A DNA stretch of 64,000 nt from Apoderus coryli (Eukaryota > Arthropoda > Insecta > Coleoptera > Attelabidae): positions 11,762,428-11,826,427 of the forward strand of contig OU452211.1 of NCBI GenBank assembly GCA_911728435.2, read 5' to 3'. Shown piece after piece: positions 1 through 64,000 of this stretch. Under the pieces are notes generated by a model, which had not been told where the DNA came from, ran no database searches, and saw only the letters and a list, made by a program, of their open reading frames with translations. Positions within the stretch are counted from its first letter, which is position 1, and every line of letters begins with the position of its first letter. The position numbers were made by a program, and so were the translations under genes.

Positions 1-270
1 TGTTACTATGACACCAAGATCCTTCTGCTGATTTACAGATTAACGGCATTTCCATTGATGAAATATGGAGTCCTGGGATTATTAGCTCCGATGTGTAGTA
101 CCTGACACTTCTCCAAATTCAAGTTCATCAACCAAACCGCCGACCAGGACACTACCCCATCAATGTCTGGAATTCATTATCGTCTCGCAGTGGGTTACAA
201 AACAATTTGGTGTCATCAGCAAAGAAGCTCATGTTTGACGTGATCGTTCTTGTTAAGTCTTGTTAAGTCT
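1..270 (-). pseudogene. Non-LTR retrotransposon reverse transcriptase fragment
   Basis: Reading the minus strand gives the RT catalytic box as SFFADDTKLF, followed after a frameshift by NLEKCQVLHIG and a NAVNL segment ending at a stop. This order (FADD box, then the N-x-x-K-C-Q motif) is that of the RT palm and thumb of Jockey-like LINE ORF2 proteins. At least one frameshift and one stop make it dead. The element runs off the left edge, so its 3' part lies outside the window. A short direct repeat (CTTGTTAAGT twice) sits at its upstream side near 250. The clade is not settled. Confidence 0.7.
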
Positions 271-344
271 GAATTCAAACTCGTTTCGGATCTAAACTGT
301 TGGTGTGCTAGCCCTAAAATTTATATATTATGACTTTTACATGC

Positions 345-935
345 TCCATGTTCGTCAATTCGAGATTGTGTACGAGCTTTGAAGAAAGTGTTACGGAAAA
401 ATTTAAAAAACGCTTACGAACATAAATTCCATGATTTTGAATACAAAAGTCTTCAATACTTAAGTGACATTGATAAGCGACAATCCCAACGCTGGGAATT
501 TTGTTAATTTATGCTGACCAAGACCCTGATTTTATAAAAAAGATTATTTGGACTGATGAAGCCAATTTTGCATGATTTCCAAGTCGTAAAATTCTTTGAT
601 TTTGGTCGAACAACAACTCACGAATTTTCTTACAACGTGGGATATTTTATAATAGGTCACTCACTGGTGAAGGGTATTTAGATTTCGTTGAAAGGGAAAT
701 AAGTGATATAAATATTTTTTAAAATTGAATTTGGCAACAAGATCACCAGCTCACGCGAAATTATTTCAATCAAAATTAGAACGTATGTATAGTTGTAAAA
801 ATGGGAGAATTCAGTGGCCACCATACAGTCCAGAGCTAACGCCACTAGACACCTTAATTGGGGGTATTTAAAAAATAAGATTTATACAAATAAAGTATTC
901 AACAATTTCAGGAAAGAATTGTAACAGAAATTAGT
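345..935 (+). pseudogene. Degraded Tc1/mariner-superfamily transposase
   Basis: Forward-strand pieces match the order of a Tc1/mariner transposase: an N-terminal segment (RALKKVLRKNLKNAYEHKFH), then IIWTDEANF carrying the first catalytic Asp, then a frame-broken QQD box near 730, then WPPYSPELTPLD followed by LKNKIYTN. The last motif corresponds to WPARSPDLSPLD of the intact transposase at 23807-24880, so this is a fossil relative. Several stops and frameshifts show that it is inactive. I see no terminal inverted repeats. Confidence 0.65.
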
Positions 936-3009
936 TTTTTTTATTGTTATTGTTATTATGTGGCTAATATATGTCGATAAATTAAGAATTAAAATAATAT
1001 TTTTTTATTTAATCAAGAATTACAGTGAAAATATAAAAGTTGAAGAGACTTTGACAACATGAAAAATGTCACCTAGTGTCATAAAATATCCACACAGCGT
1101 ATTACATTTTTTCCCAATAGGAACCCTATGCCAGCACTAAATTCACTTCAACTTTGATAATTTAAACTATGGTCAAACTATACGTAATCCCCTGTATAGT
1201 TAAACATGATAAGTCGCCAGGACACTGAGCTTTTAGCAGAATTTTACCGCAGAGAGAACATATTTAAGCAGGCCATAAAATATCTTCAACTCTGAGACCC
1301 TGAGTCAATCAAAGTTGATTTCAATATAAAGAAAACATACAAAGCCCAAAGTCAACTTCACAAGAAGACTGAAATTTGAAAACGCTAAGGAACTAGTTTC
1401 GGTCAAAGCCAACAAAATAGAAACAAAAGGTAAAACCAACTCACCAAACTGTAATATACATTTTAAAGACGAAAGCATTTATGATGATGAACTTTAATTA
1501 CAAATTGTATAATGTAACTAAGTTTTAGGACAGAAAATAGATGAAAACAAGTAACGCGAAGGTCTGGGCGCATATATTCATACAATTCTTAACTTCTTGA
1601 ACCGTGGAGAGTTTTGTATTGTGACTCTATTTAAAGGAGTTTTGGCAAATTTGTACACCAAACAACTCTTCACTTACTTAAAACGATAACTTTTGTACAT
1701 TTTAATTATAGATATATATTATGTACTTCGTTGTGACTTACCCTGTACGAGGAATTTACTATCTTTCTTAATTCAGAGCAAAAAAAGAGCTTGCTTGCAT
1801 TTCAACACATAAACAGCATCTTTGAAATTCCTTTATACATTTCCCTGATGCTAAAAAGCGTTGAAATATTTAATAACAGCAACAAAACTGCAAGAAGGAG
1901 AATAAGATGCGATAGCGTCAGAGTTGTAAACAAGTTAACAGCTACTACATTTTGCTGACCGGATGGCATTCGCTCTAGTTGAAATACACAAGTTTTCAAA
2001 ATGATTGCGATAAAGTAAATAAAACCGAATCAATATATACGTGAAACCCCTTGGCAAAATGTCGTTATTAATACCTACAGTATGGTGTTTGAGAGTTGTA
2101 AAAGGGATTTAGCAAATAGCATCTGTCCATCACAAAAATATTAATTAATCCCATGGATTACGTAAAAATGTGGATTTGCGCTATGCGTAACTATATGAGC
2201 GTCATATTGGGAGTTTCTCCAACAGGCAGCTCGTTTGTTTTGATATTTGACAAATAAAAACTAACGAGTTTTCTGTTTTCAGGATTTATCTCGAATATTC
2301 TAAATCAAAATAAACGTAGAAGGTTGGGTTGCGAACTGCGGGAGACGTAACGTTCGCACTTTAGAAGAGGCAGAAAATGTTTAGTTCAATTAACACAACA
2401 TATTCCAAACAATAGTCACGACTGTTTAGCAAACCCAAGTACTTAAAACCGTTTGCGAAGATACTCTATAGTAGATGAACGTAAATTATCAGCCTCCACC
2501 AGCAGGTGTTGGGCGGGTTATGTGAAGAGAAACGTCGAGAGGTGATAGGATTTGTGAAATACCTAATTACATTAGTTTCGTATTTGAACGAAAGCGAATT
2601 AATAAACACAACAAAAAAGCGATTGATTTTTTATTTGTTTTATTTCGAACTAGAGCTTTCTCTTTCTAATTTTTCGTTCTTAACAATAAACAAAACTTTA
2701 CTTTCTTCAACTCCATATCAAAATCATTACATCTGCTATTTCTCATTTCTAAAAGATGATACGGATTTTATTTAATACATGAATTAAGATTATAATTGCA
2801 AAGGCATACTTTTACGTTATATTTAAGCGCATTCTTTACATCCGTTATCAATTATTTATAATTCTAATAGAGCAATATGTAGCAGTAGCGTCCTAAATTT
2901 AATTTATCTAGGAAGAACAAAAATTATACGAAATCTATATTTGAATGATTTAAGGTCGGATCCACCCAATATATCATTATTGATAATCATCAAGGTACTT
3001 TAGGCATCA
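936..3009. other. AT-rich stretch with no recognised gene
   Basis: Low-GC sequence with short A/T runs. An 89-codon open frame at 2506-2775 has no family motif I recognise and rich AT codon use, so I treat it as chance. No inverted repeats or splice-flanked coding exons were noticed. Confidence 0.4.
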
Positions 3010-3640
3010 TTGTTGAACTTTTCAGATAATATTGTTTGAGCTTTGGGTAAGGGATTTTCAGTGGTATCAGTGGCGCTAGATTATTCGAAGACATTCGATC
3101 TTCTAAGCCATGATTTCCTTGTGGCTAAACTGAAGTATTACGTGTTCAGCGTTCAGCTGTTGTTTTTTCAGTGTTACTTAGCGGATCGCACCCAATTCGT
3201 ATCACTTAATATTAGCGTGTCTTCCTGTGAACCAGTTATTTCCGGTGTTCCCCAGGGCTCAGTTCTAGGGCCATTACTATCTTTAATTTACACGTCTGAG
3301 GCTGGATCCTCGGTATTCTGATTTTTTCTTACTTACCTGTTATGTACCTTTCGAGTAAAGACTGTTATTATTATCTACTATTACTTTGATAATAAATATG
3401 TTCATTTGACTGAGATCTCAACGGTATTTATAAATATTGTTTGGCCTATAACTTGAGAATCAATCCAGGTAAATCGACGGTCATTGTATTTTGCTCAAAA
3501 AACCATAGAGCTCACATTGAGTCCAACTTGGATATCAAAATAAATGACACACAATTACCTTTCACAAATCAAGCTAAATATTTGGGCTTGATTTTTGACG
3601 TTAATCACTGTAAAATCTGTTGGTAGGATTTACGATGACA
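3010..3640 (+). pseudogene. LINE reverse transcriptase fragment
   Basis: Forward frames give LDYSKTFDLLSHDFL (the D-F-S-K-A-F-D motif, with A changed to T), then SGVPQGSVLGPLLSLIYT, then after frame breaks NLRINPGKSTVIVFCS and AKYLGLIFDVN. These are successive blocks of an RT domain in correct order. The catalytic FADD segment expected near 3330-3430 is not readable and several stops intervene. It is a decayed Jockey/CR1-type ORF2 piece lying about 560 bases upstream of Osiris gene A. Confidence 0.75.
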
Positions 3641-4110
3641 ATCCCGAAAAATAAGTTTTCACAATAGAACTCTTCATTCGCATGACAACAGAAAAAAGCA
3701 CGTCAAATTTCAGGAAGGCCTTATGCAGCAAACGTCATAGAGATGATCGAAAGAAATGAGCCGAATATGCTGAAAGCTATTCCGAAACCTACATGCTCTT
3801 TTCGAAGAACTTTTAGGTACAGCCACATTTTATTGTCAATGTGACGCACATGCCTTTACATTTATATATTCGCATTTGTATAGAATCACCACGAGCACAT
3901 ACAACCAGGTCAGATGCTGGACATAATATACTCTCTTTGCGTATATCCAATCTCTCTGATCTAATTATTTCATTTTTGTTGATTTTCTGCTACAGATTTT
4001 TATGCTCCACTAAACCTGAATGCATCACGCAGGCGATAATGAAAAGTTGTTAGATTCCGGCTAATTTTTTTTTTATTATTAGTACTTTTGTTACTTTTTG
4101 TTGTAAATCG
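3641..4110. other. Upstream flank of Osiris gene A
   Basis: No gene is recognised. A 70-codon open frame at 3841-4053 has no recognisable motif. The stretch probably includes the proximal regulatory region of the gene starting at 4197. Confidence 0.3.
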
Positions 4111-4116
4111 CTCGTC

Positions 4117-4150
4117 TATAAGTACAAGATTTATTCACAAATTCACAACA
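4117..4150 (+). promoter_or_regulatory. Candidate TATA box and start region of Osiris gene A
   Basis: TATAAGTA lies at 4117-4124. A TCACAAC motif about 26 bases further on (4143) could be the transcription start, which would give a 5' leader of about 50 bases before the ATG at 4197. The spacing suits an insect TATA promoter, but the initiator match is weak. Confidence 0.4.
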
Positions 4151-4196
4151 TTCCGCGATTGATAATCCAAGAGTACCAAACAAGAACGTACTCGAG

Positions 4197-7100
4197 ATGA
4201 CGTTCTTTCGGTATAATTTAATTGTGTGCTTCGGTATACTCAGTGTTTTGACGCAATGTCAGGTATCTTCAGGTGAATCTACCGCTTCACATAGTCTTGC
4301 GATCATATCGAAAGTTGTACGGAGTTACATTAATTCTCAGACATCTGATGTCAGATTAGGGGATGGGGTATATTTGATTAATACGCACAGTGAAAATGAT
4401 GCTAGAGCAAACACTGATGACGGGACTGTATTGGGTGCTTTGGAAAATTATCTGGAGAATCACGAAATTAGGATTCGGTTACCGGAACTGATGCCTGGTG
4501 AAGGATTCGGCCGTGCATTCAAGAATGCTTTAGACGAAGCAGAAGGAAAAAAGGATCATAGTAAGTAGAGTGTTGATTTACTAGTTGAAAAGATCAATAT
4601 CTGAAAAGTAATGTTTCGGGATCAGCCTAAATGGCAAAAACACATATTATGTAGCAGTATCAAAGCAATTTCATTCTTTTAAGACCTTAACTGATGATAA
4701 ATATTTAAAAAAAGACGCTGGCTTTGCACATGTAAATCTTGATGCTTAAACTCCCAACGTGTTCCGCTCGTGTCGTATACCGGCAGTGTCTGATACAGTG
4801 ACTGCAAACAGTTTCATCCACTTGAAGTTTTAATAAAAATTATTATCTAATTTGATAGATCTTTTTATTAATCTAAGAAAAACTATTGAACATAATATCA
4901 TGGTTACAATATTCTGCCACCGTGTTTTACTCTCGGACAATTTTCTTGTTTAAAATCCACATTAAGTCTTCGCCATACCATATGATGTCCATCCGATTAT
5001 ATTTAGATTAATCTGAGAAAATATCACGTTGCCAAAAATTATTTCTTTCATTCATATATTTATTTGCAAACTCTAATCCTTTTGTTTTCGATTAATCATT
5101 AGCCCAATTCTTTTTCCAGTCACTGTAGTTATTTTTATTACTGTCGGTATCCTTTTATATCCCCATGGCAGGCACGATTTATTATACGTCTTATATACGA
5201 GGGAGAAATGTATCAAAAAACGCTACATTATATAATGTAAAGAGAGATATCCCCGGTAGAATCATTACATTGACCTTGGATATACTATACTTGCCCATTT
5301 TCATATTCAACTGCAAAAGGCAGGGCTTTTAGACAGACTAAACAAAGCCAATCAAGATGACATAAAACATATTTTAGATGCACAATTCAAAATAAGTTAA
5401 AAGCGCAAAAAGTATCGGGAAAAATTGACACATAAAGTTAGTTCAAAACGTTCGTTATGGAATAATGAGAATGCCGAATAATTGATTTCTTTATCAGGGC
5501 ACGAACCTTATTCAAAATGGTGGATCCACCAAGTACAGTAGCAAACAACTTTGAGTTTTTAATACAAAAAAAGCAAATCTACGATGCGTTATTACAATAA
5601 CTGGAATTATTGGTTTATAATTCCTTCAGGAAACTCATAATCATAACTGTGACTTAGAAATATATTAAATAATCACTTTTAGATACACACGCAAAGCTTA
5701 TTTTCAATAATATAAATTTCTGAGACATGTCACACTACCTTAATAAATATTTTCCTCTAATATGTGTAAATAAACATGGCCTAATGCAGTAGCCATCTCA
5801 TTCTCCTGATCTAATGGATGGGATTACTTTGTTTTGGGTTTCTAAAAGAAAATATTTATAAACCTAAATTGGATCATATGATTTATTTTGTTTGACTCTA
5901 CGAGATGACTAGAAGAGGGCGAATTTGATGTTGAATAAAAACATCTTTGTTTCATACCATTTTTATTTTACAAACCGAAATGATACTTGAAGCAGAACAA
6001 AAATCGTTTTAAACCAACTTTTCGTTAAATCTTGAATTATGACAAAAAACTAAATTATTCTGAATAATTTAAAGGACAAAGCAATCAACTTACTCTGAGA
6101 TTAAGAGTTTTCATTGAGCTTAAAAGCACAAATATACCTCTAAGTCAGCATGAACAGCTCTACAATTCAATGATACAACATACAAAGTGGTTTAGTTTTA
6201 GTAGTTGTTTTAGTATCCATATCAAGTGACAAAATATACTACCTACCACATTATATTCCAAAATTATTACTCAACTAATATACTCGTAGCTTTGTTGTTC
6301 CATTTCGTATTTTGTATATTATATTTCCTTGTCATCTTAAGTGTAAATTAACGTTAAATGAACCACGCCGCATACACCGCTGTCGGGTTTTCCCAAAATA
6401 GGATTTGTCTAGAGTAGGTAATAATTATTATTGTAACATGCATCAAAATTCAAAACAATTACCCTAAGCGGTATTTTAGAGAAACTGTTATATGATATAA
6501 TTAGATGCAAATTAAAATTTAGAGTATAATAAAGAGAGGGGAATTTGTGTGTATGTTTAGGAGATGATTTCTAGCAACCCGCTATCAGCTTTTTAGCAGG
6601 ATGAATCAGTAAACGGTGTTTTAATCACAGTAATTAATTTACCTCAAGATTGGATGACTAGAAATCCTGAAATCACTCATATATTCAAATAACTATGCTA
6701 TTGTTTTATTTAATACTTTTATAAAATTAATTTTTACCTGCTTTATAAAGGTATAAATAAAACTCATTCAATTCACTTCAATATCAAACGAACAAACACC
6801 CTTAATTAGTTCTTCTTTCTTGCCACTACCCACAACATAATTTGGCAACTTTATTTTATAATATATTATCTAACTACCTACCTACCTCTTTCTGGAAAGC
6901 TCTTTTTTTTTTTCATAGTTTTCCTTTTTCTTAGAATTAAAACTGCAGACATAATAACATTAAAAGTTTTCCCAAAGAAGAAGTACAGAATCCAAACAAC
7001 ATCTTAAATAAGATATAAAATATATATAGTTATACCAAAGATTATACACAAAATCTTTGGATATTGTATACACGCTGTCTCAGCTTTTAAGTTTGTTTTA

Positions 7101-9847
7101 ATACCGGTGAATTTGTTTGTCATCTATATTTTTTATCGCCTGAAACATTTGATCAATACGAGGGTTGGCTTTTATATTTCGGGAATAGAGAACAAAAACA
7201 AATATTAATCATCGAAAATCACTTTATTGTTTTTCAAAATATTCCCCATGAAGGTCTATACACTTTTGCATGCGTTTGAACCAATTGTCGAAGCAGTTTT
7301 GCCACTCTGATTGAGGTATCTCCAAAACATGCATTCTGAATGCAGCAACCGCTTCTTCAGGTGTCGAAAAAGACGTCATTGGGTGCCAAGTCAGAACCAT
7401 TCGTCGGATGACTCATCAAATCGATGTTTTAGGTGCTCAAAAATGCAGCTGTTTGAGCCGATGCCTGCTCGCATTGTCGTGGTGAAGAGTGATCCGTCTT
7501 CGGCGATTGGTTTTCTTGATTTCTTGGAAGACAACTGGCAAACAAATAGTTGTATACCACTCAGAATTGACTGTTCTGCGTTGTTCTAGTGGTACAGTTT
7601 CGACATGTTTAGTTTTTCCGAAAAAACAGGCGACCATTTGCTTGGAAGTGCTTCGTACGCGAACAACTTTTGTTGCATTTGGCTCATCTTGAAACACCCA
7701 TACAATCGACTGCTGTTTACTTTCGGGTTCATATGCGTAAATCCACAATACATCACCTGTCATGATGTCATAGACGTGTTTCGAAGCACCGCGATGGTAT
7801 TTTTTGAGCAGTTCTTTCGACCAATCGACACGAGCCTTTTTTTGAGCGATTAACAAATTGTGTGGGATCCAACGCGAACAAATTTTTTTGACAGTCAAAT
7901 ATTTATGCAATATTGAATGTATGCTGGTTCCACTAATGCCTAAGGTTGTCTCAATCTCTTGATAGGTCACATGACGATTTTGCAATATCAGTTCGCGCAC
8001 TGCATCAATGGTTTTCGGAACTGATTTTGAATCTTTTAAGTTACTGTAAACAACACAAATAGCGCTCATATGTCAAAACGTTCTGAGTACGCATAACCTC
8101 AAAAATGTCCAACTTTACGATAGAGCTGTCAGTTGCCAGATTGCAACACCAGGGTTGCCAAATCCCGAAATATAAAAGGCAACCTTCGTATACCACGATT
8201 GTTTGACACAGAATATTAAATAAATTACCAATATGGAAATTTGCATCTTTAATTGAAATATTCGTTACTATTGATGAATATAACAGTAGGAAAATAGGAG
8301 AGTAATGATTTTAAACAACCCAAAAGAAAGTTTGAAGATTATAATATTTAAAATGTCAAGGTTTATATTTAAAAATCTAGGAAGATAGACTACTTTTACC
8401 CTTGTGATCTTCTCTTCTTTTTCCTCTTTTAGAGTTTTATATAACTGATGATCATCATATTGAGCTATGAAAATTCGACCATATTCAACAAAAACGAAAG
8501 CACAGCATAGCTTACACTGAAATTGTTCAAATGTTATTAGCAACAATTTCAACAAAAGTTCTTTAGAAAGTCTTCTACTGTAACCTGCTTTTGCAAACTC
8601 TCAAGTCTGGGAAAAAATCACTTCATTCGAGGGAGTTTGGACATGAGTAGATCTCGTCTGCCTTTCCCAGACTTTGCATACCCCTGCTAATGAGACAGCC
8701 TTTGGAGGTCTTTTAATATTTTTATTTTAATCGAATTTTGTGGTCTTTTTTACTTAGGTGAGGGAAGAGGCAAAGGCGGCGGTGGCGGAGGAGGCGGAGG
8801 AGGCGGTGGCGGTGGAGGTGGTGTTATGATGATGGGTCTGATGATGGGTAAACTCTTAGCCGCCCTAGGTATAGGTGGGGTTGGTCTACTGGCTATGAAA
8901 GCACTTATGGTATCAGCATTAGCACTTATGTTATCCGTCATTATTGGTCTGAAGAAGCTGGTGCATCATGACGATCATGATAGTGGTAAGAACTGTTTTC
9001 TACTAAATGCCGTGCGATCAATTGTAGTTATTTTCCTGCAGATTTGCATTCTTTAAATGAACATCACTATATATATAGTTTGTTGTTGTTTTTTATAAAC
9101 TTTGTTAAAGTTTGAAAGTTAGGAATCGCGCACAAACTGGTATGGGAATATTAGTTATAGGTATACACACAGGGGAAGGAGAAATGCATCGTACGTGTCA
9201 CATAGAACATCAGAGTTAGTCCCAAGAAGTATTTACGATTCTGGCAGGATCTGAACGTTGTATTTCTTTCAGTCAATTAGCCTATCAGGATAACGATCAT
9301 TAAGTTATTCCTTGATCACTGCAGAACAATGAGAAGTTGTTCTATCTTGCTAAAATAAGTTGAGGTGGTCTACAAGATTTTCATCATATTCAACAACTTC
9401 CCGGAAATAAATCTTCACTAAAATATAGTAAACTGTCTATGCTATCAAAAAAAATTCCAATTATCAAGTTTTCTGTCTGTTAATGTAATTGTAACATCTA
9501 ATTTGAATAACTTTACAGAATTATTAAAATATAATAAAAATATTTAGAATTTGAAGATTGACCTAAAAAGTTACGTTTAGTTGTTTTAAGAACCAACCTG
9601 AAGAACTCTAACGATCTATTCAAATAACAGGTTAAAACAAATCGTATCTAAAGATTTGTTAAAAAAAAAAATAGTTAATTGCTATTAGAAAATTATTTAT
9701 TTATTGATGTTATGTTAATTAATCGATTTGGTTTTTGTAGGTCACACGGTAATTCATGCCGGTCATGGTCATGATCACTATCGAAGAAAGAGAAACGCTG
9801 CAGACATGGCCTATCACGCTTGGGAAGAGTTCAAGAAAACACTGTGA
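4197..9847 (+). CDS. Osiris family protein (DUF1676), gene A, three exons
   Basis: Exons: 4197-4560, 8758-8985 and 9741-9847, with GTAAGT/TTAG and GTAAGA/GTAG introns; joining them gives 232 residues. Residues 1-25 are a signal peptide. DGVYLI (56-61) and NYLENHEIRIRLP (84-96) match the DUF1676 start. EGRGK (123-127) is followed by sixteen glycines (128-143). A methionine/alanine/leucine-rich hydrophobic core (144-185) ends in IIGLKKLV. The tail is histidine-rich, with YRRKR and then AADMAY, a variant of the family AQxLAY motif. Osiris proteins are secretory-pathway proteins of cuticle-making epithelia. Odd points: there is no two-cysteine segment after the signal peptide, and intron 1 is 4,197 bp and holds a mariner. 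Possible polyadenylation signals are ATTAAA near 9903 or AATAAA at 10294-10299. I did not assign an ortholog number. Confidence 0.88.
4561..7158. other. First part of Osiris gene A intron 1
   Basis: Intronic, AT-rich DNA between the donor GTAAGT at 4561 and the mariner at 7159. I see no coding exon, RNA gene or clear transposon in it. Confidence 0.5.
7159..8188 (-). mobile_element. Internally deleted mariner transposon, 1,030 bp
   Basis: Bounded by TA (7157-7158 and 8189-8190). Imperfect inverted ends share GGTTG(G/C)CTTTTATATTTCGGGA. The minus-strand ORF (7437-8069, 210 aa) reads TLGISGTSIHSILHKYLTVK (second helix-turn-helix), WSKELLKKYHRGASKHVYDI, TGDVLWIYAYEPESKQQS with the first Asp, TVNSEWYTTICLPVVFQEI and ITLHHDNAS with the second Asp. 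It then shifts frame; the third Asp (LAPND) and tail (FSTPEEAVAAF...HGEYFEKQ) lie in other frames. Compared with a normal mariner of about 1.3 kb, it lacks the first helix-turn-helix and a short block after LAPND. It is non-autonomous and lies in Osiris gene A intron 1, antisense to the gene. Confidence 0.88.
8189..8757. other. Remainder of Osiris gene A intron 1
   Basis: AT-rich intron sequence ending with a pyrimidine-rich tract and TTAG at 8754-8757. The proline-rich minus-strand frame overlapping exon 2 is only the complement of the glycine codon run. Confidence 0.5.
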
Positions 9848-11672
9848 GACAAAAAATTTACATTCTAATTCATCATAACCATCAGTCATTTTATTAAATT
9901 ATTTATTTATTAAATTATGTTTTAATTTATTAAATTTATTTATAGAAACTTCTTATCATGCAGTAGCTTTTTTAGGGAATTTGTTGTATATTTTCAAATT
10001 AGCTACTCTTATTTCTTATAGTTGCTCTAAAATTTATCTCAATTTTCTTCTAGTCAACAATAGATAATATAAAGTTTTTCAATATTTCCTCAAACATTAT
10101 TTTGGGTATGAGAAATGTGTCTATAATAATTATTTTCTATTTTGCTGCTAACCATTCATCTCTATGCTATCCAATCACGTATTTTATTATTCTAATAATT
10201 TCATTCATCATTTCATCATTTTCATACAAAAAGAAACCCATTTAGTTACTAAGATTTTTTCAAATTATTACTAATACATAATTTGTTTTGTTAAATAAAA
10301 GAATTTGTTATAAAAAATTACTTTCTGTTGTGTCATTTTAGAACTATAAAAGTTTTTTCAAATTTTTAAAAACCAAGGTTAGGTTTTACCAACGCTAGAA
10401 TACAGTTCAGCTTATGAGTCTTTCACGTTTCTGCAAACAAATCAGTCTAGCACAGGCCTTGTTTACCTGATGATTCACAGAGCCGGATTGCCTCTGTTTT
10501 CGATAATGCGGATTTGGAAACTTCTACAGTAATAGGGCAACGAATTGGCGTGATATTGCGAATGACTGTATCACTGATATGATATATATGGGACTGATTT
10601 CGTCAGGCGTTTTAGATGCTCATATAAAAATTTTAACATGGTGGGAGAGGAGCTCCCTGCCCCTTTAAATACTATTGAAAATAGCCCAAACTTTTTTGGA
10701 AAAACCCAAACATATTATGACGATTCTTGATTTATCACTTTTTATTCAAAGGCTTTGAAGAAGCATCAACATCTTCTTCTAGTGATATTTCGATTCAACT
10801 CTGTATGAATCCTTATTAATAAAAATTAAAAAACAAATAAACATCAACCTGTTTCATTTAACCACCTGAAGCTACTCATACATATGTAATATAAAAAAAA
10901 ATGATTAAATGCACATCCGCTTGTGTATATTTTAATAACATTGACCTAAATACCAATCACAGAATTTCTCTTCGGTGAGAAAAAACACATCGCTATACGA
11001 AACAACGATAATAATAAGAATAAAAAAGAGCAAGGGAATGGATCTCTCTCACCTTGGAAAGAGAGTTTTCTCTTTTAGAACAACATCAAGTTCAATGCAT
11101 TACGATTGAACAAGTAGCGGTGTGTGCTGGCCTAGATATGGTTAATGACCCAATGCTTAACCAAATGCTAGATCATAAGAAAAAAATTGTGTTTTTTTAA
11201 TTTTATTTTAGAAATGGATATCGATGGATCGTTATAGGTACTATAAAAATATTTTCAACAGATCTAAACTGCATTTCACTTGGTCTTCGTTGAATAGTGC
11301 TGCTTTCCTTCCAAAAGCTTCGTATGTTTTGGTAAAAAACATTCTCTTTACATCACTATTTATATATTGAGTACTTCTTATACCATTAAAGTGAAATCTG
11401 AAAATTGACCTTGTTGGATTGTATTAATAACAATAATAAAACAACATTTATAAAACTTTCTTTCTTGGTTTTTCTTGTTTTGTGAAAATAACATGGTTTT
11501 GTATATATAAATGTGTATTAGCCGGATATGCATTTATTCTAGTTTCGCTCCTACGCCAGCTGCTCCTATGTGGTTTAATTTTGCAAATTATTATTTGAAA
11601 CAATATTCTCTAAAATTCTATCGAAATTTCATTTGACATAAAGTTAGTTAACGTTAATGTTGTTTGTTAAGG
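9848..11672. other. 3' flank of Osiris gene A and intergenic DNA
   Basis: The first few hundred bases should be the 3' untranslated region (AATAAA at 10294-10299). The rest is AT-rich with no recognised gene or repeat boundary. Confidence 0.4.
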
Positions 11673-12240
11673 CCAGTGTTGGGTCGAATACCTACTGTAT
11701 TTGAATACTTGGATTCATTTAAATTTGAATACTTTTTGAATATTCCAAGTACAAAAAACATATGCCACTTTATGCTTGATTTTTATTTACGTACTTAAGC
11801 TATAAAAATATATAAAAAAAAAACTAAAATACTTGAGTAACAACATTAAAATTAAAAATAACATTTTTGATACATAGTGCCACAGTGCAGTTAGACAAAA
11901 TAATTGTTTAATGAAAAAACATTCAGATTCTTCCATATCTTAACTTGCTCTAAAAACCTAGTCTAGAAAATAAGTTAGATATTGATAAGTTTTCCCATAA
12001 ATTATACCGTTTACGAATCAGAAGGCCTCAAAGTTAAAAAAACTCGATTTTCAACTCATTTTCTTTGTATAGTTATAAAACATGCTACATAATATGAAAC
12101 AAAAATTTGCCACAGCTTCCAAAGTAAAAAAATACGGTATTCGGAATCCAGAATACTGACAAAAAAGTATTCAGTCGAATACTAAATACACAAATGTAGT
12201 CGAATAGTAATGGAATACCAGCCAAATGTATTCTGAATAG
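11673..12240. mobile_element. Possible hAT-like non-autonomous element
   Basis: Begins CAGTGTTGGGTCGAATAC, resembling hAT terminal repeats of the CAGTGTTGG type. It carries many copies of the words GAATACT and GTATTC on both strands toward each end (11690-11750 and 12130-12240). I could not find a clean matching right terminus or 8-bp target duplication, so the boundaries are approximate. Confidence 0.35.
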
Positions 12241-12301
12241 CGCATCTTTTGGGTATTGAGTTCCTCAGTTTTCGAAAATGTTAAATAAATAAAATAAAAT
12301 A

Positions 12302-12312
12302 AATATATATTT
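12302..12312. repeat. Left 11-bp flanking direct repeat of the hammerhead insertion
   Basis: AATATATATTT here is repeated exactly at 12999-13009 on the other side of the inserted block. It probably is the target-site duplication, although its low complexity makes a chance match possible. Confidence 0.55.
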
Positions 12313-12384
12313 AAGAATTGCTTGTTACATAGAGCAACAAGACTTTAAGTTATGTTGGAAATTTATTTCACACTACCATGCTTC

Positions 12385-12426
12385 CACCAGACGGCCGTTT
12401 CGTCGATCCACGACTCATCAGTGGTG
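12385..12426 (-). ncRNA. Hammerhead ribozyme, copy 1
   Basis: Minus strand: stem I CACCA (12422-12426) pairs with TGGTG (12385-12389). The core CTGATGA is at 12415-12421. Stem II GTCG/CGAC closes a 5-nt loop. GAA follows, then stem III ACGG/CCGT with no loop, and C17 (complement of 12390) is the predicted cleavage residue, cut before the TGGTG strand. All catalytic core nucleotides of the family are present. A larger hairpin (12354-12457, arms GTTGGAAATTTA and its complement) extends stem I. Confidence 0.88.
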
Positions 12427-12728
12427 ATCGGCAGGCAGTGTGACCTAAATTTCCAACATTTACAAAGAGCTTATACTAGCACGAGAATTGATTGAGAAAG
12501 AGATGTTTGTGGCGACACCTAGCGTGAACAGGCAATATGCCGGGTGAAACACAGTTCACTACGATGGCCGGACAAGAAGTAACAACTCCATTATATCCTA
12601 TTGCCAACACTAGATGCGCCCGAATCCCCTAGCAGGGAGGCTTTATTAACATCTCTTTCTCAATCAATTCTCGTGCTAGTATAAGCTCTTTGTAAATGTT
12701 GGAAATTTAGGTCACACTGCCTGCCGAT

Positions 12729-12770
12729 CACCACTGATGAGTCGTGGATCGACGAAACGGCCGTCTGGTG
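12729..12770 (+). ncRNA. Hammerhead ribozyme, copy 2
   Basis: Plus strand: stem I CACCA 12729-12733 pairs with TGGTG 12766-12770. Core CTGATGA is at 12734-12740, and stem II GTCG 12741-12744 pairs with CGAC 12750-12753 around TGGAT. GAA is at 12754-12756. Stem III ACGG 12757-12760 with CCGT 12761-12764 is a loopless palindrome, and the predicted cleavage is after C12765. Stem I is prolonged by CACACT/AGTGTG and by a 12-bp helix, GTTGGAAATTTA (12698-12709) with TAAATTTCCAAC (12790-12801). A loopless stem III cannot fold well as one molecule, so pairing of two ribozymes is the likely active form. Confidence 0.9.
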
Positions 12771-12998
12771 GAAGCATGGTAGTGTGAAATAAATTTCCAA
12801 CATAACTTAAAGTCTTGTTGCTCTATGTAACAAGCAATTCTTAAATAAAGCCTCCCTGCTAGGGGATTCGGGCGCATCTAGTGTTGGCAATAGGATATAA
12901 TGGAGTTGTTACTTCTTGTCCGGCCATCGTAGTGAACTGTGTTTCACCCGGCATATTGCCTGTTCACGCTAGGTGTCGCCACAAACATCTCTTTCTCA

Positions 12999-13009
12999 AA
13001 TATATATTT
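12999..13009. repeat. Right 11-bp flanking direct repeat of the hammerhead insertion
   Basis: AATATATATTT, identical to 12302-12312. Confidence 0.55.
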
Positions 13010-13289
13010 GTCAAAAAATTCAAAATAATTTGTAGACAGGTAAACAAAACATATAAAACATAAGAATAATAATTAATACATACAGGTACATCGTCAAATA
13101 AATAAATCAATTAAGATACTTAAAGTAAATTAATTAAGTAAATATTCTAAAGTTCAATATATATACATATATATACAAAACACACAATACTAACTACTAA
13201 CTACTATCCAGTGTGTGAATCGCTCAAAAATTAATGCACATTAAAAAAGTCACCTACTGTATAAAAAGCTTTTTCTAACAAATACGAGC

Positions 13290-14585
13290 TTTACGGAATC
13301 GAGGAAGGGATGATAGCAATTTCCATTGGCAGATGGTTGTGCATTTTTTTTGCATTGTATATAATCGAGCTTTTGATTAATTCGGAGGATGGGGCTGGCA
13401 GATAAAGGTCATGTTCGGCATTTCTAAATAGATAGTTATGGAATGGTCTTTCAGAGACTTCTGAAAGGTGTTTGCGGATTAAGCAGACCGATTCCAATAT
13501 GAATAAGGAAGGTAGTGTTAGTATTTTAAATTTTTTGAAGAAGTCCTGGCAATGGGCTCTATAGTGCAATCTCAGAGAGTATCAAATAGCTCTTTTTGTA
13601 ATCTAAAAATACGCCCAAATTGCGTTGCACAGCATGTTCCCCAGAATGAGAGCGCGTATCGAAGATGGGATTCGAAGAGTGAAAAGTAGACTGTTATAGA
13701 AGTTGACAAGTTAAGTTCTTTGGAAACTGATCTTAACGCAAAACAGGCAGAGCTTAATTTTTTTGATAACGCATCAATGTGCAACTTCCACTTCAGGGAG
13801 CTGTCAACAACAACGCCCAGAAACTTCACAGAAGAAACGACGTCAATAGTGGAATTATTAAGTTCAAAAGACTACAGCTATTCGGGCCGCACCAAGTGAA
13901 ACTAGTATCATCAGCAAAGAGACATACTTTACCGCTGATGTCTAGGCACTTAATGTCGTTGATAAATAGCAAAAACAAAATAGGACCTAACACCGAACCC
14001 TGTGGCACTCCACAATTCATCGGCCTGCAAGAAGACACAGCCGCATGGACCCTCACACACTGACTTCTGTTGCTAAGGTACGACTTAAACCATCCCAGTG
14101 GAACCCCTCGAATTCCGTAGTGTTGTATCTTGTTAATTAGGACTATAAAAACTTACACAGTCGAATGCTTTGGAGAAATCACAGAAAATTGATGCTGTAA
14201 AGTGGAGATTGTTCAAGTTGGAGTAAACATTGTTGAAGACGGAGAATATAACATCAGTAGTGCATTTGTTAGCTAAAAATCCAAATTAGTGCCTAGTTAA
14301 TACTTCATATTTGTGCAGAAATGATAGAAGTCTCCTTTTAACCAGTCTTTCAATGATCTTGGATAGAGTAGATAGAAGTGCAATTGGGCGGTAGTTTGAA
14401 GCTTGATCCTTATCGCCGCCCTGGTGCAGAGGAATTATTATAGATGTCTTAAGGCATTGTGGAGAAATTCCATTTTGGAATGACTTGTTATTAAATCTGT
14501 GAAAACGATTAATGTACATTCCATGCTTGAGGAAGCTTACTTCTTTGTTCCTTGAACGTTTCTCAATACTACAAGCCATAATATG
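13290..14585 (-). pseudogene. Jockey-like LINE ORF2 remnant (reverse transcriptase)
   Basis: From right to left the minus strand gives SNYRPIALLSTLSKIIERLV, then FCDFSKAFDCVS, then QHYGIRGVPLGWFKSYLSN, GVPQGSVLGPILFLLFINDI, VCLFADDTS, MKFLGVVVDSSLKWKLHID and the C-terminal thumb region down to 13291. All RT blocks are present and in order, including both catalytic Asp residues of FADD. Frameshifts near 14120-14280, 13826 and 13570 break the frame. The 5' part (endonuclease) is missing, so this is a 5'-truncated insertion. Its 3' end points toward the hammerhead insertion. Confidence 0.85.
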
Positions 14586-17014
14586 TTGTCAGCTTATTCC
14601 AATAGTTAGATTACTATACCCCGGCAATAAAGTATTGATAACGCAATGACCGCCAGCGACGTGTGACCCAGTTGCGTGGACATTTTTCTTTTTTGACTGG
14701 GCCATAAATAAATGATAAATATTTTTTTTGGCAATCGTCACAGTATGTATGTGGGTTTCTAAAAAAATCACTAATAATCTTTGTTTCGTATAACTTAATT
14801 AACACAAATATAACTCACTAAAGGCGTCTAGAATAGTCTAGTCTAGAGGCCAAGAAACACAGGCAGATAGCCAGAAAAAGATGGCAATTGTGGGTTTACA
14901 AATTTTTGTTTGTATTGTATTTATATCCCACTACGTATTCGTAAAACTCCAAGAAACTTTTGGAAGTTGTTTTGGTAGTTACAATTATTAATATTATAAA
15001 TATTATTTAGTTGTTGTAATGTGTAGGACTATGCAGTGTTGAAGGTTGCATTTGATATGATGCTATAAAAATTCCGCAGCCCCATTCGCACATAGTTGTA
15101 AAGTGCTGCCTCTAAGCAATGCCTCAATCTATCTCAGGAGACTTTTCCATATGCCATTATGCTTTAATTCCAATAGCAATACGAGAATGTCACCTTTTTA
15201 TCAATGCTAGATATAACGTATCATATAGGTACAGGATTGAAACATCTGAGGAGAGCTTTAACCAATTCCTGAGACTCTTTAAGTGTTAAAACCTAAATAT
15301 ATTCCAATAAATAGTAAATTTAGAACAACTTGAACCTAATCTAGGTTTATGTTTTATTTATTAAGTATTAAAAATTATGCCTAATGCACTTTAAAGGATG
15401 AAACCTTGTAAACGGACTATTATATTCTTTTCAAGGATGAGAAAAACGAGTATTTGCATTTTGCTCGGCAGGTAGTAAAAACAAACGTCAATATAATCAG
15501 GAATAAAAAAAGAATAAAAAGCGTTCTTTCTGCATGATAACCACTGTCACGTGGAGCTATATTTTGAGTATTATTCGCAATGTTTTTAAACATTTTATAT
15601 GCTAAAAACGTGTTCGAATAAAACATTGATATCCTTACATAACTAATATACTCAGTAAACTGCAATTAATTCAATACCTAATCTTTTGATAAAGATATAA
15701 TAATAGTGATGAACTCAAATCTGTAATAATCAATTACAAGTTCCTAAAGTGGTTTATACCAACAAATACAGGGTTAAAAATTAGGACCAACAAAACTAGA
15801 GATGTATACTTGCGAAAGAGACGTTTTCAACAATATTGTGCTTGCGCTTGTGTTGAAAAATGTTAATCAGCAATTTTGTGTATTTCGTAGATGATGTTAG
15901 AGTCATGAACTTTTATAAACTTTAAAGAACTTTTAAAAATTATTAATCAGCGAAAAATACTTAGTTCGACCTGATGTAATATTTTTATTGCAAAATACCG
16001 GGTGTGTCAATATTTGCCGTTTTTCGACTAGTTTGTCATTTTCAACGCATCTCAGCTGTCTTGGAAATGCTGGACTACTAAAAACATGCGAACGACATAA
16101 AGATTCATTGCCATAAATTTATTTCAACAAAAGATAAGCTTAAGGGGTGTTTTTTCAAGTTTAATACATATTTTCGTGAAACAATTCTCATGAAACGCCA
16201 CTCCAGACTGATTTTTTTACAAACACAGAAGAGATACATCATCCAAAGCTTTTACGCTAAACAGTGTGTTTGGCGCATGAATACTTTTTCTTTATAAGAA
16301 CAATTTCCACCATTGAATTCACAAAACATGGCGCATGTGAAATAGGAACCCCATTTAACCCTATTGCAATAATGACAATAAGAAAAGTAATGAATAAAAT
16401 AGGGAATTTTTGTTCTATTGTGAACCTCCGATGAATACCATCTTAAAAAAATTACTTCGTGGTCTGATTAAATACTAATACGCCTCTGTCTACCCAACTG
16501 CATATCTTATAATATGGTGAATGCGCAAGTTTACTGTATGAAGAATATTTCTTGAATAAGTGTGAATGAAAGTGTTCTACAACTACTGTACAACATTCCT
16601 AAAGAAGAGGTCAAATTAAGCACAGGGTTTAGTAATGAATTTACATAATTTATGCTCAATAAATAAGAAACACTATAATAGGTACATGATTATCATCTTA
16701 TTACAAATTTTAAATTCAATTTTCGTAAAGAATTATTAGACAAAAATGAAGGACTGAGAGACATTTTACAGGCTAGTAAATTTACTTTATATTACTAAAA
16801 ATAGAAGAAATATAACTTGAAAAAGAAAACGCCATTCATGACAACAAAACTAAATAAACATTACATACCTTAAGCTGGTATAACCCCTCGGGTAACACAA
16901 ACCACTAAACTCTCAACTTGGGTTTTAATAATACATTATTTATCAATAACTAAGTAAATATTCCCAGTTAACTCCTTCGGGAGAAATATCAAGAATGCTG
17001 AAAAATGAAAATAA
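14586..17014. other. Intergenic AT-rich DNA
   Basis: No recognised gene. A modestly GC-richer patch lies at 14630-14710. Short ORFs (for example 15420-15665) lack family motifs. I see no tRNA-like or inverted-repeat structure. Confidence 0.35.
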
Positions 17015-17520
17015 TCAAATACCGACCCCCCGAAATACAGTGTCTTTCACTATACAGGTGAAAATAAAGAAAGTAATAGATGTTGTTTTTGTACACAATA
17101 GAGGTCCGAGATGTGAACCCTGAGGGAGACCAGATGTCACATGAATATCAGAAGACTTAAAACCACATATGCGTACGATCCGTATACGACCAGACAAGTA
17201 GCTAGTAAGCCATTGCAACAACTGATCTCCAACACCGTACGCGGCAAGCTTTGTCACTGATAACTAACCCTATCGAAGGCCCTGGAGAAGTCAGGATACA
17301 CAGTATGAACCTGGCAACCCTCCTCCAACGCCGTGATCAAATAGTCGACAAAAAGCAGATCTGCCGGACAAAAATGAATACTGGTCGTCAACTATGTCCA
17401 GCTTGCAAACAAGTGCTAATTTTTTTGTTGTTGTTGTTTTTTGTCAAGTTTTCGAGGAATTTGAGAATAGCGCTAAGGATAGACACCGGCCGGTAGTTTG
17501 AAGCATCTCTTCTTAAATAT
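17015..17520 (-). pseudogene. LINE reverse transcriptase fragment
   Basis: The minus strand reads NYRPVSILSAILKFLENLT (near 17440-17495), VYPDFSRAFDRVS (near 17265-17300) and, in the next frame, QLLQWLTSYLSGRIRIVRI with SGLPQGSHLGPLLC (17085-17250). These are consecutive RT blocks; the FADD block is absent because the copy ends. Frame changes show decay. The SGLPQGSHLGP variant differs from the GVPQGS type of the neighbouring LINEs, so it is a different family. Confidence 0.75.
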
Positions 17521-19317
17521 TGATGTTACGAAGCTAGACTTCTAATAATCTGCAAAGATTTGCAAAAATCAGATGGAGCGGTCTAGCCGCCAAGATAAAA
17601 GTAAAATTGCGAAGAAAAACTGGTGGAATTTCTTCTAGGCCTTCTCCCCTATTCACATCAAAAGCAGCTAAACGCGTGTATACATCTCAAATCGATATCT
17701 AACAACTTGAAATGCCATTTGGAGCGGAAGTAGTCTCGAAAATATATTTTCTAAATTTAGTGCCAATAGAATAGAGAACAACATTAACCAAAAATCCAAA
17801 TATTGAATAGAATTTACTTGAATCAAATTTCTTCTTTAAATGAATTTGACGGAATCGGTTAAGTGTAAAATCCAATGCCTATAAATTGTTACTTCACCTG
17901 TTAAAAACGGACTCTACAATAATATTATTTCCAAAGTTGTTGATCCCAACAGGATATAACGAAGCAATAGGTATAGAGAGTAGCAATAACTAGCAGAAGG
18001 ATATCGCCTACTACTTACAAAGTTTGTTTACATCATTACAACAAACTTTTACAGTCAGCAAGCAAACCACATATAGAATGGACATTGGCTACTTGTTACA
18101 TTACACTATTGCACCACACACTGGTAACAGTAGAAAGTATTATAATACATATTATAGTTTTCAACATGAACGGAACAATGGAATTATGTCCCAATGAAAC
18201 CCTTTTATAATTCGCCGAGATCCATCGATTTCTGTTCTTGGGGGGAGTTTTGACAGTCAAGCAAACTCGATATGTTCATCCCCCAACAGAACTTTAAACT
18301 TTTAAATGGAACTACACCCGTTTCAAAGCCAGTTTCATTGCGAATCAATGTCTCGTTTTTAGAAATCGGTTAAGATTTGACAAAATTATTGGCAAATAAA
18401 AAACCTGAAGCAATAAACAAGATTTCTTTAATGTATTGCTCAAAATGACCACCGTTAACTTGTATTCAATAGGTACCCTTCCATAATTATTATCTGACGA
18501 ATTACTACGCGTACGTTATTTGCCAATTTTTCGTTTGTCGACCGATTTCTTAAAACAATGCATCACTATGTATTTGTAATGAAAATAAAATTATGTGACA
18601 CAGGGGGGTAGTTGCATTTGAAATTTTGAAGTTGGCGTCGCTACACAGAAAAAAAATATATTGCATATCCAATTACAGACTTATTTTTGGATTCTTTTCT
18701 TTTGAGTTAAATACAACTATTATCTAAGCATTTTCTAATCATTAATTGACTTGATTTTGTGGAAATAATAGGCAAATTATTGAAATCTAAATAAACGTAC
18801 ATTTACTTGGAAAATACAACTGGTTGCGTTAATGCTAAGGGGAATATTTCAATCAACGGTAGGTTATCAATATATTTTTATTAGATCCTAATATTATTGC
18901 GATCATATATGTCGCTTATTAAATATCATAAAGAGAATTGAAACAATATTAAATGCTCTTTTTAAACGAATAAAAAGATATTATTCTCTCAAAACTTTTC
19001 TATTTGTTTTGCTCAGTTTATATTTCCGGCAATAATATGAGTTATTAAGTTCATGTATACGGAATTCATTGAATTATAGTGTACCTCGAATTCAATGATT
19101 CTTATTGTTGGTGTGGACCTTATTGCCATCGGTACAATTTCAAGCTGTATCGAGGCAAGCGCGTGGTGGTAGGGATATATCATAGTGCCTCGGTTTTGTA
19201 CTTCCCCTGTCGGCCGGGCTGATCTCAGATCTCACTACTTAACGCTAAAGTTGCTATAGCCTGTCTTCGGGCAGTGTTGTTTTGTTACTGTTGTTTGAGG
19301 GTACCTATTTATACATA
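17521..19317. other. Intergenic DNA with no recognised gene
   Basis: Mostly AT-rich. Short G runs occur at 18239-18246 and 18603-18610, but I could not confirm them as transposon ends. The last 200 bases (19120-19317) are GC-richer and may be the 5' region of the small ORF that follows. Confidence 0.35.
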
Positions 19318-19649
19318 ATGGAAGATCTTTTGAAAGGTTGGGATTTGGAGCAATTAATACCTGTGTTTAATGGTAAGTTAGTAAGATATCTTACGTTGAA
19401 AGTGAACGCAAACTATTAATTTCTCGATTAATTTGATTGCAAAACGCCAAGAGTAAACAATTTCTAAATTTAGTGGATACAACAGAAATATGTACATTTT
19501 CAGAAAATTGCATTTCATTGAATAATATAAACGATTTATCTACCGAAATGATAGCTGAATTAGTACCTAGAATAGGAACTAGGATAATTTTCATAAAATC
19601 GTTGAAAAATCACAAAAAAAAAACATCGGAAATGATGGCAAACTTGTAA
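19318..19649 (+). CDS. Small two-exon ORF with a SAM-like domain
   Basis: ATG at 19318 opens MEDLLKGWDLEQLIPVFN, then a GTAAGT donor at 19373. A TTTTCAG acceptor ends at 19503, and the joined frame continues ENCISLNNINDLSTEMIAELVPRIGTR (written here as consecutive pieces ENCISLNNIND and LSTEMIAELVPRIGTR), then a lysine-rich tail and TAA at 19647-19649. The product is 67 residues. The W-x-L-x-x-L...L-x-x-L-x-x-E-M-I-x-E-L-x-P-x-I-G-x-R pattern is that of the SAM-like domain often found at the N-terminus of insect and transposon-associated proteins. No partner domain follows in frame. It may be the 5' end of a longer gene, a truncated copy or a small gene; the splice is inferred from frame restoration. 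Confidence 0.45.
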
Positions 19650-21885
19650 TATTTTCATTCATCGGGTATGCAATACATTGATAATAATTACGGAAAAATA
19701 TTTCAGACGCCTGGAGATATAGAAGAAAAAATACAATCACAAATAAACAAAGCATTGAAGAGAAAAATACATCAGCATGTACAACCGTATCTTCTAGTAC
19801 AAGGACCAATAAACAAAATTGAAAATAGTTATATCGTAATTGACAAGTTACATTTTCATATACGACATCAGTTTTAAAATATTGTTCAAGTGTTTTTTAT
19901 AATGTATAATAATAAATAACAAATTTCTTTCAATAATACTGCTTTAATCTAATCAACTTCGCAATAGATATAATTATTATTGACTCAATAATAATACACT
20001 ACAAGATATAATTAAATTAAGAAAAGTTAGAAATGGTACCAAACAGCTTAAAGCTTGCATTGAAAGAATGTAATTTCCAAGTAATAAAAGTACCCTTGTA
20101 ACCAATGAAACGCTATTGTTGTATGGACATTCAATCTCATCGTTTGTAATAAAATCGAGATTCAATTTAATTATATGTATGAATTACAATCAAGGAATCA
20201 ATATAATTGAATTGTTTAATGGCATCCAATAATAAGTTTTATTTGAAAAAACAATGTCTTCTTATTATTTTCCAATAATAAGCGTTCGCTTGATTGAAAT
20301 TTAAGTATGTCCGAGGAATACTTAGTATAGCATATCATTGAATGAAATGGTGAATTTTTGAAAACACAATAGTGTTTTTTCCGTGTAGGGATCAGGGACT
20401 GAACTGTCAAAAAATCTCCCCTCTTAAACAAAAATCGACGGGTGGTTTCGGAAAATTTTGATATATTGACCAAATAAAAAATTTCTAATGTTTCTATTCT
20501 GAATTATTTGTTGTTGTGCTGAATATTTATGGATGAATTACACTAAAACACGTATACATAATATTATTAGAGACATATTATGTTGATATCGACAAGTACA
20601 ACAATAAGTAATATTGTTTGACCAGATGTTTAGAATTCAAAAATAGTGAATATTTTTGCAGTTTAATGAGCGAATACGTGATTATATACAAAGAGCTTGG
20701 CGTCACGCGTTTCCACTAGAGGCTCAAATTATTTCTCATAGAGAGGACTATTAGAAAACAAATGAAAAATTCCAAAAAATAGGATATACGGGGGTTGTTT
20801 CAAACAAAATATCAGACCATGTAGGTTATAATGACCGATTTTGGATAGTCTGAATTTATTTGACAAGATTTTACCTAATATTGTGGTACTCATGTATTTG
20901 AAATCCTGAGAAAAATCACCCACTCTGGAAATATCTTTGAAGTAACTGGAGATGGAGATACAACCTCAATAACGAATCAATCTACTATAACATACAGTGG
21001 CAACATTGCTGTAAATTGGTGATTTTATATGAAAAAAACATTCCCTTAAGTCCTTCTCGATATTATTTATTACTAACTAAAAGAAAATCTATTATTAAAA
21101 CATCTAAATCTATTGCTAGAATTCACCTATTAATTGAATTAACGTTAATTTAAGATATTTATTATATTATTGTACACTTTTTCAAGCGATAAAAAGCATT
21201 ATTATCAACTTTGCTATAAATTATTTCTAGTTATTGTTGAGCAAACAATAAGAATCGCCAGGAACTATATTACTATAAACAAGATCCGCAATTTCACTAC
21301 AAAATACAAATAGGTACTTAGTAGTAAAGATGCCAAACACTAATTAGAAAATGGTGTTGGTGTTAATTAAGAACTCGCGGTGAATCGTGAAAATTAAATG
21401 ACAAATGACTTTCAAAATACTAGGATGCAATAATAAATAATTATTATTAAAATCAAAGTTAAGTTTGGCGTAACGACTGTGACTGTAGTGAAATTGACTT
21501 TGTGAAAACAACGTTTTATAAAGAAATTCAATATGGAAATAATTAGATAATTAAAATTGAAAATATGTGAACTATAAATTTTATATACAGTCGACACTGT
21601 TTATAGACCTAGAATATTTTAATGAAATATAATGTAAAAAGCCTTGCATATAGTGAATCTTTAAAATCAATAGCACTCATTTTTTCCGGGCTTTTATGTA
21701 TAAATTTTTATGCATTTATTGAGATCTTGGCCTTTTCGGGATTCCCATTTACATTTTTATATCGCATTCTTTTGAAAATGTTCTTAACGCGTTCATAACT
21801 CCTAATGGTAGGCAATAAAGCAGGTAGATTTCTGTGAGACACCTGGGGAATTCCTAACCCATTTTATAGTCGAGGCCTGGTAAAT
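19650..21885. other. Intergenic AT-rich DNA
   Basis: An open frame at 19668-19877 may be a decayed continuation of the SAM-like gene, because it starts near a TTTCAG (19702-19707), but it shows no known motif. The remainder holds no recognised gene. Confidence 0.3.
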
Positions 21886-22983
21886 AATAATAATAAAGGC
21901 CTTTATTTTTTTATATTGGGCGAGTTTCAGTTCAATCATGGCCAATGGCTATAATTGTCTGTTCAGCTAACCCAATAAATACCAAAATTACACACATACA
22001 ACACTATCAAAATCCGAAAGAAGTAGTCCATACTGAAGTGGAGTAGAATATTCAACTATCAAAATCCTTACTTCATTAGCATTCTTATAACACCTACTAC
22101 AAATCAGATATAATAAGTACAGCAAACAAAATAAATACAATAAACAATAATAAATATAATAAACACAATAAATATAATAAACACAGTAAATAGAATAAAT
22201 ATAATAAATAAGTGTATCACGGGGTTTGATTTAAAAAAAAAGAAAAACGGCAGTTTCTTATTCACATATTCGCAGTGTTCTGGACGGAGAGCAAACCGCC
22301 ATAAATATTAATACTGTGAATATCAGTTCTAAATCTCAGTTTTCTATATAAGTAAGGTGGAGTTTTGTGTCGCAGTATGCTGTAATAACGGCAGGCTGAG
22401 TGCAGATATCTTCTGTTCTCCATATTGAGCCAGTTCACGTAGGAGAGAGTGTGATTAATTCTTTGAGATCTTCTTACACCAAATAATTTTGTTTTTAAAT
22501 TTCTAGTGAGAACGTGGCGATGTTGATAAATCAATTTCAGATTCATAAATCCCATCCGTGTGCATCAATTCACATGATCAACAAATCTAAATTCTGTGTC
22601 TAAGAGCAATCCGAGGGTCTTTACGGTAGTATTAAAGTGCAAAGGAGTACCTTCAATGACAAGTGATGCCCGATATTCACGTAAAAACTGAGATCTGTCA
22701 TCTCGCCGTCCAAACACAATAGCAACCGATTTATTAGGATTAAGTTTCATACAATGGTCCCTGGAAAAATCAGACAAGGCCTGCAAGTCCGCTTGGCTGA
22801 AAGGAGAGACACAACTGTGTATCGTCAGCATAGTAATGCTGGTCACATGAAACAAAGGCAGCCGGAAAATTAGATGTGTATGCAGTAAAGAGCAGAGGTG
22901 ATTAAACAGAACCTTGTGGACCACCTCTAACTAATGGTTTATAATTCGAAATCGCAAATTTTACTTGAAGATTTCTCATAAAC
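21886..22983 (-). pseudogene. LINE ORF2 3' half with microsatellite tail
   Basis: Minus strand: RGGPQGSV then SPLLFTAYTSNF, YYADDTQLC, SDFSRDHCMKLNPNKSVAIV, FNTTVKTLGLLLDTEFRF, LTRNLKTKLFGVRRSQRIN and a C-terminal thumb segment down to about 22262. The YADD box is intact but a stop interrupts the GPQGS block and frames change. The 3' untranslated tail ends in GGCCTTTATTATTATTATT when read on this strand. Truncation of the 5' side occurs at the junction with the pogo-like fragment at 22984. Confidence 0.8.
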
Positions 22984-23118
22984 GAACAATGATGTTGACA
23001 CGACAGATCTCCCAACTGACCAAGACATAATTGACGATATGAAAAGTATAGACGATCATGAAGAAGAAATTGAAACCGGGGAGTGTCCTGCTACATTCAC
23101 TATATAGAGGTTCGACTG
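22984..23118 (+). mobile_element. 3' end of a Tigger/pogo-like DNA transposon
   Basis: An acidic frame (NNDVDTTDLPTDQDIIDDMK, then SIDDHEEEIETGECPATF) ends with TAG at 23105-23107. Eleven bases later lies the terminus ATAGAGGTTCGACTG followed by TA, the complement of the CAGTCGAACCTCTAT end typical of Tigger/pogo elements. The acidic tail before the stop also suits the C-terminus of such DDE transposases. The rest of the element is missing or replaced by the LINE on its left. Confidence 0.6.
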
Positions 23119-23235
23119 TATTTGCAAAATAATTTAACATAGTTTTGTTGCTGGCTATACCTACATAAAACATCCCCCTTTAGAATACAAACTACAAACT
23201 GCAATGTTAACAATCTATAGTACGAAGGTACTTTA

Positions 23236-23577
23236 TACAGGGTGGTCCAACGAAAAGTTTGCACCTAGCTTTTCTCTTTTTTTTGTAGTCGAATGCGAAA
23301 ATGCTCGGACACGTCGATTTTGCTTTTGAGGGGGACACATTTTAAACATATTTTTCGATCTGCGCCTTTAACCCCCTAGCGGGGGTGAGTAACAACCCTA
23401 AAATTTTAAATGGAAAGAGGGGTCTAATGACATATCATTTGAAAGGACACAAAATTGTCTTTCTAATGATACCCTATTTGTCGAATTTTACTAAAACAGT
23501 TAATACGAAAACGACTTTAAAGACATTAAGCCGATAATTTTGGTATTAATGAGAAATACAAATAAGTTTTAATTATT
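23236..23577. repeat. Left 342-bp terminal inverted repeat
   Basis: Reverse complement of 24985-25326. It ends in TTTTAATTATT at its inner edge and includes the palindromic CCCCCTAGCGGGGG-like motif near 23380. Confidence 0.9.
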
Positions 23578-23806
23578 ACGACTGAAAACAACTACAATCA
23601 TTTCTAAATTATTTACTTTGAAGAAAAACGGGATTTCAAAAACACTATCTTATTTATCAGAACTAAATTCCTCACTAATCGTTTGCGTTTTTTGTTGAAA
23701 TAAAAACTGCAGATACGTGTAGGAAAAGAATTTACACCGTTTATTTTAGTCTTTTCATTGATTCAGTTTGGTTGCTTCTCAAGTTATTTTACTTTTACCG
23801 TACAAA

Positions 23807-24880
23807 ATGATTTATTCCATTCTAGAACGAGTTGAAATTGTTAAACTTTATTTTCAAAATAATAGTAGTGCTAGACTTACGGCTCGCTTATTTAATGAGA
23901 GACATCCCGATAAAAATGTGAATGATGTGTACGTTGGCAAGTTAGTTAAAAAGTTTGTAGATACCGGATCTGTCTGTAATGTAAAACACCAGCCGCAGAA
24001 ACCGATCAGAAATGAAGCTGTGGAAGTCGCTGTTTTAGGGCATGTTGAAATGGATCATAGTCAAAGTACCCGTCAACTAGCTGAAGCCTCAGGTGTCTCC
24101 CGTTCGTCCATAATACGAATTTTAAAAGCGTACAAATTTCATCCGTACAAAATCAAATTAGTACAGGAACTAAATGAGGATGATCCTGATAGAAGGCTGC
24201 AATTTTGTGAAGTAATGAGCCAGCGTTTAATTGAAGATCCGCAATTATTATTTAACATTTGTTTTTCCGACGAATGCACATTTTATTTGAATGGAGCTGT
24301 AAATAGGCACAATTGCCGTTACTGGGATGACAGTAACCCACATTTATTCCGTGAGGTTCATACCCAGTATCCTCAAAAAATAAACGTCTGGTGTGGCATA
24401 TTAGGAAATCATATTATAGGACCACTTTTTATTCCTGGAAATTTAACTAGTGAAGTGTACCTAAACATGCTTGAAGACACAATTGATCCTTTAATAACAC
24501 AAATAATAGAAGATGACCAAAATCATACTGCTGATCGGCTTTATTTCCAGCAAGATGGAGCACCTCCGCACTATGTGGCTCCTGTAAGACAGTTCTTAGA
24601 TGACCGGTTCCCTGGACGGTGGATTGGAAGGAGGGGCCCAATTGAATGGCCTGCCAGGTCACCGGATTTATCGCCTTTAGACTTTTTTCTTTGGGGGCAC
24701 TTAAAAAATAAATGTTTTGCCACGAAGCCCGAGTCCATAGAAGATCTTCGCCAACGCATTACAGAAGAGTGCAGAAACATAACACCTGATATGCTACAAA
24801 ATGTTAGAAATAGATTTGAACAAAATCTGTATTATTGTATGGAATCAAATGGGTCACATTTTCAACATTTGTTAATGTAA
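23807..24880 (+). CDS. DD41D-type Tc1/mariner transposase
   Basis: 357 residues, no frame break. Start chosen at the first ATG (23807, context ACAAAATG); the open frame extends upstream only through a TTG. N-terminal helix-turn-helix: RVEIVKLYFQNNSSARLTAR with GRVN-like linker; a second begins STRQLAEASGVSRSSIIRIL. The catalytic acidic residues are D155 in CFSDECTFY, D250 in FQQDGAPPHY and D292 in RSPDLSPLDFF, with 41 residues between the last two, which places it in the DD41D group rather than DD34D mariner or DD34E Tc1. WGHLKNK and a C-terminal RNRFEQNLYYCM complete the fold. It should cut and paste the element by binding the 342-bp inverted repeats. Confidence 0.93.
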   Translation: MIYSILERVEIVKLYFQNNSSARLTARLFNERHPDKNVNDVYVGKLVKKFVDTGSVCNVKHQPQKPIRNEAVEVAVLGHVEMDHSQSTRQLAEASGVSRSSIIRILKAYKFHPYKIKLVQELNEDDPDRRLQFCEVMSQRLIEDPQLLFNICFSDECTFYLNGAVNRHNCRYWDDSNPHLFREVHTQYPQKINVWCGILGNHIIGPLFIPGNLTSEVYLNMLEDTIDPLITQIIEDDQNHTADRLYFQQDGAPPHYVAPVRQFLDDRFPGRWIGRRGPIEWPARSPDLSPLDFFLWGHLKNKCFATKPESIEDLRQRITEECRNITPDMLQNVRNRFEQNLYYCMESNGSHFQHLLM

Positions 24881-24984
24881 CGTTTTAATAAATCAATTTA
24901 ACAGCTTGTTTACTTTTTTTACAAAGCAATGTTAAAACTAACAAACATTGGAATGTACTAACGATTGCAGGTGTTTTCACTCGC

Positions 24985-25326
24985 AATAATTAAAACTTAT
25001 TTGTATTTCTCATTAATACCAAAATTATCGGCTTAATGTCTTTAAAGTCGTTTTCGTATTAACTGTTTTAGTAAAATTCGACAAATAGGGTATCATTAGA
25101 AAGACAATTTTGTGTCCTTTCAAATGATATGTCATTAGACCCCTCTTTCCATTTAAAATTTTAGGGTTGTTACTCACCCCCGCTAGGGGGTTAAAGGCGC
25201 AGATCGAAAAATATGTTTAAAATGTGTCCCCCTCAAAAGCAAAATCGACGTGTCCGAGCATTTTCGCATTCGACTACAAAAAAAAGAGAAAAGCTAGGTG
25301 CAAACTTTTCGTTGGACCACCCTGTA
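24985..25326. repeat. Right 342-bp terminal inverted repeat
   Basis: Mirror of 23236-23577, ending GGACCACCCTG followed by TA at 25325-25326. Confidence 0.9.
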
Positions 25327-26364
25327 TAAATGGCGATAACCAATATTGCGGATAATATTATATTTACTTGCTAATGAAATCTAAGTTCATACCACCCATA
25401 GAAGCCACATGGTACAACAAAGTGTATCACTGTTAAATTACCATACCATAATCACCTGTTTTGTCTTATACTATGCAATTATTTACCTGTTTTCAGTATT
25501 TTCTTGAAGCATTTACATAAATTGAGTCTAAGACAATTAAAACCAATACATCAGGTGCATGTTATTCATTCTATTTCAAAAGGAAACAGTCAATTTGTCA
25601 TGTGTTCAATTTGCAAAACGACGTGCTTACTGTGTGGATTTTTCAAAGAAATAAAAAATAACTTTCTGCTACAAAATAAGAGGGTCAGTAGATCGTGTAA
25701 AATATTTTACATAGAAGCCGAATTGTATGAGGTGTGTTACAACGTAGGTGTGACAATCGTTAGTTTTTACATTAATATTAACAAAAGAATAAGACTTGCA
25801 AGCTACATCGGGAAAATATTCTCAAAATCATCAGGAAAAAGAAGTATTTAGGACGTTGACTAGAATCTGTTGGAAACCAATTCCATTTTTTTTTTGGGTT
25901 CAAAGCTGATGTGTAATTGAGGTTAAGTTGGAAATATTTTAAAAATTTATTATATCCACTTGAAATTTTTTATTGAAAACTGAAAACAAGAAATGCAAAT
26001 TTTGTACTAAATTGGTGACGCGCCCACCGACAAATTACCTACTTTTTTTAATAAGAATTAATTTTTGTTTGAATCAAGTCTTGGAGTACTCACGAATGTT
26101 TTCTTTAAAAGAATGTATACAAGCTAAGCCGGATAAACAACCAAAATTATACAGAATGACTCAGAACTATGGGATCAGGTTTTATTTAGGCTTTGTCGTA
26201 GGTACTTTATCCATGTTTATCCGAGCCAAGACAGTATAGGTAGGTACATAAATTTTTTGTTAGCTTAGCAATTTGCAGAATATTCAGACCTTATGCCTGG
26301 ATTAAGGGGGGGGGGGCTTAAAGGGACTGTCAGGACTCGACTGAGGTGAGTCAACCGTCACTAT
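25327..26364. other. Intergenic DNA between transposon and LINE
   Basis: AT-rich, with open frames at 25504-25851 and 25973-26239 that show no family motif. An 11-base G tract sits at 26306-26316. No gene is supported. Confidence 0.35.
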
Positions 26365-29020
26365 AGGTAAATAAATAAATAGTTCTTTATTTCCAACAGG
26401 GTACAACCCCAATTACAGGAAACATAATTACATTATATCCGTGTCCATATAAAGGAAAAAAAATATATTTTCATACAAAAAATGAATGAATGAAAATTAA
26501 AATAAGAGAACAGAAAAAAACAGAATAAACCATCAAAACATAATTCAAAATAATAACAGAAACTACAAATAAGTAGGTATCTACTCTAATTCACCAAAAC
26601 AAGCCCGACATTGTGGCAACAATATTCGCGAGCGTGCTGTGGTTGATATCAAGCAAGTGCGATACTATGTTAAAACCGGCACAAATATAGTGTACAGGAA
26701 ACTGAAGCATTATGTTGATGCGACAAGGGTCCTCGTAGAATGTGAACCTAAGCCTGCCAGCCTGTCGTGGTATTAGAAAATTCAGTTTAGATAATAAATA
26801 CTCACAGTCTGTTGAGCCATGCAATAGACTGTGCAAAAACTTAACGGCTAGCAGCTCCTCTCTGCGGATAAACACCATAATCCCTAAATATCAAATATTT
26901 CAGAAATCTTCGATGCACCGCGTTTAGAGTCTCAGCATGTCTATCATAGATAGGGTGCCATACAATTTGACAATATTCCAGTCTGGATCTTATAAAAGCA
27001 CTAAATAATATTTTAAAAGTTTTGGTGTTATGAAAATATTTACAATTTCTTAGGATAAAACCAAGCAGCTTAGTGTAATGTCGCGAGACCTGCTCCACAT
27101 GAGCCACAAAGGAGAAACGCTCATCAAAATAAACACCCAAGTCCCTGAGAACAGTCTTTCGATTCAAGACAGAACCGTCAATGTAATAATTAAAAGTAAT
27201 TCTATTGTCTTTTCTCGTATAGGTCACCACATTACACTTGTCTATATTCAGATGCAACTTGTTTCTATCACACCAGTCTGCAAGAAAATGCAAGTATCTT
27301 TGAACAGTCGTCATGGCTACAAATTTCATGAAAAAGTTTTAAGTCACAACAGTAGCCCATTGCATAACACACAATCGAAAATGTCGTTAATAAAAATAAT
27401 AAACAGCAATGGACCTAAGTTGGATCCCTGTGGTACGCCTGATGTAGGTACAAACTTGAATGACTCATACTCTTCATATTTCACAAACTGGCGACGGTCC
27501 AATAGATAAGATTTAAGTAGGCTGACCAACCCCGACGAAAAACCAAAATTTTCAAGCTTTCTATCAATAGAACATAGTGGTCGATCTGATCAAAGGCTTT
27601 TCTGAAATCCGTATACACTACATCAATTTGACCACGCGTGTCCAAGACTTCACAAACATTCTGTGAAAAGCAAGCCAAGTTTGTCGCGCATGATCTGCCT
27701 GAGAAAAAGCTATGTTGTTTAGTTGTAATAGAATTTTTAACAGTGGAGAATATATATTGATACAACACTATTTCAAACAATTTAGAAAAATTACACAAAA
27801 TTGAAATAGGTCTATAATTAGTAATGATACTAGTTTTCCACAAGTCCGGAAATGTGCTAGTTAGTAGAATTAAATTAAAAATATGACACAAGGGATTAGA
27901 TAAAGGATAAATACAGTCCTATACAACAAAACTGGGCACACCGTCCGCTCCAGACGTAGGTTTAGGCTTCAGTTTTTTACTTGCATTGATAATGTCCTCA
28001 GCCGTCACTCGATGAATACACCCCGGATCACAATTACTCGTAATGGCATCCGGCAAAGTCTCAGTATGCTGAGGGTTTGATTCCACATAAACACTCTGAA
28101 AGTAATTAGCAAAAGCGTCAACAATTTGCCGCGGATCATCATACTCTGAAGCGTCATCCCTGATTACACCCGGAATTCTGGAATTACCACGTTTGTTACT
28201 TATATAAGACCAAAATCCAGCCGAATCGCGTTGCAAATCTCTCTCGATAGTTGACAGATATTTGCTAAAATCAGTCGTTATCTGAGACTTGATCAAGCGC
28301 CTCAACTCAACGTATTTAGACCTGTAATAATCAGATCCAAGCTTTCTATAGTTTCTATAAGTGTTCTCTTTATTAAAAATATTCACAATTAACTCAGCAG
28401 AGTACCAGACTGAAAATCGCCTATGCCGTTTGGATTTATAAGGAACGCACTGTTCAAAAATGTTCTCGAGAATGCTGTAAAATGCCGAGCACGAAGAACC
28501 AACAGTAATAGACAAGTATACCTCGCTCCAATCAGCAGAGATAATCTTGTTGTATAAAACCGGAAAGTTTGCTTTCCTAAAATTGAATTCACGAACATTA
28601 TTATTTTTAATCTTAAAATTACTGCCATGTATATGCTTAGCCTCAAAAATGACGTTTAACACTGGATGATATTGATCAACATCAACCAAAGGACAAATAC
28701 CCAATTCAACCCAGCATCGCACATTCGCAAAAACTAAATCCAGCAATCTGCCGCTACAGTTAAGAATTGAATTGCGCTGAGTTAACATTATAGCATCAAC
28801 AAAACTATCCACAACTCTACATTTAGTTGACACAATATCAGAACTGTAATCGGGAACATTAAAGTCCCCCAAAATTAATATCTTATTATTATAAAATATC
28901 TCAAACAAAATCAGAGTTTCAAAAAAAGCTTCAAAGTCACTAGCAGACAAAGATGGAGGAATGTACACAATAACTAAGTAAATGGTAAAATAATTGACCG
29001 TCAGTTTACAAACGACAATA

Positions 29021-30572
29021 AGGTAAGGTGGGGTAAGAGTGTACCAAAAAATTAATAGGTGAATTTAAAAACGCAGTGAGTGTTTTATATTAGTGCCAAG
29101 GGCTTTCCCGCTTATGAGAGTTATTACGTTATATTATACTTTATTGACCAGTGTCGACAAAAATTGATAGAATTAAGGATTTTCTAAATAATGCAATTTT
29201 TATTTTTTTGGTGCCAAAAACGCACTTGCCCCATGATTTGGGGGCTAGTGCGTTTTCTTCAATATTTTAGCTTATATGTGCCGAAACTATAAACGGGGCG
29301 AGAGCAATCACCTCAATAAAATGTTTACTTTCAAATAAAATTAAAACAAAACTGGCAAAAAAAAAATACAGAAGCTTTAAACTTTTTAAATTTTATTAGT
29401 ACACGTTTAAAATCAAGAAAATGACAAAAAAATGTTTGAAAACGCACAACATTAAGAAAATCGTTGAAAAATCAAAATATGAAGGTGTAATAAAACATGG
29501 GTAAGTAACTTAAAGAATTTTTCACAAAATATAGCTACTAATAACTTAACTTTTTCTACTGTTCAGATACCTCTACAGCACTTGAGAAAATATACTTTTG
29601 ATTATCTCCATATGGTACCAATTTGGGTTGTTCAAGTTTTTTAATAATATCGGACAATAAAATTGAACATTTGTCTTGTTCTTCGAGCCTGAATTCCCAT
29701 GATTTTCGCATTTTACGTAAACATGTTACTTCAGCTTCATCGTCAGATAAAGCTGTTATCAGACAAACATATTTGTAAGTTTTCTTTTTTCAAAAAAAGT
29801 TATCTATTACAAAGTCTCCGTTTTGGATTTTATGAAAATCGGTTTCCCCTGTTGTAGAAACAATCTCTTCAACAGGTGATATGGTTTGATCAACTTCAGG
29901 ATCTTCACGCTCTGACATTTCATCAAACTCGGTTATTCTGTCCTCACTTTGATCACTTTCCCAAGATTCAAGATCGCTTTCTTCTGAGTCACTTGTATTG
30001 GCGACCTTGTTATTCTTCTTTTTTTTTTTGAAAGCTTGTGTATAGGCCCATTTTTGATATCCATTTTCTCTCGAAATTCTAAAACATCTTTGTTTGTTAT
30101 AACTTCTGCCCCCAAACAAACACGTTGCATGGGGCAAGTGCGTTGTATAGAGCTCTTGCCCCGCTGAAAGTGACTGCACTAGCCCCACTAGAGAAAATAG
30201 CCGGGGCAAGTGCGTCATGTCATCAAAAACAACAATTTAGGTTAGCAACTACGAAAATACAATAATATTAGAAAAACAGCTTAATTAACATACCTACCCA
30301 CCAAAAATTACGAATTAAAGATGCATTAATTCACTGATGTTTATAGATTAAAAAACAAATACCAACTCGAGTATCAAGTTCAAATGCGCATTAAAATTCA
30401 GGAACGTGTTACTCACACAACGGAAAACAGAAATGGCTGGTAGTGGTTGGGTTAAGTTGGGCATATTCGTTAGAGACAGTCTTCATAGATGGCCGTACCT
30501 TTCGCTACGAAACTTGAATAAAAGTTGAGAATACTGCACTTGCCCCAAAAATGCTCTTACCCCACCTTACCT
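29021..30572 (-). mobile_element. Pogo-like non-autonomous derivative nested in the LINE
   Basis: Ends are inverted copies of AGGTAAGGTGGGGTAAGAG, flanked by TA at 29019-29020 and 30573-30574. Removing the element and one TA restores the LINE endonuclease frame (SPLID then IVVCK), so the boundaries are exact. The inside keeps only the C-terminal part of a transposase and repeats of GGGGCAAGTGC/GCACTTGCCCC near both ends. TA duplication, ends and the C-terminal protein tail suggest the pogo branch of the Tc1/mariner superfamily. Confidence 0.82.
29556..30100 (-). pseudogene. C-terminal tail of a pogo/jerky-like transposase
   Basis: Minus strand reads an acidic/serine stretch (TSDSEESDLESWESDQSED), then KIQNGDFVIDNFF and a stop at 29790. 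In the following frame it continues TYKYVCLITALSDDEAEVTC, LRKMRKSWEFRLEEQDK, LPYGD-like and KYIFSSAVEVSEQ with a stop at 29556. A GDFV...K-x-Y-x-G/C-x-I...V-x-F/C-LRK layout is the small beta-rich domain often found after the DDE domain in insect pogo-like transposases. The DDE catalytic domain itself is absent, so this is a leftover. Confidence 0.55.
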
Positions 30573-30690
30573 TATCTATTAACGGTGAAATGTCAGACAC
30601 AAAAGGTAAATTGACAGGGGTACAGACAAATCTGTCATTTCTAACAGCAACTAGTCATCCCAGTAGCAATAGTGTAGTAAAGTAAAAATA

Positions 30691-31309
30691 ATGCCAAAAA
30701 ATGAACTAATGCATCAAAATGTCAATCAAAACGTCTTCCAAAAGTGCCCAGTGCCAATCAACTCTATATTGAAAGGGCTAATAGCAAATGTTACCTCTCC
30801 CCGAGACCAATTTGATTCGTTTGAAAAAGGAGCCAAAAACGTTTTGATTAAACTCTCGAAATTAAAGTTCGCAGAATATACGAAATGATCAATTGTAGCT
30901 TTTAATTAATGTTCAATTACCTATATCAAATATCAATTTCTAATTACTAGTTATGCATAATATAGTTTTCTCCGATGCTTTAAATTATATCATACCTTTA
31001 AATGATTACCACCTTTAATTGAATAAAACTTCAATTAAGTCTCAAGTAATTGATGTAACGATTATATGAAATGAAATATTCTTACGAAAGCTTTTCTCTT
31101 ATTTTGATGATTATACATACACAACTTGTTAGACAGGTCTAAATTAGACGTATAATATTTAACACCAACTACTATTATTATTTAAAGTGAAAGAGGTATT
31201 ATAGAGGTGTAATTAAGGTGTTTACGGAGAGGCTTTCTGTTTCATTAACACGGCGGCCTTAATAAATAAAACCTTCTATTTGCCAAATAAATTATTGGGT
31301 CGTTACCAT
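30691..31309. other. Short AT-rich flank of the LINE
   Basis: A 65-codon plus-strand frame at 30691-30888 (starts MPKNELMHQNV) is not recognised. No other signal. Confidence 0.3.
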
Positions 31310-31500
31310 CTTAATACCTGCATTTTATTTTTCAACTGTTCGCAAAGAAAATAGTCTTAAGGCGATAAATCCGGTGATCTCAGGTCATTCGATTATGCCT
31401 CCCCTTCTAATCTACCGTAAAAATTCTCTGACAGCCAGCTGTCGGTGGTGCGGACGTGCTCCATCTTCTAGAAACAAAGCTTATCTGTAGATGCGTTTAT
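31310..31500 (-). pseudogene. Tc1/mariner transposase fossil (C-terminal catalytic part)
   Basis: Minus strand reads FLEDGARPHHRQLAVREFL (the Q-Q-D-G-A-P-P-H block, second catalytic Asp kept), then GGIIEWP and a frame-shifted remnant of the third-Asp block, then EQ-K-NKMQ. The order and the GGIIEWP word match the intact DD41D transposase, but stops and shifts make it a fossil of a related family. Confidence 0.6.
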
Positions 31501-32399
31501 TTTAACACAAAAACGCAAAATATTCCAAGCATTTCTTGAGAAAAATTTAGCCTCTTGTTTGTCAATGACCGATTATTTATTGACAACTTTTACTTTAATA
31601 AATCAGAGAAAGGATGAGATACTAAAAAAGTGAAAGCCCACAAAAAAAAACGGTCGTACGCGTATATTACTGGTAAGTAAAAAGTATCTCACGTGTAGGT
31701 ATATTTACTTTAAATATTATCAATTTTCGGTCGACGTCATGTGAAAAATTGGTTTCTCTCAACTTACTATTTTGCTGCTATCAAAGGCTTCCGACAATTA
31801 GCATGTTCATATGAAATATATGTTTATTAAATAAATATTGGTATGAAAAGATTATGGAAATATTATTAAGGGTAAAAAGGTGCATCCTTTTATCCCACAG
31901 TTTGTTTGGGGAGAAATTCACTTTACTTTAAAAATAGCTTCTGGATCAACAAAAATGAGTTTGTAAAGGTTCTCCCAAAATTACCGCAGGATTTGAATTA
32001 AATAGAAAACACAGTTTTTAGTCTTTTGATTGAATCATAAAGTAAATAGGATGGAATAACACATCTGGCAAATGGCCTCCACGGCTTTGCATACTTTCCA
32101 CATTTGCGGGTCATGTTCGAAGAAGATAGTAAAATAAATATCTCTCCGAATTTACAATGTAAATGGCCTTGAAATCTTGCCGGAACTACAGCTACAGGAT
32201 TCCATGTTGGTAGCTAAAATAGTCTAGAGCGAATGAAGAGTAAAAGTTACAGCGTAAAAGCAAGAATGTGATAGGTGTAAGAGCTACTTTCACGAAACAC
32301 AAGTTTAAACTTTAGATAAGCTGACAAGAAGAGTTTTGACTTCCCTACATCCAACCATGGATTAGAACCCGTAATACCATAAGAACACCTTGAGATCGC
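31501..32399. other. Intergenic AT-rich DNA
   Basis: No gene, RNA or repeat recognised. Confidence 0.3.
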
Positions 32400-32700
32400 C
32401 CAGAACTCAGGAATGACCCTTTTCACGTTTTTTTAAAGGGTCCGTTCGACACCAGTTCCCGGTTTCAGAGCGCAATGCCCAGTAAGGAGTCCCCTGCTTG
32501 ATGATAGTAGTTTTCCAGTGCGCTTTGTTGCTGCACCAGGTATGAACCTTTTCCATGCTCCTGCTTGGGAATATGTTCTTTGGTGCTCGCTTTTGGCCCA
32601 GCACTTGAGGAGTTCCCTCGCCGTTGTTTTAGACAAGCCCAGCGCAGGTTCCGTGCCATGTGGGTTCTCTTTTCACGTTTGTCAATAGTCAACTTTTCTA
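32400..32700 (-). pseudogene. LINE RNase H-domain tail fragment
   Basis: The minus strand reads KTTARELLKCWAKSEHQRTY, AWKRFIPGAATKRTGKLLSS and SRGLLTGHCALKPGTG. The W-x-x-...L-L-T-G-H-C-x-L pattern is the end of the RNase H-like domain in I/R1-type LINE ORF2 proteins. Only about 95 codons remain, and GC content is higher than in the surroundings, as expected for a transposed piece. Confidence 0.5.
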
Positions 32701-34679
32701 TAAGGATATCTTTTTTACAACATAAACTCTCGTCAAACCCAGGTTTTCAGATATTACAGCAGATGTTTGAATAATTTGATTTAATAATATTAGTTGTTAT
32801 TCACACAAATCTAAATTAGATCACTGGTTCTTAATATGCCATTAAATCCCTTATCTAAATACAAAATAACTTGGGTAATCTTCCTTATGGTTTGTATCAT
32901 TTTATAACATCAATAGTAACGGGCTTCCTAACAGTTAACTATTTTACTGTACGCTAAGAAAGATATTTATGGTATATCGTAAAATAAGGAAAAACCAGTT
33001 TAAGATTTTCTTTCTTTAAGCAAAAAAATATAATCTCAATATGTTGTTTTTTGTATTTGCCCAATAATAAAATAATCGTGGACTCTTAGAGCTTATTAGA
33101 TACGTAAAATGATTGTATTGGCTACGGTTCAGTTGTTTATATTTAAAATAGAACAAAATATCACGAGCAAAAAGATAGATAATAATACTACAGACTCCTT
33201 TTCATTACTAGACATCCAAATAGTTTTTTTCTTCTTCTTAAGTAATCAGTAGTTAATACCATGAAATCACGCAACTATATCCATTAAGGTAACCGCAGAT
33301 TATAAATAGATGATTATCACTCTTACTTTCTTCTGAATTACACTGGCCACACAAAAATAGCTTACAGATTATCGTGCACACAGATTTTTTGTATCTAGTA
33401 GTTAGTGTTAACTTTACTTGCAAAGTTCTCAAGTTTGGAAGAAAAGTTTTAAATGGCTTTTGCGGCTGTCCCAACAAAACTATAGTTTTCTAAGAAGAAC
33501 GATGAGAAAAATGATTTTGTATTGAATCTCTAGGTTAACACCCAGTTCAACTCAGTGTAAATCGCCGCAGTGATCCCGGGTTCATTGAGAAACGCTGAAT
33601 CAGCGATAGCATAAAGAATATCAGCTGAGCTATGTTTACGTGGATGGTATTTACAATGTCACTTCGATAAAAGGAATGTTTCGATTGACGGAATTTTAGA
33701 GACTCTATCTTTGAATCTAGCAGAGATCAAGAAACAAGTACCTTAGCAATGCCTGTATACACCAAGAATCAATTGAAACCTACTGGTTTTTTATATTAGT
33801 AATTTAGAGAAGGATGTGGTTAACTTAGATGCGAATTTAAAAATAGCCAACAAATTTGTAAAAACACTATGGTTGAGTTTTTGTTGTTCGTTGTAAAAAC
33901 AACTGTTAAGAATTAATAATTGAAAGCTCAATTTATGATTCCCGTCATCAATATAAGTTATAAATGTATGAATGCAGTAGGTACGTAATAAAACTTCTAG
34001 TAGGTCTATATCACAAGCTTTTAAACTCCGTGATTTATAACTCCGTGTTGAAAATTTATTTTCAAAAGAGGAAAAGACGCATAAGTTAAGAGATCATCAG
34101 ATATATGGGCAACGTGTACGGTATCAGAATGATAAGCGTTTTGTTTTAGGTATATTTTAAAATTAAAACCATTAACTTTAAAGTGAGATATTTCTTATTC
34201 AGATTTATGTGCCAAGTAATTTATTGATATCATCAATCTTTCAACACCTCAAGCTGTACGCAGGTGAGGAGTGCGTAGATATAGACTTAAATCTCGTTTT
34301 GACAAATCAAAGAAAGTCGAAGTTATGTGCACTTTTAAAAAATATTTAGTAGTAGATTTTTATCAAAATTTCTTTCAATCCGATAAGTTTTATACAACAA
34401 ACATAATAATTGATTTATAGAAGATAATTGTTTTGTACTTGAAACAAATTTTTTCAACAATATAATCAGTGATAACGATAGTTTGACTCAATATAGACTT
34501 TCTTTAGTAGTATATCCCCGAAAATCTTTAGAAATTTTAAGAATTAAATTGTCAGTACACAGAAAAAAACGAGACTTTTTGAACTCCGGAGGTTTTTTCT
34601 ATTGTCCGGCAGTATACGTCTGTCAACCTAGCAGGGAAATCTCTACTTTCGTGAGCAAAAGTGCAGATATTCCCTTGGA
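32701..34679. other. Intergenic AT-rich DNA
   Basis: No gene recognised; open frames here lack motifs. Confidence 0.3.
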
Positions 34680-35620
34680 TGACACATAGATGGCGTTATT
34701 AGATTTTTTTCCATATGATTTTTAGTTAATACTAACCTTCAAACGATTCAAATTTGACAGCAATCTGACTTTTGATTCGTGAGTTGTAGCATTTTGTGTG
34801 ACGCAACTTTTGTTATTGAAAAAACACAACACACAACAAAAAATACAGTGGAAAACAACAAAAAATAACATTATACGAACCATGTTCCATCGAGACAAAT
34901 GGTAGAGAGGTGGATTGCTGAATTTAAGCGTGGTCGTATCAGCACAAATGATGCAGACTCCAAATAATAATAATAATAATAAATTTATTTGCAGTTCAAA
35001 AAAAAAAAGTTACAACTCTAATAATTATTACATTACCAAAAAAAACTAGAACTACAAAAAGGTCTAGATGGCAGTATAACTACTAATTTTGAAATCTAGG
35101 CCCGAGAAAAAAAAACATAATTTACGCTACCTTAAAATACAAAATTCAACAAGAAAACTAAGAAATAGAAATATAATTAATATTACAACAATAATAAAAA
35201 AAATATAAACAAAATTCTAGTTAATAACAAAGAAAATAATGTTCATAATATCTTTTATAAGAGTGAATTTAACAAAAGACCACGCAATTTCCGTCTGAAT
35301 ATGATAAGGCTTAACGACTTCAAAGTATCCTGAATCTTATTATACAACTTATATATTTGAAAGGAAAATGATCTCTCGAAACATGAAGTTCTATGAGCTG
35401 GGGGTGAAAGAAGAGGCTCTTATTCCAGAAAACGTCAAAAAAAATCACAAATTGGTTGAGACAATGCTTGCTGGAAAGAAATTTACGTCCAATGATGAAG
35501 TAATCGCTGAAACTGAGGCCTATTTTGACGAAAAACGAACGACGAAACCCAATTTCATTATGATTATATATCTTTTCACTTTCGTTGGATTACACTAGCT
35601 ACCATCTAACAACTACAGCA
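34680..35620 (+). mobile_element. Mariner remnant interrupted by a LINE 3' end
   Basis: The left part (34680-34957) begins GATGACACATAGATGGCGTT, shared with the copy at 44210, and ends in frame FKRGRISTNDAD. The right part (about 35392-35620) resumes ELGVKEEALIPENVKKNHKL and then fuses directly to LAGKKFTSNDEVIAETEAYF, the C-terminal mariner block, so the catalytic middle is deleted. Between them lies the minus-strand LINE tail. It is non-functional. Confidence 0.75.
34958..35391 (-). mobile_element. LINE 3' end nested in the mariner remnant
   Basis: Read on the minus strand it gives TSCFERSFSFQIYKLYNKIQ and DTLKSLSLIIFRRKLRGLL, the C-terminus of a LINE ORF2, followed by an untranslated tail ending CAAATAAATTTATTATTATT. 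It is a very short 5'-truncated insertion. Similar CAAATAAA tails occur at the 3' ends near 39187 and 62226. Confidence 0.65.
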
Positions 35621-35980
35621 TTCACTTTCATTAAAATCCAAAATTTGATATGATTTGAACCAAAAATAGTTTATTAAGAACAAAGTGTATTCTGTCTGCA
35701 GAACTGAGAATTAAAATCTAATCATATTGCACAAAACAAAACAAAAAGAAATAAACTAACCAAGTGTATCGTCTGTAACATAGAAGGGACAAAACTCTTC
35801 TTCCGATGCTTGTCCAAAACTAGGTTAACAATAAAAACCAATTCCGTCGTCGCTACATGAGAAAGCGGTCCAAATGATAAGTCCGCCTGGGGCTCTCATT
35901 ATTATTAGTATAATACAATATTCTTCTGGAGCCCGAAATTACCGGTGGTTTAAGTAGGGGAAGAAGGCAGAGGCACCAGT

Positions 35981-36017
35981 TATATATCGTCCGGAGTGAC
36001 CTCGTGGATATCACATA
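35981..36017 (+). promoter_or_regulatory. Candidate TATA box and start site of Osiris gene B
   Basis: TATATATC at 35981-35988 is followed about 30 bases on by a TCACAT word at 36011. This would give a leader of roughly 65 bases before the ATG at 36078. A GTGAGT word near 36036 could be a leader-intron donor, but no need for it is seen. Confidence 0.4.
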
Positions 36018-36077
36018 ACGAAGAACAACACACTCGTGAGTGTAATATCATACATAAGTTAAATACCTATACCTACA

Positions 36078-36950
36078 ATGGCATCGAAATTTGTAACTTT
36101 ATTGTTATTGTGTGCTGCGGTAAACGCATTACCGACAACACAAGACGAGGCGCGTAGTAATACAATTCAAACCGAAAACGACTTATTAGACAGCATTTAT
36201 AGCGATTGTTTGAGAAAAGATTCGCTATCGTGTCTCAAATATAAGATTTACAACTTTGTCGATAAGTCTTTGGGACAAAAAGATACGATAACGGTGACTG
36301 ACGGTGTCCAAATAATAAAAACAAATAGTGGTGACAGTAAAGATGGAGCGCCGCGTGCTATTAACGGTGATGAATCAATTGAATCGTTATTATTCAATCG
36401 TGTAGCGCGATTTCTTGATACACACACATTTAAAGTTGAACTTAAAGGTAGTGACATTGTGAACGGCATCACCTCAACAGCGCGTAGTTTCAGTGAAATT
36501 GTACAGGAAGAAGAAGAAAATGCACTTGTCGAGGAAAGCAGAGGCAAGAAGAAGAAGCAGTCGAAACTTATGGGACCTCTCATGGCAGCTATCGCTCTCA
36601 AGACAGCCATTCTTGGGAAACTCGCACTTGCAGGAATCGCTTTAATCGCTGGTAAAGCTCTATTGATTGGTAAAATCGCTCTAGTCCTCTCAGCCATTAT
36701 TGGTATCAAAAAGCTTTTGGGCAACTCACAAGGTAAACATGTCACATATGAAGTCGTATCACATCCACAACATTCCTCGAGTCATGTCGCAACCCACGAA
36801 ACGGCTTATGCTGGTGGATCGTCTCATGGCGGTGGATACAGCGCTGATATTGGTGGAGGCGGCTACAGCGCTTCGTCCGGACATGGTGGATGGGGCAGAT
36901 CTTTCGACCCTCAAACGTTAGCTTACAGAGGTCAACCACAACAACAATAG
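36078..36950 (+). CDS. Osiris family protein (DUF1676), gene B, single exon
   Basis: 290 residues in one exon. Signal peptide 1-17 (cleavage near VNA-LP). The family two-cysteine segment is present: C44 and C52 (CX7C). DGVQII (75-80) and RFLDTHTFKVEL (111-122) belong to DUF1676. ESRGKKKK (153-160) is a basic, possibly processed site. Residues 163-213 are an alanine/leucine/isoleucine-rich hydrophobic segment with the family word AGKALL and the end IIGIKKLL. The tail has HVTYEVVSHP, glycine/tyrosine repeats (GGGYSA), GGWGRS and PQTLAY (278-283), the AQxLAY motif with a proline. It is a secreted or membrane-associated epithelial protein by family knowledge. AATAAA lies at 37219-37224. The HVTYEVV tail recalls a specific Osiris subgroup, but I could not fix which. 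Confidence 0.93.
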   Translation: MASKFVTLLLLCAAVNALPTTQDEARSNTIQTENDLLDSIYSDCLRKDSLSCLKYKIYNFVDKSLGQKDTITVTDGVQIIKTNSGDSKDGAPRAINGDESIESLLFNRVARFLDTHTFKVELKGSDIVNGITSTARSFSEIVQEEEENALVEESRGKKKKQSKLMGPLMAAIALKTAILGKLALAGIALIAGKALLIGKIALVLSAIIGIKKLLGNSQGKHVTYEVVSHPQHSSSHVATHETAYAGGSSHGGGYSADIGGGGYSASSGHGGWGRSFDPQTLAYRGQPQQQ

Positions 36951-39186
36951 TTAACTGTCTCTTAGAGACTTGTACCTGTTTTTCGTCTTGTCACAAATGC
37001 GTATTTATTGATTATTTATTTATTTTATTTAATTTTTGTTATTTAAATTTAATTATATAATATTTGTGACATGAAAATTTGTATCATAACAATATCAAAG
37101 ACTATATTAGAATAATTATTATTACATATTACCATTTGTTGCTCAGAGATTTTTGTAATTTATTTGTTTTATGGGCATACCGTAAAATTTAATATTTGTA
37201 AGTTACAATAATTTTATAAATAAAAATATTTAAAAAATATATTTGCTTGTTTCTCCTGCTGTCCGCTTTTAAACAAGAAATTAGAAAAATGCTTATCAAT
37301 GATCAATTCCACTTGAAATTAAGTAAAATGGAAAGTACAGATCTACTAAAAAGGCATCACTTTCAATTATTATTCTCACTTATACTTGATTCCTAAAAAA
37401 TACAACAGTTTTCTAACAAATCAAAATTCAATCAAGACTTTTTTTTCTCAAAACCGCCATTAACAAAGGAGATGCACCAATATTTATACTGAGTTGGATT
37501 TGGAGTTGAAAGTTGCCGAAGTATATAATAGAATCTTTCCTTTTTAATAGTTATGAGTACAATAAAATTATAATTATTCATCAATTTCTATAGAACAATG
37601 TATAATTTCGCTGTGTAGCATTGAAAACCGTTTCCAAGCTGCTGTATTGCCAATATGCCGCTCTAATACTCTTTTCAATTAAACCAACAGCAATAGCAAG
37701 TGTTTTTTCATCAGTACTTTGCTCTAAGTATATAAACCATATGTGGTTTTACCGTATGAAAATAGACTTCACTTCAAACACTGTCTAAGATAAACCGTTG
37801 ATTTGTTAATATATTTTTTTTTTAATTTTAAGTAGAACAAATTACTTATTAAATATAAAAAGAATGTCATCCATATCGGACAACTGATCGTCGTATAGGT
37901 GAAAAATTTCTCTGACCTTTTTTTTTGTTTTTAATATTTTCACGCATATACCTGATGTAAAAAGATGTTTCTACTGGTATAATAATTTAGTATGAAATCA
38001 TATTTTTTATTTTGTTCTTCTCGGTGGGTTGTTATGTATTTTATTATTAACGGTCATGCTAATTCCACACGCACATGGTCTCTGCACCTGTTCATTCAAT
38101 CGAGAAGGAATAATGTACTCAAATACCTTGTATATGTATGACTTTAATTTATTGTTGTTAAGTTCAAGTATATATTTAGGCGTGGATTTGTTTGTTTAAT
38201 TATTGCTATGATCCGTAAGAGTTCTAGATCGCCAGCGCGTAACCAACATTGCCTATAGTTATTAAAAAACGGAAAACATTAGAAGACACAACCATTGTCC
38301 CATTTTGGCTTTCCTTACGGATTATCTTGGATATTTTGAAAGATTAAAACTTGCGGTTCTCGCGAACTTTTACTATGTTTTTGTTAAACGAGCGATGCCG
38401 CAAACAAAATGATCATAGCTAAAAAGTATTGCATTTGCGACCCCCTTCGTATCTCGGTTACCCTTTAACTTAGCGGGACGATAAAAGCTGACCCTGATAG
38501 AGACTTTTGCATAGAAGAAAGTGGCGTAGTTGGATTTTAATAGAGTATAGAGCAGCCAGAGATAACGGACATTCAAATAATTTTATTTAAATAAACATTC
38601 CTTTGTACCACCAAGTCGCAACATTTTCCAGTAATTATTGAGCTTCGAAAAGAGAAAAATAAAACGTATTTTTTAAAAGTATATTTTAACGTGTATTTCT
38701 TCTTTGTTTTAGGCAATGGCATTTTTCTTGTAGTTTAGAATATCAGAGAAGTTGAAGTTTATACAAAGAGCTAATAAGGAATGACATACGAATTAGAAGA
38801 TTGCATCTGGACAATGAAATATGTCAGTAGGTTGACGAGACTTGTAATTAAATAAAGATACACTTTGTAACAACAACAGTATTGATTCCATATAGGTATA
38901 TCCATTCACATCAATATCAATTTGTTCCAACTCAAATCATTTTTCATATAAGAGAAAATTCACCATATGTTAGTTGTAAATGGAAGGTGTAGGTATCAAT
39001 ATTCGTAGGGTACAGATGATGGGAAATGCATTTTCCACTATTCGTGCGAAATGGAAATTTGTCATCGAGTGAATTAAATAGGTGTACCATATGTACGTGA
39101 CCAGAAATTCGAAATATTGAAAAATATGAACTATTTTGTTGTGTCACTTAATACATAGTTGTACAACCTTTACAGTACAGCCGTAA
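36951..39186. other. 3' flank of Osiris gene B and intergenic DNA
   Basis: The first 270 bases are the probable 3' untranslated region (AATAAA 37219). The rest is AT-rich with no recognised gene; frames at 38373-38576 and 38944-39147 lack motifs. Confidence 0.4.
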
Positions 39187-41015
39187 TAATAATGCTTTAT
39201 TTGCCTATATAACAATAGTTATTGGCATCGTCACATTCAGTATATACATAAAGAAAAATACAATATTAACAAACAAAATACTCAAACAACAAATACGTGT
39301 GTAAATAGTACAAATACAAAACAGTAAAACAAAGTACATAAAAGTCACTTAAGACTTCAATAAATAGTCTAAAGGGGAACAAATCAAATATTACAACAAC
39401 AATCAACAGACTATAATATAAATTAAGATTAACAGAGCACTAGTCTTTTTTTTATAATTTTATTTTCTTTTATTTCAATTAAATAATTTTTGTCTAAAGT
39501 TCTAATCAAAATCCGCATATTTATAAATTTTTCAAACTAAGCCTTCTGTCTCTCTCATTTTAATATATCTTTTATTCGCGATACGAGAATTTGGAGTTTT
39601 TTATTTCGTACCACATCGATAGGTACTCTGCCTATTGAAAAAGAGACAAGTGGGCAGGACATTCGCTGTTTGACCGCCATATCGACCGCTGAAGTGACAG
39701 TTACGTGTTGTGTGTGTTTTGGACATTGGAATTAAAGGCCGGCCGGCTAGTGTTGGGAGTCAAAACCGTTAAGGTAAGACTTCCAATTCTCACGTTTCAT
39801 TCATAATTTTTTTGCAATTTCCTGGATAACAGTCTTCCTTGAAGGCTTAGTTTTTTTTTGTGTGTTGAAAGTATATTTCAAACATTTTTTGGTCCTTCGA
39901 GCCGGATAGGCACGGCATTTTTATTACTCTAATTAATTTTCTTAATTAAAATTTGTTAATTATTCAATATTCAATTCATAATATACCTTAAATAGTGTGT
40001 GTACAAAAGTCACTCAAAATTTGTAGGTGAGATAGTCAGCATAGTCATATGGGACAATCTCAAGAAGTTTTTTTTTCACTTCAACTTTAAATTTATTGTT
40101 GTTCGCAATATCTTTTATCTGACGAGGAAGGTGATTATAGAACCTAACGGCCATAACCTGAAACTGTCGATCTGTCAAAGCTAATCTGTGCCGGGGCAGA
40201 CACAGGTTTTTCTTATGCCGCGTTTCATAACAGTGTAGATCCTCATGACTTATTAAAGTATTGAGATTTTCCCTAATATAAAAAATGCACTGCCAAATAT
40301 ACAGAGCAAAGAAGGGTTTGCATGGCTCTCTATATCCAGCTTTAACCATTACGCGTACAGCCGCCTTTTGAATTTTAAAGGTAATTTGCCATTGCGGTGC
40401 CTTGCCCCAAAACAGAACGCTATAACTAATCAGGCCCTGAAAGTATCCCATATATGCGCAACGCAAGACTTCTTGTGAACATGTAGTCGATAGTTTTCGC
40501 AAGAGATAAACCACACTGGACAATTTTTTGGCAAGGCAATCGATCTGATCTTTCCATTACAATTACTCCAAGAAACCTATAAGTATTGTTTTCGATAGTT
40601 AAATTTTTCCTTAGTGTAAAATCAATCCTCTCCGATTTCGAGAAGTTAAGAGACAGTCCGTTAGAGGCAAACCAATTCTCAGCACTCTTTAATTTGGTTT
40701 GGATTATGTTATTAAAATCCTCGGAAGCCTGGTAAATTGTGGTGTCGTCTGCATACTGAATTACTTGAGTATCCCTCAAATAAGATGATAAGTCGTTGAC
40801 ATATATAATAAATAAAAGTGGACCAAGAATTGAGCTCTGGGGTACTCCGGTTGTCACAGGCCTTACTTCAGACCTCTCTCCCATATAGTCAACTAACTGA
40901 TGTCGATCACTCAAGTAAGATCTTATGAAATTAAGAGCATTTGCTCTAATGCCATATAGGGGAAGTTTCTTTAAGAGAATCGCATGAGAAACACAGTCAA
41001 ATGCTCTAGAAAGAT
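39187..41015 (-). pseudogene. LINE ORF2 3' half (YADD type)
   Basis: Minus strand: SRAFDCVSHAILLKKLPLYG near 40950-41010, FIRSYLSDRHQLVDYMG, TTGVPQSSILGPLLFIIYVN, TQVIQYADDTTIYQASED, NGLSLNFSKSERIDFTLRK, then in the next frame the thumb region and TRHKKNLCLPRHRLALTDRQ, ending near 40014. YADD is intact but one or two frame changes and the 5' truncation at about 41015 make it inactive. The 3' untranslated tail extends to GGCAAATAAAGC at 39190-39205 and contains a GC-richer patch at 39590-39790. Confidence 0.83.
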
Positions 41016-41516
41016 GTTAATCGTAGCTTGTAGTATAAGCTTCCTATGCAGCTGCCGCGTTTTAAATAGGGTTAAATCGTTGTGAACGTGTTAATCGTTA
41101 AATAAACTTCATCTGGAGCATTACAACAGTAGAGTATTTAGGACTGTAATCCTTCTCAGACTGGAGTTTTCACGTCACAACCAAAATTGTGTATTATACC
41201 CAGGAAATACAGCACATTTTTATTGAAACAACTATAAGCTGTAAAGTTTATAGAATATAATAATAATAATATTTCCGGAGGAGATAAAAAAAATGTGGCA
41301 CCAAACCAAAGTTGAAATTACTCCGATAATAATGTCTGCTACTGGAGTTTTACCTCACCAACTTCAAACTACAAAAATCTCACTAACCCGACAGTTCCTA
41401 AATGCTACAGCGGAGTAGACAGATTAGACCTTATGCTTGGAATTCTCCGGCATAGGGGTCTATCTAATCCAGGATCGAAACCTGAGAGAAAAAGACAGAG
41501 ATAATAATAATAATAT
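41016..41516. other. Flank with a possible LINE 3' tail
   Basis: Sequence from 41265 to 41515 starts and ends with (TAA)n tracts and is GC-richer in between, as in LINE 3' ends, but no coding motif confirms it. Confidence 0.25.
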
Positions 41517-41527
41517 ATAAATCAAGC
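41517..41527. repeat. Left 11-bp target-site duplication of the RTE-like LINE
   Basis: ATAAATCAAGC here is repeated exactly at 43614-43624. Confidence 0.75.
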
Positions 41528-43613
41528 AAATCAAAAAAACCAGAATAAAAAATCAATTAGATACAAGAGAACTCATGAGAAATGAAGATCTTACAAAGAG
41601 ATATGCGGAATCCATCAATAAATACGTGAAAAGTATCAATCAAACTAATGATATTGAAGACATTGTTATTGGAATAAAAGAGTCCATAAAAGCATCAAAC
41701 GAAGAAATCAAACCGAAAATAAGAAAAGGGAAAAAGAAAGAATGGATGACGATAGAGATATTGGATCTGATGGAAGGTCGCAGGAAATATAAAATCCGGG
41801 GAAATCAAGAGAAATATAAGGATACTCACAAGGAAATGAGAAGGAAGATCAAAGAAGCAAAGGAACTATGGGTGGAAGAAAGATGTATTGAAATAGAACA
41901 GTTACAAACAAGAGGTGATTCATTTGGATTGCACAAAAAGGTAAAAGAAATATCACATATATACAGAAAACAACACAAAAGTCGAATACGCAATGATCAA
42001 AATGAGTATATAACATCAGAAGAAAAACTAGCAACGACATGGAAAAAATACGCGGAAAACCTTTTCAATGATATAAGACCACAGCAGCCAGTGCATACGC
42101 TGCACTCTGATAATTTATCGGGCCCCTCTATAATTAAAAGCGAAGTGATATATGCCATCAAGTCAACCAAGATGTACAAAGCCCCAGGACCAGATGACAT
42201 CACCGTAGAAGCAATTAAGTTGTTAGACGAAGAAAATGTAGAAATGCTAGTGAATTTGTTCAATCGCATATATGACACTGGCCACATTCCATCTGATTGG
42301 CTTCCATCAACGTTCGTAATGATCCCAAAGACGACCAACGCCACGAAATGTAAAGACCATCGCCTTATCATCTGCTGAAGGTATTCCTTCGTATTCTACA
42401 CTCTAGAATGTTCAATAAACTAGAAGATCTAAGCGGAGACACACAGTTTGGTTTTAAAAGCGGAATGGGGACTCGTGAAGCCGTTTTCTGCCTGAATACT
42501 TTAGTACAAAACAGCATAGACCAACGAAAAGACGTATATATGCTGTTTATTGATTACGAGAAGGCCTTCGACAATGTTAGACATCACACCTTGTTGAAAC
42601 TTCTGCACAATGCCAATATTGACGCAAAAGATATCAGAATCATCCAAAATCTATACTGGAATCAAAAAGCCTGTGTAAGATTTGAGAAATCACTAACAAC
42701 AGACGAATTTAAAGTTCTAAAGGGGGTTCGACAAGGGTGCATACTGTCACCAATACTATTTAACTTATACGTCGAAAATATATTTTCTGAGGCGCTGGAA
42801 GACTTAGAGTGTGGGATTAAAGTAAATGGTATACCAATTAACAACATACGGTATGCAGACGACACCGTAATCATTGCTGACAGTGAAGAGGACTTACAAC
42901 TAATGCTGGAACAGATAAATGCAGTTGGAAAGGGGAATGGTCTCAAAATAAACATACAAAAGACAAAGTACATGATAGTAAGCAGAAACCCTCCTCAAAA
43001 TGCTGTGTTAAACTTGGAAGACCAACCTATTGAACGAGTGCAAAACTTTAAATACATTGGAACCAACATAAATGAACAATGGAATCCCGAACAGGAAATT
43101 TGCTGTCGGATACAACAAGTGAGGCAAGCTTTCACAAGACTAAGACCCTTTCTTTGCAACCTGACATTGTCCCCCAAATTAAGATGCAGAATGGTGCAGT
43201 GTTACGTCTGGTCCATCCTGTTATATGGAATGGAAACAAGCTTGAGGCTTTTGAAATGTGGTAACACTGCACTGCCACGATATCGTGGGTAGACCGAGTT
43301 CGAAATGAAGACGTTCTTAGAAGGGCGGGATGCGAAAGAGAACTTTTCAACATAATCAAGAATCGGAAAATTGGATACCTGGGCCACATACTACGAGGAG
43401 ATAAGTACAAAATACCACAGATAATTCTCCAAGGAAAAATTGAAGGGAAGAGAGGAGTAGGACGTAAACAGATGTCCTGGTTGAGAAACATCAAGAACTG
43501 GACAGGCATTAGCAATACGGGCGAGCTCTGTCGCGCTGCGGAAGCAAGGACCCTTATTATGTTGAGATAGTCGCCAACGCACTAGAAGTGTACGGCATTT
43601 TAAGAAGAAGAAG
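41528..43613 (+). mobile_element. 5'-truncated RTE-like LINE
   Basis: Flanked by an 11-bp target duplication. ORF pieces: 41575-42378 (linker and RT start, KAPGPDDITVEAIKLL, IPSDWLPSTFVMIPKT) and, after a stop/frame change near 42378, 42408-43292 (DTQFGFKSGMGTREAVFCLN, MLFIDYEKAFDNVRHHTLL, GVRQGCILSPILFNLYVEN, NNIRYADDTVIIAD, KYIGTNINE). The C-terminal part continues in other frames (WVDRVRNEDVLRRAGCEREL, KIGYLGHILRGDKYKIPQI) to about 43570. It ends in an (AAG)n tail. The endonuclease domain is missing by truncation. The RT box YADD is intact; the element is dead through the shifts. Confidence 0.88.
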
Positions 43614-43624
43614 ATAAATCAAGC
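43614..43624. repeat. Right 11-bp target-site duplication of the RTE-like LINE
   Basis: ATAAATCAAGC, matching 41517-41527. Confidence 0.75.
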
Positions 43625-44188
43625 GACGTCTACTCCACAAAAATATTTATATATAAATATATATTCAAATCGTGATCGGGACTTGAGTACCAGACATGTT
43701 TCGGAATATGATTCTATCATCAGTGGCTTAATATACATGGTTTCGCAATTTATATAATGATTAAAGTCGAATTGGGCATGGAAATTTAAGCATCTATCTT
43801 TTTACTTTTTCTTAGCTAAAAATACTGCATTGTTTTATTTGATATGTATTGGTTTCTCTACATCTCTATTCTTCCAGTAAATATATCAATATTCTATCGT
43901 GTATGATAGATATAGATAGAATGATGTATTACTTACATGGAAATGTATCTTATCTTATTATATGGAAAGAGCACGAAAACAGAATTTATGAGTTTTGACC
44001 AACAGAATATTAAAAAGCCTTATCGAGTCGATCTCACTCATAAGGTATGCATAGGAATTAAATTAATTATTGTGTAAAAGTAATTAGTTTAATTAAAGCT
44101 AATACGTGTAGAAAATTAGAAAGAAAATTCACTCTCCGTATTAGTTTCATTACAATTAATATTGACGGTGATCGAAATTATAATTATT
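43625..44188. other. Intergenic DNA
   Basis: No gene recognised. The words CATGTTTCGGAATATGATTC and ATCATCAGTGG at 43698-43729 resemble sequences common near repeat ends, without proof. Confidence 0.25.
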
Positions 44189-44830
44189 AGGTCATTCAAA
44201 AAGGCCATAGGATGACACATAGATGGCGTTACTAGAATTTTCTCCATATGATTTTTATTTAGTACTAACCTTCAAACGATTCGTGTACAAATTTGACAGG
44301 AATCTGACTATTGATTTGTGAGTTATAGCATTTTGCGTGAACCAACTTTTGTTATTGAAAAAAAATGGAAAAAAGTTAATTTCGAGTTTTGATTGCTTTT
44401 TGATGAAAAATAAATACAGTGGAAACCAAACAAGGGCTGGCATGAGCTAGCTGACATTATAAAGATATCAGATGGTAGTGTTTTTACCATTTTCCACGAA
44501 CATTTGGGTATGCGAAAGCTCTATGCAAACTGGGTGCGCTCACGCAGTCGCTCAAAAACAACAACGAATTGATGATTCAGAGGAGTGTTTGGCGCTGTTA
44601 AACCGCAATAAAATGGAATTCTATCGTCGATATGTGACCATGGATGAAACATAGCTTCACTATTACACACCAGAATCTAAAAGACAGTCAGCTGAGTGGA
44701 CAGCAATCGACAAAGCGAGCAAAGACGCAACAGTCGGTAAGGTGATGGCGTCTGTATGTTGGGATGCAAACGGAATAATATTCATCGACATCGATGAAAA
44801 CTATGGCAAAATTGAATGAGCTGCAACCAT
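44189..44830 (+). pseudogene. Mariner transposase remnant
   Basis: The left end AGGTCATTCAAAAAGGCC resembles the inverted end AGGTCATTAAATAAGTCCC of the copy at 47411. Forward frames give HELADIIKISDGSVFTIFHE, HLGMRKLY, a frameshift, then QKQQRIDDSEECLALLNRNK, EFYRRYVTMDET followed by a stop where Trp is expected, and TPESKRQSAEWTAIDKASKD, KVMASVCWDANGIIFIDI. The first catalytic Asp (MDET) is present. The copy is cut off after the IFIDI block, so the second and third Asp are missing. Confidence 0.8.
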
Positions 44831-45369
44831 ATGATTTAAAACTCGCTTAGTACGAAGAACTCAGTGCTTGTAGAGATCAAGATTAAATCCTGTAAGTTAG
44901 CATATCCTAATGTGTACAAAATAATAGTAAAACAAAGTTCTGTTGTAAATTTTTTAGAGCAACATTCTCTATTACAAGTAACTCCAAAGTTTTATTACAA
45001 AACGGGTTAAAGTAGATAAAAGTTTTTATATCCGTATAATTTCTTATTCACAAAAGCAAAACTTTTACGATGCTCGGTTCATTCTAATAAATATTAAAAT
45101 TTTGCATTGTTTTCGTATCTTTGTGTGGGGCTGTCGTAAAACAGATTTAGTTAAAACACTTTGCGGCAGTATTTCATATTTCACAAAGCTGTCACCCTCA
45201 TATATAATCTTGCGATATTTTCCATGCTTAGATTGTACCAGGTGTCCTGTTTTAAATGTACCCCCTCTTTAATTTTGTTCCTTTTACGATTTAGAAAAAA
45301 AAAGGGTTTTTTTAACAAGCTCTATTTTACATAGACTCTCAGAAAATCTGAGTATAGGAAACATCATAG
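44831..45369. other. Intergenic AT-rich DNA
   Basis: No gene recognised. Confidence 0.25.
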
Positions 45370-45600
45370 TTAGATAGTTGGTACTGGAGCAACATTCTGG
45401 AGAGGAGCTCCATCTTGCTGTCACATAATTTCAATATTTTCATTAAGAGTATTAGTAACTTCGGTTAAAAGTTCTAAATACCTTTGCCCATTAAGGTTTT
45501 GTTAAAAAAAAATACTCTACACCAAATATGCTGACCGGAATGTTTTATTTCACGGCATTCGGAATATTTTAGGTTTCCCAATGACATTAATAATTTTGAC
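45370..45600 (-). pseudogene. Tc1/mariner transposase fossil
   Basis: The minus strand reads TLNGQRYLELLTEVTNTLNE, NIEIM, a stop, then QQDGAPLQNVAPV, matching the segment of the intact DD41D transposase that ends in FQQDGAPPHYVAPV. The upstream part is frame-shifted. Only this middle block, with the second catalytic Asp, survives. Confidence 0.6.
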
Positions 45601-47410
45601 AAATTTTTTGTTTAGCAGAAGATCATTGATTAAAAAGCCGCATAGAAAAAAAAATAATAAACGTTTCTCGCGTCAAAATTTGGATAAAAACAATGGACAT
45701 TTTTAACACCCTGTATAAAAAATAATTTGACAGTTTAAAGAATTTTAAGATAGTAATCTCTTTCACAAAAGGACAGTCTGTCAACCGGTGAAAACCGGAG
45801 GTCGATATTTGGTCTGGTTTCAAAAATATCCAGCTTGGAACCACGTATGTTCAGAATAATCCTAATCTATCTCACACACTAATACTAAATTCACTGTAGC
45901 ATGCAAGTTCTGTTACATATTGTGACGTGGAATAACTAATTCAATCTAAAACTCTTAAATAAAACTTTTCCCTCTAGGTAAAAGTCGACAAGTACACTCG
46001 ATCTTCCTTGTCAGGGGAATAAGAATTTCTGTCTCTAGCTTTATAAAAATTTGTGGCCTCAATAGATCAGACCTTATGGGTTTTAAGGTATTTTACGTAA
46101 ACCGGTACACTACACTCGCAATGTATGTATGCATCTCAGGAGAAAATGTTTACCTACTTGCGGCGGATAAAACTCCATTTTCTATACAGAGCAATGTAAT
46201 TCTATTTAAATTTAATGTAAGGCTTTACAGAAAGTTATTATAGGGATATAGAAATTTGTAAAACAACAGACTAAACTTATGGTTATACTAGAAAATTAAC
46301 ATTTTCAAAATGGAAGACGTAAAATTGAAAGATATTGTTACCTTGCTGTAAGTGGATTATATTGTCAAGCTCAGAATCCACCGTCAGACACAAATTCTTT
46401 GCATTTTGTGTCATTTTCAAAGTAATACTATAGTCCCTATTTCTAGCAGCATCAAATAGTAAATGCCAGAAGAGTATAGCACAAATTAGAACAACGTTTG
46501 TTTTAGTTTCAATATATTTAAATCGACCGTTCAATAACTATTTATTTACAAGTCCTAGGGCATTTGACGACAAGATATGCTCCTTCACGGAAACGTGAAA
46601 CGTACACTAAGATGTCATTTAATTTGGAGACTTAGGATAACAAGGATATTCGCCGTAAATATTTTCTGTGTTCAATTTATATTGGGAACATTCCTACATA
46701 ATTGTCAAAATTTTCAGGTAAGTTCTACAGGTGATTAATGACCAACAGTAGTAGAATAGAATATGTCTGTAAACTGTAAAGTACACTCTTGGCATAAATT
46801 ATATTACAACAAGTGGCTAGCGATAATGAAAGTAGTTAAATTCTGTCGTTTAGATGCAAAAATTATTATTTCTATTAGAAAATAGTTCTAAATACCTACA
46901 TAGAATAGTATTGAAGTGTTATCCGTGTACATTTTTATAATAGCAAATACCAATTTAGTTTTGGCCACCTACTGATTTATTTTTTGATTTTCGTATTTAT
47001 TATTGTAATGCAAATTTTCGTAAGATGTCCCACTTTTTTATTTAATTTTATAATTCTATTAACTGTTATTTTTATTGTTAAATTATTTAAGGAATATGCG
47101 AGTCAACAAAAGTGAAAAATACAGTCGCACCTGAATTTTTACTTGATTTAATCATCCGTAATTATTTTGTGTTTGATGAAAATGTTGCTGTTGCTCAAAA
47201 ATATGCTGCAAAACATTTTATTTGAAGTTTTCTTCACACGTTTAGTGAGAACCAGCCTCAAAATATAATCGATTCATATCCATAAAGAAGGTGGAAGTGT
47301 TTTTGGTCAGATCCTTCATAAAGCTTGCACTTGAAAGCTCCTACAAAAAATGAATATCAAGAATTTGCATCACGATTATACTGAAATATTGCATATTATT
47401 CTATTTTAAC
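45601..47410. other. Intergenic AT-rich DNA
   Basis: No gene recognised. Open frames at 45623-45844 and 46283-46534 lack motifs. Confidence 0.25.
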
Positions 47411-47830
47411 AGGTCATTAAATAAGTCCCTAGGATAAGTAAGAAAAAAACCAAAATTTTGCGGTTTAACACTCCTCTGAAGCATCAATTCGTTGTTGTTT
47501 TTGTTCGAATGTGAGCTCACGCGGCACCCACATTGCACAGAGCTTTCGTATACCCAAATGTTCGTGTAAAATCGTAAAAACACCACCATCTGATATCTTT
47601 ACAATGTCAGCTAGCTCGTGCACCTTCAATTTGCGATCTTTCATAACCAATTTCTGAATTTTTTTGACGTTTTCTGGAATAACAGGCTCATTTGGGCGTC
47701 CACTTCGCTCTGCATCATTTGTGCTGGTCCAACCGCGTTTAAATTCAGCAATCCACTTGGATAATGCCTTTCAGTAGCCACCAAAACATTGGAACCGTGT
47801 AATTTCTATAATGCTTCAACAAGTGAAGCT
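47411..47830 (-). pseudogene. Deleted mariner copy with terminal repeat
   Basis: Minus strand: KWIAEFKRGWTSTNDAERSG-like start, VIPENVKKIQKLVMKDRKLK, VHELADIVKISDGGVFTILH, EHLGIRKLCAMWVPRELTF and QKQQRIDASEEC, then a stop and directly the terminal sequence GGGACTTATTTAATGACCT (complement of 47411-47429). The whole catalytic domain is deleted. It belongs to the same family as 34680-35620 and 44189-44830. Confidence 0.8.
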
Positions 47831-47834
47831 TACT

Positions 47835-47969
47835 TTGCTCCGTATATTAGTAAAATCAAATTCTAAATATTTTAATTTCTACTATTTTCTTTAGATTGAT
47901 TTTATTGAAACGATGACACCTTTTTGTTGATAGATCTGCCAAACAAACTCTAATTAACATACGGAGCAA
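47835..47969. repeat. Short inverted-repeat element, possible MITE
   Basis: TTGCTCCGTAT at 47835-47845 and its complement at 47959-47969 enclose 113 bases, and similarity continues a few bases inward. It has no coding capacity. It could be a tiny non-autonomous transposon beside the mariner remnant. Confidence 0.35.
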
Positions 47970-50709
47970 CTCTCCAGGCAATGTTTAAAATCACTGGCCT
48001 AAACTTTAAGTCGAGACTACTGTGACATACAAGAAACTTTAGGCCAAACTGAACCTAGAAAGTTAGGAACATCCATCCGGGAGGAATTTAAAACTGTTGA
48101 GATATTCCTTTGAGTGGGGAATCTTAGTGAAATGGGTTTTACATGTCGACCAAGTCATAATTTATTTGAGAAAATTGCAAATGTCATCAAATATTTGCCA
48201 AAGATTACAACTTCTTTACTGAACATACTCTTATCAAAGAAAATTGGGTTACTTGACCTCCAGCCGTATAATTATTCGATTTCGGTAGTTGAAAAGAACC
48301 AACCTGTCTGTCATGCACAAAATATTATATTTAAGTGGATTTACAAGAGAGAAATTTTTTCTCAACGTCATGGTTCTGTAATAGTAATTTTATACACAGT
48401 ATGCACAAAAACTCGTACATATTTTCTTTATAGGATATGTTGTTTGTATAGGGATAATCGCAGAATAAAACCCTGGAGTTATAAGGTAATGCTCCCAAAG
48501 CTCGCCCTATCCGAACTAAGTAATTGACAGAAACCTTTGTTTTGCTCAAATATTTGTAATTTTTGTATTAATATTCATCCAGAAGCAAAGTAGAACCACT
48601 AACAGACTGGCAACAGATACTGACCCTCAACAAAGTATGCAGATAATAACATTTTTGTGAAGGAATGTAATTACGTCCTTGAAATGTGAAAGAATGCGTC
48701 CTTCGATTGAATTGTTCTGTAGAGACTGTAGAGACCACTTTAGCTTGCCTGGCATCACAGGAATTATTTTTGTTGATGTGGTCAATGCATTTCATAGGAA
48801 TCTATATGATGACGAGCTCACCAGCGATATTCAGCTTGCTTACTTATAGAAATTACAGGAACAAGATTCTTGTCATTTAAATTTCTAAATCAAGAGGATC
48901 TTTGCAATAATGGCATAAAAGTAAATTAGAATACGCTTATAATTTGTTATTTGATTCCAAAAATGATTCCTCGAGGCTGCAACCATCTCTTAGGAACTTC
49001 AAACTATTTATTGGTAACAATAACAATATTTGCAAAGAACCCTGACATATTTGAAGACAAAAAAAAAACGCAGGATCATCATAATGTGGTATATTATTGC
49101 GCTCCAATCGAACTCTTCAAAAAGGACTTGAAAGCTCAGCTTAATGACGAGTAACATAGCAAAACTACTGCTTAGTTATAGAGCCTCTGGATTTTCTTCA
49201 TAAAATTAAATAAAATCATATACTCGTATACTGCTAAAATTTAAACTAAAAACTTTATTGGCTTCACACTTGGCTACACTCCTAAACACCAAAAATCATG
49301 TGTGGGTCCGCTTTTTTAGCACACCATGTACAAGTTTACTTTCTCATTTCGTTTTGGTGAAAGTTGTATTCCAACATTACACACCGCATATCTTTGAACT
49401 CTAACAGGATGCACTTGGTCAAGCTATTTCGTAACCATCTCAGTCTGTTGAATCATTCGTTTCGTTTACATTACATTTCTTTTTATTTTCTTTAATTATA
49501 GTTTATTGCGTCTTATTTTCTTTTTAGCCGGATTTCGATCTTTAGTAAACCGCATGTAACCAAAGCGAAAAACATGAAGTACATAGCGATTATCATAATA
49601 TAAACTATAGTAAGAGTAATCATTGCAATTACACAATTTGAAAACATTACACCCTTAATTTTGGAATTTATTATGAACAACTTTGGGACAGAAACAGAAG
49701 TTTTGAGGGTGTTTTACAGAACTCTGTTAAAGAAAGTCAGAATTCTTCTTCTTCTGCAAAAAAGTTAGGATGATAAAAAATTCCAGGTTTTTTTATAGAT
49801 CTGCAAAAAAGGCAGGCAAATATATTGTGGACGCAGTTCTTCCCTTAGGTGTTGAGTTGAGCTATGGGGATGGAATCAAAATTTGGCAATATAGAGGGTG
49901 CATAACACTTAATATATTAAATATTTATTTATTGATATTTTAATTTAGTTCTAGATTCCAAGTGTAATCGCTCGTACATAGCCCAGTAAACTTGTATAAA
50001 CCAGATTGTTTTCCTATACTTTTTACGGAAGATTGATTAGTCTAATACCATATCGCTAGAAAAACGAAAGCAGTTCCTATCTATAATTATGTTTCTGTAT
50101 CCTGGCTATATAAATTAAATGTTTATAAGCACTTAATTCATATCATAAGAATGGAATTGGACATTTCGTGCATTACTAACAGCTTTTGTTTTACTCTAAT
50201 TACAACGAAAATCTTTTGTGCATATCTAATCGGCATTGAGTTTGACGTTACGCGTTAACGCATCCTACTCGGGTAATTTAAAATTTTCTATTTTTGTGCT
50301 TAAACACTGTTGTCAAATGAATTTCTTTGATAACGGTAATAATAGTACTTCAGTAAAACAATTTGCGGACTTCGTTTGAATAGTAAAATGGTAAAAGCAG
50401 ATATTTTTGACACGACAACTGATTTTTGTGTGTGAGATAATAACGGGCATGATTAAACTCATTATCCCAGCGTTTCAGAGTGCCAATTGATGGAGTTTCA
50501 TTGCCAGAAGTAAAAATTAGTTCATCGATACACTGTTCAAAAATGTAAATTTGGTAGTAAAACTTCAATACGTGTTGCCAAGGTTCAGAATATAAATAGT
50601 ATCAATATTTTAACCGTAATCCTACTATTTTGAAATATTCTTGCAATTTGCAATATAAATTTACTCTTACCCTTATGCCCTGGCAATCCTGAAGACATAA
50701 ATCTCCAGG
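47970..50709. other. Intergenic AT-rich DNA
   Basis: The 137-codon frame at 48114-48527 and neighbours have no recognisable family features and overlap antisense frames. No gene is supported. Confidence 0.3.
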
Positions 50710-51105
50710 CCAAAGAAGTATTTACTTCAAAAATGAACTCTCGATAATATACGCACGGGACAATTTTCTGAAACACAGTGGGGCTGTGACTCTGTTACAA
50801 ATGTTTATCGTAAACCATTTAACATCAACATTTAGTGAATCTGTGGAATTCCTGACTGTTTTGTGTACTGTCCTTATGACGACTGTAGAAAGCGAAATAT
50901 GTTTGTCTACCCTCAAACGTGTCAAAACATTTTTAAGGAACACTATGGGCCAGGAAAGGTTGTGCGCGTTAGCAATGCTATTTATTGAAAAAAAAACTTG
51001 TGAAGTCCATTTCAAATTTTAATGATCATGTCATCAACCACTTTGCTGTTGAGAAATCTAGGAGGATGGACTTCACATACAAACAGCTTCAAAACTACTT
51101 AAAAA
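50710..51105 (+). pseudogene. hAT-type transposase C-terminal dimerisation domain relic
   Basis: Forward frame 50786-51019 reads TVLCTVLMTTVESEICLSTL, KRVKTFLRNTMGQERLCALA, MLFIEK, matching the hAT C-terminal domain (V-x-x-E-x-x-F-S-x-L-K-x-I-K-x-x-L-R-x-x-M-x-x-E-R-L-x-x-L-A). In the next frame, after a slip in the A run near 50990, it continues KLVKSISNFNDHVINHFAVE and KSRRMDFTYK, the tail found in zinc-finger MYM-like hAT relatives. The Ser-Phe-Ser signature is changed and the catalytic core is absent, so this is a fossil. Confidence 0.7.
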
Positions 51106-51930
51106 AACCTATCATTGTAATTCTTTATTTTGAAAAATTTTGGGTGTTATTGCCTTATTTCCAACTGTGTTGTTACAGGCCTCACGAGCCGCCACTGAAT
51201 TTCAGTCCTCTCCTGAATCCCTGCTGAACCAGATTCATCTAACAAGCATGATAAGAAACCTTAAATTATCTTATCTAGTTTACAAGGATCACGTCTTTGT
51301 AATTCATTAAAACAACAGAAAATCCCTGGGAAAACTAAAATTTATGTGACAGCGCAGATTCATCAAGAATCATTAGCCTGCAGGTGTCGAGATAGACCCT
51401 GCTTAAACTTGCTAACCTGCACATTAAGTAGGTTCATATTACAGACGCCCAAACAATTTCAATAACTGTAGGCGCGCCATAAGGGTGCTCAGTTTCCAAG
51501 GAATTTCTTAGAGTGTATCAGTTGGTGTTTAGAGGATAATGAAGCAGCTGATTACCTGGGAAGATTGTCCAAGTGATTTTCCTTTCATAATGGGGTTACT
51601 ATTTACTCTTCCAAAGTTTTCGCTGACATTTTGTCCAGTGAAGAAGCAGTTAATTCCGTGTGGAGTCAATAAATTCTGGATATATTTTGGGGAGATATTT
51701 TTCTGTTAAAACAGTATTTCAAAGCACAAAAAATTCTTATTCAAATTTAAGTAATACGCCAATGAATAAATGAAGTGCAATGGCAACATTGAATCCAATC
51801 TATTGTTTGATAAGCGAGTGCGGTCAGCCGGAGGCTATACGTCAAAGTACCTGCACCGTGCTCCGCTTAAAAAGAGGGGACAAATAACAGACACAATACC
51901 AAAAAATTGTAACCACCCAACCAAAGAACA
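51106..51930. other. Upstream flank of Osiris gene C
   Basis: No gene recognised. A 60-codon frame at 51770-51952 overlaps the promoter and is probably chance. Confidence 0.3.
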
Positions 51931-51958
51931 GAGCACTTCATATATAAGGTAATAACCA

Positions 51959-51995
51959 TATAAAAGCAATGTAGTGCAAGTGATTCCATATCAGT
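51959..51995 (+). promoter_or_regulatory. TATA box and initiator of Osiris gene C
   Basis: TATAAAAG at 51959-51966 is followed by the arthropod initiator TCAGT at 51991-51995, a typical TATA to start spacing. The predicted leader is only about 13 bases before the ATG at 52006. A second TATATAAG lies at 51941. Confidence 0.65.
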
Positions 51996-52005
51996 ATCAA
52001 TAAAA

Positions 52006-53148
52006 ATGTTGTTTAAGTGTGTGCTTATCGCTGTTGTAGCTGTAGCTCAACTCGCTTGTGCTCGTTCTGTGATCGATACAAGCCAAAATACAATCAACAC
52101 TGAAGATGAATCAAGTCGAAGTGATGAAACCTATTCGTATTTGGGTGATTTCCGATATATGTATAAGGTATATCAGGAATGTGCTGCACAGGAGCTTACG
52201 TCTTGCTTAAAACTGAAGCTTTTAGCTGCTATGGATAGAGCAGCTAGAGCTTATTCGTTGACATTATTCGATGGAGTTTCTTTTGTGAAGGAAGCTACAA
52301 ACGAAAATCAACCTGCTGCTAGTGAAGCAATTAAGAGTGAAGAGGAGCTTAAAGCTAGTTTACCAAGGGCTTTAAATGATCGTGATACAGCTTTAAATGA
52401 TATGATAACGAAACGCGTTGGGAACTTTTTGGAAAGCCATACATTACAGGTATAACATTTTTAAAGCTCTTGCATGCAAAATTAATTTGTGTTAAATAGT
52501 TCCAAGTTTCTTTTAATTAAACAGTTACATGTGTTTTTTAAAAGTCTTTAATTAATGTAATCGTTAGTATCTTTTAATTAATGTGCAGAAAATCATCATC
52601 ATTTTTGTTATGAATGAAAAACGTTTTCTCTAGACCTATTAAGACATTTTCAGTTGAATTTTCCCTCAAAGCTCATTTATTAAATTGTGTCAAAGATATT
52701 CAAATCAATTTGCCGATAATCCATGATTATTTATAATAAAAATTCTCAATACTCAAAAGCTCCTTATTTTTTCTAGGTCAAACTACCAACAGCTACAGAC
52801 TTAGCAAGGAGCTTCCAAGAAGAAGGTCGTGGCAAGAAGAAGCGAGGTGGTAACGCCATGATGCTTCTTCCTCTCATCCTAGGAGGAACTTTAATACCCC
52901 TAGCTTTAGGAGCTTTAGCTCTTCTGGCTGGTAAAGCTCTAATTGTCTCAAAAATAGCGCTGGTACTTGCCGGTATTATTGGATTGAAAAAACTGCTATC
53001 TGGTCAATCAGGACATCACGAGTCTGGACACGTTGAGGTGGTATCAGGCGGTCATGGTGGTGGATGGGGAAGAAGTTATTATGACAAGGAAGAGGCGCAA
53101 AAGCTCGCGTATCAAGGATATACTAGTACTGCGGAAAAAGACCAATAA
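52006..53148 (+). CDS. Osiris family protein (DUF1676), gene C, two exons
   Basis: Exons 52006-52449 and 52777-53148; the 327-bp intron has donor GTATAA and acceptor TTCTAG, and falls between SHTLQ and VKLP in phase 0. The joined protein has 271 residues. Signal peptide 1-19. Two-cysteine segment C59 and C67 (CX7C). DGVSFV (89-94), SLPRALNDRDTALNDMITKR (118-137) and FLESHTLQVKLP form DUF1676. EEGRGKKKR (163-171) precedes the hydrophobic core 176-222 (LALGALALLAGKALIVSKIA, then LVLAGIIGLKKLL). GGGWGRS and AQKLAY (255-260) close the protein; the AQxLAY motif is perfect. The ALNDRDTALNDM stretch and tail recall Osiris 7 of flies; I offer that only as a tentative match. AATAAA lies at 53460-53465. 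Role by family: secretory-pathway protein of cuticle-forming epithelium. Confidence 0.93.
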
Positions 53149-54780
53149 TTAATTTATGTAGTTTTGTTGTAGCTAATTTATTGTATTAATTTATTTTGAT
53201 ATTGTTGTAATATATTATTAATAAGAGTTGTTTTACTTTCAATTTTATTTGATTTGGTAATAGTTAGTATAACGAGTGCTCCTTTTAAAGGATACGTTAT
53301 TATAAAGTCGTGAATCGTGAAAGCTGTCTTCTATTACGTTAGGCTGCATTTTACTTTCATTTAATCTGAATCAGAGAAGTCGATCTATTAATTCATATTA
53401 TCAATTATTTTTATTAAAACTAAAACTATTAAGGAATGAGCAGTTGAATTATATGCTAGAATAAAATCGGGGGTTGGGACAATTTCTACTTTGAAGTCTG
53501 TTGAAAGAACTTTGAACTTTTAGCCTTGAATTTGAATAGAACAAGTTCTGAACAGAGTTTTCTCAACATTTCTCAAGAACTATATGACTTTTACGTCACT
53601 AAACCACATGTAAAAAGCACTTACACCAAGGGCCGATTTGGTGAAAATTTCGTCAACGCTGGAAGGTCAGTCGTGGAAAGATTGAGACGGCTGTTAAAAT
53701 CCCTCATCCTACTCTAACGTGGGTAGTTTTCTTGAGTCCATTTAGGTCTGTAATAAGGGATGAATAATATAGTGTTTGGGCTAATATTGCATTACTATGT
53801 TTTATGCACCTAAACAAATTTATTTATTTTTTAAACTTCAACCAACCTGCACCGAGCTTTTGTGTAAAGCTTCATTGTGTATGATTTCGAAATACCTGTC
53901 CATTCCTGAGATCCAAATGCATCATGTAAGCAGTATTGCAAACTGATTGCGGAGTTATAAATTGAACAGATTCTTAACTAGTGATGTTATTCAAATTCTG
54001 GAAAACTTTATGGAGTTTCTAAATGGGATGTTCTTAAAATTCCCTGAAATAAGTGCAATGAATTATTTCATTCTTAATGGAATTAATATCTTCATTCAAA
54101 AAATTGTGTTCATTGAATCTCACGATATGTCACAACATGTCGATCTTCTTTATAATGAGCTTGCTCACAGCGTTGAAGTTTCCCTGGGAGTCTGCCCATC
54201 TCCATGATAACGAGAAATTGCCTACTGATGTGCCGAAAACAAAAATAAACACAGCATTCTTGTTGAGATAATTATTTTGGAAAGTTATCTTTGCGAAAAT
54301 GTTCTTTGGATTTAGGTTAACTAAATATGAAACAGGGGCATTTAATTTTAGTGGAGCTCTCTACGTTTCAGCATACTACAAAGACCGTCTTCGAAATTTC
54401 AGAACAAAAAAATAGCAGAAGCTTTTTTGGTTCATTAATTTTAAAGTTTAATTTATTAACATAACTTTCTATAGCGAAGAATACATTTCACATTATTTTT
54501 TACCAAAACATAAACTGTAATTTCTTTACCGAATAATTATCAATGCTCAATTAATTATAATTTATATTGATATATGAAAACAAACAGCACATAAATAAAT
54601 TATTGTAATAATAGCATTGAGCGAGTATATATTATTATGTATGTATATTGTTATTCAATATTTTGTACTTTTTTAACAATTTCCAGTCGAATTCATATGC
54701 TTACCTGGAAACCTACTTTTGAAGTGCAAAAGTGCTGCATATTTAGGTATGCATGAAGTTACATATTTGGTGTATATATA
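53149..54780. other. 3' flank of Osiris gene C and intergenic DNA
   Basis: The first 300 bases are the probable 3' untranslated region. Open frames at 53526-53717 and 53947-54207 have no family motif that I can name. Confidence 0.3.
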
Positions 54781-54843
54781 GGGTGTCCCGAAATTAACTT
54801 ACACAAATTCTATTCTACATTCTAAGTTAATTTCGGGACACCC
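54781..54843. repeat. 63-bp perfect hairpin built from two transposon-like ends
   Basis: GGGTGTCCCGAAATTAACTTA (21 bases; 54781-54801) and its exact complement at 54823-54843 flank a 21-base loop. GGGTGTCCC preceded by TA-rich sequence is like the end of a Tc1/mariner transposon, so this may be a transposon reduced to its two ends. Confidence 0.6.
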
Positions 54844-54982
54844 TGTATAGAGCAAGCCATTTAATAACACCCGAAGATTATGCGGAGACAAAAATACTTG
54901 ATCTATTAATTTATTTGGTTTTTATGTTTCTAATAAGGAAAGGTAGAATCCGAAAGTTCTACCTTTTCCTTGTGGCCTCCAT

Positions 54983-54994
54983 CTCAGCCATATT
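54983..54994. repeat. Left 12-bp target-site duplication of the full-length RTE-like LINE
   Basis: CTCAGCCATATT, repeated exactly at 58197-58208. Confidence 0.85.
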
Positions 54995-57900
54995 CATCAT
55001 CATCATCATCACTCAGCTATAGTAGTCCACTGCTGAACATAAGCCTCTCGTTTATTTTGCCACTCTTCTCTATCTTGAGCCATTTGTATCCAATTACCAC
55101 AGATTCTTTTGATGTCATCAGTCCATCGTGTGGGGGGGCGCCCTCTACTACGATAAGCTTCGTGCCTCGGGCGCCACTCCAATAGTTTTTTAGACCATCT
55201 TCCGTCAGTTCTTCTAGCTACGTTGCCGGCCCAGTTCCACTTTAAAGTTGTTATTTTTTCGATTACATCTATAACACCTGTTCTTTGGCGAATAATCTCG
55301 TTTGGTATTCGGTCTCTGAGGGAAATACCCAGAATAGCCCTCTCCATCGCCCGTTGGGTGACACGCAGTTTCTTTGCTGACTTTTTTGTAAGCGTCAATG
55401 TTTCGGCTCCGTATGTCATCACTGGTAATACGCACTGATTGTATACTTTTCGTTTTAGACTGATGGGAATATCCGACTTGAAAACATACTTTAATCTTCC
55501 AAAAGATGTCCACCCCAAGCCTACTCTCCGGAGAAGTTCGCACGTCTGGTTGTCCCGTCCTATTCGGATCTCATGACCCAAATATTTGTAGGCGGTGACC
55601 TGTTCAATAGATTTGCTTCCAACAGTTATGTTTTCACTGGGGACTAGGTTTGTCATGACTTGCGTCTTTGCAAAGTTAATTCTTAGGCCAACTTCCCTTG
55701 AAGCATTGTATAATTTTTCCAACATCATGGACGCTTGATCTATACGGTCGGTGATAAGGACGATATCGTCTGCAAATCTTAAGTTATTTAATCTTTCACC
55801 GTCTATATTTAGGCCCATTTCCCCCCATTCGATTTTCTTACAGGCATATTCGAGCAGTGTGGTGAACAGCTTTGGAGAGAGGGTATCTCCTTGACGTACA
55901 CCTTGTTCTATTCGGAATGTTCTTGTGTTTTTATGTAATCTTACACACGCCGTTGCTTTCTCATATATACCCTTAATCAGTGCAATGTACCTGTAATCAA
56001 TTCTGCAGTCTGTTAATGATTTGAGCATATGTTGTTGGCTGATTGAGTCAAAAGCTTTTTCATAGTCTACGAAAACAAGGATGAGAGGTTTATTATATTC
56101 TGTTGATTTTTCTATAAGGGTCTTGATTGTATGTAAATGATCATTTGTACCGTACCCTGCTCGAAATCCTGCCTGTTCTTTCGGCTGGTAAAAATCTAAT
56201 TTTGGAGTTGGGCGTTTGACAATGATCTTCATAAATAGTTTATACAAGTGGGATATGAGACTAATGGGTCTGTAATTTGCTAGATTACCAATGTTCCCCT
56301 TCTTGTGCATTATTACTATAGTGGCGTTGTTCCACTTTGAAGGTGTCACTCCTTGATGTAGACATTCATTAAATAATTTACATAGGGCTTTAATAACTAT
56401 GTGTCCACCTTCCTTTACTGCCTCTATAACAATTTCGTCTTCTCCTGGTGACTTATTATTCTTCATCTCAGACACCGCCTTTCTTACTTCACAGTAGGTT
56501 ATGTCTGGTACATCTTCAGAGCCCTGGTTCAGTATTCTTGGGATAGGTACCTCTTCTTCATCTGGTTTTCTATAAAGTTCTTCATAGAAGTCTTCGACAA
56601 TTTTTACAATTTCATCCTTGTTGGTAGTCACTTGCCCTGCCTTATTTTCTAGTTTGCAGATGTTGTGTTTTCCCACTTTTAAATTTCTACGTAAAACTTT
56701 AAGACTCTTGTTGTTTTCAATCACTGTATTTATCTTCTCTGTATTAAATTTTCTGGTATCTTTTCTTATAGCCTTTGATATTTCTTTATTTAGTTGTCTT
56801 AGTTCCTCGTTGTTTGTGGTGTATTTGTTCTTTAGTTCTCTTCTTTTCGTTAGTAGCTGTTTTGTGCCTCTAGACAGTTTTTCTTCTTTTTCTCTTCTCT
56901 TTGGTTCATATCTTTTACGTGTCTCTTGCAATGCTGTACATATTTTTTCATTTAAGTTCTCAACGTCGGTTCCCAGATTTTCAATACCGTCTAAGTCATT
57001 TTTTAGAGCCTCTCTGTATTCATCGGAGTTATCTATGGGATTCCATCCTAGGTTTCGTACTTTCGATAACAGCTTAGATCTTTCTCTCTTTATATTGATT
57101 TCTATTATTGCTCTTACCATTCTGTGATCACTACCAATTGAGATACTATTAAGAACCTGGACGTCATGCACTATATGCTTGTTATCCGAGGCGATGTAAT
57201 CTATCTCGTTCTTGGTAGTACCGTCCGGGCTTGCCCAAGTCCATTTTCTATTTGGCTTTTTCTTGAAAAAGGAGTTCATCGCAAATAGGTTGTGCTGCAA
57301 TAAATAGTCTAAAAGCATAGTTCCTCTATCGTTTCTGTTACCGAATCCAAACGACCCCATCGCTGTTTCGTTGTCGTCTGCCTTATGTCCTAATTTGGCA
57401 TTGAAATCACCGATAATAAAAGTAAAGTGCGTGCGAACCTTTTCTATTGCTTTGGTGATGTCTTCATAAAAGTTCTCTATTTCGTCTTCACTATGCGTGG
57501 ATGTTGGAGCATAGACTTGTATTATTTTAAGACTGTATCGATCGTTCAGTTTTAGTACCATAAATGCGACTCTCAGGCTAACATATTCAAACTGCACTAT
57601 GCTATCTTTATGTCACTTGTGAACTAAAAAGCCTACGCCTCCTTCCGACATATTTTCATCGCCTTTGTAGTACAGCACATTTCCAGACTGCAGTGTCAAC
57701 TCTGCTTCACCTTTTCTTCTTGTCTCGCACAGGCCCAGAATATCCCACTTTATATGAGAAAGTTCATTTTCTAGTTCCAGTATTTTCTGATCCGATCCAA
57801 GTGTTCTAGTGTTGTAAGTGGCTATTAGCAATTTTCGTCTACTGTGGTAGCCTGATCTACTCCGGGTATTCTTCGCACCCTCTGCATTCTGTCTTGTCCG

Positions 57901-58196
57901 ATTGCTACCGTAACCGGGGATCATCATGCTGCCGGAGACTGAGGGCCGTGGTAAAGTTTGTGACATCATTTATACAAGGTTTTTAGCCTTTTCCTATCAC
58001 GCTGGCCAGGCGGGTTGATAGGGGGTAAGGAATATTTAGAGCAAATGGTATAGGTTTGGTAAGGAGCTGGGGGTAGGACAATGGTTTCCCCCGTATGGTA
58101 TTGGGAGATAAACCAAGGCTAGCGTCTGGCAGGGGCGCATCCCTGAAGTAGATCTGTTATCTGTCGGGTTCACAGATACGTATCTACCCGCTACCG
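54995..58196 (-). mobile_element. Full-length RTE-like LINE, 3,202 bp
   Basis: It lies between two 12-bp duplications. On its own strand it starts CGGTAGCGGGTAGATACG, has a leader of about 227 bases with several GC-rich stem-forming words, one long ORF with a single internal stop, and ends at the end of the ORF plus a short tail with (GAT)n. A complete 5' end, clear target duplication and nearly intact ORF mean a recent insertion. It lies 1.8 kb downstream of Osiris gene C, antisense to it. Confidence 0.92.
55009..57969 (-). pseudogene. RTE-like endonuclease/reverse transcriptase ORF with one nonsense codon
   Basis: A continuous minus-strand frame of 987 codons, broken only by TGA at 57613-57615 (context HK-stop-HKD). 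Residues 45-280 form an AP-type endonuclease: LLIATYNTRTLG, ILGLCETRRKGE, FIIGDFNAKLG, IDYIASDNK and SIGSDHRMV (about residue 278). RT blocks follow: NYRPISLISHLYKLFMKIIV, EQAGFRAGYGTNDH, LVFVDYEKAFDSISQQHML, GVRQGDTLSPKLFTTLL and NNLRFADDIVLITD (about residue 730). C-terminal: YGAETLTLTKKSAKKL and LKWNWAGNVARRTDGRWSKK. It would nick the target and reverse transcribe the LINE RNA. The stop could be a C-to-T change of CGA or a substitution in another sense codon. Confidence 0.92.
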
Positions 58197-58208
58197 CTCA
58201 GCCATATT
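58197..58208. repeat. Right 12-bp target-site duplication of the full-length RTE-like LINE
   Basis: CTCAGCCATATT, matching 54983-54994. Confidence 0.85.
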
Positions 58209-58729
58209 ATCTTTATTTAAATCTTTCACAATGTTCCTTCTTTTATTTATTGAAATCCAGCCCAATAACCCCTAAAGTATTCCGGAAAGATTGGTCAGCT
58301 TAACGATACCTTGCACACCCAAACTTATTTCCTTTCAAATGTCAGTTTGCCAATTTCTAGGGGTAAAATTGTCGTGTTTACTAGGATTCCGAGTGGTCTA
58401 TTTGCCGCTCGTTAAATACAGACATTGCATATTATTGTAATTCCGATTTCTTCATCATGACATTGTCTTTATATTATAAAGACAACGATCATGACTTTGG
58501 GTGAATGCGTAATTTATTTTCATTAACATTGAGTAAGGTAGTGCTGGCATCTGTTTATTGACCGTAACAACATTCAAGATCGAGGTGAGTTTATACACCG
58601 CAGTGTGTTGTAGCGCTGGTTAGAAACCAGGTCAAGTTCAAGTTCTGTAGGAAACGAAACAACTACTGCTGACTATTATTAATACCGGCATGTTTCATGA
58701 TAATTCCGATAGATTGCAGCAGTAAAATG
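58209..58729. other. Intergenic DNA
   Basis: No gene recognised. Confidence 0.25.
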
Positions 58730-59070
58730 CTGCAACTTCTATTGAAAGTTAGTATCAACAAGGATACGACTCCCTGTCTTCCTTTAAATCCGTTTCTGGA
58801 TATCTTCGAGCCTAGAAACTTCTTTAGGGCTTTAGCTCTTGATAGATAAGTCAATAATGATGACTGACACTCTTTTCAGGAAGAATTCTGTCACTCTAGC
58901 AAGCCATCGACTCGCACCGAAAAATTACCCTGCAACTTCTATTGAAAGTTAGTATCTACAAGGGCACGTCTACCTGTCTTCCTTTAAATCCGCTTCTGGA
59001 TACTGTAGTCGTCTTCAGGGCTTTAGAAAAATCAAGATTGATGAGCGACACTCTCTCTAAGAAGAATTAT
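58730..59070. repeat. Tandem duplication, 200-bp spacing
   Basis: TGCAACTTCTATTGAAAGTT at 58731 recurs at 58931, and similarity continues through CTGTCTTCCTTTAAATCCG and GGGCTTTAG to a GAAGAATT word in each, with small insertions and substitutions. Both units keep partly open frames on either strand but none is recognised. Confidence 0.7.
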
Positions 59071-60176
59071 GGAACAAATGTTTTTGTTTTGCAAAATCTA
59101 TATGAAAAATCTTCTCGTCATCGTTTGCAGCCTCAACGCAAAAGGCCAAACTTTTCGCCTCATTGTTTGCACACCAAAACCACGAAGCTTAAAATAGTTT
59201 CTGAAAAAAATCCTTTCCTTGTGATTGCCAAAAAGTTTCACGTCTGATTCTGGATCAAAAATTTGTAGATGGTGTCTCCATATATGCCTCCTTGTGCAAA
59301 TATCTTGGGACCATCTAAAGTCAAAGTTAATGCCCCATTTATCTGCTCGGGATCATTCCTTTTAGGAGTGTCTAGGTCAGCAGTTCTCAACCTTTGTGAG
59401 CGATGATCCACAAAATTCTTTTTTATAACTTTATGTTTAGGTCATTATTTATAATGAAGTGTGCGGGAAAATGTTGGACTGAGTTGTGTTCAAAACTTGA
59501 TATCCCAAGTTCAAACTTCTTTATAAATGACTGGACCTTATCAATAATAACAAACCCAGATTGAAATCGTTAAATCTGCTAAATATATGACTAAGATTAT
59601 AAATTATTTAAACTTCGGAATTCATTGATACAAAATATTTTGAAACCGGTAAAAAAACCCAAAAATCTTAGAGAACGATGGATAAAAAAACTTCTATAAG
59701 TATTCAGAAAGGAACAGCCATAGCCACTGAATATACACGCATATCGACTTTAAGAAGTTACAAAGCTTTCTGTACTTTTGATACAGCATAATATTTCAAT
59801 GCAAACCGGAGATAGAATAGAAGCTTTAAAAGGTAAAATGCATTTAAACGTCTGTTACCGTTCGTTGTAAGTATTTGGTGTGGATTTTTTCTACTTCTTC
59901 TCAATATACCAGTAAAGTAATAGGTTTATGGAGCTTGTGGCTGTCTGCTTAAAGTGTGTTCACCATATGTTATAAGGCAGTGACGTACAGACAATAAGAT
60001 TTCCCGTGAAGACGTACACAAATTAACTTCCTTTTGTTCTGTGTCAAGCCTAAAGTAGGTAAATACCCCAACTAATTTTATTATTAAAGCTTCCATATAA
60101 TAAAAAAATATTCTTTAATCTGCAAACGTCATTTTTGACATAAAATTTCAAATACTTCGAGAACGGATGGATATAT
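59071..60176. other. Intergenic DNA with a hAT-like terminus
   Basis: CAGCAGTTCTCAACCTTTG at 59378-59396 matches the CAG(T/C)GGTTCTCAACC end common in hAT elements; the partner end was not found. The rest holds no recognised gene. Confidence 0.3.
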
Positions 60177-60197
60177 TAGGTCATTGAATAAGTCGGT
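60177..60197 (+). repeat. Solo mariner terminal repeat
   Basis: TAGGTCATTGAATAAGTCGG resembles the ends of the mariner copies at 44189 and 47411. The LINE RT at 60203 begins just after it, so the LINE probably replaced or invaded the mariner. Confidence 0.5.
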
Positions 60198-60199
60198 AG

Positions 60200-61684
60200 G
60201 AGATGACTGCAGGTATAGATAACCTACCCGCGATGGTGGTTAAATATTGTGCTTATACATTTGTGGAACCATTGTATTACATTTTTCATTTATCCCTGCG
60301 GTCCAACTTGTTTCCTGACTACTGGAAGATAGCTCGTATATGTCCTATACATAAATCGGGAGATATTAACAGAATCGAAAACTATCGACCTATTTCAATT
60401 CTTCCTAATTTCGTAAAGGTTTTTTAAATTGCTCTGCACAATAAGTTATTTGGGCAAATAAAACATAGGCTAGTTTACCAGCAACATGGGTTCATTAAGG
60501 GTCGTTCTACGGTGACCAATCTAACCACTTTCCTGCAGGATGTAATTCCGGCTGTCAGTCGAGGTTTGCAAGCCGACGCATCTATACTGACTTTTCCAAG
60601 GCGTTTGATAAGATTGATCATTCCCTGATTCAACAGAAGATGTGCGACATTGGCTTCGGCAGGAATCTGATATCTTTTTTTCAGTCCTATCTGGGAGCAA
60701 GGCAACAATTTGTTAAATACAATGGATTCAGTTCAAGTTCGTTCACAGCCGCAAGTGGAACTCCGCAGGGCAGTACATTGGCTCCCCTTCTCTTTTTGCA
60801 ATATTCGTAAACGATATTGGCTCTGGTTTCAATAGCAAGTATTTGTTGTTTGCGGATGATTTGAAGTTTTATCGCACTGTTGTTTGTGAGAACGATTGCG
60901 CACAGCTTCAAACAGATCTGTGTCGGCTCTCAGAATGGTGTGATCTAAATAGACTTCCTCTAAATCTGAACAAATGTAAGTCGGTGACATTTACAAGACG
61001 TCAAGATCCGTTTTTGCGAAACTACACCATCGATAATTCAAATTTGGAACGCTGCGCTTTAATCAAAGATCTTGGTGTATACTTGGATGGTGATTTATCT
61101 TTCAACTACCACATTGAGCAAGTTTCTGCTAATGCTTTGCGAATGTTAGGATTTATTTTTAGACAGACCAGCGAATTCAACAACATGGACTGCCTGAAAA
61201 GTCTCTATTTCGCCTTTGTTGTGTCTATTTTGGAATTCGCTACAATCATTTGGTCGCCCATCTACCGTGTTCATATACAGAGATTGGAGAGTATCCAACG
61301 TAAGTTTTTAAAATATTTGTCATTTCTCGTGGGTGTGATCACGGCCTGTTACTGGCAAGGTTTGGATTTCGGCCGTTAGCCGAGAGACGCATCTTCGCGT
61401 CTCAGATCTTTCTTTTTAAGTTGATCAACAATATGTTGGATTGTTCTCGGTTGCTTCAGCAGCTATGGTTTCGTGTCCCTAGGGTTCACTCTAGAAGCGC
61501 TAGTTTATTTTGGGTGCCGCAGATTCGTTCTAATTATGAATCTAAAGCACCGCTATTTCGGGCTTGTAAATACAGCAACCGATTAGTTATTAATGAAAAC
61601 GTTGATTTTTTTAATGTATCGCTAGATTCTTTTAAGAAAAGTTTAGAGACATGTTTGCGGGTTACTGATTTGTATTTGTTTTGA
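60200..61684 (+). pseudogene. LINE reverse transcriptase, nearly complete but frame-broken
   Basis: Forward frames in order: YWKIARICPIHKSGDINRIE, NYRPISILPNFVKVF, then HGFIKGRSTVTNLTTFLQDV, TDFSKAFDKIDHSLIQQKM, SFFQSYLGARQQFVKYNG, SGTPQGSTLAPLLF, SKYLLFADDLKFYRTVVCEN, LNRLPLNLNKCKSVTFTRR, IKDLGVYLDGDLSFNYHIEQ, and the C-terminal domain to a stop at 61682-61684. FADD is intact. Frame changes near 60427, 60590, 60800 and 61360 kill it. The motifs are close to those of the dead LINE at 26365-30690, suggesting one family. Confidence 0.87.
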
Positions 61685-62225
61685 TGAATTATGTTCATGT
61701 GTTAATTATTTATTGTTATTATTAATTGTTCTTGTAATCCTCTCAATTTTCTTTCGTTTTGATGCGTGTATTTCCTTTTTTGTATTTTTCTATTTTTCAG
61801 TTAGTTAAGTTGGGTTTTTTTTGGTATGCTAATGCTAAGGCAATTGTTTTTGTTAATGTAAGATTTTGTCTTGTTATTGGGTAGCACTACCTGTTAGGTA
61901 CACCAGATTTGCAGATTGTTCGAGAGTCTAGTATGTGTCAAAGAACTGACAGTTGAGTCGCATGAAACCTGGATTTAACATAAAATGTGTTACCAATGGG
62001 ATTTCGGAAATGGGACTATAAATTGAACTTTGATTCATCTTCTTCCTTTCTTCTTTGATGATCTTGCTGCATTGCAACGCTGGATTTATCGAACTGTGTA
62101 CGGTGCATTGGGTGAGATGTGTGCTGCTGTGGAACAGCCATTATATTGTTTTAAATCTATTTATCTGCTGATATTTACCTGGCTGTGCTTAAAGAATATC
62201 GATTTGCATAATGTTCAAATTCAAA
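61685..62225. other. LINE 3' flank and unrecognised ORF
   Basis: The first part may be the 3' untranslated region of the LINE. A frame around 62030-62278 with DDLAALQRWIYRTVYGALGE is open but not recognised. Confidence 0.3.
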
Positions 62226-62990
62226 TTCTTTATTTGCCATATAATGTAATATATTACATTGTCGGCTCGTCAAAATAATAATAAAAACAGTATAACAGTT
62301 ACATATTACAAGTATCACATCAACAAAACAAACAATTAATAACTTAAAAATTCGTCAACTGAATAAAAACATTCAGCTCGAGCTTGAACCTATCTATTTT
62401 CATGTCCGCGAACCCTCCAACTCTCAGAATCTTGTTAAAACATTTGATGCCTATATAGTTCGGGTTTTTCTGACCCTTCGATAGTCTGGAGAATGGCAAT
62501 TCTAGGCTGTCCTTAATTCTCGTATCATAATTGTGTATATTTTCTCTTTTTTTTATTGATCCTGATAGCTTTTTTATGTTGACTATCAGTGCGTACATGT
62601 ATAGGCAAGGGAGGGTCATTATGTTCAGCATTTTAAAGTAAGTTTTACACGAGGTTTTCTGATTTATTTTAGTCATTGTTCTAATGATTTTTTTCTGCTT
62701 TATAAAGACCCTAATTGCATCCCCTGCCCCTCCCCAATACATTACACCGTAAGACATAGGCCTTTTGTTATTTGCTGTAATCGAAAGAGCGACCGTCTTA
62801 GAGGCGTTAAGTGAGAGTCCGTTCAGCTTACACCAATCGGCTATCTTCACAACTACATGCTGTGATTTTTTCACGACCTTTATCTCCTGTTTGTCAGTTA
62901 TTATGGCGCTTGTGTCGTCGGCGTAGAGAACGGGAGCAAGGTTCTCAAGTAACAACGACGTGACATATTGAGAAATTGAGGCATCATTGG
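62226..62990 (-). pseudogene. LINE ORF2 3' end with internal deletion
   Basis: The minus strand reads ENLAPVLYADDTSAIITDKQ, IADWCKLNGLSLNASKTVAL, ITANNKRPM then jumps to YGVMYWGGAGDAIRVFIKQK, KIIRTMTKINQKTSCKTYFK and IHNYDTRIKDSLELPFSRLS to the stop near 62344. The expected segment between NASKT and YGVMYWG (about 80-100 residues of RT thumb) is missing, yet the frame is kept. YADD is intact. The 3' tail ends GGCAAATAAAGAATTTG on this strand. Confidence 0.83.
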
Positions 62991-64000
62991 GGATTTCAAA
63001 GACGCCAATGAAGAAATGTTTGCATAAAGAGTTGTGTAAAAATTGAGCTTAATTGATGTCGTGGATTGACTCTTATGGATAGGATCCGTAGATTTTTGGA
63101 TAAAGGTGTTTCTGGAAAAAATATAGTAAGTTTTTTACCTGTGAATTTTTAGTAAAACTGCATTTCTCATCTAAATTGGACCAAATGGAAACAATTCTAA
63201 ATTATTCTTAATCGTTAGCAATATTTTTTGAGAGTATAGAGGTTTATGCAGTTAAAGTTCCACTAAATATTCAGTAATTGAATTTTGAGTGAAATTTCCA
63301 GTAGATATTAAGTTTTAACCTATTTTGAGATCCACTCAAACAGTTACCATGTTATGGGATGTGATTTATTTGAGGTTCGTGAAGAGCAATACAGAAAAGA
63401 GAAAGATTAAATAAATTGGGTTGTTTAAAAATATCGCTTCTCGTTCTAATGACTTGAAAAATTGATTTTATCAATCAGTCACAAAGCAAGCGGTTCTCGC
63501 CGTGGAATGAAGGGTAATTTTTCGTCCTTCGAGCAATTTTACGTGAAATAAAACAATAGACTTTTATGTAAGTATTATTTTTTTGAGTCAATATAACTGA
63601 GTTCTCTTTATCTCTATACAGTTATTATTTAAATTGTATTCAATTATTGATTTTAATTATCGTAAACATTAAATGATTCTAGAGAGAAATATGGGCCATC
63701 TGCGAATCATTTCCTTCATTTTCAACGCCTACTCTATTTCTAATCGACTACTTAAACAGCAGTTTTTGAAAAAGTACTATAATAATGGAATAAGAAAAAG
63801 CAGATACAGAAAAAATAAGAAAATTGATTCGACAAATAAAGTAGTAGAAACACTATTAACCTTAAATCCTCAATGGTTTTTCTTGGCTATGTTACTTTGT
63901 GTTATCTAGTTGCAAGCTTTGCAATGAGAGTTATAAATATACACTACATGCAAAAAGTAATGTACGGAGATTTTATTTCAAGACATTTTCGATCAACAGT
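62991..64000. other. Terminal AT-rich stretch
   Basis: No gene recognised. A 78-codon frame at 63673-63909 is basic and unassigned. Confidence 0.3.

Follow-up and report, generated by a model that had tools for sequence, protein, structure and literature searches.

A head-to-head, full-lap insertion of a 336-nucleotide hammerhead unit in beetle DNA, best read as a retrozyme-type element

Two identical hammerhead ribozyme motifs stand on opposite strands of one short block of DNA, and the question that they raise is what kind of element carries them and how it came to be inserted in this form. The block lies in the window, by which we mean the whole stretch of 64,000 nucleotides that was analysed. 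The locus is real and beyond chance, and the reading that suits it best is a beetle element of the retrozyme type. Its ribozyme motif and its unit are ordinary for retrozymes; the unusual part is the insertion, in which full laps of the unit stand head to head, a departure from the tandem arrays described in the published excerpts. Papers given by PMC number are cited throughout from excerpts of their text.

The surroundings had been called beetle-like in the earlier note, which was made from the letters alone, and this is borne out by the open reading frame at 36063-36950, a homologue of Osiris 7. Among the best 120 of 646 matches to this frame, the best named one comes from the longhorn beetle Rhamnusium bicolor (74% identity), the top match overall has 69% identity, and many beetles rank above the first lacewing and flies. 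Since the Osiris 7 gene shares the window with the insertion, we take the host to be a beetle. DUF1676 (Osiris-type) genes or pieces of them occur in the window (Table 1), and the insertion is therefore placed within or beside beetle Osiris genes. Several reverse transcriptase matches were also found in the window. A stop-free stretch of 867 aa (55009-57612, minus strand) with endonuclease and reverse transcriptase matches represents a LINE, possibly a young copy. At 41521-43292 (plus strand), two stop-free stretches overlap; the second strongly matches reverse transcriptase, the first has no Pfam match, and together they perhaps represent a frame-broken LINE. A stop-free stretch of 372 aa (23762-24880, plus strand) resembles a transposase gene, with a DUF4817 match and sub-cut-off matches to DDE_3 and HTH.

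Hammerhead motifs and the unit that carries them

The earlier note had described two complete type I hammerheads, identical and on opposite strands, and both were located (Table 1). Their core reads CACCA-CTGATGA-GTCG-TGGAT-CGAC-GAA-AC-GGCC-GT-C-TGGTG. A strict descriptor (CTGANGA, 4-bp stem II, GAAA, 2-bp stem III, NTH and 5-bp stem I) matched at 2 places in the window and at 0 in 100 dinucleotide-preserving shuffles of it. In a covariance search, Rfam model RF00163 (Hammerhead_1) gave 32.3 bits per copy with the full model length matched, corresponding to E-values of 5.7e-6 in a 901-base stretch and 4e-4 across the whole window. This score falls 1.7 bits short of the gathering score of 34 in both copies, and for this reason a default Rfam scan lists neither. 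A sub-threshold covariance score with a mispaired core is what the earlier note had named as counting against the motif. The score is indeed slightly below the threshold, but the mispairing is absent: the RF00163 alignment of the core contains 0 non-standard pairs and shows the conserved core, three helices (stem I open) and the cleavage triplet. Matches to RF00163 are confined to the sense strand of each arm of the insertion, and the predicted cleavage position on the plus strand agrees with the cut after C12765 that had been proposed.

A looser hammerhead pattern picked out a third place, at 43699 (0.20 expected by chance). A further hammerhead near this position was rejected, as the strict descriptor misses it and no Rfam match appears there up to E 1. 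A weak RAGATH-25 match at 20271-20314 (plus strand), with 21.2 bits where the gathering score is 49 and an E-value of 0.99, is probably due to chance.

Stem I is extended, as had been noted, but not by helices of 12 and 6 bp: the predicted helices measure 3, 10 and 14 bp beyond the inner 6, so that the extension is longer than stated. Stem III has only 2 bp and a GGCC loop, and the eight letters of stem and loop together, ACGGCCGT, are self-complementary. A 2-bp stem III with a tetraloop is described as similar to invertebrate hammerheads (PMC7229834).

The hammerhead is a predicted motif, and on free energy alone the core prefers another fold. For the 44-nt core, the enforced hammerhead has a modelled energy of −6.9 kcal/mol compared with a minimum of −16.1 kcal/mol, a gap of 9.2; in the 108-nt region with extended stem I, the enforced hammerhead (−46.4 kcal/mol) lies 8.7 above the minimum fold (−55.1 kcal/mol), which buries the core. 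The minimum fold of the 336-nt circle likewise buries the core, paired in the same alternative way, whereas in most metazoan retrozyme circles the hammerhead is reported to remain able to form (PMC7229834). These energy models ignore tertiary contacts between loop 1 and loop 2. Axolotl retrozyme hammerheads are reported to cut better as dimers (PMC7229834). A two-strand model of the 44-nt core gave −39.7 kcal/mol, as against −16.1 kcal/mol for the single strand, and its product is a long duplex and not a paired hammerhead, so that this energy has no bearing on dimeric activity. The structure of the insertion, set out below, is independent of these fold results on activity.

The unit measures 336 nt with 44.3% GC, and both arms of the insertion fit a 336-nt circle exactly, in keeping with the size first suggested. 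Circle coordinates are given here with position 1 at window position 12648, which puts the ribozyme cut site at circle 118. The circular fold of the unit has a z of −5.7. The unit is non-coding, with 4 to 11 stops in each of the six circular frames; an open reading frame combining reverse transcriptase and GIY-YIG is absent from the unit itself, which has no stop-free frame. An AATAAA at window 12844-12849 (plus strand) corresponds to circle 197-202, the exact start and end of the lap of the minus arm, and a second AATAAA lies at circle 141. A pol III SINE was considered and rejected, box A- and box B-like matches being absent by simple patterns. Searching with blastn revealed no second copy of the unit in the rest of the window (best other match E 1.1), and the unit pattern gave 0 exact matches in viral contigs and 0 in prokaryote genome contigs, neither collection being expected to contain beetle DNA.

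Architecture of the insertion

The block between the two AAATATATATTT repeats consists of unit sequence only: two circularly permuted copies, head to head and abutting. That the locus is an insertion is thus upheld, the unit block being flanked by 12-bp direct repeats. The interval first given for it, 12385..12770, holds the ribozymes but not the whole element, as the unit sequence occupies 12308-12999 and the outer edges of the repeats lie at 12301 and 13009. The informative feature, absent from the earlier note, is the presence of permuted full laps, head to head, within one 12-bp duplication.

Table 1. Coordinates of features of the insertion and of Osiris-type genes in the window
Feature	Position	Strand	Details
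DUF1676 (Osiris-type) genes or pieces	36063-36950, 51964-53148, 8694-9056		Pfam match
Left copy of 12-bp target-site duplication AAATATATATTT	12301..12312		Last 5 bases (12308-12312) also fit unit
Minus arm	12308..12647	−	One lap + 4 nt, circle 197 -> 336 -> 1 -> 200; duplication trimmed: 12313-12647
Type I hammerhead ribozyme motif	12384-12427	−	RF00163 32.3 bits; predicted cut after C12390
Head-to-head junction	12647..12648		No spacer; circle 197 against 1; no hairpin-type symmetry
Plus arm	12648..12999	+	One lap + 16 nt, circle 1 -> 336 -> 16; duplication trimmed: ends 12997
16-nt direct repeat at the two ends of the plus arm	12648..12663, other copy 12984-12999	+	Lap overrun; spacing 336
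Hammerhead motif with extended stem I	12696..12803	+	108-nt region: −55.1 kcal/mol, z −8.5; hammerhead-enforced −46.4
Type I hammerhead ribozyme motif	12728-12771	+	RF00163 32.3 bits; predicted cut after C12765
Right copy of 12-bp target-site duplication AAATATATATTT	12998..13009		First 2 bases also fit unit

The minus arm (340 nt) and the plus arm (352 nt) show 0 mismatches to one 336-nt circle. From this identity it would seem that either the insertion happened recently or some process has preserved the match between the arms. Trimmed of the duplicated target letters, the plus arm measures 350 nt (one lap +14) and the minus arm 335 nt (one lap −1). In a test framed post hoc, random arm lengths came as close to whole laps in 0.15% of trials, and both fell within 16 nt of them in 1.0%. 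Neither arm starts or stops at the cut site at circle 118, and both cross it. A self-cleaved linear monomer therefore cannot be the template, and this candidate was rejected.

The cDNA starts fall at circle 14-16 and 195-200. Ranked by accessibility in the predicted circle, position 14 is equalled or exceeded by a fraction of 0.024 of positions, position 16 by 0.006, position 195 by 0.065 and position 200 by 0.113; these statistics, like those on laps, were devised post hoc. Both start sites are predicted to lie in long unpaired stretches of the circle. The AAATATATATTT repeat is of low complexity and palindromic. Among 1500 random AT-rich point pairs, allowed a slide of 7 nt on each side, an anchored repeat of at least 12 bp arose in a fraction of 0.002.

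Possible origins of the insertion

We think it probable that the locus is a single insertion of a non-coding animal non-LTR retrozyme, in which the two 3' ends of a staggered break each primed one lap of reverse transcription on circular RNA. What is observed is two permuted laps, head to head, between 12-bp repeats, and from these we infer the following steps. Head-to-tail source copies elsewhere, of the sort described for such families in the literature rather than in this genome, would have yielded transcripts that the hammerhead cut and that then closed into circles. An endonuclease and reverse transcriptase acting in trans, from a Penelope-like element or a LINE, would then have cut AAATATATATTT with a stagger of 12 nt; because the target site is palindromic, each of the two resulting 3' overhangs would end in ATATTT-3'. 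The left overhang may have annealed by 5 nt at circle 196-200 and the right by 2 nt at 15-16, in each case in unpaired stretches of circular RNA. Each would have been extended once round its circle, the reverse transcriptase halting soon after its own start on meeting its own primer, and the joining of the two cDNA 3' ends would have given the head-to-head arrangement of full laps. A separate circle for each overhang would fit better than a shared one, because two reverse transcriptases on a single circle would run into each other's cDNA after about 150-180 nt, about halfway round.

It is possible, and we put it forward tentatively, that retrozyme circles are inserted two-sidedly in a more specific sense: a dimeric enzyme would cut both strands, each overhang would prime on its own circle for one lap, and the products would be sealed head to head, while the self-complementary stem III (ACGGCCGU) could hold the two circles together. 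Among the points that weigh against the favoured reading are that one locus only is known, that the minimum fold of the circle buries the core and that the Rfam score lies just under the gathering score.

With regard to the enzyme, the authors of the retrozyme work rate Penelope-like elements a strong candidate (PMC7229834), and in vitro a purified Penelope-like protein, from the green anole, acted on both strands of AT-rich targets, cutting and extending them (PMC11167929). In the anole system synthesis on the two strands begins at identical RNA sites (PMC11167929), whereas the starts observed here lie 181-184 nt apart. A GIY-YIG (Penelope-like) match was found in none of the 19 distinct open reading frames scanned, of 32 listed in the window. 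Opposite priming is also proposed for human L1, where 5' inversions ascribed to priming from both strands make up 18-22% of insertions and target-site duplications have a median of 13 bp; twin priming is rare in Alu copies mobilised by L1 (0.02% of germline copies) (PMC12016303).

The alternative that survives best keeps the same retrozyme and replaces the circle with an uncut, linear multimeric transcript on which both overhangs primed, so that arms of one lap would be coincidental. In its favour, a Penelope reverse transcriptase accepted unprocessed RNA in vitro and initiated within it (PMC11167929), and multimeric retrozyme RNAs exist in axolotl (PMC7229834), but coincidence would have to bring the arms to −1 and +14 nt from an exact lap, as close as random lengths came only in the 0.15% of trials given above, and we regard this reading as unlikely.

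Twin priming on circular RNA may also be compared with the movement of a fixed inverted-repeat element, a head-to-head dimer moving as such, for example in a MITE-like manner, or with a snap-back copy. Inverted arms with a target-site duplication would be expected of such an element, and the outermost 17 nt form inverted repeats that match at 94%; this last feature arises mostly because the target site is palindromic, as 12 of these positions belong to it and 4/5 of the remainder match. In the case of snap-back copying, the inverted repeats of Penelope elements are ascribed by their authors to self-priming at palindromes (PMC3846280). Against both forms, the arms meet with a phase difference of 140 nt, so that the junction has no hairpin symmetry: complementarity across it is 3/5, 5/10 and 7/20, and the longest perfect hairpin arm nearby is 6 nt. 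Snap-back (self-primed) copying yields mirror-image arms, unlike those seen, and was rejected for lack of mirror symmetry at the junction. We consider a fixed or snap-back origin very unlikely.

Just as improbable, in our view, is that a host retroelement captured by chance a viroid-like circular RNA of exogenous origin, whether from the beetle or from its food, with no resident family behind it. Zeta-like viroid-like circles have a stop-free circular frame and ribozymes on both polarities. Neither feature is seen here, as stops (4 to 11) occur in every circular frame and the hammerhead lies on the sense strand only, and on these grounds we rejected a viroid-like agent of the kind that has endless frames or a ribozyme in each polarity. 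A capture would be compatible with the single locus seen and with the nature of the unit, a small, highly structured circle that carries a hammerhead, and the 0 exact pattern matches in viral or prokaryote contigs are neutral as to origin; type I hammerheads in 170-400 nt units are, however, reported as resident repeats in many animals, including insects (PMC7229834).

Least probable of all is an end-joining of two DNA monomer circles or of two separate insertions, or an assembly chimera: staggered opening and fill-in of DNA circles would also give short terminal repeats such as those of 4 and 16 nt, but the locus has a single flanking 12-bp duplication and an exact abutment, and no mirrored host flank was found in 12200-13100; in a missed-adapter chimera the flanks would be mirrored as well.

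Relation to known elements and meaning of the locus

Metazoan non-LTR retrozymes, as described in the excerpts of Cervera and de la Pena 2020 (PMC7229834), have a type I hammerhead with a 2-bp stem III and a tetraloop, a non-coding unit of about 170-400 nt with low GC (under 50%), strong self-pairing and a target-site duplication of more than 4 bp when present. The beetle element is alike in each of these respects, its unit being 336 nt and its duplication 12 bp. It differs in arrangement, since metazoan retrozymes are tandem and head to tail, and the beetle copy consists of two permuted full laps head to head with one ribozyme per strand, in which the direct overlap amounts to only 4 and 16 nt. 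The assignment to the animal-retrozyme kind made in the earlier note is thus sustained for the unit and not for a head-to-tail array. No inverted retrozyme pair is described in the excerpts of open-access literature examined, nor in the Penelope and pLTR passages of PMC8969392, and the words 'inverted' and 'opposite' are absent from the text of PMC7229834.

Penelope-like elements with inverted pLTRs offer the closest parallels in some respects (PMC3846280, PMC11167929). Rotifer insertions carry inverted pLTRs, most often head to head, with duplications of 8-10 bp in several copies and without duplication in some (PMC3846280), and Penelope-like elements share AT-rich targets, cutting and extension of both strands in vitro and associated hammerheads. 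The beetle insertion differs from them in having no open reading frame, no junction palindrome, full laps of a short unit and separate start sites for each strand. Twin-primed 5' inversions of L1 (PMC12016303) are alike in that two opposite cDNAs lie in one insertion with a target-site duplication of comparable length, but overlapping L1 cDNAs share a short stretch (median 12 bp) of linear RNA, whereas the beetle cDNAs each hold a complete unit; the beetle insertion is also without poly(A).

Hammerheads within repeats of a few hundred base pairs are likewise found in amphibian satellites, with a weak stem III and dimeric activity in amphibians (PMC7229834), and in cave-cricket pDo500 (PMC2837043). 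These are satellite repeats, in contrast with the one inverted pair of the beetle. A plant LTR retrozyme has type III hammerheads, direct repeats of about 350 bp and a 4-bp duplication, whereas the beetle element has type I hammerheads, a 12-bp duplication and no long direct repeat.

The excerpts examined leave three questions about animal retrozymes: by what route they re-enter the genome, whether the circle serves as template and which reverse transcriptase is responsible. In the 2020 retrozyme paper, primed circles are proposed to yield tandem cDNA copies (PMC7229834). Full-lap arms that are permuted off the cut site are hard to derive from a linear monomer. The reading also offers a genome-wide test, as the arms of other such insertions would be expected to measure close to a whole number of laps and to begin where the circle is unpaired. 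With one sense hammerhead per strand, a transcript of the locus should not release unit-length RNA by itself; the RNA would fold into a long hairpin of the unit instead, and may be a source of small RNAs against the family. Should the two-sided reaction put forward tentatively above be correct, circular templates would leave in genomes insertions of this kind, by which they could be recognised.
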